IMG/VR virus record: IMGVR_UViG_3300047494_000087
Location: 1-56,069 of that record
From: a virus
Length of the DNA stretch: 56,069 nt
Reading direction: 5' to 3' (one strand)
The translations under genes and the position numbers were made by a program. Shown here one piece after another: positions 1-56,069 of the stretch. Position 1 is the stretch's first letter. Every line of letters starts with the position of its first letter. Below the pieces are notes generated by a model. That model was not told the origin of the DNA and made no database searches. It was given only the letters and a program-made list of their open reading frames with translations.

Positions 1-51
1 CCTTTTCAACCGCCCCCACCCCTGCTATCAGCCGCGCTCCGCACGGTAAGC

Positions 52-127
<76 letters not shown>

Positions 128-195
128 ACGAAATCAGATACTTATGGTGCGTATGTAAACCGGCGTATGAAGAACGTCATGGGAACTTCGACGTT

Positions 196-216
196 GTTCC
201 AACTGGCGTTCCAACT
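196..216 (+). promoter_or_regulatory. Putative integrase arm-type sites beside attL
   Basis: GTTCCAACT occurs twice, at 196-204 and 208-216 with a 12-bp period, starting 69 bp from the att core. A third same-orientation copy (37682-37690) ends 73 bp before the attR core. The symmetric spacing is what arm-binding sites of a lambda-type integrase would show. The role is inferred from position only. Confidence 0.45.
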
Positions 217-244
217 ACGGCTCCGTTTGTGTTCTAAACCTGTT

Positions 245-261
245 CGCGAACCGCGTTCGCG
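245..261. repeat. Palindrome CGCGAAC-CGC-GTTCGCG
   Basis: Perfect 7-bp arms with a 3-nt loop. It shares the GCGAAC-N3-GTTCGC arms of the palindromes at 8478, 19929, 24651, 31221 and 33569. It lies just downstream of the leftward early operon, so it might end that transcript, but no T-run is obvious. Confidence 0.5.
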
Positions 262-283
262 TGCCAAGCTCTGACCGCACTAG

Positions 284-448
284 CTACGTGGAGTTAGCTG
301 GTGGCTGGCGTTCGGCGAGCATGCGAATGAGGTCTGCGCACTCGCGTAGAGTTTCACGGCGCGCTACAGTGGTGTTCGCCTCGGTAGATGCCATCTGTTC
401 CCAGTTGTCGGCTATCTCCAGCGCCAAGCTCTTCGATATGTCAGCCAT
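284..448 (-). CDS. Small hypothetical phage protein (last gene of early operon)
   Basis: A 54-residue acidic, helix-rich protein starting [18 protein letters not shown]. Its ATG (446-448) lies next to the stop of the upstream gene (441-443), so the two overlap by 8 bp like the rest of the operon. Later residues ([14 protein letters not shown]) look like an amphipathic helix. I do not recognise a family or function. It is the last gene before attL, beyond the integrase. Confidence 0.6.
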
Positions 449-644
449 AAGACTGATCCTCGTGCCAAGCGTCATCTGGCGAATAACCGTCGTCGAAATA
501 TTCGCGATAAGATTCTGGGTCGATGGCGCCCATGTCGTCTCGGGTCGCAATTGTAAGTAGGGCCGCCTTCCAGGCGGCCCACGCGTCTGCAGCAACGTCC
601 TCGTCGGACCTTGTTGCTGTTTCGACTCCTTGGGGTTCGCTCAC
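441..644 (-). CDS. Small acidic hypothetical phage protein
   Basis: A 67-residue acidic protein, rich in D, E, W and Y, ending [17 protein letters not shown]. The start is GTG at 644-642, chosen because it forms a GTGA overlap with the integrase stop, the coupling pattern of this operon. No recognised domain. The composition would fit a DNA mimic or inhibitor, but nothing in the sequence proves that. Confidence 0.55.
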
Positions 645-1927
645 GATGCAATCCCTTCCTGTTTGGCTTGGCGCGCTTCCTCGTGCGCTAGGCGCTTGGT
701 GGTGGCGGCCGCCGCCAGCTCGGCGGTGAGGCTGACGTAGCGGGCTAGGATTTGGTTGACGCTGGCGATGCTGTGGCCGGTGACGCCGGCGATCTGGAGG
801 GTGGTGCAGCCGGCGACGGCCATCTCGGTCACGGCCGTGTGGCGCAGGTGCATGAACCACAGCTTGGCGGTTTCCACCTCCGTGCCGTCGGCGTGGACTG
901 TGACCGGGTGGGCCTTCGCCATGGTCGCACGGATCTCGGCGAACACGTGGCGGAAGTAGTGCTCCGTCCATGGCTCGCCGGTGCCCTCGCACAGTAGCAG
1001 CGTGGCGGGCGGGTCGGCTGGCAGGGGGATGGCGCCACGCGCGCGCACCGCGGCGTCACGGGCGGCCTGTAGGCGTTCCTGGTGGGCCAGCTCGGCGTCG
1101 AGGCGGGCGCGCACCTGGGGGCTGTCTGGCACGGCCACGCGGGCGCCTGTCTTGGATTGCAGCACCATGGTGCGGTTGTTGGCCACGGCCGCCCTGGGGA
1201 GGGCCAGGATATCCGTCTCACGCTGGCCCAGCCAGTGGTTGATCCGCACGGCGGTGCCCACGCTATGCCAGCCGGCGGCGTCGGCCGTGGCCACGAACAG
1301 GTCTACCGCCTCGCGCGTCCAGAGACGGCCGGAGGGCTTGGCGCCGCGCAGGCCGGCCTTCAGCGCGGGGTTGGTGGTGATCAGCTCCTGGCGGATGGCG
1401 GCTTCCAGCAGGATTTGCAGCATCACGATAACCGCCTTCGCCTTGCTGGGCGTGCGCGTGTAGAGCGAGGTGTAGAGGGTTTCCACGGTCTTCTTGGTGA
1501 TCGCGGCGACGCGCATGTCGCCGCCCCAATCCTCCAGGAAGCGCATGTTCTGGCGGTAGCCGCGCTTCGTACGCTCGGCCTTGTCGGTAAAAAACCGGCT
1601 GCGTTCATAGGAACGGATGACTGCGGCGAGCGTAGCCGGCTCCACATGGCGCATCGGGGCGACGCCGGCGGCGACGGTGCCGGTACCGGCGCGCCACGCG
1701 TCCAGCTCGGCGTTCATCTGTTCGGCCTTGGCGATGGCGGCCACGCGGTCATCCGGCAGGCGGGTGGGCAGCCAGCCGTGCTGCCGCAGCTCGGCCGCCG
1801 GCTGCCAGTAATACAGGGCCCGGCCGCCGCGCAGTTTGTGCACCAGGTAGCGTATCTTCACCTTGCCCACAGGCTTCCCCTTCGCGCCGGCGGCGGGCAC
1901 CGTGGCACGGGCGGAACGATGTGTCAT
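641..1927 (-). CDS. int: Tyrosine-type phage integrase
   Basis: A 428-residue tyrosine recombinase that would insert and excise the prophage at tRNA-Lys. The N-terminal part (about 1-100) is Arg/Lys rich and could bind arm sites. Residues about 100-190 form the SAM-like core-binding domain. The catalytic domain shows Arg in LGQRETDIL (R236), Lys in SKTGARV (K259), LRHTA (R362), a GH pair (384-385) and the nucleophile in LARYVSL (Y397). The His expected three residues before R362 is Met, with His at the next position. ATG at 1927 was chosen over an upstream in-frame start because it overlaps the preceding stop (1924). The gene sits beside attL, as usual for tRNA-integrating phages. Confidence 0.95.
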   Translation of the reverse strand: MTHRSARATVPAAGAKGKPVGKVKIRYLVHKLRGGRALYYWQPAAELRQHGWLPTRLPDDRVAAIAKAEQMNAELDAWRAGTGTVAAGVAPMRHVEPATLAAVIRSYERSRFFTDKAERTKRGYRQNMRFLEDWGGDMRVAAITKKTVETLYTSLYTRTPSKAKAVIVMLQILLEAAIRQELITTNPALKAGLRGAKPSGRLWTREAVDLFVATADAAGWHSVGTAVRINHWLGQRETDILALPRAAVANNRTMVLQSKTGARVAVPDSPQVRARLDAELAHQERLQAARDAAVRARGAIPLPADPPATLLLCEGTGEPWTEHYFRHVFAEIRATMAKAHPVTVHADGTEVETAKLWFMHLRHTAVTEMAVAGCTTLQIAGVTGHSIASVNQILARYVSLTAELAAAATTKRLAHEEARQAKQEGIAS

Positions 1928-2106
1928 GGTCCGGCCTCCTCGTCCGGGTCGTCGGTGATGATCTCGTGCGACCACCAAAACTTTTCACGCGCCGCGTCGG
2001 AGCAGGCGTATTCGATGTCCCTTGGGTGCGTGCCATCCGGGAATTCGAGCGTGAATTCGCGTATCGTGGCGGCTCCAACGCTGCAAAGCACCTTCGCCTT
2101 GATCAT
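1924..2106 (-). CDS. Small hypothetical protein preceding integrase
   Basis: A 60-residue protein (MIKAKVLCSVGAATIREF...) that overlaps the integrase start by an ATGA. It has a predicted beta-rich N-terminal half and an acidic tail (ITDDPDEEAGP). No domain recognised. Overlap coupling to int would allow a role in recombination directionality, but a basic DNA-binding character is absent, so that is only a possibility. Confidence 0.6.
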   Translation of the reverse strand: MIKAKVLCSVGAATIREFTLEFPDGTHPRDIEYACSDAAREKFWWSHEIITDDPDEEAGP

Positions 2107-2107
2107 G

Positions 2108-2443
2108 TCAGTTCACTCCCGAGGGGTGCCAGCCGCTGGCCAAGCGCGCCTTAGCGACGCCGTAGTGGATGGCCGCATGCGCATTGGAAACAAATTCGTC
2201 TATTTCCTGGTCGGCGCCAGCGTTGCCATCGGTTTCTACTAACGCGAGGGCGCCGATGACCAGGGCTAGGCACACGATGATCTGTGCAGGTGAAAGCTGC
2301 ATCGCTTCTCCAAGGTCACAAAGTTGATCGCACGCCTTGTGCACAGCAGGAATAACTTCGGCAGGCAGGTTTTGGTGGATGGACATGGCCGTTAGAATGC
2401 GGGTGTTGAATTGCCTGTCTGTTTGGGTGCGTAGCTTGGGCAT
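2108..2443 (-). CDS. Hypothetical protein with one hydrophobic segment
   Basis: A 111-residue protein starting MPKLRTQTDRQFNTRIL. A hydrophobic stretch (IIVCLALVIGALALV, about residues 54-68) could be a membrane segment or a buried helix. ATG at 2443 was chosen because the longer frame would run deep into the neighbouring gene; the stop of that gene is 10 bp away. No family recognised. Central operon position. Confidence 0.6.
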   Translation of the reverse strand: MPKLRTQTDRQFNTRILTAMSIHQNLPAEVIPAVHKACDQLCDLGEAMQLSPAQIIVCLALVIGALALVETDGNAGADQEIDEFVSNAHAAIHYGVAKARLASGWHPSGVN

Positions 2444-2453
2444 GGCCGTACTC

Positions 2454-2714
2454 CTACGCGACGCGCGTATAGCCGTCTTCGAAAGCTTTCTTTGGGCTAA
2501 AGGCCAGATAGCCGTCTTCGTATCGAACGAGGTAATCACCTGGTTCGGGAATGTATCGACTGGCAAGCTCCGCCGCGACAACGCGTGGGGCAAAATGCGC
2601 GTCTCGAAAGAACAGTCGCAAGCCGTGCAAGCAGTGAACGATAAGCTCGATCTGAAGGGCGTAGACCTTCTTGTGGGATTTGTACATCGGCATCGGTGCC
2701 ATTGCTTCGCTCAT
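2454..2714 (-). CDS. Hypothetical phage protein with C-terminal DGYxAFSPKKAFEDGY motif
   Basis: An 86-residue protein starting MSEAMAPMPMYKSHKKVYAL. The C-terminus (YLVRYEDGYLAFSPKKAFED) resembles a short conserved domain frequent in early regions of proteobacterial prophages, of unknown function. ATG at 2714 overlaps the stop of the preceding gene (2711) by 4 bp. Translation is probably coupled to its neighbour. Confidence 0.7.
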   Translation of the reverse strand: MSEAMAPMPMYKSHKKVYALQIELIVHCLHGLRLFFRDAHFAPRVVAAELASRYIPEPGDYLVRYEDGYLAFSPKKAFEDGYTRVA

Positions 2715-2917
2715 AGTGTTTGCTCCAGGTGAGCCGGCAATGCCTGCCGGCGGGCTTTGGTGAGGGTGGACAGCTGCGCCCACAGATCGGGGCTGGTGGC
2801 GCCCACCTGGCTGATCAGGGCGCGGTGATCGCGGAGGAAATCGTTCAGCGTGGCTACGCTGGTGGCCAGATCGATGCCGAGCCCCAAGCCGGCGGCAACC
2901 AGGTGGGCGTCGGTCAT
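2711..2917 (-). CDS. Small hypothetical phage protein
   Basis: A 68-residue, Leu/Ala-rich, probably helical protein starting MTDAHLVAAGLGLGID. Both ends overlap neighbours by ATGA (2911-2917 and 2711-2714), which is the main evidence that it is translated. No domain recognised. Confidence 0.6.
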   Translation of the reverse strand: MTDAHLVAAGLGLGIDLATSVATLNDFLRDHRALISQVGATSPDLWAQLSTLTKARRQALPAHLEQTL

Positions 2918-3162
2918 GCTGTAGGCGTCGGCAGGCGGCTGGCGAACATGTGGTGGCCGTCCCCCTGGGTGTTCACCAGGGTGATCGCCACCAGGCCGCG
3001 CTTCTGTAATCGCCGGCATACCGCTTCGTCGTTCGCGTTCACGCGGCCGCCGGGCCTGCCGTCGACGTGCTGCGGCAACGCGGCCAGCAGCAGGCGTTCG
3101 GCATGCCGCAGGTGGAGCGGGTAGCGCGGTAGATCATCGAAGAGGAGGTTTTCATCGGTCAC
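2914..3162 (-). CDS. Small hypothetical protein, possible winged-helix fold
   Basis: An 82-residue protein starting with GTG (MTDENLLFDDLPRYPLHLRH). The middle (NDEAVCRRLQKRGLVAITLV) reads like a recognition helix followed by a beta wing, as in small winged-helix proteins; this is a pattern judgement only. The gene overlaps its upstream neighbour by 11 bp and its downstream neighbour by 4 bp. Confidence 0.6.
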   Translation of the reverse strand: MTDENLLFDDLPRYPLHLRHAERLLLAALPQHVDGRPGGRVNANDEAVCRRLQKRGLVAITLVNTQGDGHHMFASRLPTPTA

Positions 3163-3478
3163 GCGGCACCCGGCCGTGGCCCAGCAGCGCGCTGCGACGG
3201 TCCAGCTCGGCCGCCTGGCTGGCCAGCGCCGCGTCGATCGCCGGCGCCGGCGGCTCGGCCGCGCGCGGTGCGGGCAGTTCGCGATCCAGCCAGGCGTGCA
3301 CGGCTACTGGGTTCCAGCGGGCACTGACGCGGTTGCCCATAATCGGCCGGGGGAAGCCTTCATGCTCCATCATGAAATTCAGGTTGGCGTAGACCCAGCT
3401 GAGGGGCTGGTTGAACCAGTGGGCCAGATCGAGCCGCGTGTAGGGCGGGCGTTGGCGGATGTCGGGCGCGTATTCCAT
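3152..3478 (-). CDS. AlpA/MerR-like helix-turn-helix DNA-binding protein
   Basis: A 108-residue protein. Residues about 14-65 match the pattern of AlpA/excisionase-type helix-turn-helix proteins: TRLDLAHWF, SWVYANLNFM, then GFPRPIMGNRVSARWNP and VHAWLDRE. Such proteins commonly act as recombination directionality factors or transcription regulators. It is the best excisionase candidate in this operon, although five genes separate it from int. The tail is Ala/Pro/Arg rich. Its ATG shares one base with the stop of the ParB-like gene. Confidence 0.7.
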   Translation of the reverse strand: MEYAPDIRQRPPYTRLDLAHWFNQPLSWVYANLNFMMEHEGFPRPIMGNRVSARWNPVAVHAWLDRELPAPRAAEPPAPAIDAALASQAAELDRRSALLGHGRVPRDR

Positions 3479-5184
3479 TACGCCGCCTCCGCTTCCTCGA
3501 TGGCGTTTTCAAGGTCCGTCTGGCCGGACAGGCGCTGCTCGATCTTGCGGAGGGCGGCGGCCTTTTCCTTCGGAGTGTGCAGCAGGATCGGCGGGATGGT
3601 GTATTTCAGCTTCGTGGCCAAGCTGGCCAGCACAGGGGACAGAGGGCGATCGGGGCTGATGTGCAGCTGGTGGCCGACTATATCCACGATGACGTTGTTG
3701 ATCGCGCCGTCTTTCGTCGCTTCCAGGTGCTGCCAAGCGGCCAGCAGGCGCTTTGTGTCGTCACCTTTCGCATCCTTCAAGTCGCTCAAGATCGCTAGGT
3801 TCTTGCAGCGATGGGTGTCTGGAAGGCCGCGGTGATCGGCAAGGAAATTCACATCCCAGGGCGCTAGGGCCTGAAAGGCCAACAGGCGCAACGCCTCGCC
3901 GACGGTCATCTGATCGGCCAGGAACGCGATCAGCTCTTTGCCGGCGGCCGTGAATTCCTTGTGGTATTCGCAGGCGGCTTCCCATGCCATGGAGCCGGTA
4001 ACCTGCCTTGCCGCACCCTCCGGCGACGCCTTGCGTGCATCCTTCCGGCCTTCGTAAATCGTGGCCTGGCCGCTGTGCAGGCTGAGAACGATCACAACGC
4101 CGGTCCCACCTTCCGGAAATTGGTGGCTGTCAATCCACTGGGTGACTTCCACGAACGACGCGCCCTTCGCGAGCAGCTCGGCCTTCCGCTTTTCCACGGC
4201 CATCTTTTGCATGGCGACGGCCGCATCGAAATCCGTAAGGAAGACTTCGTTCGTGTTGGGATCGGTGAAGGTTTCCAGGCCGGGTTTCTGCCAATCGAAC
4301 CACGCGAATTCGGCCGGAAACATGTCCTGCGTCGCGTCCTGCGCCATTTCTTCGGCGCTGATGCCCTCCATGGCCTGTTCCAGTAGGTCGCCCTGCACCG
4401 CCTTCGGGACGCTGGCGAGTAGCTTGGCCTGGCTGACGGTGATCTCGCCGCTGCGCAGCTTTTCCTTCGCCTCCGGCGGCAGCTTTTCGGCCAGGCCGAT
4501 GCGCAGCTGCACCTGGCGCTGCGTCACCCCCAGCTTTTCGGCGATGGCTCGGGTGGTCCATTTCTTCGGGTCCAGCGCATGGAGGTTGGCGATGGACTCG
4601 GCCTCGTCCATCGGGTTCACGTCCACGCGTTGCAGGTTTTCCACCAAGGCCATCGCGATGTGCTCGGCATCGGTGAGGGTGGTGAAGTGCACGGGCACAC
4701 CCTGTTCGGCCAGCTCGGCGGGTAGGCGCCCGGCGGTTTCCAGCAGTTTCAGCGCGCGGTAGCGGCGTTCGCCGGCAACGATCCAATAGATGGCGGGCTG
4801 ATCCTTGTCCTGGCGCACAACCAGGTTCTGCAGCAGACCCTGCTGCACGATGCTTTCGGCCAGCTCGGCGAGCGCGTCCGGATCGATGGTGCGGCGCGGG
4901 TTCAAATGGCTGGGGGTGAGGTTGGCCAACCGCACGCGTGGCCCTGCTGGCGGGGTGGCGGGCAGCAGCTCCGGCGGTGTGTCGGGGCCCAGCAGCTTCT
5001 GAGGCTCGATGGCGAGGTAGCGGGCGATGCGCAGCACGATTTCCAGGGTCGGCCGGCTATCGGCGGCGCGGCCTTTTCGTAGGGTGCCGTCGCCCAGGCC
5101 GATCGCCTTTTCCAGGTTCGGCAACGTGACGGTGCCTAGAGCCGCATCGAGGCGGGTCCAAAAGGTTTCGGGAATGGTGGTCAT
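3478..5184 (-). CDS. ParB/RepB/Spo0J-family nuclease-domain protein
   Basis: A 568-residue DNA-binding protein. Residues 1-65 look like a Cro/XRE-type helix-turn-helix. Residues about 85-190 form the ParB N-terminal domain, with the CTP-binding motif GERRYRA at 138-144 and ENLQR at 182-186. A helix-turn-helix follows (TTRAIAEKLGVTQRQVQLRI, about 211-230). The remaining 300 residues are unassigned. In plasmids ParB works with ParA, but no parA lies in this prophage, so a regulatory or host-directed role is more likely. It overlaps its upstream neighbour by ATGA. A palindromic parS was not identified. Confidence 0.88.
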   Translation of the reverse strand: MTTIPETFWTRLDAALGTVTLPNLEKAIGLGDGTLRKGRAADSRPTLEIVLRIARYLAIEPQKLLGPDTPPELLPATPPAGPRVRLANLTPSHLNPRRTIDPDALAELAESIVQQGLLQNLVVRQDKDQPAIYWIVAGERRYRALKLLETAGRLPAELAEQGVPVHFTTLTDAEHIAMALVENLQRVDVNPMDEAESIANLHALDPKKWTTRAIAEKLGVTQRQVQLRIGLAEKLPPEAKEKLRSGEITVSQAKLLASVPKAVQGDLLEQAMEGISAEEMAQDATQDMFPAEFAWFDWQKPGLETFTDPNTNEVFLTDFDAAVAMQKMAVEKRKAELLAKGASFVEVTQWIDSHQFPEGGTGVVIVLSLHSGQATIYEGRKDARKASPEGAARQVTGSMAWEAACEYHKEFTAAGKELIAFLADQMTVGEALRLLAFQALAPWDVNFLADHRGLPDTHRCKNLAILSDLKDAKGDDTKRLLAAWQHLEATKDGAINNVIVDIVGHQLHISPDRPLSPVLASLATKLKYTIPPILLHTPKEKAAALRKIEQRLSGQTDLENAIEEAEAA

Positions 5185-5567
5185 GCGACTTGCTCCAAGG
5201 CAGGGGTGGGTTCGGTCGGCGAATACGGTTCGCCTGGCTGGATGACGCGGATGTCCGCGGCGGCGAGATCTTCCGGCGACAGGCGTGGTGCGTGGGGGGA
5301 GATGATCACCAGGCGACGCGGCGAGGCTTTAAGGGAACTGGCGCGGAAGGGGATGGCGATGGACAGGCGTTCGGCCTGGTCCTGGCTGGCGGCTTCGGCG
5401 ATGACCAGAAAATCAAAGCCGATGGCGACATCGTTCAGGATCACCAGCGGATGCCAGGCGGCATCCCAGGCGGGAAAGCGCACCCGGCAATCCCGCAGCA
5501 TGGTGATGATGGCGTTGGGCGCGGCCGGGTGCTCGATCAGCCATAGGTGGGAGCGGCGACGCATCAT
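5181..5567 (-). CDS. Hypothetical phage protein
   Basis: A 128-residue protein starting MMRRRSHLWLIEHPAAPNAI, with alternating beta and helix segments (HPLVILNDVAIGFDFLVIAE; RRLVIISPHAPRL) suggestive of an alpha/beta fold. The ATG at 5567 overlaps the stop of the preceding gene by 4 bp, and the stop overlaps the ParB-like start. It is probably co-translated with the ParB-like gene; function unknown. Confidence 0.62.
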   Translation of the reverse strand: MMRRRSHLWLIEHPAAPNAIITMLRDCRVRFPAWDAAWHPLVILNDVAIGFDFLVIAEAASQDQAERLSIAIPFRASSLKASPRRLVIISPHAPRLSPEDLAAADIRVIQPGEPYSPTEPTPALEQVA

Positions 5568-5854
5568 GTGCGAGCCGCCCGAACCACCTTTTCCAGGCGA
5601 AGGAAGTCGTTGAAGGTGAGCTCGGGTTCGTGCGTTTCCTGTTCCAGGGCGGCAACGGCGAAGATCGCCACCAGCAAGTCCGCGGTGCGCATGCGCTCGG
5701 CGGGCGGTGCGGAGTGGTTGACTACGCGACATGGCCCTATGCCGCATACGTGGCAGGTCCTGGGACAAGCCAAGCCGCCCTTGATGCGCATTTCTCTGCA
5801 GGACGGCTCGGCCTGCCCAACCGGTGTGGCGAGCTGGTTCAGGGCGCCGCTCAC
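5564..5854 (-). CDS. Small Cys-rich hypothetical protein
   Basis: A 96-residue protein. Cysteines in the first half (C19, then ACPRTCHVCGIGPC) form a CxxxCxxC arrangement that could bind zinc, as in other small phage zinc proteins. The second half is helical and acidic. Start and stop both overlap neighbours by ATGA. No specific family recognised. Confidence 0.62.
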   Translation of the reverse strand: MSGALNQLATPVGQAEPSCREMRIKGGLACPRTCHVCGIGPCRVVNHSAPPAERMRTADLLVAIFAVAALEQETHEPELTFNDFLRLEKVVRAART

Positions 5855-6081
5855 TGCATCACCCCCGGCAGGTGGGCTTCGGCCATGGCTTCGGACACCA
5901 GCTCGTCCAGCGTGCGTTCCATGGTGGCCAGGCGCGGGAGGATGGCCTTGAGGTCGGCGCGGGCCAGCGCGTCGCTGGTGGCGGCGGCGATCGCGTCGAT
6001 TTGGGCTGCTAAGCCCTTGTAGCGTGGGGCGGGACGCGCCCCAGCCGGCCGTGGTTGGACGATCTTACGCAAGTGCGACAT
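5851..6081 (-). CDS. First gene of leftward early operon, hypothetical
   Basis: A 76-residue protein starting MSHLRKIVQPRPAGARPAPR. The N-terminus is basic and the rest helical (LATMERTLDELVSEAMAEAH), with a heptad-like pattern that could dimerise. It is the promoter-proximal gene of the leftward operon, about 30 bp downstream of two repressor-type operators. Its stop overlaps the next ATG. Function unknown. Confidence 0.62.
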   Translation of the reverse strand: MSHLRKIVQPRPAGARPAPRYKGLAAQIDAIAAATSDALARADLKAILPRLATMERTLDELVSEAMAEAHLPGVMQ

Positions 6082-6109
6082 GGCGAACCCCGTTCGTTAC
6101 GGGATAAGC

Positions 6110-6160
6110 TGTCGGACATTCCGACAATTCGCGCAAGGAAAATCGTCGGATCGTCCGACA
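6110..6160. promoter_or_regulatory. Left operator pair (TGTCGG-N5-CCGACA)
   Basis: Two inverted repeats, 6110-6126 and 6144-6160, centred 34 bp apart and just upstream of the leftward operon. The same half-sites recur in the right control region (6859-6920). They are the probable binding sites of the repressor encoded at 6497-6835. The second site has C for T at its first position. Confidence 0.75.
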
Positions 6161-6180
6161 TCACGAAAACGTGAACGTCG

Positions 6181-6495
6181 CTAGGGTGTGTCGGTTGCGC
6201 CTGGAGGGAAGTTGCAGGCATCGTTGTAGAGGGGCTGCAAGCGTGGGTGCACCGCAGTATAGCGTGCCAGCCGGAGCGGGTCGTATGCGCCTTCCTGCCC
6301 GTCAATTTCCCACAAGTCCCTGCAGACTTCCTCTAAGCCAGCATTGGCGTCCTGGGGCACTAAGACAGCAGGCGATGCCCGCTTCGTTCCGGCCTGAGTT
6401 GCGAGGTAGCCGGCCGCTGCAAATAGGCCGCAATATCCGACGCCGGCGATGATCCGCAGCAGCCAGCGATCAAACGCACGCGCCGACACCGGCAT
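6181..6495 (-). CDS. Single-span membrane protein downstream of repressor
   Basis: A 104-residue protein starting MPVSARAFDRWLLRIIAGVG. It has one transmembrane segment (about residues 10-30) and a soluble tail with two cysteines (EEVCRDLW, YNDACNF). ATG at 6495 follows the repressor stop by one base, so it is probably co-expressed with the repressor from lysogens. A superinfection-exclusion role is possible by position but not shown. Confidence 0.6.
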   Translation of the reverse strand: MPVSARAFDRWLLRIIAGVGYCGLFAAAGYLATQAGTKRASPAVLVPQDANAGLEEVCRDLWEIDGQEGAYDPLRLARYTAVHPRLQPLYNDACNFPPGATDTP

Positions 6496-6496
6496 C

Positions 6497-6835
6497 CTAG
6501 TTGCTTTTCGGTTTGGCGCGAGAAAGCACGTAGGCCAGTAGTTGCTTGCGCTCGCTCGCATCCATGGCGCGCCAACCGTGCAGCCATAGCGCTTCTTCTT
6601 CGTCGGCTGCTTTGGAGTTGGCCACGCTCGGCTGGCCGGCAAGTAGATCGAGCGAGATATCCAGCGCGTTGAACAATGCCACCAACGTTTCCCTGCCCGG
6701 CAGATCGCCACCCGTCTCGATCATCGCCAAATGGGACCGAGAGATGCCCACCGCCGTGGCTAATTCTATTTGGGAAATCTTGCGCTCCTTACGTTTCGTC
6801 CGCAATATGGTTGAGATCGCATTTTCCGTCTTCAT
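6497..6835 (-). CDS. XRE-family phage repressor
   Basis: A 112-residue protein with a Cro/CI-type helix-turn-helix at about 20-45 (ISQIELATAVGISRSHLAMI). It lacks a LexA-like S24 peptidase domain, so induction would not be by RecA-triggered self-cleavage. ATG at 6835 was chosen over an upstream in-frame ATG because the extension would cover the operator region. It is divergent from the Cro-like gene and is the likely master repressor of both early promoters. Confidence 0.85.
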   Translation of the reverse strand: MKTENAISTILRTKRKERKISQIELATAVGISRSHLAMIETGGDLPGRETLVALFNALDISLDLLAGQPSVANSKAADEEEALWLHGWRAMDASERKQLLAYVLSRAKPKSN

Positions 6836-6858
6836 CCCATGATTGTGCCGGAAGCGTG

Positions 6859-6920
6859 CCGACAATGTGTCGGACCTACCGACAATAACGCTTGACGCGA
6901 ATTGTCGGCATATCCGACAA
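6859..6920. promoter_or_regulatory. Right operator region (TGTCGG-N5-CCGACA sites)
   Basis: Two inverted repeats, 6868-6884 and 6902-6920 (the latter extended to TTGTCGG-N5-CCGACAA), lie between the divergent repressor and Cro-like genes. An overlapping half-site at 6859-6864 makes a further CCGACA-ATG-TGTCGG palindrome. A TTGACG box at 6892-6897 may be a rightward -35 element whose -10 falls in the second operator. Confidence 0.75.
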
Positions 6921-6926
6921 CGCGTT

Positions 6927-7142
6927 ATGCCCGATATTACCGTAGCGTGCATTTTGGACAGGCTTGGCGGACCGCCAGAGGCGGCGCGTAAGCTATCGGC
7001 CGCCCGCACTACCGTGCTCGGCTGGCGAAAGGCGAATGCGATCCCGGCAGCACGGCTGCTGGATGTGCATGACCTGACGGGGTTGCCGATCGAAGAGTTG
7101 CGCGTGTTGGTCGCCCAGCAGGCCCGGCCTCACGCACCATGA
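6927..7142 (+). CDS. Cro/YdaS-like helix-turn-helix regulator
   Basis: A 71-residue protein starting MPDITVACILDRLGGPPEAA. The arrangement (LGGPPEAARKLSAARTTVLG, then WRKANAIPAARLLDV) matches Cro/YdaS-type phage regulators. It is the first rightward gene, starting 7 bp after an operator, so it is under repressor control. ATG at 6927 was preferred to 6843 because the longer frame covers the operators. It probably antagonises the repressor in lytic growth. Confidence 0.75.
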   Translation: MPDITVACILDRLGGPPEAARKLSAARTTVLGWRKANAIPAARLLDVHDLTGLPIEELRVLVAQQARPHAP

Positions 7143-7336
7143 ACCCGCCCCCGCCCAATTGGCGCGCCATTGTGGCAGCGGCGGCGGTGGACCTGCTGGC
7201 CCTGCAGATCAAAGCTTTGCCCACACGCAGGATAATAAAACGCACCTGTAACCACGTTGTTCCGCCTCAAGTCTTATGCCGCATTGCACATAAGTCGCGT
7301 GCCGATACGGCTACACAGAGTCAATGCGAAACGTGA
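7139..7336 (+). CDS. Small hypothetical protein
   Basis: A 65-residue protein starting MNPPPPNWRAIVAAAAVDLL that overlaps the Cro-like stop by ATGA. The second half is basic. No family recognised. The last 25 residues have weaker coding character, so the true extent is uncertain. Confidence 0.5.
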   Translation: MNPPPPNWRAIVAAAAVDLLALQIKALPTRRIIKRTCNHVVPPQVLCRIAHKSRADTATQSQCET

Positions 7337-7373
7337 TGAAGCGGCAATCACCGATCCGTGAGGGTTTTGCGCC

Positions 7374-8516
7374 GTGACCGAACGCCGTTCGCACCTGGTG
7401 CCGATCGATGCGATCGTGCGAGGCCTGACCGACAGGATTGAGGATTTGTGCCGCGTGCTGCTGCCGGCCGGGCGGCGCGATCAGGACGAGTGGCGTGAGG
7501 CCAGCACGCGCGTGGGCGGGCTAGGTGACAGTTTCAGTGTGAACATCACGCGAGGTTCCCGGCGCGGCGTTTGGAGCCATTACGGCGCCGGTCGGTTCGG
7601 TGATGCGTTGGACCTGGTGGCGTATGTGCGCTTCAACGATGACAAGCGCGCGGCGATCGATTGGGCGAAGGCCTGGCTGGGGCTGGATGGTTCCAACCCG
7701 GAAGCGTTGAAGGCCGCCACCATGGCGCCGGCGCGCGACCCGAACGCGGACGCCAAAGCGCGCGAGGAAACCCAGAACAGCCGCAACGCCGCGCATTCGA
7801 TCTATCTGTCCGGCGGCGCCATCGAAGGCTCGCCCGTGGAAGGGTATTTGCTGGGGCGCGGGCTGGACGTGCGGCGGCTGGGCTTTCCGCTGAAGGCGAT
7901 ACGCTGCCACCCCGGCCTGTGGGACCGATACACCGCGCGGAAGTGGCCGGCCATGGTGGCGGCGATTACCAGCGTGGACGGCAAATTCCTGGCGGTGCAT
8001 CGGACGTTTCTGGAAGTGCTGCGCGACGGTTCGGTGCGCAAGGCGCCGATTGTGGATGACAAGGGTGGCGTTTCCAACAAGCGCGCGCTGGGCGCCTATA
8101 GCGGCGGCGTAATCCGGCTGTGGCGCGGCACGCGCGTGGACCCGGACACCGGCGAGATAAAGCAGGCGCGGCGCCTGGCGCAGTGCAAATCCGGCGTGTG
8201 GGTGGATCTGACCGAGGGCATAGAGGACGGGTTGACCGTGGCGATCGCGGACCCGGAAGCACGCGTGCTTTGCGCTGTGTCCGTGTCGAACATGGGCAAG
8301 GTTCGGCTGCCGGCCTGCGTGGAAGGTGTGGTGCTGTGGCGGCAGAACGATGCGCCCGGCAGTGAAGCGGAAAACGCGATGAACAAGGTGGTGCAGCACT
8401 TCCAGGCGGAGGGCAAACGCGTGGCGGATTGCCGGCCGCCGGCGGGGATAAAAGACGCGAACGACATGGTGCGGGAAGCGAACGACGTTCGCCTAAAGGG
8501 CAGTACGCAGGGATGA
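7374..8516 (+). CDS. Toprim-domain primase-like replication protein
   Basis: A 380-residue phage replication protein. The N-terminal part includes RGVWSHYGAGRFGDALDLV, typical of phage and plasmid primase-like proteins of the Toprim (DUF7146-like) type. The C-terminal Toprim region has the catalytic-Glu motif LTEGIEDGL (E281) and a degenerate acidic motif RQNDAPGSEA (D326) where DxD is usual. GTG at 7374 is the start; a palindrome (CGAAC-GCC-GTTCG) follows at once. It overlaps the helicase gene by ATGA, so primase and helicase are probably made together. Confidence 0.8.
   Translation: MTERRSHLVPIDAIVRGLTDRIEDLCRVLLPAGRRDQDEWREASTRVGGLGDSFSVNITRGSRRGVWSHYGAGRFGDALDLVAYVRFNDDKRAAIDWAKAWLGLDGSNPEALKAATMAPARDPNADAKAREETQNSRNAAHSIYLSGGAIEGSPVEGYLLGRGLDVRRLGFPLKAIRCHPGLWDRYTARKWPAMVAAITSVDGKFLAVHRTFLEVLRDGSVRKAPIVDDKGGVSNKRALGAYSGGVIRLWRGTRVDPDTGEIKQARRLAQCKSGVWVDLTEGIEDGLTVAIADPEARVLCAVSVSNMGKVRLPACVEGVVLWRQNDAPGSEAENAMNKVVQHFQAEGKRVADCRPPAGIKDANDMVREANDVRLKGSTQG
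8478..8492. repeat. Palindrome GCGAAC-GAC-GTTCGC
   Basis: Six-bp arms with a variant loop, ending 20 bases before the helicase ATG (8513). It belongs to the set also seen at 19929, 24651 and 31221. Confidence 0.6.
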
Positions 8517-10417
8517 CTGATAACGTCGAGAGTTTGGGTAATGTGCGCCGGTTACGTCGCAGCGCGTTGAAAGAAGCGCCCCGCGTGCCCACTGCCCCGC
8601 CGGAGAGTGACGGCGATACCGACATTCCCAGCTTCCTGCCGGATAAATGTCCGGTGCTGCCGATCGGGAAAAACGGCGATCTATGCTACTACCTCGATCA
8701 GCTGGGCCAGTTGCAGGAATTGAAGTTGCGCGATCATACGCGGCTGAACCTGATGGGTATGTTCGGCAAGCAAAGCTACCTGCTTTACGACTACTGGCCA
8801 CGCAAGGCGCAGAATAAGACAACTCTGGAATGGGAAACAACCGGCTGGAAGCCGGAGGAGTGCGCTGAAGCGCTGATGGCCGAGTGCGGCCGGCTAGGCG
8901 TGTGGAGTGCGGAGGAAAAGGTTCGCGGCGCCGGCGCCTGGAGCGGGCGCGACGGCGAGCTGATCCTGCATTGCGGTGACGAGCTGCTGACCGTGCCGAT
9001 CGGCCAGGATGCCGATCGCGTGGACCGATGGGTGCGCAGCCGGCCCGGCCTGGTGGGCGACATGGTGTACCCCACGGCCGCCCCCGGGTTGAAGCCGCAC
9101 CCTGAGCCGCAGCTGCCGGGCCCACCTGGTCCGGCGGCCGAGCTGCTGGCGCTGCTGGAAACGTGGAACTGGCGGCGCAAGGGCATCGATGCCCAGCTGC
9201 TGCTGGGCTGGATCGGGGCGGCTATGCTGGGCGGCGCGCTGGACTGGCGCGTGGTGGCCTGGATCACGGGTGGGAAGGCCACGGGCAAATCGACCTTGCA
9301 ATCGGCCATCAAATGGCTGATGGGCGACCATGGTCTGTTGCAGACCAGCGATGGCACGGCCGCAGCCATCCGGCAGGTGCTGAAATTTGCCAGCCGGCCG
9401 GTAGCGCTGGATGAAGCGGAAGCCGAGGAAGATAACCGCAAGATGCAGGCGCTGGTGAAGCTGGCGCGTGACGCGGCCAGTGGATCGATCAGCTATCGCG
9501 GCGGCCAGGATCACCAGGCGGCCGCCTTCACGGTGCGCAGCTGCTTCCTGTTCAGTTCCATCCTGATACCGCCGCTGCTGGGCCAGGATCGATCGCGTAT
9601 CGCGGTGCTGGAACTGGACAAGATCGAAGCTAGCGGCAAGGCAAAATCGCATGCCCTGACCCCGCGCAAGATGGAGGAGCTGGGCGCGCGGCTGCAACGC
9701 CGGCTGGTCGGGCAGTGGTATCGATTTGCGGCCACCGTGGATGCGTATCGCGCGGCGATGCAGAAGGCTGGGCATTCGGCGCGTGGGCAGGATTTGTTCG
9801 GCACGCTGCTGGCGGCGGCCGATTGCCTGCTGAGCAACGGCATGCCGGCGCAGGAGGTGCTCGACGGGTGGAGTGTAAAACTCGCCGCCTCCACCCTGGC
9901 GGAAATCGAAGGCGATGTGTCCGACGAAAACGCGTGCCTGGGGTATTTGCTGTCCACGCAAATCGACAATTCACGCAATCGGATCCGGCAATCGATCGGG
10001 CAGTGGATCGTGGCGGCCGCCGGGCTGGGCGAGGTGACGATGACGCAGGAAGCGCTGGCCGCAGCTGAGGAAACCATGAAGAGCGCCGGCAGGGTGCTGC
10101 AAGATCATGGCTTGCGCGTCATAATTGTCGACGATGAGCGATGGCTGGCGATCGCCAACATGCATCGTGGCTTATCGAAGATATTTGAGAATACGCAGTG
10201 GTCAGCGCGGCCTGGCGCGCAAGGTGTGTGGGTCCAGGCCCTGCGGCGGCTGCCACACCAGGTTTCGAAAGATGCTCTGTATTTCGGGAGCGTTAGCAGA
10301 GCGACGCTGCTGCCGCTGAAGCTGTGTCTGCCAGACAACATCGATGACGCCCTTGATATCAGAAAGAAGCCCGTATCGAACGGTCATTCTGAACCTCCGG
10401 ATTGGGATCGGTTCTGA
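8513..10417 (+). CDS. P-loop replicative helicase/ATPase
   Basis: A 634-residue protein with Walker A GGKATGKST (253-261), a Walker B-like RPVALDEAEAE (about 295-305) and QDRSR (359-363) as a possible arginine finger. The layout resembles SF3/primase-helicase C-terminal domains of phages and integrative plasmids. It should unwind the phage origin with the primase encoded just upstream. ATG at 8513 (ATGA overlap) was chosen over an earlier in-frame start inside the primase gene. Confidence 0.85.
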   Translation: MTDNVESLGNVRRLRRSALKEAPRVPTAPPESDGDTDIPSFLPDKCPVLPIGKNGDLCYYLDQLGQLQELKLRDHTRLNLMGMFGKQSYLLYDYWPRKAQNKTTLEWETTGWKPEECAEALMAECGRLGVWSAEEKVRGAGAWSGRDGELILHCGDELLTVPIGQDADRVDRWVRSRPGLVGDMVYPTAAPGLKPHPEPQLPGPPGPAAELLALLETWNWRRKGIDAQLLLGWIGAAMLGGALDWRVVAWITGGKATGKSTLQSAIKWLMGDHGLLQTSDGTAAAIRQVLKFASRPVALDEAEAEEDNRKMQALVKLARDAASGSISYRGGQDHQAAAFTVRSCFLFSSILIPPLLGQDRSRIAVLELDKIEASGKAKSHALTPRKMEELGARLQRRLVGQWYRFAATVDAYRAAMQKAGHSARGQDLFGTLLAAADCLLSNGMPAQEVLDGWSVKLAASTLAEIEGDVSDENACLGYLLSTQIDNSRNRIRQSIGQWIVAAAGLGEVTMTQEALAAAEETMKSAGRVLQDHGLRVIIVDDERWLAIANMHRGLSKIFENTQWSARPGAQGVWVQALRRLPHQVSKDALYFGSVSRATLLPLKLCLPDNIDDALDIRKKPVSNGHSEPPDWDRF

Positions 10418-10752
10418 TGGCAGTGCAGCGAACCGACGGTGATGACGCGCTGCTGGACAGTGAGGCGGCTAGATCGATGTTTCCTGGCTTCGCACGGATG
10501 CGATCGCCGCCGGCGTCGCCCGCACCCATGCTGCACGGCATCGAGTTGGAACTGCTGCTGTTGAACCTGGTGCGGGCGCTGCAGCACGTCAAAACACTGC
10601 CGGGCAGTGGTGATATTGCCTTCATCCGCAGCGTGCGTGGCCGGCGTGCCTCGAGGCTGACTGATGACGAGCGCACAAGGCTGCTGCAGCTGCGCTGGAC
10701 GTATCGCATCCAGCTACCCGAGGGCCTTCGCCCCACGTCCCCACCTGGCTGA
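10417..10752 (+). CDS. Hypothetical protein of replication module
   Basis: A 111-residue protein whose ATG shares a base with the helicase stop (TGATG). Residues about 30-55 (MLHGIELELLLLNLVRALQH) form a strong helix, and the C-terminal part is basic (VRGRRASRLTDDERTRLLQL). It is probably co-expressed with the helicase. No domain recognised. Confidence 0.6.
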   Translation: MAVQRTDGDDALLDSEAARSMFPGFARMRSPPASPAPMLHGIELELLLLNLVRALQHVKTLPGSGDIAFIRSVRGRRASRLTDDERTRLLQLRWTYRIQLPEGLRPTSPPG

Positions 10753-10875
10753 CCGGAAACCATGATGCTTGACGACCACGGTGACCATTTGCGTTCTATT
10801 TTCTCGATGCCCACACCCCTGCGGCATCAGTCATGTTTGGCGGTTGGTTCTAGGGAAGGCTTCCCAAATCTTTCG

Positions 10876-10970
10876 ACCGTTATGCCGACCGTTATGCCGA
10901 CCGTTATGTCGAACATGCAGTGTGGGCCTGGGGAATTTGGATTACATAACGGTATAACGGTCATAACGGT
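10876..10970. repeat. ACCGTTAT iteron-like clusters
   Basis: ACCGTTAT occurs three times at an exact 12-bp period (10876, 10888, 10900) and then three times inverted (10946-10953, 10954-10961, 10963-10970). Further copies lie at 11073-11080, 11081-11088 and 11133-11140 (inverted). The stretch has no convincing gene and lies between the replication and terminase genes. It may be a replication origin or binding sites of a phage regulator. Confidence 0.7.
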
Positions 10971-11165
10971 CCAGCCGCGTGATGTGCGCGCGAGCGCACG
11001 TGCACGCGCGCGTAGATATATATCTCACGCGTATGCGCGTGCGCACAGGCAGGCGCACACATGTAGAAGTAGACCGTTATACCGTTATATCGTTATAAAA
11101 TGTGTAAATGTATGTATTTACAGGGGAATTAGATAACGGTCGACATAACGATCGTATAACGCGAC
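10971..11165. promoter_or_regulatory. Non-coding control region ahead of late genes
   Basis: From 10978 to about 11060 the sequence is largely alternating purine and pyrimidine (GCGCGC, ATATAT, GCGTGCGCAC), a Z-DNA-prone composition. It is followed by three more ACCGTTAT copies, a palindrome TGTAAAT-N6-ATTTACA (11103-11122), and the AT-richest DNA of this part. A late promoter is expected here; TAAAAT near 11200 is a possible -10. Confidence 0.55.
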
Positions 11166-11220
11166 AAGTGCATACAAAGCGGGTTCGGCAAAAACCGATA
11201 AAATATCCGGGTGAAATCAG

Positions 11221-11754
11221 ATGGTTGCTTCAACGGGCGTGGTGGATGCGATGCGCGGCGAGCTGGAAGCGGCGGGCGAGCCGGTGCTCCAACCGTCGCT
11301 GTTCCCGGCGAGCCAGGTGGCCAGCCTGCCGGCCGCGCCCGGCGATCGGCGCGACGCGCTGACGAAGCGCGGCGCCGGGCGACCAGCGGGCGCGCGCAAC
11401 CGGCGGACCGACGCGTTCCGCGACTACGTGCTGCGGCTGTCTGGTGGTGAGCACCCGGTCGAGGGCTTGATCGAGGCATACCAGCGGCCGGTGCACATCC
11501 TGGCGGAGGAGCTGGGGTGCTCGCGGCTGGACGCCTTCAAGGCGCAGCAGGACGCGAGGCGCGTGGTGCTCGAATACGTCGAGGGCAAGATGCCGGTGAG
11601 CGTGAACCTGACGCACCAGCATGCCATCCCGATCATCTTCGAAGGCTTCGACGTGGTGCCTGGTGGGCCTGCGGTGGAAAGTGAATACATTCAAGAGTTT
11701 AGCAGCGAAGAAAACGGCAAGTTGGAACAAGGAAAGTTGGAACATGAAGGTTAA
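11221..11754 (+). CDS. Putative terminase small subunit
   Basis: A 177-residue protein directly upstream of the large terminase. The basic N-terminal part (RGAGRPAGARNRRTDAFRDY, about 50-70) precedes a helical core (HPVEGLIEAYQRPVHILAEE), as in small terminase subunits that bind the packaging site. Assignment rests mainly on gene order and general pattern; no exact family match was seen. Two AGTTGGAAC words near its 3' end match the reverse complement of the putative att arm sites. Confidence 0.6.
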   Translation: MVASTGVVDAMRGELEAAGEPVLQPSLFPASQVASLPAAPGDRRDALTKRGAGRPAGARNRRTDAFRDYVLRLSGGEHPVEGLIEAYQRPVHILAEELGCSRLDAFKAQQDARRVVLEYVEGKMPVSVNLTHQHAIPIIFEGFDVVPGGPAVESEYIQEFSSEENGKLEQGKLEHEG

Positions 11755-12037
11755 GCCGTTGTCGCTGCTGGGCAATCCAGATGCTGAACCGCTGATGGTG
11801 GATCAGCCGGCCAGCCGTCGCCGCGCCCGGCGCTGCCGCCGCGCGCCCGCCGATGGGACCTCCTGGCCTGGGAATTTCCGGCGGGGGGGGTGCCCCGGGT
11901 TTTCGGCTTCGAGCGCTGCGCGCCCCCCTTCGTCCGTGATTTTTTTCAGGTTTCGAACAACGTTCGCCTGCTCGGCGCCACGTCCGAAAATCGGAACGAA
12001 CCTTGCCACCTCCTCGGTCGGAGGGCGCGGGCGGTGA
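11744..12037 (+). CDS. Small protein bridging small and large terminase genes
   Basis: A 97-residue frame starting MKVKPLSLLGNPDAEPLMVD. It overlaps the small terminase stop by 11 bp, and its TGA forms a GTGA with the terminase large subunit start. These overlaps support translation. The later part is Arg, Ser and Ala rich with a run of Gly codons and looks poorly structured, so it may be partly decayed. No family recognised. Confidence 0.42.
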   Translation: MKVKPLSLLGNPDAEPLMVDQPASRRRARRCRRAPADGTSWPGNFRRGGCPGFSASSAARPPSSVIFFRFRTTFACSAPRPKIGTNLATSSVGGRGR

Positions 12038-13557
12038 GCGCGAACGGTATTCGCTACAAGCCCCCGGGGCCGGTTGCAGGAAAGTTCTTCGCCGACCGCC
12101 ACAGGGTTTCAGCGATCAATGGTCCGATCGGGGGTGGGAAAACCACGGCTGCGCTGATGCGGATGGTGTTCACCAGCTTCCAGCAGCAGCGCTCGTTCCG
12201 TGATGGGCGGCGGAAGTTCAAGCTTTGCGTGGTGCGCGACACCTACCGTCAGCTTTGGAAAACCACGATCCCGAGCTGGCACAAGCGGTTTGCGGCCGAG
12301 CGAGGGCGCTGGGTAGGGTCGAAAGATGCGCCGGCTCTGCACGAGCTGGAATTCGGTCCGCTGCCGGACGGGAGCTTCGTCGACTTCGCCGTCGAGTTCG
12401 TGGCGATCGGCGAGAATGCCGCGGAGGACGTGCTGAAGGGTTATGAGCCCACGGCGTTTTACATCAACGAGGCGGATACCCTGGACGAAGAGGTTTTCCA
12501 GATCGCGCGCGGCCGCGCGGGCCGCTACCCGGACATGGATGTCGGCGGCCCCACGTGGTACGGGACTGTGCTGGACTTCAACGCGCCGGCCTTGGGCAAT
12601 TGGTGCTACAAGACGTTCTACGCGAAGCTGCCGGAGGATTGGAGCTTTTACCGCCAGCCCTCGGGCCTCGATCCCGCGGCGGAAAACACGGCCAACCTGC
12701 CGCCGGATTATTACCGCAACCAGATGTCCGGCCAGCCGGACTGGTACGTCGACAAGTTCATCCGCAACAAGCCGGGCATCTCGCGATCGGGTAAGCCGGT
12801 GTATTCGGAATTCAATGACGCGCTGCATGTGGCCGATCATGACCTGGCGGCCGTGGACGGCCTGCCGTTGCTGATCGGGCTGGATGCCGGTGGGTCGCCG
12901 GCGGGCGTCATTGGGCAGCGGATGCCGGATGGGCAGTGGCGCATCCTGGACGAGCTGGTGAGCGAGCAGGGGACCGGCCCCACGCGGTTCGGGGATATGC
13001 TCGCTAAGCTGCTGCATGACCGCTACCCGCAATTCGGGACGCGCAACCCGTCGCCGTATCTCGGGCACAACCGGGAGGAAGGTGAACGCTATTCGCGGCA
13101 TGGATCGATCCGCGCGTGGGCGGACCCATCGGCGCTGTATGGCGCCGATCGGGTGAATGACGAAATGGACTGGACCGAAATCGTCAGCTCGCGCATCGGC
13201 CTGCGGGTGGACGCGGCACCGACGAACAACCCGACGGCGCGGCAGGAGGCGGTGCGGGTGCCGCTGACGCGGCTGATCGATGGGAAGCCTGGCTTCCTGC
13301 TGTCACCCCGATGCACGGTGCTGCGGGATGGGTTCAACAGCGGCTACCGGTTCAAGCGGGTGCGCAGCGGCGGCGAGGAAAAATTCACCGAGGATGTGGA
13401 TAAAAACGAATACAGCCATCCGCACGACGCCTGCCAATACGTCATGTCGGCGGGCGGCGAGGATCTGGCCATTCGGGACCGCAAGGCGCGCGGCTATCAG
13501 GCGATGTCGGGGATGCGGCATGTCAGCGACTGGGACCCGTTCAATGTCGGGGCATAG
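12034..13557 (+). CDS. Terminase large subunit
   Basis: A 507-residue DNA-packaging motor. Walker A GPIGGGKTT is at 30-38, Walker B AFYINEAD at 141-148, and the RNase H-like nuclease domain begins with LLIGLDAGG (D284) and ends with a late Asp in SHPHDACQYV. The GTG at 12034 has a GGAGG 9 bases upstream and overlaps the previous stop. An in-frame start at 11890 would add 48 low-quality residues. It packages DNA into the podovirus procapsid through the portal encoded at 15162. Confidence 0.92.
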   Translation: MSANGIRYKPPGPVAGKFFADRHRVSAINGPIGGGKTTAALMRMVFTSFQQQRSFRDGRRKFKLCVVRDTYRQLWKTTIPSWHKRFAAERGRWVGSKDAPALHELEFGPLPDGSFVDFAVEFVAIGENAAEDVLKGYEPTAFYINEADTLDEEVFQIARGRAGRYPDMDVGGPTWYGTVLDFNAPALGNWCYKTFYAKLPEDWSFYRQPSGLDPAAENTANLPPDYYRNQMSGQPDWYVDKFIRNKPGISRSGKPVYSEFNDALHVADHDLAAVDGLPLLIGLDAGGSPAGVIGQRMPDGQWRILDELVSEQGTGPTRFGDMLAKLLHDRYPQFGTRNPSPYLGHNREEGERYSRHGSIRAWADPSALYGADRVNDEMDWTEIVSSRIGLRVDAAPTNNPTARQEAVRVPLTRLIDGKPGFLLSPRCTVLRDGFNSGYRFKRVRSGGEEKFTEDVDKNEYSHPHDACQYVMSAGGEDLAIRDRKARGYQAMSGMRHVSDWDPFNVGA

Positions 13558-13786
13558 GGCAGAGTCCGGAACGAGTCCTGATGCACGCGCGAAAATGCGT
13601 GAGCTTGCCAGCGAGATTGCAGACCTCCGCGCCAAGGGGATGACGTGGAAGGATTTGGAAAAATGTTATTGCCTCTGTCGTTCTAGGCTATACCAATTGG
13701 CAAAAACGGCCCCTAAGCAACGGAAGTCAAAAGGGAAAACGACTAAAATGTCTATGAACATTTTAGGGGCTTCCCCCCGCTCGTAA
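13544..13786 (+). CDS. Small basic protein with possible helix-turn-helix
   Basis: An 80-residue frame overlapping the terminase end by 14 bp. Residues about 18-52 (MRELASEIADLRAKGMTWKD, then LEKCYCLCRSRLYQLAK) have a helix-turn-helix-like pattern. The second half is more AT-rich than its neighbours. Near its end lies an inverted repeat CTAAAATGT-N6-ACATTTTAG (13743-13766). It could be a late regulator; low certainty. Confidence 0.45.
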   Translation: MSGHRAESGTSPDARAKMRELASEIADLRAKGMTWKDLEKCYCLCRSRLYQLAKTAPKQRKSKGKTTKMSMNILGASPRS

Positions 13787-13836
13787 CGCTTTGCGACTCT
13801 GTGCGGGTTCAAGCTTAATCCGCTGGAGAATTGTTC

Positions 13837-14082
13837 ATGCCTGTGATCGGCGATCGCGTGCGCTACACCGTGTTGGACGCGCATAAAACTACCACGAAAA
13901 AGGGCGATCAGGAGCTGAAAGGCAGCGTGCACCATCCGGCGCTGACCGAGTTCGCCGGCATCGTTGGCGCGGTGAACGAAGATGGCACCTGCGCGCTGCA
14001 GCTGTTTGTGCCGAACAAGCCGCCGACCTGGATCGATGACGCCATGGAAGGCGCCGGCGCCGGCCAGTTCGTCGTTCTTTAA
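13837..14082 (+). CDS. Small hypothetical virion-region protein
   Basis: An 81-residue protein (MPVIGDRVRYTVLDAHKTTT...) with a beta-rich pattern and an SH3-like look at the N-terminus. The ATG at 13837 is preceded by GGAG. It lies between terminase and portal genes. No family recognised. Confidence 0.65.
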   Translation: MPVIGDRVRYTVLDAHKTTTKKGDQELKGSVHHPALTEFAGIVGAVNEDGTCALQLFVPNKPPTWIDDAMEGAGAGQFVVL

Positions 14083-14093
14083 GGGCGCGAGCG

Positions 14094-14282
14094 GTGAGCG
14101 TTGAACCCCCCTGCTGCGCCACGTGCGACTTCTACCAGCATCCGCGCGAGATCACGGATCGTGTGGTGGCGGTGCGCAGTGGGGTTGAGCCGGCGGGGTT
14201 TTGCCAGCGCTACCCGCAGACGTTGCCGAAAAAGCCGGAGAGCTGGTGCGGTGAGTGGAAGCAGGTAGAGGAGCCCACGTAA
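14094..14282 (+). CDS. Small zinc-binding-type protein
   Basis: A 62-residue protein starting with GTG. Four cysteines in the order CCATCDFY, GFCQRYP and WCGEW give a CxxC-C-C pattern suited to one zinc ion. Similar short Cys-rich proteins occur beside phage terminases. Its stop overlaps the next start (TAATG). Confidence 0.65.
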   Translation: MSVEPPCCATCDFYQHPREITDRVVAVRSGVEPAGFCQRYPQTLPKKPESWCGEWKQVEEPT

Positions 14283-14629
14283 TGCCCGCCCTTGGCACCC
14301 GCACCCGCAATGGCACGCAGTGGGGAAACCCAGCGCAGGGGCGTCCAAACTCGGTCACGACGGCCGATCCTGGTTTAAGCAAGTATGTCAGCGAAAGCCT
14401 GACGTTCAGCAGTGCAAACGGTTCGGTGACGGGCGGCGTGTTGTTTGTTGGCGGACCGGGGCCATTCGGGGCGTTCATCGTTGGTGATCCTATCGTGATC
14501 GTCGGCACGAACTTGAACGACGGGTTCAAGACCGTGGTCGGTATAGACAACGCGAACTTCACCTACCTGATCCTGTCGGGCGGCGCGCAGAACGAGGGCC
14601 CGATCCAAACGACGATCCGGACGCCCTGA
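14282..14629 (+). CDS. Hypothetical structural-region protein
   Basis: A 115-residue, Gly/Ser/Thr-rich, beta-patterned protein (GGVLFVGGPGPFGAFIVGDP). The middle resembles a small beta barrel such as those in tail or decoration proteins. Its start overlaps the previous stop, and its stop is one base before the next ATG. No specific family recognised. Confidence 0.62.
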   Translation: MPALGTRTRNGTQWGNPAQGRPNSVTTADPGLSKYVSESLTFSSANGSVTGGVLFVGGPGPFGAFIVGDPIVIVGTNLNDGFKTVVGIDNANFTYLILSGGAQNEGPIQTTIRTP

Positions 14630-14630
14630 A

Positions 14631-14957
14631 ATGTCCGCGCTGAACCCGCAATACGATTTCATCGGCGCGATCGATACGCTGGCGCCAGGCGTGGTTCTGC
14701 AGCGCGAAATCATGGATGCGACCATGATCGCGATCAATCACAACGGCGGCGGCATCCTGAGCCAGGCACAGTTGCTGGCCGGTTTGCAGGTGGCGCCGCC
14801 GGAAGTGAATACCGGCCATGTATATCTGGAAACCGTGGGGGTGACGTTCCCGGTGACGCCGCCGGCCTATCCGACCGGGCTGCCGCGCTTTGAGGACAGC
14901 AATCCGGACCTGGATGGGTGGGCGCTGGATCAGCTGACCGCGAGAGGTGGGGCATGA
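14631..14957 (+). CDS. Hypothetical structural-region protein
   Basis: A 108-residue protein (MSALNPQYDFIGAIDTLAPG...). A helical first half is followed by a Pro-rich segment (TFPVTPPAYPTGLPRFEDS). It overlaps the next gene by ATGA. Function unknown; position between terminase and portal suggests a head-related role. Confidence 0.62.
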   Translation: MSALNPQYDFIGAIDTLAPGVVLQREIMDATMIAINHNGGGILSQAQLLAGLQVAPPEVNTGHVYLETVGVTFPVTPPAYPTGLPRFEDSNPDLDGWALDQLTARGGA

Positions 14958-15160
14958 GCGGGTTGTTCGGCGGTGGACCCTCCGCGCCGGCGCCGCCGCC
15001 GCCGGTGCCCACCCTGGCCAACCCCGCCGTGCTGGACGCTGAGCGACAGCAGGAAGCATCCCAGGCGCAGGCGGCTGGGCGGGCTTCCACGCTGCTGACC
15101 AGCGGCACGGGTGTGACCAGTCAGCCCACGCTGGCCAAAAAGACACTGTTGGGCGGTTGA
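14954..15160 (+). CDS. Small Ala/Pro-rich protein before portal
   Basis: A 68-residue protein (MSGLFGGGPSAPAPPPPVPT...) whose ending TLLTSGTGVTSQPTLAKKTL matches a common type of short protein near portal genes of T7-like podoviruses, of unknown role. Its ATG overlaps the previous stop, and the portal ATG follows 1 bp after its stop. Confidence 0.65.
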   Translation: MSGLFGGGPSAPAPPPPVPTLANPAVLDAERQQEASQAQAAGRASTLLTSGTGVTSQPTLAKKTLLGG

Positions 15161-15161
15161 G

Positions 15162-16889
15162 ATGCCCGATGACAAGGCGACCGAGGTCATCGAGCGCTGG
15201 GACTACCTGAAGGGTTCGCGCGGCACGTGGGAGACGCATTGGCAGCAATGCGCGAACTACGTCTATCCGGAACGATCGAGCTACGTGACCGAGCGTACGC
15301 CCGGCCAAAAGCTGATGACCTGGGTGTATGACAGCACGCCGCTTTGGGCGTTGGATCAGTTCGCTAATGGGTTGCATGGCTTCCTGACCAGCACGGATGT
15401 GCGCTGGTTCGGCCTGCACGCTGACGACGATCGAGTGAACGCCGATTACGATTGCCGGGCCTGGCTCGATACCGCCAGTGACGTGATGTATGAGGTTTTC
15501 AGCGGCACGAAACACACCTTCGCCTCGGCCAGCCACGAGCTGTATCAGGACCTGGGATGTATCGGCACGGGCTGTATGGCGGAGATCGAGCAGCCGGACG
15601 GCCGCATTCTGTTCTCCACCCGGCACATGAAGGAATGCGTGATCGCGGAGGATGATTGCGATCGCGTCGACACCGTGGTGCGGCAGTTTGAGTGGACGGC
15701 CAAACAGGCGTATCAGCGCTGGGGAAGTGCGGCCGGCGAAAAGGTGCTGAAGGCTTACGTCGACAAGCCGGATACGAAATTCAAGTTCCTGCACCAGGCC
15801 AAGCCGCGGCGCGACCGCGACCCGCAACGCGCGGACGCCAAGCACAAGGCGTTCGAGAGCGTGTATGTCAGCCGCGAGGATGGCATCGTGATCAGCGAGG
15901 GTGGGTTCGACGAATTCCCCTACCACGTGCCGCGCTTCATGAAATCCGCCGGCGAAATGTATGGGCGTTCGCCTTGCATGCGAGCGCTGCCCGACGTGAA
16001 GATGCTGAACGAGCTGGTCAAGCTGGTGGTGAAGGCCGCGCAGAAAATCATCGATCCGGTGCTGATGCTGCCCGATGACGGCTTTGTGCTGCCGCTGCGT
16101 ACCACGCCTGGATCGAAGATATTCTACCGCGCCGGCTTGCGCCCGACCGACCGCATCGCGCCCCTTGAAACGAAAGGTGATATCCCGATCGGGCGCGAGA
16201 TGATCAGCGATTTGCGCCAGATGATCATCCGCGGTTTTTACGTGGATTGGTTCATCATGCCGAGCGACATGACGGACCCGGCCAGCGACGGCAAGGGTGT
16301 GACCGCCACGTTCACGCAGACGCAGCGCAGTGAGAAAATGCGCCAGGCCAGCCCGATGGTGGCGCGCATGCAGGGCGAATTCACGGGCCCGCTGATCGAG
16401 CGGACGTTCAACATCCTGTGGCGGCAGAGCAAGGCAAAACGGTTCGGGCCCGGCTCGCCGTTCCCGCCGCCGCCCTCGATGCTGAACGGTCGGCCGCTGC
16501 ACCCGGAATACGTCTCGCCGCTGGCAATCGCGCAGAAAAGCAGCGAGCTGGATAGCGTGAGCCGCCTGGTGCAGACGGCTCTTGGCCTGGCGCAAGTGGA
16601 CCCGCAGGCGGGCGCCGTGATCGACAGCGAAGCGATCATGCGCCGGACGCAGCGTGATCTGAACGCGCCCACGGACGCGCTGCGCTCGCCGGCGGCGATG
16701 CAGCAGCTGCGCCAAGCGGCCGCACAGGCGCAGCAGCAGCAGCAGGAACAGCAGGCGGCACTGGCGGCCGCCAAGACCGCCAAGGACGGCGGCGGGGCGC
16801 TGGCGAGCCTGGCACAGATGCAGGCGCAGGGCGCGGCCCAGGGGGCAGCCGGCGCCGGCTTCGGGCCGCCGCAAGGAGGTGGCGCATGA
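15162..16889 (+). CDS. Portal (podovirus head-to-tail connecting protein)
   Basis: A 575-residue portal of the T7/epsilon15-type head-to-tail connector family. Typical features are the N-terminal WDYLKGSRGTWETHWQQCAN, SRHMKECVIAED-like stem region, the FMKSAGEMYGRSPCMRALPD core motif and the C-terminal Gln/Ala-rich barrel (QQQQQEQQAALAAAKTAKD). It forms the dodecameric ring through which DNA enters and leaves the head. It fixes this phage as a podovirus type, in line with the tail proteins downstream. Confidence 0.9.
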   Translation: MPDDKATEVIERWDYLKGSRGTWETHWQQCANYVYPERSSYVTERTPGQKLMTWVYDSTPLWALDQFANGLHGFLTSTDVRWFGLHADDDRVNADYDCRAWLDTASDVMYEVFSGTKHTFASASHELYQDLGCIGTGCMAEIEQPDGRILFSTRHMKECVIAEDDCDRVDTVVRQFEWTAKQAYQRWGSAAGEKVLKAYVDKPDTKFKFLHQAKPRRDRDPQRADAKHKAFESVYVSREDGIVISEGGFDEFPYHVPRFMKSAGEMYGRSPCMRALPDVKMLNELVKLVVKAAQKIIDPVLMLPDDGFVLPLRTTPGSKIFYRAGLRPTDRIAPLETKGDIPIGREMISDLRQMIIRGFYVDWFIMPSDMTDPASDGKGVTATFTQTQRSEKMRQASPMVARMQGEFTGPLIERTFNILWRQSKAKRFGPGSPFPPPPSMLNGRPLHPEYVSPLAIAQKSSELDSVSRLVQTALGLAQVDPQAGAVIDSEAIMRRTQRDLNAPTDALRSPAAMQQLRQAAAQAQQQQQEQQAALAAAKTAKDGGGALASLAQMQAQGAAQGAAGAGFGPPQGGGA

Positions 16890-17182
16890 CGATCGATTGC
16901 GCGCGCCTGGACGCTGCCGTGCGCGGCCAGCTGCAGGCGGTGCTGAAGGATTACCAGCGCGGGTTGCTGGACCGTGACGACGTGGAGGAGGAAGCGCGCC
17001 GCCGGGCGAACGGCATTCGCGCCACCTATCACGCCGGCGCCCGGGCGGCGCTGCTGGTGAGTTGCGCTGGTTGCTGGGTGGATGTGGACAGCGACCACGC
17101 CGCGCATATTGGTGGCAACCTGTATTGCGCCACGTGCGCTCCGAAGCATCGCCGGCTGCCGCCACCCCGGAGGGCGGCATGA
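16886..17182 (+). CDS. Small Cys-motif protein
   Basis: A 98-residue protein with a helical first half (LQAVLKDYQRGLLDRDDVEE) and a Cys-rich second half (CAGCWVDVDSDHAAHIGGNL, then YCATCAPKHRR) that forms a CxxC-CxxC zinc ribbon. It overlaps both portal and next gene by ATGA. Role unknown. Confidence 0.68.
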   Translation: MTIDCARLDAAVRGQLQAVLKDYQRGLLDRDDVEEEARRRANGIRATYHAGARAALLVSCAGCWVDVDSDHAAHIGGNLYCATCAPKHRRLPPPRRAA

Positions 17183-17517
17183 TCTGCGATCGCCTGGGCT
17201 GCAAAAACACGCCGATGCGGGCGCCGCGCCTGGTGGTGCCGCCGATGCATTGGCTGTTGAACCCCGAGTGGCGGCCGCTGAAGGTGATGACGGCGCTGCA
17301 TTACTGCGAGGTGCATAAAAACGAACCGACGGCCGATGATATCCTGCGGCCGGCGATCAAACTGGCCTTGGAAGATCTGGCGCGTAAGGCACGGCCGATC
17401 GGTTTCCAGTGCGATTTCGAGAAAGCGTTCATCGAAATGGTGCTGGTGACGACGCCGGAATATCGCGCCTGGCTGGCCAGGTTGAATATCCACAAGCTGG
17501 TGCGGGAGGCGGCATGA
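17179..17517 (+). CDS. Hypothetical protein with N-terminal Cys/His
   Basis: A 112-residue protein (MICDRLGCKNTPMRAPRLVV...) with C3, C8, C43 and H46 as possible metal ligands (LHYCEVHKNE) and a helical C-terminus. The ATG overlaps the previous stop. No family recognised. Confidence 0.65.
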   Translation: MICDRLGCKNTPMRAPRLVVPPMHWLLNPEWRPLKVMTALHYCEVHKNEPTADDILRPAIKLALEDLARKARPIGFQCDFEKAFIEMVLVTTPEYRAWLARLNIHKLVREAA

Positions 17518-17858
17518 CCTTCCACGTGCCGGACAACGATGCCGAACTGGCGAAGGCGCAGCTGGCGCTGATCGGCGCCTATCGCGAGTTGTTTGAAAAC
17601 CATCCGGCCGGCCGCATGGTGTTGACCGATCTGTTGCGCGAAGGCGGCGTGTTGTCGATTTCGTTTCAGCCCGGCGACCCGCACGCGACGGCGTTTAACG
17701 ACGGAAAGCGCGCGATGGCGCTGCATGTTATGGAGCGGCTGCGGTGGAGCGAGGGGCAGTTACTGCAGCTCGCCCGCGCACATGGCGGCCCTGATTTCGA
17801 TCCAATCCCGCCGGATGCCGGCGAGGATCAACCTGACGACGCGGGGGCTGTATTCTGA
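17514..17858 (+). CDS. Hypothetical protein upstream of scaffold
   Basis: A 114-residue acidic helical protein (MTFHVPDNDAELAKAQLALI...). It overlaps the gene before by ATGA, and its TGA shares a base with the scaffold ATG. Position between portal and scaffold suggests a head-assembly accessory; no family recognised. Confidence 0.62.
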   Translation: MTFHVPDNDAELAKAQLALIGAYRELFENHPAGRMVLTDLLREGGVLSISFQPGDPHATAFNDGKRAMALHVMERLRWSEGQLLQLARAHGGPDFDPIPPDAGEDQPDDAGAVF

Positions 17859-18811
17859 TGCGCTTGTTCAAAACGTGGTTGCTGTCCACGGTGTATTCTC
17901 CCGATGGCGGGACTGGTGCCGGAGGTGGCGCACCGGCGCCTGCCGGCACCGGTGCCGGTGCACCGGCTGCTGCTGCCCCCCCGGCAGCGGCGGCTGCCGC
18001 GCCGGCAGGAGGCGCGGCGGGTGGTGGTGCACCCGCCGCGCCGGTATTTGCGGACACGCTGCCGGCCGATCTGCGCGAGAGCGCGGTGTTCAAGGACATC
18101 AAGGACCTCGATGGCCTGGCGCGTAGCTATGCCAGTGCCGCGAAAATGGTGGGCATGGATAAGGGGCGCGTGGTGGCCCTGCCGGGCACGGCGGACGATC
18201 CCGCGTGGAAAGATGTTTTCGACAAGCTCGGCCGGCCGGCGGACCCGAAGGATTACGGCTTCAAGGCGCCGGAGGGCTTGGCCGTCGACGCCAAGCTGCA
18301 GGAAGGCTTTGCGAAAACCGCGCATGAGCTGGGGCTGAACACCACCCAGGCAAACAAGCTGTATGAGTGGTGGAATGGCCAGGCGACCGAGGCGCAGAAA
18401 GCGCTGGCCGGGCAGGGCGCTGCCGCGCAGGAAGCGGCGACCGCCGCGCTGAAAACCGAATGGGGTGCGGCGTTTGATCAGAACCTGGACCTGGCAAAAA
18501 AGGCTGTTGCCCATTACGGGTCCGACAAGTTGCAGGCGGAGCTAAACGCCGGCCAGGGCAACAACGTCGAGATCATCAAGGTATTTGCCAAGCTCGGCCG
18601 TGGGCTGTCTGAAGATGGCCTGATCGGCAAGGGCGGCCCTGGTGGTGAACCGATCGCCTCGCCGACGGAAGCGCGGCAGCAGATAGCGGCCAAGCAAGCC
18701 GACAAGGTTTTCATGGCCGCTTACCAGGACAAGCGGCATCCCGAACACGCGAATGCCGTGGACGCGATGCAAAAGCTTTACGCGCAGGCCTACCCCGAAC
18801 GGGCGGCCTGA
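17858..18811 (+). CDS. Putative capsid scaffold protein
   Basis: A 317-residue protein. Residues 16-65 are an Ala/Pro/Gly low-complexity segment. The rest is helical, with LPADLRESAVFKDIKDLDGL and QEGFAKTAHELGLNTTQANK typical of podovirus scaffolding proteins encoded before the capsid. The C-terminal basic helix (QDKRHPEHANAVDAMQKLYA) would contact the capsid protein. It directs procapsid assembly and is then lost. Confidence 0.75.
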   Translation: MRLFKTWLLSTVYSPDGGTGAGGGAPAPAGTGAGAPAAAAPPAAAAAAPAGGAAGGGAPAAPVFADTLPADLRESAVFKDIKDLDGLARSYASAAKMVGMDKGRVVALPGTADDPAWKDVFDKLGRPADPKDYGFKAPEGLAVDAKLQEGFAKTAHELGLNTTQANKLYEWWNGQATEAQKALAGQGAAAQEAATAALKTEWGAAFDQNLDLAKKAVAHYGSDKLQAELNAGQGNNVEIIKVFAKLGRGLSEDGLIGKGGPGGEPIASPTEARQQIAAKQADKVFMAAYQDKRHPEHANAVDAMQKLYAQAYPERAA

Positions 18812-18945
18812 CGCGGCGCGGTGCGTCCGCGAGAGCCGGGTAGCTCGAAAGGGTCCGGCGGATCGCGGCGGTAATCAGGGGAGCCGATAATCCCCAGGCG
18901 CGGGTCCGATGGGGCGCAGCACATGCGCGGGATCGGGGAGCTTAG

Positions 18946-18975
18946 CCGTCAAACCGAACGCAACCTTTTTGACGG
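18946..18975 (+). promoter_or_regulatory. Stem-loop in capsid gene leader
   Basis: CCGTCAAA (18946-18953) pairs perfectly with TTTGACGG (18968-18975) across a 14-nt loop. The 3' arm runs into the GGAG ribosome-binding site (18974-18977) of the capsid gene. A further hairpin GGGGA-N8-TCCCC lies upstream near 18880-18897. The 173-bp gap is the longest between structural genes. Confidence 0.55.
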
Positions 18976-18984
18976 AGAACCCCT

Positions 18985-19902
18985 ATGTCTTTCACCATCT
19001 CGGACGCCTTCGTCCAGCAGTTCACGGGTAATGTGGCCTTGCTGGCACAGCAGAAATACAGCCGGCTTGGCCCGACCGTCATGACCGACAATATCACCGG
19101 CGAAAGCGCCTACATGGAACAGTTGGCGCCGACGGCTGCCCGCAAGAAGCAGAACCGGCACGGCGACAGCCCGATCATGAACAGCCAGCACTTGCGCCGG
19201 CGCATCGCGCCCTACGACTACGAATGGGGCGATCTGATCGATAAACAGGACAAAGTTCGGCTGCTGATCGATCCGGCGAGCGCCTACGCGATGAATGCGT
19301 CCATGGCGTTGGAACGCGGCAAGGACGACGAGATCATCGGCGCGTTTTTCTCCACGGCCTATACCGGCCATTCGGGCAGCACCTCAGTGAACTGGCCGAA
19401 CGGCAACGCCGAAAGCCAGCCGGCCGCACCCGGCGGCACGCAGGTTCTGGTGAACGACTGGACCTATGGCGACGGTAGCGGCAACGCGGGTCTGACAATC
19501 AGCAAGCTGATTTCCGCCAGCGTGGCGCTGGATGCGGCGGAAGGTGACGAAATGGAGGAGCGCTACATCATCGTGGGCGCGAAACAGAAGGGCAACCTGC
19601 TGGCCACGACCGAAGTGACCAACGCCGACTATAACACCGTGCGCGCGCTGTACGATGGCAAGATCGATACGTTCATGGGCTTCAAGTTCATCCACAGTGA
19701 GCGGCTGGCGATGGACGGCAACGGCTACACGCGCGTGCCCGCCTTCAGGAAGTCCGCCATGGGCCTCGGCATCGCCCAGGACATCCAGGGGCGCGTGGCC
19801 GAGCGGCCCGACAAGAGCTTCGCCACCTACGTGTATGCGAGCATGTCGATCGGATCGGCGCGGCTGGAGGAAGCCAAGCTGGTCGAGATCAAGTGCCAGT
19901 AG
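18985..19902 (+). CDS. Major capsid protein
   Basis: A 305-residue protein of the HK97-fold podovirus capsid type (Phage_capsid_2-like). It begins MSFTISDAFVQQFTGNVALL, and has the ARKKQNRHGDSPIMNSQHLR segment and the IDPASAYAMNASMALERGKD core helix. Its own longer upstream gap and strong GGAG site suggest high expression. It follows scaffold, as in epsilon15- and T7-like phages. Confidence 0.88.
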   Translation: MSFTISDAFVQQFTGNVALLAQQKYSRLGPTVMTDNITGESAYMEQLAPTAARKKQNRHGDSPIMNSQHLRRRIAPYDYEWGDLIDKQDKVRLLIDPASAYAMNASMALERGKDDEIIGAFFSTAYTGHSGSTSVNWPNGNAESQPAAPGGTQVLVNDWTYGDGSGNAGLTISKLISASVALDAAEGDEMEERYIIVGAKQKGNLLATTEVTNADYNTVRALYDGKIDTFMGFKFIHSERLAMDGNGYTRVPAFRKSAMGLGIAQDIQGRVAERPDKSFATYVYASMSIGSARLEEAKLVEIKCQ

Positions 19903-19926
19903 GGCATTAACGCGTTTGTCGGCGAC

Positions 19927-19945
19927 GCGCGAACGGCGTTCGCGC
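19927..19945. repeat. Palindrome GCGCGAAC-GGC-GTTCGCGC
   Basis: Perfect 8-bp arms. The core GCGAACGGCGTTCGC (19929-19943) is one of four exact copies in the late region. It lies between the capsid stop and the next ATG (19971). Confidence 0.75.
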
Positions 19946-19970
19946 CCGCCTTTCAAGAAAGGTAAGTCAA

Positions 19971-20465
19971 ATGGCTTTGAGTTTCTCGTCTCAAATGTTT
20001 TCGTTCTGGCGCAATTTCGGCGGCAACGTGCAGGTTCTGCCGCCGGTCAACCAGGTGGGCGGGCGCAAGCGCGCCGTGGTGGCGAATATCGCGCTGGCGG
20101 CCCAGGCCGCCGGTTCGCAAATCATGATCGCCCGCCTGCCGTTGTTCGCCGCGGTTACCGCGATCAACGTGATCACCGATACGTCGCTGGGCAGTGCCAC
20201 ACTGCAGATCGGCGACAGCAACACGGCGAACCTGTATGCCGCGGCGGCCACCTACACGAGTGTCAACTCCCCGTATGACGTGGGCCTCGCCGCGACCCTG
20301 GGGGCGCCGATCACGACCGGTTATGACGTGCAGGCCGGCCTGGACAACTATGCCAATCCTGGCCCCGGCGGCGCCGAGTATGAAGACGTGATCCTCACGA
20401 CGGCGGCGGCGGCCCTGCCGGCGTCGGGCAACCTGGTGGTCATCCTCGAATACATGCTCGATTGA
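19971..20465 (+). CDS. Hypothetical structural protein after capsid
   Basis: A 164-residue Ala/Val/Thr-rich, beta-patterned protein starting MALSFSSQMFSFWRNFGGNV, with a ribosome-binding AAAGG upstream. Position immediately after the capsid gene and its composition suggest a head decoration or head-completion protein. No exact family recognised. Confidence 0.65.
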   Translation: MALSFSSQMFSFWRNFGGNVQVLPPVNQVGGRKRAVVANIALAAQAAGSQIMIARLPLFAAVTAINVITDTSLGSATLQIGDSNTANLYAAAATYTSVNSPYDVGLAATLGAPITTGYDVQAGLDNYANPGPGGAEYEDVILTTAAAALPASGNLVVILEYMLD

Positions 20466-20475
20466 GGCCAGCAGG

Positions 20476-21048
20476 ATGGCCGCCGGCGACAGCATCGTTT
20501 CGATCTGCAATATGGCTCTGATCGCGATCGGCGAGGATCCGATCACGAGCCTGAGTGATGCGCGCAAGGCGGCCATCCTGTGCAACGCGCTGTATGACCC
20601 GACCCGCCGTGAAATGCTGGAAATGCAGCCGTGGAAGTTCGCCAAAAAGCAGGCCTCGCTTGCGGCGAGCCCCACGGCGCCGGCCTTCACTTACGAGAAC
20701 GCCTTCCCGCTGCCGGCCGATTTTATCCGGATGTACGACGAGCCGGAAGAGGACGACCCTGAATACGAAATCCAGGGCACGCAGATGCTGTCGAACGACG
20801 ATAGCCCGTTCCAGATGGTGTATATCTTCGACTGCCAGGACCCGACCACGTTCAGCCCGCTTTTCGTGCAACTGCTGGCCGTGGCGCTGGGGCAAAAGCT
20901 TGCCCAACCGCTGACGCAGAACATTGAAAAAGAAAACGAGCTGGCCAGCAAGGTGGAAGCCTATCTGGATCGGGCGGCGCTTTCGAACAGCCAGCAGGAG
21001 AGTGCCCGCGAGCTGAATGATGACGTGCTGCTGCGGAGCCGCTTCTGA
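20476..21048 (+). CDS. Tail tubular protein A-like adaptor
   Basis: A 190-residue protein of the T7 gp11-like type. Hallmarks are NMALIAIGEDPITSLSDARK, NALYDPTRREMLEMQPWKFA and the C-terminal helical part (ELASKVEAYLDRAALS). In T7-like phages this ring sits under the portal and joins it to the nozzle. Its TGA shares a base with the nozzle-like ATG. Confidence 0.85.
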   Translation: MAAGDSIVSICNMALIAIGEDPITSLSDARKAAILCNALYDPTRREMLEMQPWKFAKKQASLAASPTAPAFTYENAFPLPADFIRMYDEPEEDDPEYEIQGTQMLSNDDSPFQMVYIFDCQDPTTFSPLFVQLLAVALGQKLAQPLTQNIEKENELASKVEAYLDRAALSNSQQESARELNDDVLLRSRF

Positions 21049-24000
21049 TGCCGCGCACCGATTTCGATCTGACGAACTTCACCGCCGGCGAGCTTTCGCC
21101 GCGGCTGAAGGGGCGCACGGATTACCAAAAATACTTCAATGGTGCGGCCGGGCTGCAAAACTTCGTGGTGATCCCGCAGGGGGGCATCACGCGGCGGCCG
21201 GGCACCGCGCTGGTGGCGCTGGTGGGTGACCAGACGAACCGGCCCCGCCTGCGGCGGTTCCAATTTTCCGTGCTGCAAGCCTATATGCTGGAATTCGGCA
21301 ATTTCTTTGTGCGGGTGCACAAGGATGACGCGCAGCTGGTGAATGACCAGGCGGTGACGGGGGCGGCCAATAATGGCGCCGGGCTGATCCGGTTGACGCT
21401 GGCCTCGGCTGCCGGACTGTACACCGACAACGTGATGACCGTTTCCGGTGTGCTGGGCACGGTGGAGGCCAACAGCGTGTGGTTCATCACCAACGTGGTG
21501 GCCAGCACGGCGGTGACGGGCGCGGCCAATAATGGCGGCGGCGAGGTGCGCCTGACGGTGACCAGCACTGCGCGCTTCGTGGACAACTCCACGCTGGTGG
21601 TGGCCGGCGTGGGCGGCACGATCGAGGCGAATGGCGATTGGCAGGCCGTGATCGTGGACGCCACGCATATCGACCTGCCCGGCAGTGCCTTTTCGAATGC
21701 GTGGACCGCCGGCGGCACGGTGACCGGGAACGACGCGTTTGAGGTAGATTTGCAGGGCAGCGCCTTCGCGAACGCCTACACCAGCGGCGGCACCACGCAG
21801 ACGCCAGTTCAGGTGCCGACGCCGTATGCGGCGGCCGACCTGGCCACGCTGTATTTCACGCAAAGTGATGACACGCTGTTCATCACGCACCCGAATTATC
21901 CGCCGGCGACGCTGACCCGCAGCCTGGACGGCGCGGAAGTTGATTGGAGCTACCAGACGCTGGTGTTCCGCGACGGGCCTTACCTGGACGTGAATTCCAC
22001 CAGCACCACCCTGAGTGTGGGCGCCAGCACGTTCCGCGGCGGCCAGCAGGTGCTGAAATTCGGCGACGCGGGCCTGACACTTACGCTGAACCCCGGCGTG
22101 GCGCGCAGCGTGCTGCTGACCGCCAGCAGCACGTTCGGCATCAACGCCACGCGGGAGAACGTGGGCCAAGGCTTCCTTTCGAGTGACGTGGGCCGCCACC
22201 TTCGTATCAAGCTGCTGGGCAGCTGGGCGTGGACGATCATCGAGGAAGTGCTTTCGCCGCTGGAAGTGGTGGTGACGGTGCAGCCCACGGTGCAGGGCGG
22301 CGCGTATGGCGGCCTGGACGGCGCGCCGTGGCAGCAGCTGACGTATTACCCGGTTGGTGTGATCGTCACCAACGACGGCAGCACCTATCAGTGCGTGCAG
22401 GCGGGATATTCGGGCCGGGTTGGTGGCCCGATGGGATCGGGCAGCAGCAGCACGACGGAAATCGGTGACAGCACCGTTGTGTGGAACTTCATCACCAGCA
22501 CGGTGCCGACAAGCACCACGTTCTGGCAGCTGGGCAAATGGACGCCGGGCGTGAACCCCTTCGTCTGCACCTTCTGGCAGCAGCGTTTGATGCTGCTGGG
22601 CACGAACGATCAGCCGAACGCGATCGAGGCCTCGGTGACCGGCGATTTTACCAACTTCGCGCCCACGGCGCAGGACGGCACGACGGTCGATACCAACGCG
22701 CTTTCCTTTGTGATCAGCGATGATCAGGTGAACGCGATCACCTGGGTGAAGGCTGCCGGCAGCGCGCAGGCGGCCCAGTTGGCGATCGGCACGCCGGGCG
22801 AAGAACAGATCATGCAGGCCTATTCAACGGCCCAGCCGCTGACGCCCACGAACGTGCAGGTCTATTCGGAAACGACCGTGGGCAGCGCGCCGATCGAGCC
22901 GTTGCGCATCGGCAAGAGCCTGCTTTTCGTGGACCGTCCTGGCCGCAAGCTGATCGAGTGGACATTTCTGTGGCAGGTGAACGGCTACCAGCCTGTGGAG
23001 CTGACCGAGCCCAGCGAGCACATCACGCAAAGCGGCGTGGTGCAGATGGTGTATGCGCAGGCGCCGCACCGGCTGGTGTGCCTGCTGTTGGAGGACGGCA
23101 CGCTGGTGTTTGCCAGCTACAACAAGGATCAGCAGGTTTTCGCCCCCACACGGCAGGTGCTGGGCGGCAATTATCAAGGCGGGCCGCCGATCGTGGAAAG
23201 CCTCGATGTGATCCCCAGCTCGGACGGTTCGTATGACGAAATCTGGCTGGCGGTGCTGCGCACGGTGGACGGCGCCGATGTGCGCACGATCGAGGTGCTG
23301 ACGCGCTGGTTCGAAAACGCCACGGTGCCCCAGGAAAACGCGGTGTTTTTGGATTGCAGCCTTAGCCTGACGTTGCCGGCGCCGGCGGCGACGTTGACGA
23401 TCACCGGCCTGGTGAACACGCAAACCTCGGTGGACCTGCCGCCGGCGTGGACCGGCAATGTGGTTCTGACCAGCTCGGTAGACGATATCTTCCCGGCCGC
23501 GCCCGCTGGCCAGATCGTGCGGGTGAATGGCGGTGTGATCCAGATTACTAGCGCGGTGCTCGGCAGCAGCACGCAGGTGAACGGGACTGTCACGCGCGCG
23601 CTGGCGACCACGGGTGCTGCGGCCGCCGGCGCGTGGACGCTGGCCCCGTTGCAGACCACGGTGAGCGGCCTGGATTACCTGAACGGGGAGACGGTTGGCA
23701 TTCTCGGCGACGGCGCCGATCTGGGCACCGCCGTGGTGACGGGCGGCAGCATCGCCATGCCGGCAATGGCGGCGACCGTGATGCTGCCGGCGCCCGGAGC
23801 CAGCATGGTGACCGTAGGCCTGCCTTATGCCAGCGCGTATCTCGGGATGCCCTATGAGCCGCAGCGGGCGGCGGCCGCGGTGACGCAGGGCAAGGCCAAG
23901 CGCATCGATACGATGTGGGTTCGGTTCTTTGAAAGCCTGGGGTGCAATTTCGGGCAGCGGCTGACGGACCCGCTGACGTTCCAGACGCGCGACAAATTGG

Positions 24001-24200
24001 AAGCGTTGGAGACGCGCTCGGCGAGCATGCCGATGGGCCAAGCGCCCACGCTGTTCAGCGGATCGCGCCGGCTGAAGCCGCAAGGCGGATACGATCAGGA
24101 AGGCCAGATGTTGATTACCACTAGCAGCCCGCTGCCGCTGACGGTGCTGAGTATTTATGCCAGCGCGGATGTGGGCGATATGCCGAGGCCCGGGCAATGA
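21048..24200 (+). CDS. Tail nozzle (tail tubular B-like) protein with internal repeats
   Basis: A 1050-residue tail protein. The N-terminus (DFDLTNFTAGELSPRLKGRT, then QGGITRRPGT) is the conserved start of podovirus nozzle or stabilisation proteins. Residues about 103-250 hold two and a half beta repeats built on VTGAANNG...VRLT...VSGV..T.EAN and GSAF.NA.T.GG, a type often annotated as FCCH-like in phage tails. The remaining 800 residues are beta-rich. It overlaps the next gene by ATGA. Confidence 0.85.
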   Translation: MPRTDFDLTNFTAGELSPRLKGRTDYQKYFNGAAGLQNFVVIPQGGITRRPGTALVALVGDQTNRPRLRRFQFSVLQAYMLEFGNFFVRVHKDDAQLVNDQAVTGAANNGAGLIRLTLASAAGLYTDNVMTVSGVLGTVEANSVWFITNVVASTAVTGAANNGGGEVRLTVTSTARFVDNSTLVVAGVGGTIEANGDWQAVIVDATHIDLPGSAFSNAWTAGGTVTGNDAFEVDLQGSAFANAYTSGGTTQTPVQVPTPYAAADLATLYFTQSDDTLFITHPNYPPATLTRSLDGAEVDWSYQTLVFRDGPYLDVNSTSTTLSVGASTFRGGQQVLKFGDAGLTLTLNPGVARSVLLTASSTFGINATRENVGQGFLSSDVGRHLRIKLLGSWAWTIIEEVLSPLEVVVTVQPTVQGGAYGGLDGAPWQQLTYYPVGVIVTNDGSTYQCVQAGYSGRVGGPMGSGSSSTTEIGDSTVVWNFITSTVPTSTTFWQLGKWTPGVNPFVCTFWQQRLMLLGTNDQPNAIEASVTGDFTNFAPTAQDGTTVDTNALSFVISDDQVNAITWVKAAGSAQAAQLAIGTPGEEQIMQAYSTAQPLTPTNVQVYSETTVGSAPIEPLRIGKSLLFVDRPGRKLIEWTFLWQVNGYQPVELTEPSEHITQSGVVQMVYAQAPHRLVCLLLEDGTLVFASYNKDQQVFAPTRQVLGGNYQGGPPIVESLDVIPSSDGSYDEIWLAVLRTVDGADVRTIEVLTRWFENATVPQENAVFLDCSLSLTLPAPAATLTITGLVNTQTSVDLPPAWTGNVVLTSSVDDIFPAAPAGQIVRVNGGVIQITSAVLGSSTQVNGTVTRALATTGAAAAGAWTLAPLQTTVSGLDYLNGETVGILGDGADLGTAVVTGGSIAMPAMAATVMLPAPGASMVTVGLPYASAYLGMPYEPQRAAAAVTQGKAKRIDTMWVRFFESLGCNFGQRLTDPLTFQTRDKLEALETRSASMPMGQAPTLFSGSRRLKPQGGYDQEGQMLITTSSPLPLTVLSIYASADVGDMPRPGQ

Positions 24201-24688
24201 GCGTGCGGTTTGTGCCGATGACGCCGGAGCTGTTCGGCATGATCCCGCTGGGGGATGCGGCGCTGCCGGAATATCACGTGGCGCGATCGGCCGACGCGCA
24301 GCGAATTGTTTGCGCGGCGCCGAACGTGGCGCTGGCAATGCTGGATGGCGGCATGGTGCTGGGCGCGGCTGGGGTGGCGCAGGTGTGGCCCGGGCGCGGC
24401 TATGCCTGGCTGGTAGGCGGCGCGTGGATGACCCGGCGGGATTTCGTGTTGGCGGCATATCGCTGCCGGGACGAGCTGGCCCAGCTGCAGGCGGCGGGGA
24501 TGTGGCGGGTGGAGTGCACGGCCGATAGCGCGCGCCCGGCCTATGGGCATTTCGTGAAGCGGCTGGGGTTCACCCTGGAAGGCACGATGCGCGGCTACGG
24601 GCCGGACGGATCGGACCATGATCTGTGGGCGCTGCTGCCGGCGACAATGCGCGAACGGCGTTCGCTTGTGGAAAGGCTGGCGGCATGA
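24197..24688 (+). CDS. GNAT acetyltransferase-like virion-region protein
   Basis: A 163-residue protein resembling the GNAT-fold proteins encoded between nozzle and internal proteins in T7-like phages (gp13/DUF2833-type). VALAMLDGGMVLGAAGVAQV and ARPAYGHFVKRLGFTLEGTM match the central beta hairpin and the C-terminal helix of that fold. Whether it is catalytic is unknown. It overlaps the neighbours by ATGA. Confidence 0.72.
   Translation: MSVRFVPMTPELFGMIPLGDAALPEYHVARSADAQRIVCAAPNVALAMLDGGMVLGAAGVAQVWPGRGYAWLVGGAWMTRRDFVLAAYRCRDELAQLQAAGMWRVECTADSARPAYGHFVKRLGFTLEGTMRGYGPDGSDHDLWALLPATMRERRSLVERLAA
24651..24665. repeat. Palindrome GCGAACGGCGTTCGC
   Basis: Exact copy of the 15-bp late-region palindrome. 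It lies inside the end of the acetyltransferase-like gene and ends 19 bases before the next ATG (24685). Confidence 0.75.
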
Positions 24689-25197
24689 TGGCACCGTGGG
24701 GGTTTCGACGGAGTTTGGGGGAGGCGGCGTGCTTTGGGCCGTTGGCGATCTTGGCAGGCGCGGCTGTCGCTGGGCTGGCCACTTCTGCGGTTGGATCGAT
24801 CGCGGCCGGCAACGCGGCAAATAACGCGGCGAACTATAATGCGGCCGTGGATCGAAATAATTCGATCCAGGCGCAAAATGCCGCGGATGCACAATCGGTT
24901 GTGCAGGACCAGAACACGAAGGCGAAGCTGGGTGCGCAAAAAGTGGCCTATGCCGCGAGCGGCGTGGACCCGAACACCGGCACGCCGCTGGACGTGATGA
25001 CCAACACGGCCGTGCAGGGTAAGCTAGATGCGCTCACGCTGCGCTATGGCGGCCAAGTGCAGGGCCTGCGCGATCAGTCGGCCGCGACCATTGCTGAATA
25101 CCAGGGACAGCAGGCGCAACTTGCGGGCGACTTGAACGCAGGCAGCACTCTGCTGACCGGAGGCGCGCAAGTCGGGAAGGCGTACGGCGGCTTCTAG
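24685..25197 (+). CDS. Internal virion protein (gp14-like)
   Basis: A 170-residue protein. A hydrophobic segment (ILAGAAVAGLATSAVGSIAA, about 21-40) is followed by a long Ala/Asn/Gln helix and the motif AQKVAYAASGVDPNTGTPLD, common in small ejection proteins of podoviruses. ATG at 24685 overlaps the previous stop. It likely enters the host envelope during DNA ejection with the two larger proteins encoded next. Confidence 0.75.
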   Translation: MMAPWGFRRSLGEAACFGPLAILAGAAVAGLATSAVGSIAAGNAANNAANYNAAVDRNNSIQAQNAADAQSVVQDQNTKAKLGAQKVAYAASGVDPNTGTPLDVMTNTAVQGKLDALTLRYGGQVQGLRDQSAATIAEYQGQQAQLAGDLNAGSTLLTGGAQVGKAYGGF

Positions 25198-26829
25198 ATG
25201 GCAATCGTTCCAACCTTTCAGCGGGAGGACTTGCCGCAAGCGATGCAGACCGGCGCCCAGATGGATATCGGCAGCGCCGGTATCGTTGGGCAGGCCTTGG
25301 AGCGATTCGGCCAAGCTGGCGTCGATAGTGCGGTCAGCATGCTCCACGCCGAAAATTACGATTGGACGGCGAAAAACACATCGAGTTTTGCGCTGGATCG
25401 TGCGCAGGCGCTGGATGCCGCCAAGCAACAGGCCGCGCAGACGGGTGACTACAAGGGCGCCATCACCAAGTTCAACGCGGACACCACGGCGGCGCAGGCG
25501 GCCATCATTGCGCAGGCGCCATCCCAACGTGCGGCCGATGCGTTCACGCTAAACAGCAAAGGCACGATGCTGGACCTGACGCGCGACGCGAACACGTTCG
25601 CGCAACGCGGCGAGGGATCTGTCCAAAAAAGTAACATACAAGCAAACCTCGATAACCTTTCCGCTTCCAGCCTCCGCAACCCGGCTCTAGCAGACACTAA
25701 TTACGGGACCGGCCTGGGGATCATCGCTGGTGCGCAGAAGTCCGGCATCGCCGGGCCGGACGTCGATTGGCAATCGATGAAAGACAACTGGGGGCGCCAG
25801 AACTATTCGGCCGTGGTGCGCCATCAGATCGATCAGGATCCGAACGGTGCGCTCGCTGCGCTGAACGGAGGAAAATACGATTTCGCGTTGCATAGCGAGG
25901 ATGTGGAAAACCTTTCGCGCCAGGCGCAGGTGCAGATCGATCGGCGCCAGCAGCAGGCGCTGATGGCCGAACAGCGGCAATACACGATGGAGGCGCGCCA
26001 GGAAGCTGCGGCGGCGCGGCAGTTGCGCCAGGCGCAGGCCGGCAACGAAGCGAACATGCTGGCCGATGCTGTGGGCGGCAAGCCGATTGATACCGACAAA
26101 CTGGTGGATATGGTGCGTAGCCAGCAGATCACGCCGGCGGGCATGGATGCGATCATGCGCGGCCAGGAAGGGCGCGACGATCCGGCGACCATGCTGCACC
26201 TCTACAGCCAGCTTGGCAGCGGCCAGCTGCAGGCCGGCGACATCATGACGGCCGTGGCGAACCACCAGATCAAGGCCAGCACCGGCGTTGAGCTGCAACG
26301 CGGCCTGAACGAGCGGGAAAAGAGCGGCGACAATCAGGTGGAGCGCGGCGCCTTCGATACCCTGAAAACCGCACTCGGCGGTGCGGCGGCCGAGCAAGGC
26401 ATCGACCTGTTCGGCCAGGGCAAAGCGCAGGCGGCGCAGTTGTGGACGCAGGCGCAGGGCGAGTGGAACCAGCGCGTGATCATCAACCACCAGGACCCGC
26501 AAGCAACGCTGGCCGACATGATCCCGCGCTACTCGCCGAAAGCGAGCGTGCCCACCTGGTTGCCGGCGCCGCAGATGGGTGCCGTGACCGCGCCTGAACA
26601 GGTTCCGCTGATCTGGGGCCAGACGAAGCAAGCCCTTGCTGCTGGCACGATCACGCACTCGCAGTACGACGCGCAGGCCGCCCTGCTCATGCAATATCAA
26701 AAATTCTTTGTGTCGAAGGCGCAGCGCGACGCGGCGATCGCCGCCGTGCGTGGGGCTAAGCCGTCAACGCCTGGCGCGGCCGTTGCGCCTTCGCCGCCCC
26801 TTGTTCCCGCTAACACGGATGGCCCCTAA
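25198..26829 (+). CDS. Internal virion/ejection protein
   Basis: A 543-residue, Gln/Ala-rich, mostly helical protein starting MAIVPTFQREDLPQAMQTGA. It follows the small internal protein with no gap and overlaps the next gene by one base. Order and composition match T7 gp15-like ejection proteins. A coiled-coil stretch lies at about 235-290 (RQAQVQIDRRQQQALMAEQR). Confidence 0.75.
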   Translation: MAIVPTFQREDLPQAMQTGAQMDIGSAGIVGQALERFGQAGVDSAVSMLHAENYDWTAKNTSSFALDRAQALDAAKQQAAQTGDYKGAITKFNADTTAAQAAIIAQAPSQRAADAFTLNSKGTMLDLTRDANTFAQRGEGSVQKSNIQANLDNLSASSLRNPALADTNYGTGLGIIAGAQKSGIAGPDVDWQSMKDNWGRQNYSAVVRHQIDQDPNGALAALNGGKYDFALHSEDVENLSRQAQVQIDRRQQQALMAEQRQYTMEARQEAAAARQLRQAQAGNEANMLADAVGGKPIDTDKLVDMVRSQQITPAGMDAIMRGQEGRDDPATMLHLYSQLGSGQLQAGDIMTAVANHQIKASTGVELQRGLNEREKSGDNQVERGAFDTLKTALGGAAAEQGIDLFGQGKAQAAQLWTQAQGEWNQRVIINHQDPQATLADMIPRYSPKASVPTWLPAPQMGAVTAPEQVPLIWGQTKQALAAGTITHSQYDAQAALLMQYQKFFVSKAQRDAAIAAVRGAKPSTPGAAVAPSPPLVPANTDGP

Positions 26830-29800
26830 TGGGTGATGTTGCTGTTCCAGGCGATAACCAGGTCACACAGGACTTCCTGGCGACGCGCGCGCTGGCGCAG
26901 CGGCCGGACCCGGCAAAAGCGTTGGATGCTATGTTCGGCTCGTCGGCCGCGCCCCCAGCGATGGCCGCGCCCATGGTGCCGCCGGTGGACCCTAACCAGC
27001 CGGTAGCGCAACGTGTGGTGCAAGCGGCGCAGACGACGACGCCAGCAGCACCCGCCAGCTTCATGGCGCAGCTGGGCCAGGCGGCCAGCGGCGGCTTGCG
27101 CGCCTCCCTAAACGATCTGGGATCAAGCGCGGAGGCATTGGCGGGTAAATCCGCTGGCGGCCCGCGCGACGACGCGGACTATGCCAAGCCGCTTGCCTGG
27201 GGCGACCTGGTGCACCCGGAAACCGCGCTGACGAAGGCGGTGTATCAGGTGGCGCACGGTGCGCCCGTGCTGGCCGCCGGCGTGGCGGGCGCCGGTGCGG
27301 GTTCCATGGTTGGACCTGAAGGCACCGTCGCCGGCGGCGCGATCGGCGCCGGCGCGATGACCGTGGCACAGGAACTAGGGCCGTATTACGCCGCGGCGCT
27401 AAAGGCGAACTCGGCCGATCCTAGTAAGGCCTTTGATCAGGCGCTGGCGCGGGCCGGCGCTGCCGGTGCCTTCAGCGCGGCGGGATGGGCGCTGTTCGGG
27501 CTGAAGCCGTTCACCGGCGTGGTGAAAAACCTGATGTTCCAGGCCTTCGGCGTGCAGCCAGCGGCGGCCGTGGCGGGAAAAGTGGCGGACAACGCGGTGA
27601 CCGGCGCGCCGCTGACGCAGGGCGCTGCTGACGCCATTCCGGGCGCCGTGGTGGGCACCGCGCTGCCGGCGATCGCGCATGCGGCTGTGGGGGCAATGAC
27701 GGGCGGCGGTGAGGCCGCGCCGCCGGGCGCTGAAACGCAAGCCGCCGCACCAGTGACGGATGCGGCGGCAAGTGGGGGCCTCGTCGCGCCAGAACAATCG
27801 CCTGCGGTCGAGCCCGTCAAGCCCCCATTCGACCTGATGGCGAACCCCGCGCATGACGCGGCAGCCGAGCTTATTCAGATTGGAAAGGACACCGGCGTCG
27901 AGCACCTGCGTGCCTACAACGTTGCGACGAACGAGATCGAGCACGAAGCCGAAGGCCAACGGAGCCGCGTCGAGGTCCCCGACGAGCTTCATGCTGCGAT
28001 GTCCGATCCTGCCAACAGCATCATTGTTCAACATAACCACCCTGGCAGCACGGCGTTGTCGCCAGCCGATCTCACGACACTAAGCAATTTTCCGGGGTTG
28101 GCCGCCGTTGTAGCCCATGGCCATGATGGCACCTTCTCCGCGGCGATGTTGAAGGACGGTCAGCCGATCGACCCGAACGACATAAAGAGCGTTGAAAAGG
28201 ATCTGACCCAGGGTTTTTCCCAAGCCGCGCGTGATGGCACGCTGAACTACAACGACGCCAATAAATTTTTCGCGGATGCCAGGAACCGCGTTCTTAACTA
28301 CGGCGGCAAGATCGACTATGTGTCCTCCTTCGATCCGCCTCCGGCGGTTCAGAGCATAATCACCGATACCGCGAGGAAGTTATATGGCGACCAAGGGCCC
28401 GATGCGGATGGTGGACTCAGCGTCGCCGTTCGCCCCGATGAAGGACTTGCAGGCGTCCTTGAAAGAGTTCGAGGGCTTGCCGGACAAAACGCCTACGGAG
28501 CAGATGGAGCTGGAGCATCTGCGCCAAGTGGTAGCGGACCGGCAGGCGGGTCGGCTGCAGGGCCCGGACTAACTGGCCTAGAAGCCGCCTCGCCGACTGC
28601 TTCGGGGGCCGCGGCGCAGGCCGTCCCGATCGGCGACGCGGCAACCGCCCCGCCGAAGGATGGGGCACCGCCCGTGCCGGAGCCCGCGCCGGAAGCTATT
28701 CCGTTGGGCGACAAAACGGCGCCGCCGATCGAGGCGTCGCCCGATGTCGAAAAGATGGCCGACGCCTTCCTGAAGGGTGAGAGCGGCGACAATCCGATCA
28801 AGGTCAATCTCGCCTATATCGGCGGCGGCGCTGACATCGAGGATGTGCTGTCGCGCGTATCTTCGATGCTTCCCGCACAGGCGGTGCAAAGCCATGAGGC
28901 GACGACGGCGCTGGCCTTGCAACTCGGCTCCTCGCCTGACGATTTCCTGAAAGGTTATGGCGGGACGCAACCTGATGCGGCGCGCCTGACCGCGATGCGG
29001 TTCGTGTTGAACAGCACCGCCGATCAGCTCGGCCAACTCGCCAAGCTGGCGATGGATCCGACCACTGGAACGCCGGAGGCTAAAGCTGTGGCGATCAGGG
29101 CCTTCGCGCAGCAAACGGCCTTGCAGCAGTATTTCGAAAACGCGCGCGCTGAGGCGGGGCGAACGCTGAACGCGTTCCAAATTATGAGCCGGCAATTTAC
29201 CGGCAGTAAGGCGCAAGCCGTCGCTGATCTGATCAAGAATTTTGGCGGCCAGGTGGAAACCGACAAGCTTCTGCAGATGATCGCGGACATCAACGATCCG
29301 GCGCTAATCCCGCCCCTCGTGAACAAAGCGAGGCAAATGACCGCGCGTGATCTGTTCATGTATGGCTATTACAACGTAATCCTTTCGAACATCCCGCATG
29401 TGCTCGCGAAGAAACTGACGAGCGATGTGACCGCCGCGACCTGGGAACTTGGCGTGCGCGCCCTGGCCGCACGCATGCCGGGCGCTGAGGTGCAGCCCGG
29501 TGAAGCGATGCAGATGCTGTACGGCTATGCGAGCGCAATGCGCGACGGGCTGCGCCTAGCCGGGCAGGGCCTGCTAACCGGCGAGCACCAGTTTGAAGGC
29601 GCTACCTCGCTGGACGCGATCAGCCCGAACCGCGTGCAGCAGGCGGCGGCCGGCGCGCCCACGGATATTCCGCCCGATCAGCCCACGCGGGCCGCTGTGG
29701 ACTACCTGAAGATGGCGTTGCCCACGCGGTGGATTGGCGCGGCGGACGACTTCGCGAAATACGTCAACTATCGGGCTGAGCTGAATGGCCTGGCGTTCCG

Positions 29801-31256
29801 CAGTGGGGTGCAAAAGGGCCTATCCGGAGACGATCTGGAAAACCACATCAGCACCACGCTGGCGACGGTACCGAGCGACATGCACCAGCAGGCCGTGTCT
29901 GCGGCCATGCAAACCACGTTTCAGGACCCGCTGACGGGCGTGGCGAAGGCGCTGGAAAGCACAGCGGACGCCATCAACATCCCGCTGCCGGGCACGGACT
30001 TCGCTATCCCGTTCGGCCGCATGGTGCTTCCGTTTGTGAAGATACCGGCCAACCTGGTGGGCTGGACGTATCGGAATTCGCCGATTGCGGCCGCGTTCCC
30101 GAGCCAGCAGATCAAAGCGGCTTTGGCGGGCGGCGGCGCGGCGCGCGATCTGGCGCTGGCGCGCATGACGCTCGGCAGCGGCGTGGCGTTGGCGGCCGGC
30201 GGCCTGGCGGTGAATGGGCTGATCACTGGTCGCGGGCCGAGCGACCCAGGGATGAACCGGGCATGGCGCGCCGCGGGCAACCAGCCCTATTCGATCACGA
30301 TCGGGGGGCGGCCTTACGGTTACAACCAGGTGGATCCGATCGGGATGTATCTTGGCGCGATCGGAGATACGTTTGATACGCTGCGCTTCGCGCCGGAGCA
30401 AAGCCGCTATGACATCGCCGCCAGCCTGGGCTTCGGCCTGGGCAATGCGCTGCTTTCGAAAACCTACATGTCTGGCCTGTCGCAGTTCTTCGATGCGCTG
30501 CAATCGCCGGACAAGGAAGGATCGAAATACGTGGACCGGTTTCTGGGAAACCTGGCAGCACCTGGTGCCGTGGCCGGCGTGCAGACAGCGACGGACCCTT
30601 GGCTCCGCGCACACTATTCGCTTCTCGACGCGGTGCAGGCGCGTACACCGGGCCTGAGCGGCGACCTACCGCCCGATCGCAATCTCTGGGGCGATCCAAT
30701 CCCGAAGCAGGCCGGCTTCCTGCCTGGCCTGTCCGGCACCGGCGTGGCGCGTGCGATCAGTCCGGTGACGTACGGCGCGCCGGCTGCGGATGCGGAGCCA
30801 ATCGATAAATGGATCTGGGACAACCGCGCGGCCTTCCCGCATTCGGACACTGGCCAGCTCGATCTTTCGAAGCCTGCCCAGGTGCAAAGCTTTTCGGCTG
30901 GGCGCGGCATCAACGTGCAACTTCAACTTACGCCACAGCAGCTGGACCGATACCAGGAACAGGCGGGCAATGGCCTAAAAGAACCCAGCACCGGCCTGGG
31001 AGCGAAGGACTATCTGAACGCGCTGGTCAAGGGCACGAACCCAGATGCCGGCGTGCAAAAGCAATGGGACGATGCGGACTCCTCGATGCGAGCGCTGATC
31101 GTGCAGCGCGTGGCGAGCGGCCTGCGTAACGCCGCCAAAAAGCAGCTGATGACAGACTTCCCGGACTTAGCGGACGCGGTGCGCATCGGCGCGCAGGCGC
31201 GCGCCCAACAATTGACCGGCGCGAACGGCGTTCGCCCTGGTGGAGCAAACCCATGA
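26829..31256 (+). CDS. Large internal ejection protein with JAMM-like motif
   Basis: A 1475-residue protein, the gp16-like member of the ejection set. The first 330 residues are Ala/Gly/Pro rich with hydrophobic helices. At about 335-500 a separate module carries IIVQHNHPGSTALSPADL: H402, H404, S411 and D414 follow the JAMM metalloprotease pattern with one residue less than usual between H and S. The C-terminal half is helical, with membrane-prone segments (MVLPFVKIPANLVGWTYR) near 1065. No lytic transglycosylase motif was seen. Base composition dips slightly in the module, suggesting acquisition. Confidence 0.82.
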   Translation: MGDVAVPGDNQVTQDFLATRALAQRPDPAKALDAMFGSSAAPPAMAAPMVPPVDPNQPVAQRVVQAAQTTTPAAPASFMAQLGQAASGGLRASLNDLGSSAEALAGKSAGGPRDDADYAKPLAWGDLVHPETALTKAVYQVAHGAPVLAAGVAGAGAGSMVGPEGTVAGGAIGAGAMTVAQELGPYYAAALKANSADPSKAFDQALARAGAAGAFSAAGWALFGLKPFTGVVKNLMFQAFGVQPAAAVAGKVADNAVTGAPLTQGAADAIPGAVVGTALPAIAHAAVGAMTGGGEAAPPGAETQAAAPVTDAAASGGLVAPEQSPAVEPVKPPFDLMANPAHDAAAELIQIGKDTGVEHLRAYNVATNEIEHEAEGQRSRVEVPDELHAAMSDPANSIIVQHNHPGSTALSPADLTTLSNFPGLAAVVAHGHDGTFSAAMLKDGQPIDPNDIKSVEKDLTQGFSQAARDGTLNYNDANKFFADARNRVLNYGGKIDYVSSFDPPPAVQSIITDTARKLYGDQGPDADGGLSVAVRPDEGLAGVLERVRGLAGQNAYGADGAGASAPSGSGPAGGSAAGPGLTGLEAASPTASGAAAQAVPIGDAATAPPKDGAPPVPEPAPEAIPLGDKTAPPIEASPDVEKMADAFLKGESGDNPIKVNLAYIGGGADIEDVLSRVSSMLPAQAVQSHEATTALALQLGSSPDDFLKGYGGTQPDAARLTAMRFVLNSTADQLGQLAKLAMDPTTGTPEAKAVAIRAFAQQTALQQYFENARAEAGRTLNAFQIMSRQFTGSKAQAVADLIKNFGGQVETDKLLQMIADINDPALIPPLVNKARQMTARDLFMYGYYNVILSNIPHVLAKKLTSDVTAATWELGVRALAARMPGAEVQPGEAMQMLYGYASAMRDGLRLAGQGLLTGEHQFEGATSLDAISPNRVQQAAAGAPTDIPPDQPTRAAVDYLKMALPTRWIGAADDFAKYVNYRAELNGLAFRSGVQKGLSGDDLENHISTTLATVPSDMHQQAVSAAMQTTFQDPLTGVAKALESTADAINIPLPGTDFAIPFGRMVLPFVKIPANLVGWTYRNSPIAAAFPSQQIKAALAGGGAARDLALARMTLGSGVALAAGGLAVNGLITGRGPSDPGMNRAWRAAGNQPYSITIGGRPYGYNQVDPIGMYLGAIGDTFDTLRFAPEQSRYDIAASLGFGLGNALLSKTYMSGLSQFFDALQSPDKEGSKYVDRFLGNLAAPGAVAGVQTATDPWLRAHYSLLDAVQARTPGLSGDLPPDRNLWGDPIPKQAGFLPGLSGTGVARAISPVTYGAPAADAEPIDKWIWDNRAAFPHSDTGQLDLSKPAQVQSFSAGRGINVQLQLTPQQLDRYQEQAGNGLKEPSTGLGAKDYLNALVKGTNPDAGVQKQWDDADSSMRALIVQRVASGLRNAAKKQLMTDFPDLADAVRIGAQARAQQLTGANGVRPGGANP
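31221..31235. repeat. Palindrome GCGAACGGCGTTCGC
   Basis: Exact copy of the late-region palindrome, at the end of the ejection protein gene, ending 17 bases before the tail-fibre ATG (31253). Confidence 0.75.
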
Positions 31257-33460
31257 CCGTATCGACCATCGCCCAGGTGGCATCATTCGTGACGAACGGG
31301 GTGAGTGCCAGCTTCCCGTATAATTTCCCGTTCTTCGAGCCATCCGACCTGCTGGTGGAGTTGCTCAACACCACGACGGCCGCGGTGACCGCGCTGACGC
31401 TGAACGGCGCTGGGTCAAACGGCTACCAGGTGCAGGGCGTGCAGGACCCGACGATCGGCGAATATACCGGCGGCGCCAACGTTGTGTGCAACGCGGCGCC
31501 GGCGGCAGGCTTCATCCTGCAGATCACCCCGAACATCCCTGCCGTGCAGGACACGGTGTTCAACAATAACACACCATTCCCGGCCAAGGCGGTGGAAGCG
31601 GCGCTGGACCGGCTGACACTGATCGCGCAGCAGCAGGCCTTCGCCAATAGCCGGGCGATCGCGGCGCCGGCGAGCGAGGCCGCGCCGGAGATGGTGCTGC
31701 CCGTGGCGGCCACGCGCGCGCTGCAATTCGTCGGTTTCGATGCCAATGGCAACGTCATCGTGGGGTTACCTTCCAACGCGCCGGTTTCGACCGCCATGCA
31801 GCCGGTTGTGGCGGCGGCCAGCACGGCCGCCGCGCTGGCCGATTTGGGTATTTCTGCCGGCGTGGCCGCACAGTATGGCCAGCCCTGGGGCTTCAGCCCG
31901 AGCGTGGAAATCGGCGCGCCCGCGTTTCAGCACAGCGACATCGATGCCGCAGGCGGGGCACCGGCCGGCACCGTGACGCCGCAACCGGCGATGTGGATTT
32001 CGCGGAACTGGCTGAATACCTCGGACTATACACCCGATTACGAAGGCGCCGTGGGCGCCAGCATGCCGCTGGTGTACGTGCAATCGCAAGCCGTGGGCGG
32101 CAATAATCTGTGCGTGCACAACATCATGAGCTACGGCCTGAATTTGGGGTGCGAGCTGATGGTTGGTGTGTCCGGCCAAGTGAACCGGGCGCAGTCCGCC
32201 CTGCCGGACACCGGCAACCAAAGTGCGACCGCATTCCAAGGCCAGGCCTACAACAACTGCAGCAACGCGGGATATACGACGGCCGCCTGGTTGGTGATTG
32301 CCAATAACGTGGCTGGCACGGTAGCGAGCGATAGCACGTCGCGCGCGATTTCCGGCGGGCAGAGCTGCGCGCTGCGGCTTTCCACGGTCTCTCCGGGTGC
32401 CGCTGCGAACGTGCTTCTGCTGCTGGATGGCCTGGATGGTTACGGCGCGTGGAACGGCATCCAGATCGACAACACCGCGTTCCCTGCGGCTGGTGCGGCC
32501 AACACCGTTGGCATCAACATGGGCAATTGGGGCGCCGGCGCCGCAGGATACGCGGAGACGTCAGTAAAGTTCGGGGTGTCGAGCCAACATCTGTGGTTCG
32601 GCGATGCGACGAACCCGGGCAAGATTGCCACGGCCTATGGCGGGGTTCAGATATTGGGCGGCAAGTACGACGCGCTGACCGCCAAAGCTGGTGTGCAGCT
32701 GGTGGCCGGCGGCGGCTTCGATATCTATCTCGACTTCTTCACAGGCTATAACACCTACCGCGCCAGCATTGCCTATCGGGCGGCGATCGGACAGTTCTGT
32801 GTGAACGACACGGGAAACACGGACACCAGCATCAACCGCAATGGCGGGCTGGTGTATACGGCGCTAAGCGCGAATGGCTACGGCGTGACGATCGGTTCGG
32901 GCGGCACGGCCACCAGCGGCTACATGCGCCTGTATCGGAACACCAGCACGGCCAACGTGGCGGTGCTGGATGTGTATTCGGATGTCACGACCGTCGACAG
33001 CAACACCTTCCGCGTGTCCGCCAATGGGAACGTGATCAACACGAACAATTCGTATGGCGCCTTTTCGGATGAACGGTTGAAAGAGCACATCGCGAACGCG
33101 CCGGATTACCTGGCCAAGCTGATCCAACTGCAAGTTCGCACGTTCGCGATGAAGGCGGATCGTGCCGCGGGCGCCAACCAGGTGGGCCTGATCGCGCAGG
33201 AAGTGGCGAAGGTGTTCCCTTCCCTGGTTGAAAAGATGCCCGATCCTGCCGGCACGTTGGTGGTGAAGTATTCCGTTCTGGTGCCGATCCTGGTGCGGGG
33301 CGTGCAGGAATTGCATACCCGCCTGGCGGCGGCAGAGAAGCTGCTGGACGCCCATGCAGCCCTTTCCGACAAATTGACACAGCAGCTTGAAACGTTCCTG
33401 ACCGCGATGGGCGCCGCTGCACAGAAACTCGTTCCAAGTGCGCCGCCCGCCGCCGGATAA
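31253..33460 (+). CDS. Tail fibre with S74 intramolecular chaperone
   Basis: A 735-residue receptor-binding protein. Residues 1-130 (VTNGVSASFPYNFPFFEPSD) match the virion-attachment domain of T7 gp17-like fibres. The middle 450 residues are beta-rich and variable. The C-terminus is a peptidase S74 autocleaving chaperone: FSDERLKEH gives the Ser605/Lys610 dyad, followed by NQVGLIAQEVAKVFP and a coiled coil. The chaperone trimerises the fibre and then cuts itself off. ATGA overlap with the preceding gene. Confidence 0.9.
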   Translation: MTVSTIAQVASFVTNGVSASFPYNFPFFEPSDLLVELLNTTTAAVTALTLNGAGSNGYQVQGVQDPTIGEYTGGANVVCNAAPAAGFILQITPNIPAVQDTVFNNNTPFPAKAVEAALDRLTLIAQQQAFANSRAIAAPASEAAPEMVLPVAATRALQFVGFDANGNVIVGLPSNAPVSTAMQPVVAAASTAAALADLGISAGVAAQYGQPWGFSPSVEIGAPAFQHSDIDAAGGAPAGTVTPQPAMWISRNWLNTSDYTPDYEGAVGASMPLVYVQSQAVGGNNLCVHNIMSYGLNLGCELMVGVSGQVNRAQSALPDTGNQSATAFQGQAYNNCSNAGYTTAAWLVIANNVAGTVASDSTSRAISGGQSCALRLSTVSPGAAANVLLLLDGLDGYGAWNGIQIDNTAFPAAGAANTVGINMGNWGAGAAGYAETSVKFGVSSQHLWFGDATNPGKIATAYGGVQILGGKYDALTAKAGVQLVAGGGFDIYLDFFTGYNTYRASIAYRAAIGQFCVNDTGNTDTSINRNGGLVYTALSANGYGVTIGSGGTATSGYMRLYRNTSTANVAVLDVYSDVTTVDSNTFRVSANGNVINTNNSYGAFSDERLKEHIANAPDYLAKLIQLQVRTFAMKADRAAGANQVGLIAQEVAKVFPSLVEKMPDPAGTLVVKYSVLVPILVRGVQELHTRLAAAEKLLDAHAALSDKLTQQLETFLTAMGAAAQKLVPSAPPAAG

Positions 33461-33512
33461 CGTTTGCACGACGCGACGACAATTCCGTAGTTTGCCCAAG
33501 AGGAGAACGAGC

Positions 33513-33908
33513 GTGCGCGTGAGACAAATCGCTTCCCTGGCCTTGGCCTTCGCGCTTGTTACAGGAACGCGAACGGCGTTCGCCGCCGGCATTTCCGCAA
33601 ACCCCGGCACCTACATTCCGGGCCTTTCTGCTGTGGTGCCAAGCACGGCCACCACAATGGTGCCTTCGCTGCAAAGCGGTTTACGCGTGCGCGTGGTAGC
33701 GATCGATACCGCGATCCAATCGGCCAGCTCGTCCACGGTGACCGTTTGGTGCGCATGGGGCACTGCGGCGGTAAATCCGGCTGTGGTGGGATCGAACGGT
33801 TTTCCGCTCAACCCAGGCTTCGATGATACCGGCGATGGTGTCAACCAGGGCGCGCTTAACTGCATTCAACCCAGTGGCTCGCATTACGTGCGCTTTGAAG
33901 CTTACTGA
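33513..33908 (+). CDS. Secreted small protein of lysis/late region
   Basis: A 131-residue protein. The GTG at 33513 has AGGAG 8 bases upstream. Residues 1-24 form a signal peptide (QIASLALAFALVTG, cut near AFA). Two cysteines (VWCAWG, LNCIQP) could form a disulphide. The mature part is beta-rich. A copy of the palindrome lies within the signal-peptide codons (33569-33583). No family recognised. Confidence 0.65.
   Translation: MRVRQIASLALAFALVTGTRTAFAAGISANPGTYIPGLSAVVPSTATTMVPSLQSGLRVRVVAIDTAIQSASSSTVTVWCAWGTAAVNPAVVGSNGFPLNPGFDDTGDGVNQGALNCIQPSGSHYVRFEAY
33569..33583. repeat. Palindrome GCGAACGGCGTTCGC
   Basis: Fourth exact copy in 14 kb. Unlike the others it lies inside a gene, in the codons of a signal peptide, and not just before a start codon. 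Confidence 0.75.
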
Positions 33909-33912
33909 TGCC

Positions 33913-34119
33913 ATGGCCGAGGATTTCGCGCACAGCGACGAAACGCAGTTGCGCCTGACGCAGGCTGAAATCAGGGTCGTGAAACACCTGATCATTGCGC
34001 TCGATGCCGGCAGTTTTCTGGCACGGCTTTTTTATGGTTTGGCGCTTGCGGGGGCGGCAATCGTCGGTGTGGCTTGGACCGTCATGCAGATGGCCCACGG
34101 TTTCGACAAACCGAAATGA
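33913..34119 (+). CDS. Holin-like single-span membrane protein
   Basis: A 68-residue protein with an acidic N-terminus (MAEDFAHSDETQLRLTQAEI), one hydrophobic segment (about 42-58, LALAGAAIVGVAWTVMQM) and a short basic C-terminus. Size, topology and position just before the lysin suit a type III holin or pinholin. Assignment is by pattern and context. Confidence 0.55.
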   Translation: MAEDFAHSDETQLRLTQAEIRVVKHLIIALDAGSFLARLFYGLALAGAAIVGVAWTVMQMAHGFDKPK

Positions 34120-34130
34120 GGAGCTGAAAC

Positions 34131-34778
34131 ATGAAAACGGGAGTTTTGGTAACGCTGATCGGCGCGCTGATCGCGTCGGTTCCGCAGCAATACATGGTCT
34201 ATGTCGCCAGTGGCCTTGGCGTGGCCTATAGCATCGTGCATCTGATGACCGAGTGGCAGCCGACGAATGGCTTGTGGGCGCAGATCGCCACGGTGCTGAA
34301 CGGTATCGCCGGCAACACGGGCAAAGCGGCCAACGTAGATCCGTTCCCGCTTTACACGTTCACACCGCCGGAGGTCGGCAATAGCGGCGCCGGGCCTAGT
34401 GCCACGCTGAAAAGCCTAGCCCTGCTCTGCGTGCTGATCGGCGTAGCGGCGACGCTGAGTGCGTGCAAGGCACTCAGCTCGGCGGCTGCTGTTGTTTCCA
34501 CGGCGAGCACGGACAGTATTTCCACGCTGGATGCCGGCGTGAAATCGCTGACACTGGTGGATCAGGGCCTGACCATTTACGTGCGCCTGCCGCTGTGCGC
34601 GCCGGGCACCACGTTCGTGGCCAAGGCGCCATGCAGCAATGCGGCCGTGGCAGCCAAGGTGCAGGCCGATGCACACGCGGCCCGGTTGAAATTGGAAGCC
34701 GCGCAAGCGGATGCCACCCAGGCCAGCGCGGCGCTTTCGGCGCTGGCCGCCGTAAGCGCGGAATTCGCAACGCTGTAA
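34131..34778 (+). CDS. Membrane protein with internal lipobox (possible holin-spanin fusion)
   Basis: A 215-residue protein. Residues 1-36 hold a membrane segment (VLVTLIGALIASVPQQYMVY). A second hydrophobic segment (95-109) ends in the lipobox LSAC with C112, followed by a long Ala-rich helical tail (about 155-215). The second half alone resembles an outer-membrane lipoprotein such as an o-spanin, but no good internal start was seen, so it reads as a fusion. It lies between the holin-like gene and the lysin. Confidence 0.6.
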   Translation: MKTGVLVTLIGALIASVPQQYMVYVASGLGVAYSIVHLMTEWQPTNGLWAQIATVLNGIAGNTGKAANVDPFPLYTFTPPEVGNSGAGPSATLKSLALLCVLIGVAATLSACKALSSAAAVVSTASTDSISTLDAGVKSLTLVDQGLTIYVRLPLCAPGTTFVAKAPCSNAAVAAKVQADAHAARLKLEAAQADATQASAALSALAAVSAEFATL

Positions 34779-34815
34779 CCGGCCGCCGGTAAGGCGCCGC
34801 TGTAGGAGTAGGTCC

Positions 34816-35088
34816 ATGTCTGATACCACCACAACGGAGACGCTGATCAATGGTGCCGCGAAGGTTGGTGCCGTGGCACTCGAAGTCGCGTTTCCGCAAG
34901 TCACCGCCTTCCTCTCGCTGGCGCAGCAAGGCCTGCCAGTTGCAGAGGGGCTGTACAACGCGGCCATGGCCGAGTTCGAAAACGTCTCGACCACGGTCAC
35001 GGTCACGCCGGAGCAGATTGCTGCGGACGATGCGGCACTCGATGCGGCAGACGCGGCGCTGCAAGCGGCGACGCCGGCGGCATCGTGA
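34816..35088 (+). CDS. Small helical hypothetical protein before lysin
   Basis: A 90-residue protein, helical, Ala-rich and acidic (PEQIAADDAALDAADAALQA). An amphipathic segment (GAVALEVAFPQVTAFLSLAQ) could touch membrane. It resembles short proteins found between holin and lysin genes. Its TGA overlaps the lysin GTG. Confidence 0.62.
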   Translation: MSDTTTTETLINGAAKVGAVALEVAFPQVTAFLSLAQQGLPVAEGLYNAAMAEFENVSTTVTVTPEQIAADDAALDAADAALQAATPAAS

Positions 35089-35645
35089 GCGAAGCCGGCT
35101 TCCAACGCTGCCTGGCGGTTGCGTGGCTGCCCCAGAATGACGGGCAGCCACTGCACACCACCAGTGGCGACCCCGGGGGCGCCACCAATTGGGGCGTCAC
35201 CTACGCCCTATTTGCGGCCTGGCGCCTGGCGCACCACATGCCTTACCCCTCGGTCAGCGATTTCGCGGCCGCCACCAAGGACGAGATGGCGAACATCATT
35301 CGCGCCTGGATCTGGCTACCGGTGCATGGCGACAGCCTGCCGGTTGGCCCGGACCTGATGCTGTTTGAAATGGCGCTGATGTCCGGCCCCGGCACGGCCG
35401 CGCGCGTGCTGCAGGGTGTACTGGGCGTGCCGGCGGATGGCGCGATCGGCGATATCACGCTGGCGGCCGTGGGTGCCTACAAGCCGATCGTGCTGATCGA
35501 GCTGCTGACGACGGCTTACCTGCGGCACGTGAACGGGCTGAGCACGGCGCCGCTGTTTGGCGACGGGTGGGATCGGCGCATCGAGGCCGATGAAGCGACG
35601 GCGCAGAGCTGGATTACAAACGCGGCCGGGAGTGTGGCAACATGA
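35085..35645 (+). CDS. GH108-like endolysin (N-acetylmuramidase type)
   Basis: A 186-residue protein. SGDPGGATNWGVTYALFAAW is the conserved DPGG-T-GVT block of GH108 muramidases, and VLQGVLGVPADGAIGDITLA is the usual peptidoglycan-binding C-terminal motif. In the family an EGG triad with the catalytic Glu precedes the block. Here the corresponding stretch reads WLPQNDGQPLHTTSGDPGG with no Glu, so the catalytic acid may be lost or replaced. GTG start overlaps the previous stop. No signal peptide, so export would depend on a holin. Confidence 0.78.
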   Translation: MSEAGFQRCLAVAWLPQNDGQPLHTTSGDPGGATNWGVTYALFAAWRLAHHMPYPSVSDFAAATKDEMANIIRAWIWLPVHGDSLPVGPDLMLFEMALMSGPGTAARVLQGVLGVPADGAIGDITLAAVGAYKPIVLIELLTTAYLRHVNGLSTAPLFGDGWDRRIEADEATAQSWITNAAGSVAT

Positions 35646-36028
35646 TGCGGGTGTGTGGTCTGGTTCTGGCTTTGGCGTTTCTGCCGTGCGGCGCGCAAGC
35701 GGCGCCAGCGCCAGGCGGCGTCTCCTCCACCAGCTCCACAGGCGGCTCGGCAACCGCCGCCGATGTGACATCGTTCACCGCCGGCGGCACGGCGCAAAGC
35801 CTATTCGGCGGTGTCGTTCCAGCCGACGGGTGGGCACTCTACAACCCGAATGCCTCGGATGATTGCTGGGTGTCCGACAGCACCACCGCCGCGGTGAATG
35901 GGGCTGGCTCCATTCGGCTCGTGGCGAACGGCGGCGGTTATGAAACGCCTGCGGGCTACAGGCCGTCACATGCGGTCAGCTTGATCTGCCCCAACACGGG
36001 CGACAAGATGACCGCGCGGCGCTGGTAG
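35642..36028 (+). CDS. Secreted hypothetical protein
   Basis: A 128-residue protein with a signal peptide (MMRVCGLVLALAFLPCGAQA, cut near AQA) and a beta-rich mature part with W, G and two Cys (DDCWVSDST, SLICPNTG). ATGA overlap with the lysin. It is probably a late-expressed secreted or virion-exposed protein. No family recognised. Confidence 0.62.
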   Translation: MMRVCGLVLALAFLPCGAQAAPAPGGVSSTSSTGGSATAADVTSFTAGGTAQSLFGGVVPADGWALYNPNASDDCWVSDSTTAAVNGAGSIRLVANGGGYETPAGYRPSHAVSLICPNTGDKMTARRW

Positions 36029-36388
36029 ATGCCAGTCTTTTTCCCGCCTGCCGACGGGGCCGCACTGCAGGATTTCTACACCTATTCACCTGGCCTGCTT
36101 ACGGCCAGCCAGGTGCTGCTATCCATTAATGCGCGGCGGGCGCTCGCGTTTGCCGCCAATGCGTTTGATTTGGAGTTGGACGCGCCAGCCACCAGCACGT
36201 CGGTGTACTCGGTGCTCTACAACGGAACGTCTGTGGGCACGCTCACGGTAGCCGCAAGTGCCAGCTCCGCCACTGTGGCGACCACGGCATTCAACATGGC
36301 GATCGGCGACAAGCTCCGGGTGACGGCGCCGGCCACGCCTGATGCGACAGCCGCCGGCGCAGCGCTTTCCGCCACTGGCATGCGATAA
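36029..36388 (+). CDS. Hypothetical beta-rich protein
   Basis: A 119-residue protein starting right after the previous stop. The pattern of alternating beta strands with Ser/Thr/Ala (STSVYSVLYNGTSVGTLTVA) resembles repeats in phage neck or fibre accessory proteins. No specific family recognised. Possibly virion-exposed. Confidence 0.6.
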   Translation: MPVFFPPADGAALQDFYTYSPGLLTASQVLLSINARRALAFAANAFDLELDAPATSTSVYSVLYNGTSVGTLTVAASASSATVATTAFNMAIGDKLRVTAPATPDATAAGAALSATGMR

Positions 36389-36398
36389 GGAAACCACG

Positions 36399-37433
36399 AT
36401 GACCGCGCCGGCAATCTATGACTGTTTCGGTGAAGATGGCGACTTTGCCTACATGAATGGCGCGGTCGGTTCCGGTGTTATTATCAACACCTCGGGTTCC
36501 ACTTTTCGCGCAGGCTATGCCCGTAGTTCGGTGGAAATTGCATCACCATACACGACCGTTTTCGCGCAACGTTTGTGGACGAGCGGGGGTATTTCTTCCG
36601 GTTGGTTTGGATGTCGCGTGTCGTCCGCGAATGCGGCGAGCTACGATTTCTACAAGTTTTTCGAACTGACCGATCCTAGCGGCGTCCCGCGCATTCAGCT
36701 TGTCAATGCGGGCGGCGCGCCTTCGGGTCCTTACAGCGTATTCAAGGTTTCGGCCGCCGGCGTGCAGACCTTGCTGGGATCGACTTCGTCCGGCTTCTCT
36801 GCGGCGCCGGCGGTGCCGGATAAACTCGACGTCAATTTCGATTATTCGGCTTCGGGTTTGCTCACGATCTATATCAACAGTGCGCAAGTATTCACATATG
36901 CCGGCAACATTACAACAGATAGCGCTACGGAACTGGGCGGCAGCAACCACGGCACGATGCTCGGCCAGGACCCTAGCCGTTGGACGGCATGGAGTGAATG
37001 TGTGGTTTCCGATAGCGACACCCGCAACATGAACGTGCGAACGAATGCGGCCGTTGGCGCCGGCACCGTGGACAACTGGACGGGCGCTTACACGAACGGC
37101 AACCAGATCGCGGTCAATGATGCCGACTTCGATACCACCACGACGGCCGGCGCCATTCAGCGATATACGATGGGCACGATCGGCACCGGAAATGAGGGCA
37201 TCCTGGCCAAAGTCACAAACCTTCGTGCAACGAAGGGGACTGGCTCGCTCGCCAATATAGCGCTGGCGGAGAAGATCGGGGGCACCGCGCACGTTACCGC
37301 CAGTATCGCCTTTCCAACCGCCTTCGGACCGGTCCAGTTTATTCAGGCGACAAACCCGGTGACCGGCGTTGCCTGGACATTCTCGGATTTGAACGCGAGC
37401 GGGCGTGAGAGCGGCGTACAGGCAAACACCTAA
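36399..37433 (+). CDS. Large beta-rich protein, LamG/lectin-like
   Basis: A 344-residue protein with no signal peptide. Residues 30-220 (FAYMNGAVGSGVIINTSGST; FDYSASGLLTIYINSAQVFT) have the beta-sandwich pattern of concanavalin A-like/LamG domains. Residues 230-344 are a smaller beta domain. It lies after the lysin, so it may be an accessory fibre or a late-added virion protein. ATG at 36399 was chosen; the longer frame overlaps the previous gene. Confidence 0.65.
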   Translation: MTAPAIYDCFGEDGDFAYMNGAVGSGVIINTSGSTFRAGYARSSVEIASPYTTVFAQRLWTSGGISSGWFGCRVSSANAASYDFYKFFELTDPSGVPRIQLVNAGGAPSGPYSVFKVSAAGVQTLLGSTSSGFSAAPAVPDKLDVNFDYSASGLLTIYINSAQVFTYAGNITTDSATELGGSNHGTMLGQDPSRWTAWSECVVSDSDTRNMNVRTNAAVGAGTVDNWTGAYTNGNQIAVNDADFDTTTTAGAIQRYTMGTIGTGNEGILAKVTNLRATKGTGSLANIALAEKIGGTAHVTASIAFPTAFGPVQFIQATNPVTGVAWTFSDLNASGRESGVQANT

Positions 37434-37660
37434 TGACCGCCGCGGCCGTCAGTAAGCAGGTCGAGCTTGTCGTCTCCGCGCCCGGCAACGCGGCCTCAAA
37501 GCAAGCCGAGTTCGTGGTGTCCGGGCCGATCCTGGGCCTGAGCAAGCAAACCGAACTGATGGTGTCCGGGCCGATCCTAGGCGTGACTAAGCAGGTGGAA
37601 TACATCGTGACCATGACGTTGCCCGCCACGCCGCTGCTCAACATTATGTGTGTCGGATAG
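37433..37660 (+). CDS. Small protein of tandem KQ-E-VSGPILG repeats
   Basis: A 75-residue protein made almost wholly of four 15-residue repeats: SKQVELVVSAPGNAA, SKQAEFVVSGPILGL, SKQTELMVSGPILGV and TKQVEYIVTM. Each unit would give one beta strand and a turn. Its ATG overlaps the preceding stop, so it probably works with the LamG-like protein. It is the last gene before attR. Confidence 0.68.
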   Translation: MTAAAVSKQVELVVSAPGNAASKQAEFVVSGPILGLSKQTELMVSGPILGVTKQVEYIVTMTLPATPLLNIMCVG

Positions 37661-37681
37661 GCGTTTTACTGGCGCAAAATC

Positions 37682-37690
37682 GTTCCAACT
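37682..37690 (+). promoter_or_regulatory. Putative integrase arm-type site beside attR
   Basis: GTTCCAACT, the same word in the same orientation as the two copies at 196-216. It ends 73 bp before the attR core. Confidence 0.4.
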
Positions 37691-37762
37691 TCGGCCAAAA
37701 ACGGCATCTAAAGAGCCATATAAAACGTGGACAGGACGCTGAAATCGCTCACTTTTTAGCGC

Positions 37763-37808
<46 letters not shown>

Positions 37809-38727
37809 CTGCGAAATCAATAACTTAGCGGCGTTTTCGTTTCAAAAAATGACAGTAAGAAACGGGATGGGGCTTCACCGGGGCTTCAATGCCGGCAAAT
37901 CAGCCTGGGACGGTGCGGGAAACCTTGGCGTGCGTCAGACCGGTGCTGCCCCTCTCAAGCAGCCTGCAAACTGGCCGCGATAGTCTGTCTGGCGATCGGC
38001 GCCGGAGTCGGCATTTCGTTATCGCTATGCTTCCTGCCATCCGGTCCAGGTGGCTGCCCTCCCATGTAGTTTCAGTTTGGGGCTACCCGGTCGCCCTACA
38101 GCGGGAGGGGGACTGTCGCCGGCCACCGTCGTCAGTAGTGCTTCGGTCCAAGTTCCCGGCCGCGATGGGCGGCCTGGCTATGGTCGAGGTGCAGTTGATC
38201 GGGAGGCAGGGGTTGCAGGAGGTATTCGAGGAATCGGACCTGCGCGCCCGTATCAGGAAGGGTGGGGCCGCGCTGGGCGCGTTCATCGTCGCGCGGTCCG
38301 AGTAAGCGTTCGTCATTTACGCGCGGGCGAACTGGGGGCGAGGCCGCGGCTTCCGCATCATTCGAACCTGCGGGGGCTAACCGGTGACCGGACCTTCAGG
38401 AACCTCAATCCGCCTGGTGCTTCGTCCGAAAATTCGACTGCTCGGAGCGTGTTACGGTCTATCCGGTCGGGGACACCGAGTTGCGCCAATTCGTCGGGGG
38501 TCATTCCGCAGGACCTTGATCCACAAGCGTGACGCGGCGGGCGGCAGTTGCGCCGTAGTGTGCGGTTCCGGCCATTCGTGAGGTGATAACCCACAATGCG
38601 GCCGCGCGTAGAGCGCGACGTAGTGAGCGTGGCCGGTGCGCGGGGCGTGGTGATGCGGTGGCACCCGGCGTAATGTGCGAGATGGGCCCGATTAGGGCTA
38701 CACTCATGTTGAAGAGCTGCTTCCCCA
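37809..38727. other. 919-bp gene-poor stretch after attR
   Basis: No gene is convincing. The first bases after the core resemble those after attL (CGAAATCA then ATA-CTTA). On the plus strand the end of an open frame (38180-38305, MVEVQLIGRQGLQEVFEESD...) has good codon character and could be the tail of a lost gene. On the minus strand 38358-38504 encodes a short frame (MTPDELAQLGVPDRIDRNTL...). Both are best viewed as fragments. Confidence 0.45.
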
Positions 38728-38844
38728 ATGATCCATAAGCATGCGGACCCTGAAAGCAACATCCTTTCCGAACGAGGGCGGTTTTGGTTGGCCAGCGTGT
38801 ACCGAACGACGCAGCCGAAGGGGCAGCTACGTGTGCAATGTTGA
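38728..38844 (+). pseudogene. Out-of-frame N-terminal piece of the ApeA-like gene
   Basis: The frame starting ATG 38728 encodes SERGRFWLASVYRTTQPKGQ then LRVQC and a stop at 38842-38844. A Gly-x-(F/W)-W-L start followed by G-x-L is the usual beginning of ApeA-type N-terminal domains. The main frame, offset by one, then carries the continuation (NSGSIELRLDKDQWQW). A one-base deletion or two-base insertion near 38836-38841 would explain this. Confidence 0.5.
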
Positions 38845-40196
38845 GGATCGGAAATAGTGGATCGATAGAGCTCAGGCTCGATAAGGACCAGTGGCAATGG
38901 GGTGACCCCTCAGAGTCGATCGCAAACTTGCAGACTAGACGATTTACGATCGTCGGCCAGTTGGAAGACACCGGACGATGGGTCCGCTTAGAGCAAGCTT
39001 TCGCAAAAAACTGCCATCCGTTTGGTCCCCGTGGCTGCGCGGTCACTGTCATAGGCGCATTCATTTGCGTTGTTCACCAAGCAAGACGCGCAGATCGTCC
39101 GGCAATGGCAAGCGTCGGTTCCATTCGATTTCCGCTTGGCTCGCTGCGAGCGTGGCTCAATCTGCCGATGCCCGCGACTCAAACGACGGAAACGGGGTTC
39201 AGCGTGCATTACGCCGCGGAGCCGGATTTGGAGTTCCGACTAGATATCGGGCGATTGACTGTGGCTACGTCCACAAATGCCACGGCCGACTTAGAGGAAC
39301 GGACCCTGACGGCTACACAATCCGCGTCGATTGAGCTGGCGTTGGACGGGGGAGTAAGCTTCGAGAAGGCGCGGGAGTTGTACTTCGATCTTGAAGACTT
39401 ATTTGTATTGCTGACGGATCAAGAGATTGCTTTGGAGTGGCCAACTGTTGAATTGCTCGAATTAAAATCATCGGGTACTCTTTATTGCACGCGCCGGCCG
39501 CGAAAGACGGCAAAGTTTTCGGCTATCGAATGCTGGATTCTTTTTACCGAAATTCGTGATAGCTTTGGATCGATCGTCGATCGTTGGCTCTCCTTGAGAG
39601 ATGAGTTTGGACCAGCCTTTCACCTCTATTTAGGGACTCGCCGCGGCGTGGATCTCTATGAGGAGCATCAATTCGTAAACCTTATTTGGGGTTTGGAGTC
39701 GCTGCATCGACAAACCATGGCGGGAGAGGTGAGCGAAAATGCCACTGCAAAGGTCAACAGGATACTTGCAAGTGTTGATTCGATCTTGAGCAAGAAGGAC
39801 AAAAAAATGCTCACAAAATGCCTAAATCTTGCTGTAGAGCCAAGCCTAGCTGATCGTTTGACGTCCATAATCGCGCAATTACCGTTGCGGGTCTCAAAAG
39901 AGGCGGCGATCAATTTTGCAACGAAATGCGCCAAGCGGCGCAATGAAATTTCTCATCTTGGTGGACCAAATCAGCGAGTTAAGTATAGCGAATTTGTGTT
40001 GGACTTGCATCGGCTGGCGGGCGCACTGAGCCATATCTATCACGCGGCGATTCTTCTCAAGCTTGGAGTAGGTCGTGAGCAAATCGAACGTATTTTCTTC
40101 GTTTCATTCGGTAGCTTCTTTATTCGAAGTCGCTTGGCGGAGGCAGGATTGCTCCCCGATGCCCAGCCGCAGCCAATACCACCGGTTCACGATTGA
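38784..40196 (+). CDS. ApeA-like HEPN abortive-infection protein
   Basis: A 470-residue frame counted from a TTG; the first ATG in frame is 38838 (452 residues). The first two thirds are the beta-rich ApeA N-terminal type region (SGSIELRLD; RDEFGPAFHLYLGTRRGVDL). The C-terminal helical domain (about 290-450) has the HEPN ribonuclease motif R-x4-H in KRRNEISHLGG (R386, H391). ApeA-family proteins abort phage growth by RNA cleavage. The gene is clearly more AT-rich than its surroundings, indicating transfer. The N-terminus appears frameshifted (see 38728-38844), so activity is uncertain. No partner gene adjoins it. Confidence 0.75.
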   Translation: MVGQRVPNDAAEGAATCAMLRIGNSGSIELRLDKDQWQWGDPSESIANLQTRRFTIVGQLEDTGRWVRLEQAFAKNCHPFGPRGCAVTVIGAFICVVHQARRADRPAMASVGSIRFPLGSLRAWLNLPMPATQTTETGFSVHYAAEPDLEFRLDIGRLTVATSTNATADLEERTLTATQSASIELALDGGVSFEKARELYFDLEDLFVLLTDQEIALEWPTVELLELKSSGTLYCTRRPRKTAKFSAIECWILFTEIRDSFGSIVDRWLSLRDEFGPAFHLYLGTRRGVDLYEEHQFVNLIWGLESLHRQTMAGEVSENATAKVNRILASVDSILSKKDKKMLTKCLNLAVEPSLADRLTSIIAQLPLRVSKEAAINFATKCAKRRNEISHLGGPNQRVKYSEFVLDLHRLAGALSHIYHAAILLKLGVGREQIERIFFVSFGSFFIRSRLAEAGLLPDAQPQPIPPVHD

Positions 40197-40619
40197 ATAG
40201 CGGTTAACGGCATCAAACGTGGCTGGCAACCGCCTTTTGGGGCAGGCGACCGGCCCGTAAGCGATTAGGGAAGTGATCCGTGCCGCCAACACGTGGGCGG
40301 CCATAACGCTATGAGAAGTCGGCCCCGCACCGGCGCAGATGCTTGGACCGCCGGGCAGTTGCTGTCGCAGCAGCCCCTCCAAGTCGAGCAACGGCCTCGG
40401 CCGCCGCGTGGCCCGCGCCGGCCTCGCAAATTGGCTGCCTCCTCAGTCAAGGCAATGGTTTCGGCGGTCTTGGCGCCGATCCGGTCTTGTTCGTGCACAT
40501 TTGACGGACGGTCGGCCGTAGGCGCCGCTTGACCGCCCAGGCCCGCCTAAATTGGCAAGGTGGGGAAACGGGCCCCACGGGCTTTGTTGCGGTCACGACG
40601 TATGGGCTAGCGTGCCCCC
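40197..40619. other. Gene-poor gap between ApeA-like and MmeI-like genes
   Basis: No convincing gene. GC-rich, with only short frames whose composition looks accidental. The promoter of the MmeI-like gene should lie near its right end. Confidence 0.5.
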
Positions 40620-43472
40620 ATGACCCCAGCCGCGTTCATCGCCAAGTGGCGAGCCAATTCCCGTAATGAGCGCGCCGCGGCCCAGGAGCATTTTCTGGAC
40701 CTTTGCGCGCTGCTCAATGAGCCTACGCCCAACTCTGACCCCACGGGGGCCGCCTACGCCTTCGAGAAGGGCGCCACCAAAGCCAGCGGTGGCGAGGGGT
40801 GGGCGGACGTATGGCGCCGCGGGCGCTTTGCCTGGGAATACAAGGGCAAGCACAAGGACCTGGAGGCGGCTCACCGCCAACTGCTGCAGTACGCGGGGGC
40901 GCTGGAGAACCCGCCGCTGCTGGTCACGTCCGACATCGAGCGCATCACCATCCGCACTAACTGGACGAACGCGGTGTCGGAGCGCCACGAGGTCCGGCTG
41001 GATGAGCTGGCGGATCCGATCCGCCTGGGCGTGCTCAAATCGGTGTTCTCCGACCCGGAGCGGCTGCGGCCTGGTAAGACGCGGGCGGCGCTGACCGCAC
41101 AGGCCGCGGCGGAGTTCGCCGAATTGGCCGGACAGCTCCGGGCTCGAGGGCACGCCCCGCAAGCCGTCGCCCATTTCGTCAACCGGCTGGTGTTCTGCCT
41201 GTTCGCCGACGACGTGGGGTTGCTGCCGGCGGGGTTGTTTGAACGGATGCTGGATGCCTCGCGCAAGCGGCCGGCGCAGTTCGAGGCCTACGCGCGCCGG
41301 CTGTTCGCGGCGATGGCAGAACGCGGCGGCGAGGTGGATTTCACCCCGGTTGCCTGGTTCAACGGCGGCTTGTTCGATGATGCTGCGGCCCTGCCGTTGG
41401 CGGCTGACGATATCGCCTTGTTGCAGCGGGTGGCCGCGCTGGATTGGGCGGAGGTGGACCCCTCCATTCTTGGCACCCTGTTCGAGCGGGGCCTGGATCC
41501 GGACAAGCGCAGCCAGCTTGGGGCGCATTACACCTCGCGGGAAATGATCGAGCGGCTGATCGACCCGGTGGTGCGTAGCCCATTGCTCATTGAATGGGGC
41601 GAGGTGCGCGAACGAATCCTTGCGACGCTGGCGGCGGGCACCGCGGCCAAGGTGGGCAGCAAGGCCAGGCGCGAGGCTCCTCGTAAGGCCGAGACGATGT
41701 TGCGCGGCTTCCTGGACCGACTACGCGCCTTCCGGGTACTGGACCCCGCGTGCGGCTCTGGGAACTTCCTGTATCTTGCCTTGCTAGCGCTGAAGGACCT
41801 GGAACACCAGGCCATGGTGGAGGCCGATGCGATCGGCTTGCAGCGTGAGTTTCCCCAGGTGGGGCCGGAGGCCGTCTTAGGGTTGGAGATTAATCCTTAC
41901 GCCGCGGAACTAGCGCGGGTTTCTGTCTGGATTGGGCATATTCAGTGGGCGCGCCGGCACGGCTTCCCGGCGCCATCAGACCCCGTACTACGGACCCTGG
42001 ACACCATTGATTGTCGAGACGCAGTGCTCACGGATGATGGGAGCATGGCGGCATGGCCAGCGGCGGATGCGATAGTTGGCAACCCGCCCTTTCTAGGGAT
42101 GAAGAAGCAGCTGAAGGAGCTCGGGACGGAATACACTCAACAAATGCGGAGTATTTATGAGGGCTCGATTCCCGCAGCCTCGGACTTGGCTTGCTACTGG
42201 TTTGAAAAGGCGCGAGTAGCGATTGTGTCGGGTGCTACAAAGCGGGCGGGGTTGGTTGCTCCGCAAAACATCAAGACCGGCTACAATCGTGTCGTCCTGG
42301 ATCGCATTCGATCAAGCTCGACCATATATGATGCATGGCCTAATGAGCTATGGCCTTTGGATGGGGCAAGCGTACGCGTATCCCTAATTTGCTTTGGAGA
42401 TGCTGCTGGCCTGGAGCCTCGGCTAGACGGTGATGTGGTTGCTTGCATCAACGCCGACCTCTCCACCTCTGGTGGGGATCTTACAACCGCAAAGCGGTTG
42501 CCAGAGAATGCGGGTATCGCGTTCTCGGGAACCGTGAAGGGAGGCAAACTGGACGTCCCGGGCAACCTCGCGCGCAAATGGTTGAGGGAACCAACAAACG
42601 CGAACGGTCATCCGAATGCTGATGTGCTGATGCCCTGGGTCAACGCGTCCGACGTGACCGGGCGTGCCCGCGATATGTGGATCATCGACTTTGGCAATGG
42701 TCGAACAGAGAACGAAGCTTCCTATTATGCATCGCCGTTTTCTTATGCTGCCAATGTCGTCAAGCCAGAAAAGTCGAAATCGAAGAAATACGGAGCCAGA
42801 TGGTGGCTTCTATCAGAGTGGTGCCCCGGCATGCGCCGCGCCCTGGCACCGTTCAAGCGCTACATTGTAACGCCAACCGGTTCGTCGCACCGCGTATTTT
42901 CTTGGCTAGATGTACGAATTCAGCCGGACCACCAACTTGTTGCGGTCGCCCGGGATGACGATACTTCATTCGGCATCCTACACAGTCGACATCATGAAGC
43001 TTGGACTCGGCGCCTCTCTTCTTCAATCGGAGTCGGAGACGATCCTCGATACAATCCGGCCACAGCGTTCGAGACATTCCCCTTTCGGGATGGATTGACG
43101 CCGGATCACCCAGCAATCCGCTACGCGGCTGACCCGCGTGCCTTGGCAATAGCGCAAGCGGCTAAGGATCTCGCCGCTGCACGTGATCGATGGCTACACC
43201 CGGCCGAATTGGTGGTGTCTGTCCCCGAGGTGGTTCCCGGTTTCCCAAACCGCTTGATCCCAAAAGACGCAACTGCCGCAATCACTTTGCGCGGGCGCAC
43301 TCTTACCGCCCTCTATAATCAACGTGGCAAACCGGAAGGCGCCTGGCTGGATGCCCTTCACCGCGCGCTGGACGAGGCTGTTGCCGCTGCCTATGGCTGG
43401 CCGGTGAGCCTTTCAGACGATGCCATCCTGGCGCGATTGCTGGCCTTGAACCACGCCAGAGCCGGAGCGTGA
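40620..43472 (+). CDS. MmeI-like type IIL restriction-methylation enzyme
   Basis: A 950-residue single-chain enzyme expected to cut and methylate (N6-adenine) DNA. The N-terminal nuclease region has FAWEYKGKHKDL (E73-x-K75), followed by LQYAGALENPPLLVTSDIER. A helical spacer (LGAHYTSREMIERLIDPVV near 300) leads to the methyltransferase: DPACGSGNF (375-383, SAM binding) and NPPF (488-491, catalytic). The C-terminal 450 residues form the target recognition domain (for example ASYYASPFSYAANVVKPEK). One protein usually suffices, with methylation protecting the host. Parts of the recognition region are more AT-rich. Confidence 0.9.
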   Translation: MTPAAFIAKWRANSRNERAAAQEHFLDLCALLNEPTPNSDPTGAAYAFEKGATKASGGEGWADVWRRGRFAWEYKGKHKDLEAAHRQLLQYAGALENPPLLVTSDIERITIRTNWTNAVSERHEVRLDELADPIRLGVLKSVFSDPERLRPGKTRAALTAQAAAEFAELAGQLRARGHAPQAVAHFVNRLVFCLFADDVGLLPAGLFERMLDASRKRPAQFEAYARRLFAAMAERGGEVDFTPVAWFNGGLFDDAAALPLAADDIALLQRVAALDWAEVDPSILGTLFERGLDPDKRSQLGAHYTSREMIERLIDPVVRSPLLIEWGEVRERILATLAAGTAAKVGSKARREAPRKAETMLRGFLDRLRAFRVLDPACGSGNFLYLALLALKDLEHQAMVEADAIGLQREFPQVGPEAVLGLEINPYAAELARVSVWIGHIQWARRHGFPAPSDPVLRTLDTIDCRDAVLTDDGSMAAWPAADAIVGNPPFLGMKKQLKELGTEYTQQMRSIYEGSIPAASDLACYWFEKARVAIVSGATKRAGLVAPQNIKTGYNRVVLDRIRSSSTIYDAWPNELWPLDGASVRVSLICFGDAAGLEPRLDGDVVACINADLSTSGGDLTTAKRLPENAGIAFSGTVKGGKLDVPGNLARKWLREPTNANGHPNADVLMPWVNASDVTGRARDMWIIDFGNGRTENEASYYASPFSYAANVVKPEKSKSKKYGARWWLLSEWCPGMRRALAPFKRYIVTPTGSSHRVFSWLDVRIQPDHQLVAVARDDDTSFGILHSRHHEAWTRRLSSSIGVGDDPRYNPATAFETFPFRDGLTPDHPAIRYAADPRALAIAQAAKDLAAARDRWLHPAELVVSVPEVVPGFPNRLIPKDATAAITLRGRTLTALYNQRGKPEGAWLDALHRALDEAVAAAYGWPVSLSDDAILARLLALNHARAGA

Positions 43473-43708
43473 CATGGTATCCGGGGGCGCCAGTCCGATC
43501 GTAGACGTCGGGGCCGGCGCGCACCTCCCCGGTAATGATGGCGCTGCTTTGGTCCGCTCGGGCTATTTAGTAGGGTTGGCCGTTTGCCGTCGGCTACTTG
43601 GCAGTGGGTTACCCTCTGGCCCGAGGCGCTGACGGCGGCGTCTGAGGCCGGGTCCAACAAGTCCACCGGGCGTATCGAAACACCGCCCCCACCTGAGCCA
43701 GATGGAAG

Positions 43709-43737
43709 CGGAACCCCGCCTTGTGAGCGGGGTTCCG
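43709..43737. terminator. 11-bp perfect stem-loop
   Basis: CGGAACCCCGC (43709-43719) pairs with GCGGGGTTCCG (43727-43737) around a 7-nt loop. No T-run follows on either strand, so it is a structured element and only possibly a terminator. Confidence 0.5.
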
Positions 43738-44168
43738 GCCGGCCTTCCGATTGCAGCGCCAACTGGTCGCGGACACCCTGGGCAGGGCGCCCCGGTCACT
43801 AGCCTACCCGAAGGATAGGCGCCGGATCTAAGCGCGTATGATATTGCACCACCCAGAAGCAAACTTAAACCACGGGACCGGGTGCAGGTGGTCCCGCGCT
43901 ATCCCGGGCCAGGTTCGTTGTGGCGCCGTGGAATAGATTCCCGCTGCTAACCACGAGAAAAGCGCGGATCGGCCTGTAGCAAAATCTTAGCTACCGTGGC
44001 GTTGAAGTTGAGCGCCGGCCAAAAGCGGCGCCTTGAATAAATCGAGAAACTCGGCCATCTGCTTTCGCGCGACAACCGGACGATCCGCCTTTGATGGCGG
44101 CGGCGGCAGCGGGGCTCCTTCGGGAGCGGGCGCGTATGCCCCAGTGACACCGTGGAAAACCGGGTGAG

Positions 44169-44198
44169 AAGCCCCGCTGAAAGGCGGGGTTTCGCTTT
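44169..44198 (+). terminator. Probable intrinsic terminator
   Basis: AAGCCCCGC pairs with GCGGGGTTT (one G-U pair) around TGAAAG, followed by CGCTTTT. It fits a rightward terminator. The core CCCCGC/GCGGGG stem is the same as in the hairpin at 43709-43737. Confidence 0.6.
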
Positions 44199-44823
44199 TC
44201 AGCTCAGCCCCACGATAGGCCTCAAGGTCGTGCGCCCTGGCCCGCCGGTGCTGCCGATTGACCGGCGCGTCGTTGGTGCAGACGGCCCACAGATCCCCTC
44301 TATGGCCCCAAAAAGGCTGTGCGTGCCGTCTCCCTGCCGTCGCCCGTTGCCGCTTGTATCGTTTCACAGCCCCCATTCGGGACGGTTTGGCCCAGCATTT
44401 CCGGGGCTTTTCTGAATACCGTATCGCAATACCGCATCGAGCAAGCGGGACGGGCACCGGTCGGGATTGCGCCGCGGATACGCTGCCCGGCTGCCTGTAA
44501 TATTTTTACACAAGTCCAACCACGCCCGGCGCCGGAGAGGGTGGGTATCGTCTTGTGGGGATCGGGGGGGGTGGTGCCGCGGAAGTTGGGCGTCCTGGTT
44601 GGAAACCAGGCGCCGCATCCGCAGCGTTGTCGATAATAAGACCACCGATTGCCTCAATCAAGCGCATTCGGCGCCTGGCGTGAGCCCGATGCGTGCAAGA
44701 AAGCGTGCAAGCCAGCGATCGTATGAGCGTGCAGGTCCCTCGATCGTACGGCGACGCCAACCATGGATAATCGGCAGGTCGTGACGCCACCTTGGTCTGC
44801 GAGATGCAGTCAAGGAAGAAAAG

Positions 44824-45150
44824 ATGTTCGGTTCATTCTCAAAATTAGTCGAGAACCTCGCCGCCGAGATGCGCGGCAGCCCCCGGCCTCCGGCAGTGCG
44901 ACAGCAGATGCCCACGGTTCCGAGCCTGATGAAGGCGCTGGGCGCCGAAGTGGCGGATCGGAAAAAAATGCTGGCGACTTTGGCTTCGATCAAGACCGGC
45001 CCCACCGCCGCCGATCGAGATACGGCGCGGGAACGCATCCGCACGACACTTCGGCACGCCGACGAGGCTTTCGCCGCCGGCAAGATCACCGGCCAGGAGC
45101 TGGCAGAAATCGATATCCGAGCCCGTCATCTGATGAGTTCGATTCCTTGA
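44824..45150 (+). CDS. Helical hypothetical protein, start of second phage cluster
   Basis: A 108-residue, basic and helical protein (MFGSFSKLVENLAAEMRGSP...) with an AAGGAAG site upstream of ATG. It is the first gene of a rightward set of six small genes ending in a tape-measure-like gene. Its stop overlaps the next start. No family recognised. Confidence 0.62.
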   Translation: MFGSFSKLVENLAAEMRGSPRPPAVRQQMPTVPSLMKALGAEVADRKKMLATLASIKTGPTAADRDTARERIRTTLRHADEAFAAGKITGQELAEIDIRARHLMSSIP

Positions 45151-45497
45151 ACGCGCGCCATGCCGCCATTGAAGCCGAAGCGGTTCCGCGGGTTCCCGAC
45201 CTGGTCGATCTACGTGCGCAGCTGCAAGCGGCCCTCCTCGCGGGTGGAGACACTGCGGCGATACGCAGCCAGATTCAGGCGGCCGAAGCGGCCGAGCGCC
45301 GGCGGCAGGCGACGGAAATCCGCGCGGCGGAAATGTACCAGCGCCGCGTCGCGGCAGACCGGGCGGACACGCTCGCTAGGGCCACCACCGCACTCGTCCG
45401 ACCGACCCTCGACCGGCTGGAAGCCCAGCTCGCCGCGCTGGCGCCACCGCCGGAAAACCCTATTCCACCAGCCCTCAAGAAAGGCGATTCCCTGTGA
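45147..45497 (+). CDS. Coiled-coil hypothetical protein
   Basis: A 116-residue Ala/Arg/Glu-rich protein predicted as one long helix (QIQAAEAAERRRQATEIRAA). The start is most likely TTG at 45147, forming TTGA with the previous stop; ATG codons upstream in frame belong to a shadow of the previous gene. It overlaps the next gene by GTGA. Function unknown. Confidence 0.58.
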   Translation: MNARHAAIEAEAVPRVPDLVDLRAQLQAALLAGGDTAAIRSQIQAAEAAERRRQATEIRAAEMYQRRVAADRADTLARATTALVRPTLDRLEAQLAALAPPPENPIPPALKKGDSL

Positions 45498-46150
45498 CCC
45501 ATATCGACACCACCGCCCTCGAAGCCGCCGCTCGCGCCGTAGCCGCCGCGGAAATTGCGGAAGAAGGTCTGCGGCCGGGCGCGGAAGCTGCCCGCGGCGA
45601 GCTGGACCTGATCGACCAGCGGCTGGCTGAACTCGCCGAAAAAGTCGACGCAATCCGCGTCCGCCGTGCAGCGGGGCAGATAACCACTGGTGACTCTGGC
45701 GAGCTGCTGGTGCTGGCGATGGACCGCGAAAACCTCACCGAATTCCGTTCCCGTGCCGCGTCGGCCGTGCAAGCGGCGGAAGGCGCGTTCACCGCGGCCA
45801 GTTTGACCACGGCCGCCGCGCGCATCAACCTCATCTGCGAAGAGCGCCGTCTCACCTACACCACCTTCCACACCCGTCTGCATGATTTACTGCGCCTGGC
45901 TGCTTCCGCGCAATCGGCCGCCACCGCCGCCATGCACCAGCTAGACGGCCAAGCCGCGATAGATGCTCGGCAAGGTCTCGTGCAAACCGCCGCGGCGGCC
46001 CAAGCCCTGCTGCTGTCCGCGGCGGTCGAGGTGCGTACATACGATGAGAAGTTGCGCACTGCCGGTGCGCCGGTGCGCCGGCCGCTTTTCAACCCGTCCG
46101 ACGAACTGCACGCCGCGCTTACTTACCTGCGGATGAACGCAGTGAATTGA
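45494..46150 (+). CDS. Coiled-coil hypothetical protein
   Basis: A 218-residue helical protein starting with GTG (MTHIDTTALEAAARAVAAAE...). Several heptad-like stretches (LIDQRLAELAEKVDAIRVRR). Composition is like the previous gene, and the two may be paralogues or partners. The last 40 residues look different (VRRPLFNPSDELHAALTYLR). Confidence 0.62.
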   Translation: MTHIDTTALEAAARAVAAAEIAEEGLRPGAEAARGELDLIDQRLAELAEKVDAIRVRRAAGQITTGDSGELLVLAMDRENLTEFRSRAASAVQAAEGAFTAASLTTAAARINLICEERRLTYTTFHTRLHDLLRLAASAQSAATAAMHQLDGQAAIDARQGLVQTAAAAQALLLSAAVEVRTYDEKLRTAGAPVRRPLFNPSDELHAALTYLRMNAVN

Positions 46151-46230
46151 TGCACGCCGATCGGGGATGGGTGCTTCGGCATCCTTCCCAGTAAATCCAG
46201 CGTCATTCCAAATTTTGCTGGGGATTGGAT

Positions 46231-46755
46231 ATGATCCGAGCAGCTTCCGCCACCTCCACCACGCTTCCAATGCCGGCCACATTCGACTGCGCGCGGAGGC
46301 CGCTTAAGGTAACGATTCGGGGCTGCGCGAGCGTATGGCTGAAGGCCAATCAGCCTAAACCCGAACCTATATGGAGCAGCTGCGCAACGTGTCGTGGATG
46401 CCCAATCGGTGCTGGCCATAACGGCTACACCGTGAATGGCGTCCGAAATGCCGCAGAGGCCATCGCTTTGAACTGCACCCGATGCAGGAGGGTCGCTACG
46501 AAGCGCGTTGGCGGCCGGCTTTGCGTCAGCTGCTATAACCGCGAGCGGGAGTTGCGCGTGGGCCGGAATCGCAAGGGCACCATGCCCTGGCGTGTTGCTC
46601 TTCAATTGCAGCCAACACAGCTGGCTGTCGCTCGCGACGGCACTGCCGAAATCGTGGCCCGAACGATCAGCGCCGGCGCGATTGAGGTGATGATCGAGAT
46701 TGCAAAGATGGCCGTCCGGCCTGTTGCTTTCGGCTGGGCGGTGCCGGGGCAATGA
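46231..46755 (+). CDS. Zinc-ribbon protein
   Basis: A 174-residue protein. Two Cys clusters are visible: SSCATCRGCPIGAG and CTRCRRVATKRVGGRLCVSC followed by YNRERELR. The second is a classical CxxC...CxxC ribbon like those in phage transcription or translation regulators. ATG at 46231 was chosen, though the frame extends to 46225. Stop overlaps the next ATG. Confidence 0.65.
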   Translation: MIRAASATSTTLPMPATFDCARRPLKVTIRGCASVWLKANQPKPEPIWSSCATCRGCPIGAGHNGYTVNGVRNAAEAIALNCTRCRRVATKRVGGRLCVSCYNRERELRVGRNRKGTMPWRVALQLQPTQLAVARDGTAEIVARTISAGAIEVMIEIAKMAVRPVAFGWAVPGQ

Positions 46756-47030
46756 GCGGTCTCGCTTTTACTAAGCATGCCTGCCGGCACTGCATGGGCG
46801 CAATCCTGCAGGACGAACGAGGGTTTATTTGTTCCATTTGCCGGCGGCACGTGGGCGGCTCAGTGACGGGCCTTTGCGGGTGCGGGATAACTGTGGAGGC
46901 GCCTTCCGGCGCAGAAAAGCGCGTGGGCTTCCGCTGCGTCGCAAACCCCGCTCCATCATCGCTGAATCCAGCGGCCATCGTCATCGTTTTCGATGGGCAG
47001 GGGCCGCCGCCGGCGAGGGAAGGGCGATGA
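46752..47030 (+). CDS. Double zinc-ribbon protein
   Basis: A 92-residue protein with CRHCMGAILQDERGFICSIC and then LCGCGITVEAP, enough cysteines for one or two zinc ions. It overlaps both neighbours by ATGA. Together with the gene before it, this makes two consecutive zinc-ribbon genes ahead of the tape-measure gene, which is unusual for a tail cluster. Confidence 0.65.
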   Translation: MSGLAFTKHACRHCMGAILQDERGFICSICRRHVGGSVTGLCGCGITVEAPSGAEKRVGFRCVANPAPSSLNPAAIVIVFDGQGPPPAREGR

Positions 47031-47239
47031 TCGACTATTGGGATGCCCGAGATCGGCTTGCCGAAGACCTTAGGTTGGGACTCGTTGCACAAAACCCCGC
47101 AGCAATGGTTGACCGCGTAGCCGCGTGCACCGGCGCCGGCCGCGACGCTGCCGCCGAAACCGTCGAGAGGTTCATACGCGACCTGAGCCGCGAGCTCGGC
47201 CGGCATCGGCTGCATAAGAACCAACATGGACCTCAATAA
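47027..47239 (+). CDS. Small helical hypothetical protein
   Basis: A 70-residue protein (MIDYWDARDRLAEDLRLGLV...), helical and charged. Start overlaps the previous stop, and its TAA shares a base with the tape-measure ATG. It may be a tail assembly helper by position. Confidence 0.6.
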   Translation: MIDYWDARDRLAEDLRLGLVAQNPAAMVDRVAACTGAGRDAAAETVERFIRDLSRELGRHRLHKNQHGPQ

Positions 47240-49836
47240 TGTCAGTACGTATTACAATCTCCGCGGACGCAAAAGGCGTTGCGCAGACCATCGATCAGAT
47301 CCGCGACGCCATCAAGCGCGCCGGGCAGGAAGGTCGGCAGTTTGCCGATCTGGACCTGAGCCACCCGGAGCTCGCGGGCATGGCGGACGATATGCGGCGC
47401 GTCCAGGACAACCTGGACAACCTGCTGAATGCCAGGGGAAGTATAGCGTCGACGGCGCGCAAAATGTTCTCGACGTCGGACCTTTCCAACTTCCTCGAAG
47501 CGCAGCATCTGGCTGGCCAGACGTTTCCCAACCAGGCGAATGCGGCGAATTTCCTGGCGACAGCGGGGCGGTACGCCTTCCGCGGCACTCGCTACGATCT
47601 GCCGCCGCCACCACCGCCCCCACCGCCGCCTGAGCCCAAACCGAGGCCGCGTCCGGCAGACGAGGAGGAAGGGGGAGGAAGCCCCATATGGGGTGCCATT
47701 AAGGGGGGCGGCCTGGCTGCGTTGGGCTGGACGGCCGCCATGGCGGGCATCCGGGGCGCCAAGGAGTTCGCCACGGCCGCCTACACCGGTGCCGAGAACG
47801 AGGCGGCCGGAGCTGATCGGCTGCTGCGCCGCACGTCGGGTGTTTCCGACTCGCTGAACAGCAACGGCATGGCGATCGATTTCAACAACGTTCGCGATGC
47901 CGCGATGGAGCTGACGAAAGGGTTGCAGGTAAGCTCCACCGAGCTGCTGCGCTATGCCAACGTCATCGGATCGGCCGGCGCCACATCGACCGCGCGCGCG
48001 TTGAATATGGCGGCACTGGGCGTGGGGGAGGCGCGCGGGCTCGGCGCCGATCCGGACACTTTCATGCGCGCGATGGGTAGCGCCATTCAAATGGGCTTCC
48101 AGGGTGAGAAATTCGCCGGGATCGTCGCGGAGGCGATCAGCCAAAGCGGGATGGAGGGGCGCAGCGAAGAAGTACTGCAAACCATTCAAAATTGGACGCA
48201 GCAACAGTCCCGCGTCTCCCTAAGCGCGGATGGGTTGGAGGAGAACACCAAAGCCTACGCGGATATGTTCGTGCGGATGCAAAACGGGCAGTCGCCGGCG
48301 CTGTGGGGTGGGAACGCCGCTAATGTGCTGGGTGCGCTGAACGGAGCCATCACGTCGGGCGGCGGTGGCGGTATGGCGGGCCAGGCACTCACGTATCGGG
48401 CTATGTTGGGCGCCGGCATCCGCGATCCGTTCGCTATGCAGATGCAGCTCGCCGGCGGCGCCTTTGACACGGTGAACGGTAAGACGAATTTTCAGATCGT
48501 CTCCGATGAGCTCAAGAAAGAATACGGCCCTCTGGGCGATTCGAACCGCTTAGCACTAGCTGCCGGAACCTATTTCGGCATGAACCCGCGCACAGCCCAA
48601 GCGCTGATGGGACTGGGCGGCGCCGGCGCTGATGTTGGCGGCCTCGATGCGTTCTTGAAGCCGTATGGCGGTATTATGGGGGTGAACCCCACGGCGCTGG
48701 GCGACTTGGCCAAGGCGCATCACGCCACGCGCGACCAGCTGGACGATATGCGGGATCGGTTGTTGGGGCGCGCGGACATTCCGGACGCACTTAAAAACAA
48801 GGATAGCGCGCTCTACAAAGCGAGCTCGGACGAAGATTTGCGCTCCGCGGTGACGAGCGTGCTGGCTCAGTCCGGCATGGAGCAGAGTGAAGCGACGAAG
48901 GTGGCCCAGTCCAATGCCAATTTGGCCAACACGATCACCGAGATTGGCAGGCCGCTGCTGAACGTCATCCCGCAGTTGAAGGACACTTTCGCCAGCCTCC
49001 TGACACCGATCGCGCGAATTGCCGACTGGACCGATCGATGGCTGCAGAAGGAGGATCCGGCGGGTTGGGCCGCGCGCCTGGCGGCCGAGAAGGTGGCGGG
49101 CGCTACAGTCGGCGGCGTGGCGTCCGATGCAAAAGCTGCCATCAGCCAGGTCGTTAATGGGCCGCCGGCGCCCTCGATATCGTCGCACAACGACTGGCTC
49201 TCCAAGGTCGGCGCAGCCGAAACCGACCATAAGATGAACCTCTACGGCATGATCGACAGTACGTGGGTAGATGACGTCAACCGGGCTGCGGCAACTGATC
49301 CGAGCATCGCCAGCGAGATTTCCGGCCTCGATAGGTCGGGCATCCTTGCGAAACGGAACAACCCCGCTTTCCAGCGAAAGATCGCCTCCTGGCACCAGCG
49401 GAACGTGCTGAAGCCAATCCTCGATCGGGCTCACACGCCCGCCACTGACCTAGCGATGTATGCCGCCTGGCACTACCAAAACGCGGCGCCGGCGATCATG
49501 GCAGCCGGCGATGACGTCCCAATGGAGCAGCTAGTAGGCCCCGCTGCTTATGCCGCCAACCTGACGGAGCTGAAGGGCAAGACCGCCGGCCAGTGGCGCA
49601 AAACGTACGCAGGCAAGGGCTTTTCGGCTACCAGCTTTGACGGCGTGCCGGTTTCTGCCTCGGGTTCGGGTGGCCAGGTTCAAGTCACCGGAAGCGCAAC
49701 AATCATTCTGCAGGATAGCCGGGGAAAAAAACTCGGCACGGCAACCGTGCCGCTCACGAACTCGAAAAACGGAGCCCCGGCCTATGGGGGGCCACCCGAG
49801 CCACCCGGTATCGTCCAAACGACGCCCGGTATGTGA
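47239..49836 (+). CDS. Tape-measure-like tail protein with possible muralytic C-terminus
   Basis: An 865-residue protein. Residues 1-120 are helical. A run of ten prolines and an acidic stretch (about 122-145, PEPKPRPRPADEEE) form a hinge. Residues about 150-620 are Gly/Ala-rich and hydrophobic, like tape-measure proteins. At about 650-790, AAETDHKMNLYGMIDSTWVD resembles the Glu and G-x-STW motifs of lytic transglycosylases. The C-terminus is beta-rich. It probably sets tail length or enters the envelope during infection. Confidence 0.7.
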   Translation: MSVRITISADAKGVAQTIDQIRDAIKRAGQEGRQFADLDLSHPELAGMADDMRRVQDNLDNLLNARGSIASTARKMFSTSDLSNFLEAQHLAGQTFPNQANAANFLATAGRYAFRGTRYDLPPPPPPPPPPEPKPRPRPADEEEGGGSPIWGAIKGGGLAALGWTAAMAGIRGAKEFATAAYTGAENEAAGADRLLRRTSGVSDSLNSNGMAIDFNNVRDAAMELTKGLQVSSTELLRYANVIGSAGATSTARALNMAALGVGEARGLGADPDTFMRAMGSAIQMGFQGEKFAGIVAEAISQSGMEGRSEEVLQTIQNWTQQQSRVSLSADGLEENTKAYADMFVRMQNGQSPALWGGNAANVLGALNGAITSGGGGGMAGQALTYRAMLGAGIRDPFAMQMQLAGGAFDTVNGKTNFQIVSDELKKEYGPLGDSNRLALAAGTYFGMNPRTAQALMGLGGAGADVGGLDAFLKPYGGIMGVNPTALGDLAKAHHATRDQLDDMRDRLLGRADIPDALKNKDSALYKASSDEDLRSAVTSVLAQSGMEQSEATKVAQSNANLANTITEIGRPLLNVIPQLKDTFASLLTPIARIADWTDRWLQKEDPAGWAARLAAEKVAGATVGGVASDAKAAISQVVNGPPAPSISSHNDWLSKVGAAETDHKMNLYGMIDSTWVDDVNRAAATDPSIASEISGLDRSGILAKRNNPAFQRKIASWHQRNVLKPILDRAHTPATDLAMYAAWHYQNAAPAIMAAGDDVPMEQLVGPAAYAANLTELKGKTAGQWRKTYAGKGFSATSFDGVPVSASGSGGQVQVTGSATIILQDSRGKKLGTATVPLTNSKNGAPAYGGPPEPPGIVQTTPGM

Positions 49837-50199
49837 TGGCGCGCCCATGGGTGGATCCCGGCTGACCGATTGCGTGCACGCTAGCAACATAGCTTGCTTG
49901 TCCGCCGCGCGCCGCGCGCCGCGCGCCGTGCTTGGCAATGGCCGTCCAGCGCATAACTTGAACAACTGTGCGCGGCCGGCTATTTCCAATGAGCGTCATA
50001 GGCTGGATCGGTGAGTGAGCCGGGCAGGCGCCTTGGTTTGCGCACCCACCGCGGAAGCACTTCTTTTTTGAAAAAAAGAACCAAAAAACTTTTGTTTGTC
50101 GGGCAGATTTTCGCTTTGGCGCAAGTCCGGTAGTGGCGGGTGCCGCGTCGATGTCTGGAACGCGAGCAAGCTTCCGAGCAAGCGAGCACGTCTGGGGGG
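49837..50199. other. Gene-poor stretch with repeats
   Basis: No gene. It has a tandem GCGCGCC tract (about 49904-49928) and, at 50061-50080, an inverted repeat TTCTTTTTT-GA-AAAAAAGAA, followed by an A-rich segment with CTTTTG. This element type looks like a dispersed chromosomal repeat of Xanthomonad-like genomes (inference). Confidence 0.5.
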
Positions 50200-50373
50200 G
50201 TGAAGGTGAAGCCGACTGAGGAAAATAGCGACGGGATGGACAGCCGCCCACTGACGGGGCCGGTGGAGCTGGACGAGGTACCGGAGTTCCTCCGGGAAAG
50301 GATGGCCGCCCGGCGCGCCGCGGCCGTATCTCAGGAGGCGGCGGTGCAGGGCAGCGCGCCGCAGCGGGATTAG
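50200..50373 (+). CDS. Small acidic hypothetical protein
   Basis: A 57-residue frame starting with GTG (VKVKPTEENSDGMDSRPLTG...) with a G-rich run just upstream. LDEVPEFLRERMAARRAAAV would form a helix. The start could also be an upstream codon at 50140. No family recognised and only moderate coding support. Confidence 0.4.
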   Translation: MKVKPTEENSDGMDSRPLTGPVELDEVPEFLRERMAARRAAAVSQEAAVQGSAPQRD

Positions 50374-50446
50374 TCCGTTTCCAACCTGGCCGAGTTCCCA
50401 GTCATCCGCACTGGGAAGGCCCTCGCGTCGGATCGGCGCCTCGGCG

Positions 50447-50857
50447 TCACTCACCGCGCGGCCGGGGCAGCACGTTCCACTCACCACGACGCCAGCCTGG
50501 GCTTCCAGGTGCGCGCTGCCACCGGCGCTTCCAGCTGGGCTTGGCCGAATAGAGAACTATCGTCGTTTGTTCTCGGCTCCTTTTATATCGACGGAGGCGC
50601 TCGCGGAAATTCGGCGGAGGATCACCGTCATTCCTCCCGCAAATCTTTACCCCATCGCTCAACAAGCCGAAGCTGCCGGGAAGCCAGTCGCCTATATTGA
50701 GCAATGCGCAATATCCGTCCTCCATCGGTTTCTTTTGCCGATTTGAGCTATAATATGGGCAATCGGCACAAAACAGACCGTCGGGAATAACAGCAACACT
50801 TTTGCCCTGCGGATTAGCGGGATTTCGGTAGTGGACCTTGTCACGAAACGTCGGCAC
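50447..50857 (-). CDS. Cys-rich hypothetical protein
   Basis: A 136-residue protein. FCADCPYYSSNRQKKPMEDG followed by YCALLN and KICGRN gives four Cys ligands. The C-terminus is very basic. GTG at 50857 was chosen because it starts one base after the upstream stop; an ATG at 50890 would overlap that gene by 32 bp. It is the last of three leftward genes with the ribbon-helix-helix and parA remnants. Confidence 0.6.
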   Translation of the reverse strand: MPTFRDKVHYRNPANPQGKSVAVIPDGLFCADCPYYSSNRQKKPMEDGYCALLNIGDWLPGSFGLLSDGVKICGRNDGDPPPNFRERLRRYKRSREQTTIVLYSAKPSWKRRWQRAPGSPGWRRGEWNVLPRPRGE

Positions 50858-50858
50858 G

Positions 50859-51128
50859 TCACTCGGTCTCCAACGCCCTACTGATGACATAAGAAATAAA
50901 GGCGGACCGATTGACGCCGCGGTGTTTGGCAGCCTTGTCCACCCGGGCCAGCAGGTCGCGATCGAAGCGGATCATGACGGGCTTGCGGCGCGCATCCCCG
51001 TCGTCGGCGCCACCGCCGGCGAGTGCATTGGGGGCGAGGGAAGGTTGTCCGGCCGACGATATGAAGCGCTCGGCCCGCTCCTCTTGTGCTGGCGCTGGCT
51101 TGCCTCCTGGTTTACGTGCGATGGCCAT
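50859..51128 (-). CDS. Ribbon-helix-helix DNA-binding protein
   Basis: An 89-residue protein. The N-terminal 45 residues are flexible and Ala/Gly-rich. Residues about 48-87 (RKPVMIRFDRDLLARVDKAA, then NRSAFISYVISRALE) are a clear CopG/ribbon-helix-helix fold. Together with the parA remnant directly upstream it matches small partition operons of plasmids, in which this type of protein is the centromere-binding partner and autoregulator. Confidence 0.78.
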   Translation of the reverse strand: MAIARKPGGKPAPAQEERAERFISSAGQPSLAPNALAGGGADDGDARRKPVMIRFDRDLLARVDKAAKHRGVNRSAFISYVISRALETE

Positions 51129-51152
51129 TGAGTATCCTTTGTATAGCAGACG

Positions 51153-51319
51153 CTATCCGAACGCAGCCTTGGCGAGGGCTGTGATTTCTTCCACGGCTTT
51201 GGCGTCTTTGGGCTGAACTTCAGACGGAGGATCGCCAGGTTCACGGCCACAGTGGTTTTGCCCACGCCGCCCTTCGTGTTGCCGACCGTGAGGATCACGG
51301 AACTGCACTCAGACGCCAT
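51153..51319 (-). pseudogene. parA remnant with internal deletion and frame change
   Basis: The frame from ATG 51319 encodes the ParA start ILTVGNTKGGVGKTTVAVNL (deviant Walker A). After AILR the ParA sequence stops. In the next frame the downstream bases encode EVQPKDAKAVEEITALAKAA then FG and a stop at 51153, which has the look of a ParA C-terminus. About 150 or more central residues are missing, so it cannot be an active ATPase. The surviving promoter and start may still express the ribbon-helix-helix gene. Confidence 0.75.
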
Positions 51320-51418
51320 TCACTGCACAAGTGCTATACATTCGCAGCACTAAGCGCAGCCATACGCTACCGTGTAGGCTTGTGGCAACTCCTGGCGCTT
51401 CCTGGCGGCTCGTGTCAT

Positions 51419-51452
51419 ATAACGCAAGAGAAGAAATGTTATCTTGCGTTAT
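51419..51452. promoter_or_regulatory. 11-bp inverted repeat upstream of recombinase
   Basis: ATAACGCAAGA (51419-51429) and TCTTGCGTTAT (51442-51452) are perfect inverted copies 12 bp apart, ending 15 bp before the recombinase ATG. It may be a recombinase core site, although the spacer is longer than the usual 6-8 bp, or an operator controlling the recombinase. Confidence 0.65.
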
Positions 51453-51467
51453 GGGTCGGAGGCTCGG

Positions 51468-52346
51468 ATGGGCGATCAGGGTGCCAGCATGGTGGTGGTC
51501 GGCGGAGGCATCCCGCCGGCTCAAGCCCACACAGACGAGAAGCTGGTCGAGCTTTGGTTGCACGGTCGCAGTGCCGGCACCCAACGCGCCTACCGGGCCG
51601 ATGTCCTCGCCTTCCTTGATTTTGCCGGCAAACCGCTCGCCGCGGTCACCATCGGCGACGTCCAGCGGTTCGGCGACAGTTTGGCCCAGCTCGCGCCAGC
51701 CAGCCAAGCGCGCAAACTCTCCGCGGTGAAGTCGGTTTTGAGTTTCGCCCAGCGGATTGGCTACCTGCCGTTCAACGTAGGCGCGCCGGTGCGCTTGCCA
51801 CCGATAAAGGGGATCTTGGCGGAGCGGATCGTGGGAGAGGCGGATTTGCAGCGGCTGCTCGCCCTCGAAACCGATAGCCGCAACGCGGCGCTGCTGCGTC
51901 TCATCTATGGCGCCGGCCTGCGAATCAGTGAGGCGGGCGGCCTGCGCTGGCGCGACCTTCAGCCGCGTGCTGATGCCGGCCAGGTAACGGTATTCGGCAA
52001 GGGCGGCAAGACGCGCGTGGTGCTGTTGCCCAAGGGTATCTGGCGCGTGCTGGTGCAGCTGCGGGGCGAGGCAGCGGCCGACGATCCTGTTTTCCTGTCG
52101 CAAAAAGGTGGCGCGCTTGATCCTTCGGCCGTGCACCGGGTGGTGAAAGCCGCGGCGGCGCGGGCCGGCCTGCCGGCTGAGCTCTCCGCCCACTGGCTAC
52201 GCCACGCCCACGCATCGCATGCTTTAGACCGAGGTGCCCCGATCCACTTGGTGCAGACTACGCTAGGACATGCCAGCGTGGCTACTACCGGCAGGTATCT
52301 GCACGCACGTCCAACTGATAGCAGCGCTCGCTACCTGGCAGTGTAG
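51468..52346 (+). CDS. XerC/XerD-like tyrosine recombinase
   Basis: A 292-residue recombinase. The N-terminal SAM-like domain spans about 20-100. Catalytic residues are R152 (GAGLRISEA), K178 (VFGKGGKTR), HWLR (H242, R245), H268 (LGHASVATT) and Y277 (GRYLHA). All are intact. ATG at 51468 has a GGAGG just upstream. It is divergent from the parA remnant and has an inverted repeat in front. It likely resolved or integrated the second element, and is not related closely to the tRNA-Lys integrase (shorter, no arm-binding domain). Confidence 0.9.
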   Translation: MGDQGASMVVVGGGIPPAQAHTDEKLVELWLHGRSAGTQRAYRADVLAFLDFAGKPLAAVTIGDVQRFGDSLAQLAPASQARKLSAVKSVLSFAQRIGYLPFNVGAPVRLPPIKGILAERIVGEADLQRLLALETDSRNAALLRLIYGAGLRISEAGGLRWRDLQPRADAGQVTVFGKGGKTRVVLLPKGIWRVLVQLRGEAAADDPVFLSQKGGALDPSAVHRVVKAAAARAGLPAELSAHWLRHAHASHALDRGAPIHLVQTTLGHASVATTGRYLHARPTDSSARYLAV

Positions 52347-52509
52347 CCAGCAAATGTCCTAGGAAGCGGCAGGTATAATGAAGTTCGGTTACCCATAAAC
52401 GGTTGCCTGAACAAATTCGGATTCTTTATTATTAATATATCTCGTTTTTCTTGCTTGCCGAATACGCAAGCAATAAATCTATTTTGTTCAAAAAGAGGAG
52501 TACCCTACC
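52347..52509. promoter_or_regulatory. AT-rich intergenic region with inverted repeat
   Basis: Contains TTGCTTGC-CGAATAC-GCAAGCAA (52451-52473) and a very AT-rich tract (about 52415-52440) that would suit a promoter of the next gene. A purine-rich AGAGGAG site lies just before ATG 52510. Confidence 0.5.
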
Positions 52510-53013
52510 ATGTCATATCTATTCCCGAGTTTTCCCATATTTTCTTCATCCGGGTGGATAGATCCCCAAGGACGGCAAGTTCTCGCCGTAGTCTTAGGAG
52601 TCAGCCAATATGACGTTCGTGTTACTGATGACGGGCTCAACCTGCACATTCGGCTTACATGTCCACATGGCACCGAGATGCCGGGGTTGGTTGAAACAAC
52701 CGTGCATCGTTCAGAGTTCATCAATGGAATCCCCTTGTCCAGCATAGAGCTGATGGGAAGCTCCGATCTCAAAATAGTGCCAAATCCGCTTCACCTTGAG
52801 TGTCCGGGAACGCGACAAGAATGTGAGGTAGGCGAAGAACCTGTCGTATTGCTGACTGTGCCGCTCGAATGTGGTCGGATTGCAATTGTGTTTACTGGTG
52901 CTAGGGCAATGGTGATCCCTGAAGACCTATTCGGGGCAAGAATGGAATGGAAAACAGTTTTTCTCGATCACGAAGGAAGATCGCCGTCGTTGCGGCCTAC
53001 TTGGGAAGCATAG
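52510..53013 (+). CDS. Hypothetical protein of low-GC cargo
   Basis: A 167-residue, beta-rich protein (MSYLFPSFPIFSSSGWIDPQ...) with no signal peptide. Five Cys residues are spaced along it. Base composition is lower in GC than neighbours, with its own promoter-like region, which points to recent transfer. It does not resemble a family I know. Confidence 0.68.
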   Translation: MSYLFPSFPIFSSSGWIDPQGRQVLAVVLGVSQYDVRVTDDGLNLHIRLTCPHGTEMPGLVETTVHRSEFINGIPLSSIELMGSSDLKIVPNPLHLECPGTRQECEVGEEPVVLLTVPLECGRIAIVFTGARAMVIPEDLFGARMEWKTVFLDHEGRSPSLRPTWEA

Positions 53014-53147
53014 AATTAAGTTCCAATCAGGATAGCATGCCCAACAAATTGCCCGCGCATTAGGCATCCCTCACGAAACAGCCCGCCTCAGTAGGGGCGG
53101 GCGAATTCTTGCAGTCCCTGGGGCGGCTGACCTGCTATCCTGCCGCA

Positions 53148-53666
53148 ATGAAAACGTTTGTTGAGAAGTACCCTGCCGTTGTCGCGTCAGGCGCCGCGTT
53201 CCTGTTCATGATCGTATTCGCAATCATCATCGGGCAAATCACCGGACCGAGCGTCTGCAACGATGGTTGGCGATCCGGTTCGATTGGCATCAAGGGAGCT
53301 TGCTCGCACCATGGAGGGGTCTCGGGGTCATGGTGGGGACTCCTTAACCTGCTCTGCTCAGGCGCTGTCTGGTTCCGGGTGTTCGCTAAACTCGGACAGG
53401 CAGCAGACACGCGGCCAACCCAGAAAGAACCGGCGAGCTTCGTGGTGTCGTCGGTCGTCCGGCCCTCGCCGCCGCTGCCGTCGCCATCTACGTTGGCAAC
53501 ACAATTGCCCCACAGCCCCTACGAACCGTGCCCCAGGTGCGGCGGCCCTATGCATAAGCGGGTCGCAAGACGGGGCAGCCGAGCGGGCCAATCGTTTTTG
53601 GGTTGTGTTCGTTACCCCGGCTGCAGCGGACTGCGGCCAATGCCCACGTCAACAGGGGACCAATAG
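53148..53666 (+). CDS. Membrane protein with topoisomerase-type zinc finger
   Basis: A 172-residue protein with two membrane segments (about 9-30 AVVASGAAFLFMIVFAIIIG and 63-80 WWGLLNLLCSGAVWF), a Pro/Ser linker, and a C-terminal zinc finger of the topoisomerase C4 type (CPRCGGPMHKRV, then FLGCVRYPGCSGLRP). These fingers bind single-stranded DNA or RNA. Such a membrane-anchored finger without an enzyme is uncommon. ATG at 53148 chosen; the frame extends upstream to 53109. Confidence 0.72.
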   Translation: MKTFVEKYPAVVASGAAFLFMIVFAIIIGQITGPSVCNDGWRSGSIGIKGACSHHGGVSGSWWGLLNLLCSGAVWFRVFAKLGQAADTRPTQKEPASFVVSSVVRPSPPLPSPSTLATQLPHSPYEPCPRCGGPMHKRVARRGSRAGQSFLGCVRYPGCSGLRPMPTSTGDQ

Positions 53667-53717
53667 GCTGCATTCGGCTCACACGGGTCCTCGCGCCGGC
53701 GGAAGCGGCGATGGATA

Positions 53718-54914
53718 TCAACCCTGCTTAACAGCACGGAGCTTGAAAGGCTCCGTCTCCTCGCCGCGGCGCGTGCGGGCCAGTTGTTCGTCCATCCACT
53801 TTTTGAACTCTGGCTTCACGCCAGGCGGAGTTTCCAGAATGGCCTGCCAGGAGCCACGGCAGTGTACGTGCTGCACGCCTGCGGCAGGCCACCAGCGCTC
53901 ATTTTCGCCCCGCTCCATCAGCGAGCCGCCCACGCGCTTCCGCGGCGAAGCCGAGCGGCCTATGTTCGTTTTGCCCTCCCAGACTTCTGTCTGCCCATTC
54001 GGATTCGGCGTGTCCGCCGGCACGATGGTAAAGACCTTGCCGCTGATGCTTTTGCAGAACGGACAGGCGCCCCGATAGGCTTCCAGGCGCCGCACCTTCC
54101 GGCCTGGCCCGGTCGCGCTGATGAAGCCCTGGTTGACGCACTCACCTACCTCTGTGACGGCGATGCGCCGGAAGTCGCGGTTCATCTGCCCGAAGCTGTC
54201 GAATAGGCGCTGGCGGAGTGCTTGGGCCGTCCCTTCCTTCTGCCCTAGCACTTTGGCCTGCACGTGCTCGCAGATCATGCCCTGCATGCGGTGCTTCTGC
54301 GCATCAGTGACCGAGCCGAGATACTGGCCGGCCCGCACCTTGGAGACCTGTAAAATGGCGGCCTCCACGGGCGTCAGCACCTTCGGAGGCATCTTGGCGA
54401 AGCCTGTGGGCAGCAGGCCGGGTATCTCGGCTATGGTTTCCGGCGGCAAAGTCGGGTGGCACGTGCTGATCTTGCCGAGCAGCACCGCGCGCACGGTCAT
54501 GTAATCGGCCAGCGTATTGATCACGCCATCCGGCAGGTAGCGGTGAATGATGTATTCCGCAGCCATCATCCAATCGTCCAGGGTGTATTGGTCCGGCCGG
54601 AGGGATTCGAGGTGACGCCGGACTGCCTCAAAGGCTTCCTGATCCCAGCGCAACCAGGGTTCGTCCGACTTGCCGAGCTCGGTGATAGGCCGCCCCAGAA
54701 GCAGGCTGGAAAAGGCTTCCTGGATCAGGCGAAGCGCACGTTGCAGCTTGGCCGTGACGTCCTCCACGAGTTCGGCCGCCCACGGATTTTCGTGCCGGTC
54801 CCATATCGTGGCGTCTGTTCCGTCCGGTGACTCCGCCAATGCCTTGTGCATGTCGCACAAGCAGCTGTTGAATATCCCGTCCGGCACCGTTTCCAGGTCG
54901 ACCAAGATGGGCAT
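53718..54914 (-). CDS. MuF-type phage minor head morphogenesis protein
   Basis: A 398-residue protein (MPILVDLETVPDGIFNSCLC...). The C-terminal half has the head-morphogenesis signature: RRIAVTEVGECVNQG, LEAYRGACPFCKSISGKVF, ERWWPAAGVQHVHCRGSW. This fits the SPP1 gp7/Mu F family that joins portal and capsid. It is on the minus strand, facing the other phage cluster. Start chosen at 54914 because the longer frame runs through the preceding gene out of phase. Confidence 0.78.
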   Translation of the reverse strand: MPILVDLETVPDGIFNSCLCDMHKALAESPDGTDATIWDRHENPWAAELVEDVTAKLQRALRLIQEAFSSLLLGRPITELGKSDEPWLRWDQEAFEAVRRHLESLRPDQYTLDDWMMAAEYIIHRYLPDGVINTLADYMTVRAVLLGKISTCHPTLPPETIAEIPGLLPTGFAKMPPKVLTPVEAAILQVSKVRAGQYLGSVTDAQKHRMQGMICEHVQAKVLGQKEGTAQALRQRLFDSFGQMNRDFRRIAVTEVGECVNQGFISATGPGRKVRRLEAYRGACPFCKSISGKVFTIVPADTPNPNGQTEVWEGKTNIGRSASPRKRVGGSLMERGENERWWPAAGVQHVHCRGSWQAILETPPGVKPEFKKWMDEQLARTRRGEETEPFKLRAVKQG

Positions 54915-54942
54915 CAGCGCACCGCCCACGCCCTGTAGCGCT

Positions 54943-55752
54943 TCACCGCGGCGCCGGCCGCTTGGGTAGGCTGAGGCGCGGCATGACGGGCGGCTGCTCG
55001 GGTGGCGCGTTCCAGGCGAGCACGCCTTCGGGCGTCGCCTCCGTCGGCTCATTTGTCTCCCCGGACAGCAGATGCGCACGCTCCACGTGGTGCGCCACGG
55101 TCTGGCAGTCCTCGTCCGTCCATTGCAGGCCGTGATCATCGCGATACCGGCCGACGATATCCACCGGCGACGTCGTCGGCGGCTTGCCAATCCTGGCATT
55201 CCAATCGATCGCGCTTGCCGCGTGGGCCGCCGCATCGCCGTGCGAAACCGGCGCCGGGCGCCGTAGCAGGAACATTGGTCTCGGGGCGGAGCGCATCGGC
55301 ACGAAGTCTGGCAGCACGATATCGACCAGCGCCTTTGTAATGCGGTCCAAGCCGTCCCGGAGTGGATCGTCCTCCTCCCGATCGCGCGCATTCCCGGGGC
55401 CGGGTGCGGCGCCGGGCGCCGGGGTAGTGACAAAGCCCTGAAGGTAGCGGCGGCGGCCGGATGCGTTTTCCAAGAGCGCTCCATCGGCGCCCTGATCGGC
55501 TACCGCGTAGGTGTGCAGCATTCGGGACTTGTGCCCCAAGTAGGTGTCATATGTGAGCCGGTGCGCCTCGCCGGCGCCGCACACGCCAACGAAGCCGTGC
55601 TTGCCCGTGCACTTCACCTCAACCGCCAGCGGGCCCTTCTTGGGATGCTGGGCATAGACGTGGTCGCCCTTTTCCAGCCCGGGCGGCCGCGGCGTGGTTG
55701 GGAGCGCGGGTACCTTCTGATTCGAAGGGGCCGAACGGCCGGGCTTACCCAT
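54943..55752 (-). CDS. Hypothetical protein upstream of minor head gene
   Basis: A 269-residue protein (MGKPGRSAPSNQKVPALPTT...). Residues 30-95 (LEKGDHVYAQHPKKGPLAVE, VKCTGKHGFVGVCGAGEAHR) form a small beta domain. The middle is disordered and the C-terminus is Pro-rich. Gene order with the minor head gene suggests a head-assembly or protease-linked function. No exact family recognised. Confidence 0.6.
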   Translation of the reverse strand: MGKPGRSAPSNQKVPALPTTPRPPGLEKGDHVYAQHPKKGPLAVEVKCTGKHGFVGVCGAGEAHRLTYDTYLGHKSRMLHTYAVADQGADGALLENASGRRRYLQGFVTTPAPGAAPGPGNARDREEDDPLRDGLDRITKALVDIVLPDFVPMRSAPRPMFLLRRPAPVSHGDAAAHAASAIDWNARIGKPPTTSPVDIVGRYRDDHGLQWTDEDCQTVAHHVERAHLLSGETNEPTEATPEGVLAWNAPPEQPPVMPRLSLPKRPAPR

Positions 55753-56005
55753 GGATGGCCCACACCCCAGCCAACGCCTTGCCAAGATCGTCGTCGGCCG
55801 GCGGCGGAGCGTCGCCAGTGGCGGCGGCGCCCGGCTGGCCAGCGTCGCCAGCCCCGCCTGCACCCGGCTGGCCTGCGTCGCCATCCTGCTCGTCCGGCGG
55901 CGGGCTGCCAAAGTCCCCGCCTTCCCCTCCCTCGCCAAAGTCGGGCTGTTCCTGTGTGTTTCGGCATGGAAAAAGGACCCCTCTGGAGGGGTGATCGGCG
56001 TCCAA
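55745..56005 (-). CDS. Acidic Gly/Pro-rich protein, uncertain start
   Basis: An 86-residue frame with an acidic Gly/Asp/Pro composition (FGEGGEGGDFGSPPPDEQDG) ending DLGKALAGVWAIHG. The TTG used at 56005 is doubtful because a hairpin with T-run (55970-55992) lies inside the first codons. The true start may be further left, or the frame may begin beyond the window with an error. Its stop overlaps the next ATG. Confidence 0.45.
   Translation of the reverse strand: MDADHPSRGVLFPCRNTQEQPDFGEGGEGGDFGSPPPDEQDGDAGQPGAGGAGDAGQPGAAATGDAPPPADDDLGKALAGVWAIHG
55970..55992 (-). terminator. Possible intrinsic terminator (leftward)
   Basis: Read on the minus strand, ACCCCT-CCAG-AGGGGT is followed by CCTTTTT. 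A second ACCCCTCTGG copy with a similar flank lies about 30 bp to the right (56010-56019). It would end transcription arriving from beyond the window edge. Confidence 0.5.
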
Positions 56006-56069
56006 AAGGGACCCCTCTGGTGATGGGGTTCACGATGGCTCTCGTGTTTGACGGGGGCCTGGGTCGGGA

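Follow-up and report, generated by a model that had tools for sequence, protein, structure and literature searches.

A mirrored array of short words beside a phage helicase gene: a probable replication origin of the SaPI/PICI type

The word array and its surroundings

What is a dense cluster of one short word doing between the replication genes and the late genes of a phage? The window (the whole stretch of DNA that was analysed) is a 56,069-bp viral record. It has genes of its own for a large terminase and a portal protein and so reads, from its gene content, as a phage or prophage and not as a satellite with PICI-type helper dependence. The 8-letter word ACCGTTAT has nine exact copies in the whole window, all within 10876-11140; dinucleotide shuffles of the whole window gave an expectation of 0.50 and a maximum of 3, and 0 of 100 reached nine. 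A preliminary description, made from the letters alone, had reported at least nine copies packed together, in the order three direct at 12 bp, three inverted and close, then two direct and one inverted plus near-copies, and the word starts agree with it throughout. With the near copies the array has 12 words. They form one large dyad (three words direct, three inverted, a core, then the mirror image), an arrangement that the preliminary description overlooked. The array and its neighbors are as follows.

3478-5184: ParB-like protein gene
7374-8516, plus strand: Toprim primase (DUF7146/Toprim_3), the gene usually paired with the helicase, on its upstream side
8429-10417, plus strand: helicase, 662 aa, phrog_21086, the proposed initiator
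10151-10348, plus strand: helicase C-terminal domain, residues 575-640, proposed from covariation as the word reader
10876-10907, plus strand: outer-left words, ACCGTTAT three times, starts 10876, 10888 and 10900, 12-bp period
10908-10945, no strand: left spacer separating the outer words from the inner ones, AT content 50%
10946-10970, minus strand: inner-left words, ATAACGGT three times, starts 10946, 10954 and 10963, spacings 8 and 9 bp
10971-11072, no strand: core, with alternating purine-pyrimidine (Z-DNA-prone) runs and GC-rich arms around AGATATATATCT
11073-11096, plus strand: inner-right words, ACCGTTAT, ACCGTTAT and the near copy ATCGTTAT, starts 11073, 11081 and 11089, 8-bp pitch
11097-11132, no strand: right spacer, 74% AT, candidate unwinding site, containing the palindrome at 11103-11122
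11133-11163, minus strand: outer-right words, ATAACGGT at 11133, near copy ATAACGAT at 11145 and degenerate ATAACG at 11156, pitch 12 and 11 bp
11221-11754, plus strand: small-terminase-like ORF downstream of the array and outside the origin, labeled from its position before TerL

The segment 10753-11220 is bounded by a 116-aa ORF that ends at 10752 and by the small-terminase-like ORF that starts at 11221. It had been placed between helicase and terminase, and there it is, except that the 116-aa ORF, which follows the helicase gene, intervenes, so that the array does not come directly after the helicase.

The palindrome noted earlier, TGTAAAT-GTATGT-ATTTACA (20 bp), is present inside the right spacer. 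It was not seen in the closest relative, L006, and is therefore probably outside the conserved design. A 124-aa ORF at 10762-11136 crosses the array. Since its start (ATG then ..GCTTGACGACCACGGT) is similar to that in L006, translation of a short peptide may run into the array.

Relatives keep the geometry and change the word

Relatives were gathered by helicase-profile searches of genomes and viral contigs. Searches around three hosts covered 397, 394 and 82 genomes, with 11, 9 and 8 positive; a TerL search of viral contigs found no relatives. Layout statistics refer to 40 loci, with the window counted and near duplicates excluded. They leave out L040, which has only five words, and L104, whose CCTTAC cluster (12 copies) was left unplaced by the layout fit.

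L006, the closest relative (its helicase is 65% and its portal 79% identical), has the same layout in the same gap, built of CCTAACC. Two gut phage contigs use the words CGTTACC and AGAACC. In the layout fitted to the 40 loci, outer words stand 11-13 bp apart and inner words 8-9 bp apart, and the pattern is then mirrored; measured start to start, the spacer is about 38-48 bp and the core 52-110 bp. An extra outermost inverted pair is frequent. Spacings fall into two classes on the same strand (8-9 and 11-13) and two on opposite strands (about 20-28 and 38-46). Most loci have 11-13 words (11 or 12 in 26 of the 40), and the commonest split between the halves is 6+6 (11 of 40).

The array loci use about 20 distinct words between them, TTCCCAA and CACAACG among them; the words include ATAACGGT, CCTAACC, CCTAACG, CGTTACC, CGGTTACC, GGTAACG, GGTTCT, GGTTCC, GTTCCCAA, ACTTCCCAA, CTGCAACG, CGCAACC, CACAACGG, CTACGAC, CCACGAC, GCCATACC, GCTACG, TGAAACC, GTACACAC and CGTGACA. 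The preliminary description had made its case depend on conservation of the motif in relatives: the word differs, and it is the geometry that is kept.

Are such clusters distinct from chance enrichment? As a control, the best-7-mer enrichment score was computed for 122 random 2-kb segments from the array loci. Its 95% quantile was 7.7, with a few low-complexity segments above; the arrays scored at least 8.0, with a median of 15.4. Two 7-mers, CTACGGC in L036 (24 copies) and L050 (22 copies) and CCGTAGC in L043 (24 copies), were rejected as arrays: their source is runs of GCCGTAGCCGTAG close to where the locus starts. L036 has more than 20 copies of GCCGTAGCCGTAGCCGTC at 1156-1550; these repeats are also found in L050, with a similar run in L043, and are unrelated to the array.

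The cultured phages ZRG1, Acjo_20 and S-H1 have arrays, and MQ-4 and KLER1-1 have word clusters in looser layouts. No clear array was found around the helicase homolog of Bordetella phage PY223 (L112), and none was found with the distant helicases of L096, L101, L107 and L109. The GGTTCT-type loci (L026, L032, L033, L034, L036 and L048) share a consistent sub-layout with a shorter left half, in which spacings of 22-24 and 25-27 replace the spacer of about 44 bp.

The core and the spacers

The longest alternating purine-pyrimidine run in the core of the window is 22 nt, unmatched by sampled segments of the same length elsewhere in the window. In 95% of the 40 loci the longest such run of the core is in the top 5% of same-length segments from its own locus. 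The remark that the array flanks a Z-DNA-like tract thus holds for the family: judged by alternating sequence, the feature is a family-wide trait.

The spacers are AT-rich. Their median AT content over the loci is 55% (left) and 65% (right), against 34% over the whole loci and 38% in the core (right spacer versus locus, Wilcoxon 9e-12). As these AT-rich spacers lie between word sets, each half looks like the published plan of a PICI origin, and the whole looks like two such halves mirrored about the core.

Does the array belong with the helicase or with the terminase?

Most array loci carry genes for the helicase, the Toprim primase, TerL and TerS, and less often for the portal. In most of them the array is at most about 700 bp 3' of the helicase gene; in about a quarter it lies 1.1-3.8 kb downstream. 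It could be a packaging (pac or cos) site whose words are bound by the small terminase subunit, since in most loci a TerS-like gene follows it at a distance of 0-100 bp (sometimes about 600 bp), and whole-protein similarity of TerL and of TerS also correlates with word similarity. We consider this improbable because the array does not follow the terminase. L054 and L106 keep the array beside the helicase gene although their terminases are of the gpA type (Pfam GpA_ATPase, E 2e-78 and 4e-37). In Acinetobacter phage Acjo_20 the array adjoins the helicase gene on its upstream side, about 4 kb from the terminase. BcepC6B, whose TerL is related, lacks a helicase of this kind and showed no comparable array. 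Together these cases argue that the array is linked to the helicase rather than to the terminase. L105 has a different terminase-like pair downstream, judged by eye.

Loci with the same word can moreover have TerS proteins only 39% identical: L041 shares CGTTACC with L025, L030 and L031, their helicases being 71-72% identical and their TerS only 39-40%. In discordant triplets, where the word disagrees in similarity with the helicase as a whole, TerS and TerL go against the word. A separate element, GGGGGGGGTGCCCC, is also present near the start of TerL in the window and in some relatives.

In the window this element is at 11883-11896. A similar G-run/C-run element between array and TerL was present in 8 of the 37 loci tested, among them L006, L026, L027 and L033-L036. 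Possibly it serves as a packaging or cohesive-end site of its own.

The preliminary description had offered, beside an origin, a late-gene switch: a regulator would bind both arms, loop the DNA and control the terminase operon. The window array does lie between replication and late genes, and such an origin could also act on promoters close to it. The position is not kept, however: the Acjo_20 array precedes the helicase gene instead of late genes, and elsewhere the array stays by the helicase although the terminase family differs, so the switch is unsupported. Looping of the DNA is a possibility. No regulator gene is conserved across the family, whose common genes are those for helicase, primase, TerL, TerS and portal, and AT-rich spacers are what an origin predicts. 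We give the switch marginally less chance than the packaging site. Least probable of all is that the ParB-like protein uses the array as its partition site or operator: the window encodes such a protein and phages ZRG1 and PY223 also carry ParB-domain proteins, but among the examined loci, not all of which extend to that region, a relative of it was found only in L006 (= L037) and L027, and the L006 ParB is 51% identical to that of the window although the word differs. All three readings fare worse than a replication origin.

The helicase and its proposed word reader

What kind of helicase is this? The predicted structure (mean pLDDT 81.3) is similar to that of the SaPI5 primase-helicase, 7om0 (Z 16.0, 313 residues, rmsd 5.1) and, over model residues 75-632, to that of the SCCmec Cch protein, 5dgk (Z 15.8, 420 residues, rmsd 6.1); other fold matches are MCM and D5-type helicases. 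SaPI5 Rep and SCCmec Cch are self-loading initiator helicases, and the predicted fold puts the window protein in their class. A DUF927 profile matched only one of 21 helicases, the similarity being below profile detection for most members.

The C-terminal domain (residues 497-640) was modeled as a confident fold (pLDDT 89.5). Searched alone it gave weak matches only, the best being the pCW3 relaxosome accessory protein (Z 3.6), followed at Z 2-3 by the DNA-binding domains of HSF1, IRF and Mbp1 and by Cch (Z 2.9). As there is no strong structural match, a winged helix is plausible at most.

Whole-protein similarity is of no use in identifying the reader of the word. Its correlation with word similarity is at least as strong for TerL, primase and TerS as for the helicase; this comparison was dropped as a discriminator because all four proteins follow phage ancestry, and sliding-window and triplet tests were used instead. 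In a block scan of the helicase, the association of word similarity with block similarity, given the rest of the protein, peaked at residues 575-640. The partial r there was 0.41, the next best block gave 0.26 and the largest of 2000 permutations 0.147; the permutations ignore relatedness, so shared ancestry may explain part of this covariation. In the discordant triplets the C-terminal region of the helicase is among the parts that follow the word, and TerS, TerL and primase are not. The three TTCCCAA loci have EW(C/A)TLV in common in the putative wing, and the GGTTCT loci have SLT(A/S)V in common. The word thus apparently changes together with the proposed DNA-reading end of the helicase.

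In the genome that contains L029 the helicase profile has another, partial match, limited to the C-terminal domain (L108:14358-14600, G003:C2:54991-55233, E 2.8e-5). This match lies about 10 kb downstream of the helicase and is possibly a stand-alone word reader.

The array as a probable replication origin

The segment 10753-11220 is very probably a phage replication origin whose initiator is the helicase encoded just upstream. An origin was the other function that the preliminary description had suggested, and what now speaks for it, at the level of sequence and predicted structure, is the layout found in about 40 relatives, the linkage to a helicase like SaPI Rep and Cch, the covariation of the word with the C-terminal domain, and the AT-rich spacers. 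The GC-skew check proposed at the same time added no independent origin signal, as GC and TA skew track gene direction in the window and in four phage genomes.

How might such an origin work? We propose that each helicase subunit reads one word through its C-terminal domain, and that one hexamer would load on either side of the core, seated on the roughly six words of that half (two or three outer words about 12 bp apart and two or three inner ones 8-9 bp apart, sometimes with the extra outermost pair). Hexamers in opposite orientations would give a bidirectional start. The strands would open in the AT-rich spacers between inner and outer words, the alternating core might absorb or store torsional stress between the hexamers, and the neighboring Toprim primase would supply primers.

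A fuller version of this scheme is a tentative proposal, and one that we think has the odds against it. Two helicase hexamers would load head to head, one per six-word half, like the MCM double hexamer; the Z-DNA-prone core would be a torsional switch; and the 7-9-letter word would co-evolve rapidly with its small C-terminal reader, giving about 20 word-reader pairs. If this is true, these pairs would keep co-resident phages from firing each other's origins.

A probable origin is thereby located in a broad phage group, which includes prophages of Sphingomonas and other proteobacteria and cultured phages of Acinetobacter, Stutzerimonas and Synechococcus; the records examined list no origin feature for it. 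A fixed geometry with about 20 words amounts to a natural experiment in which the change of an initiator's recognition sequence can be followed, and the conserved alternating core makes the role of Z-DNA-prone sequence at an origin testable.

Comparison with known origins

The array is best read as a variant of the SaPI/PICI-type iteron origin, predicted to be recognized by the helicase and carried by whole phages. In PICI origins two sets of iterons, with sequences given for each element, flank an AT-rich region 3' of rep (PMC6092414). The order of initiator helicase and then iterons is the same in most loci here, and two word sets are found around an AT-rich region within each half. The differences are three. 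The carriers here are whole phages or prophages with portal and terminase genes, the module of outer words, spacer and inner words occurs twice, mirrored about an alternating purine-pyrimidine core, and there are two fixed pitches, 8-9 and about 12 bp. An organization like that of SaPI/PICI origins, described as unique among known bacterial replicons, would thus extend to whole phages.

The predicted fold of the window helicase is like that of the SCCmec helicases Cch and Cch2, and Cch2 also has repeats downstream of the helicase gene; these direct repeats are bound by its isolated C-terminal domain (PMC7581432). Recognition of downstream repeats by the C-terminal domain has been reported for both SaPI Rep and Cch2. 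The putative SCC origin has three short iterons, in contrast to the dyad of about 12 words here.

An initiator helicase with iterons is, then, made of known parts. A search of the literature, limited to open-licence papers, found no description of the array; as far as that literature shows, what is new is the fixed double dyad in whole phages with its two fixed pitches, the conservation of the alternating core and the fast turnover of the word.

Two other systems may be compared. The geminivirus Rep is a rolling-circle Rep, an unrelated protein with an unrelated mechanism. The alpha protein of phage P4 is a helicase initiator that binds short repeated words at two separate sites, ori and crr. 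The likeness lies in a phage-encoded helicase initiator with short repeated words; unlike those of P4, the words of the window are gathered in one cluster.
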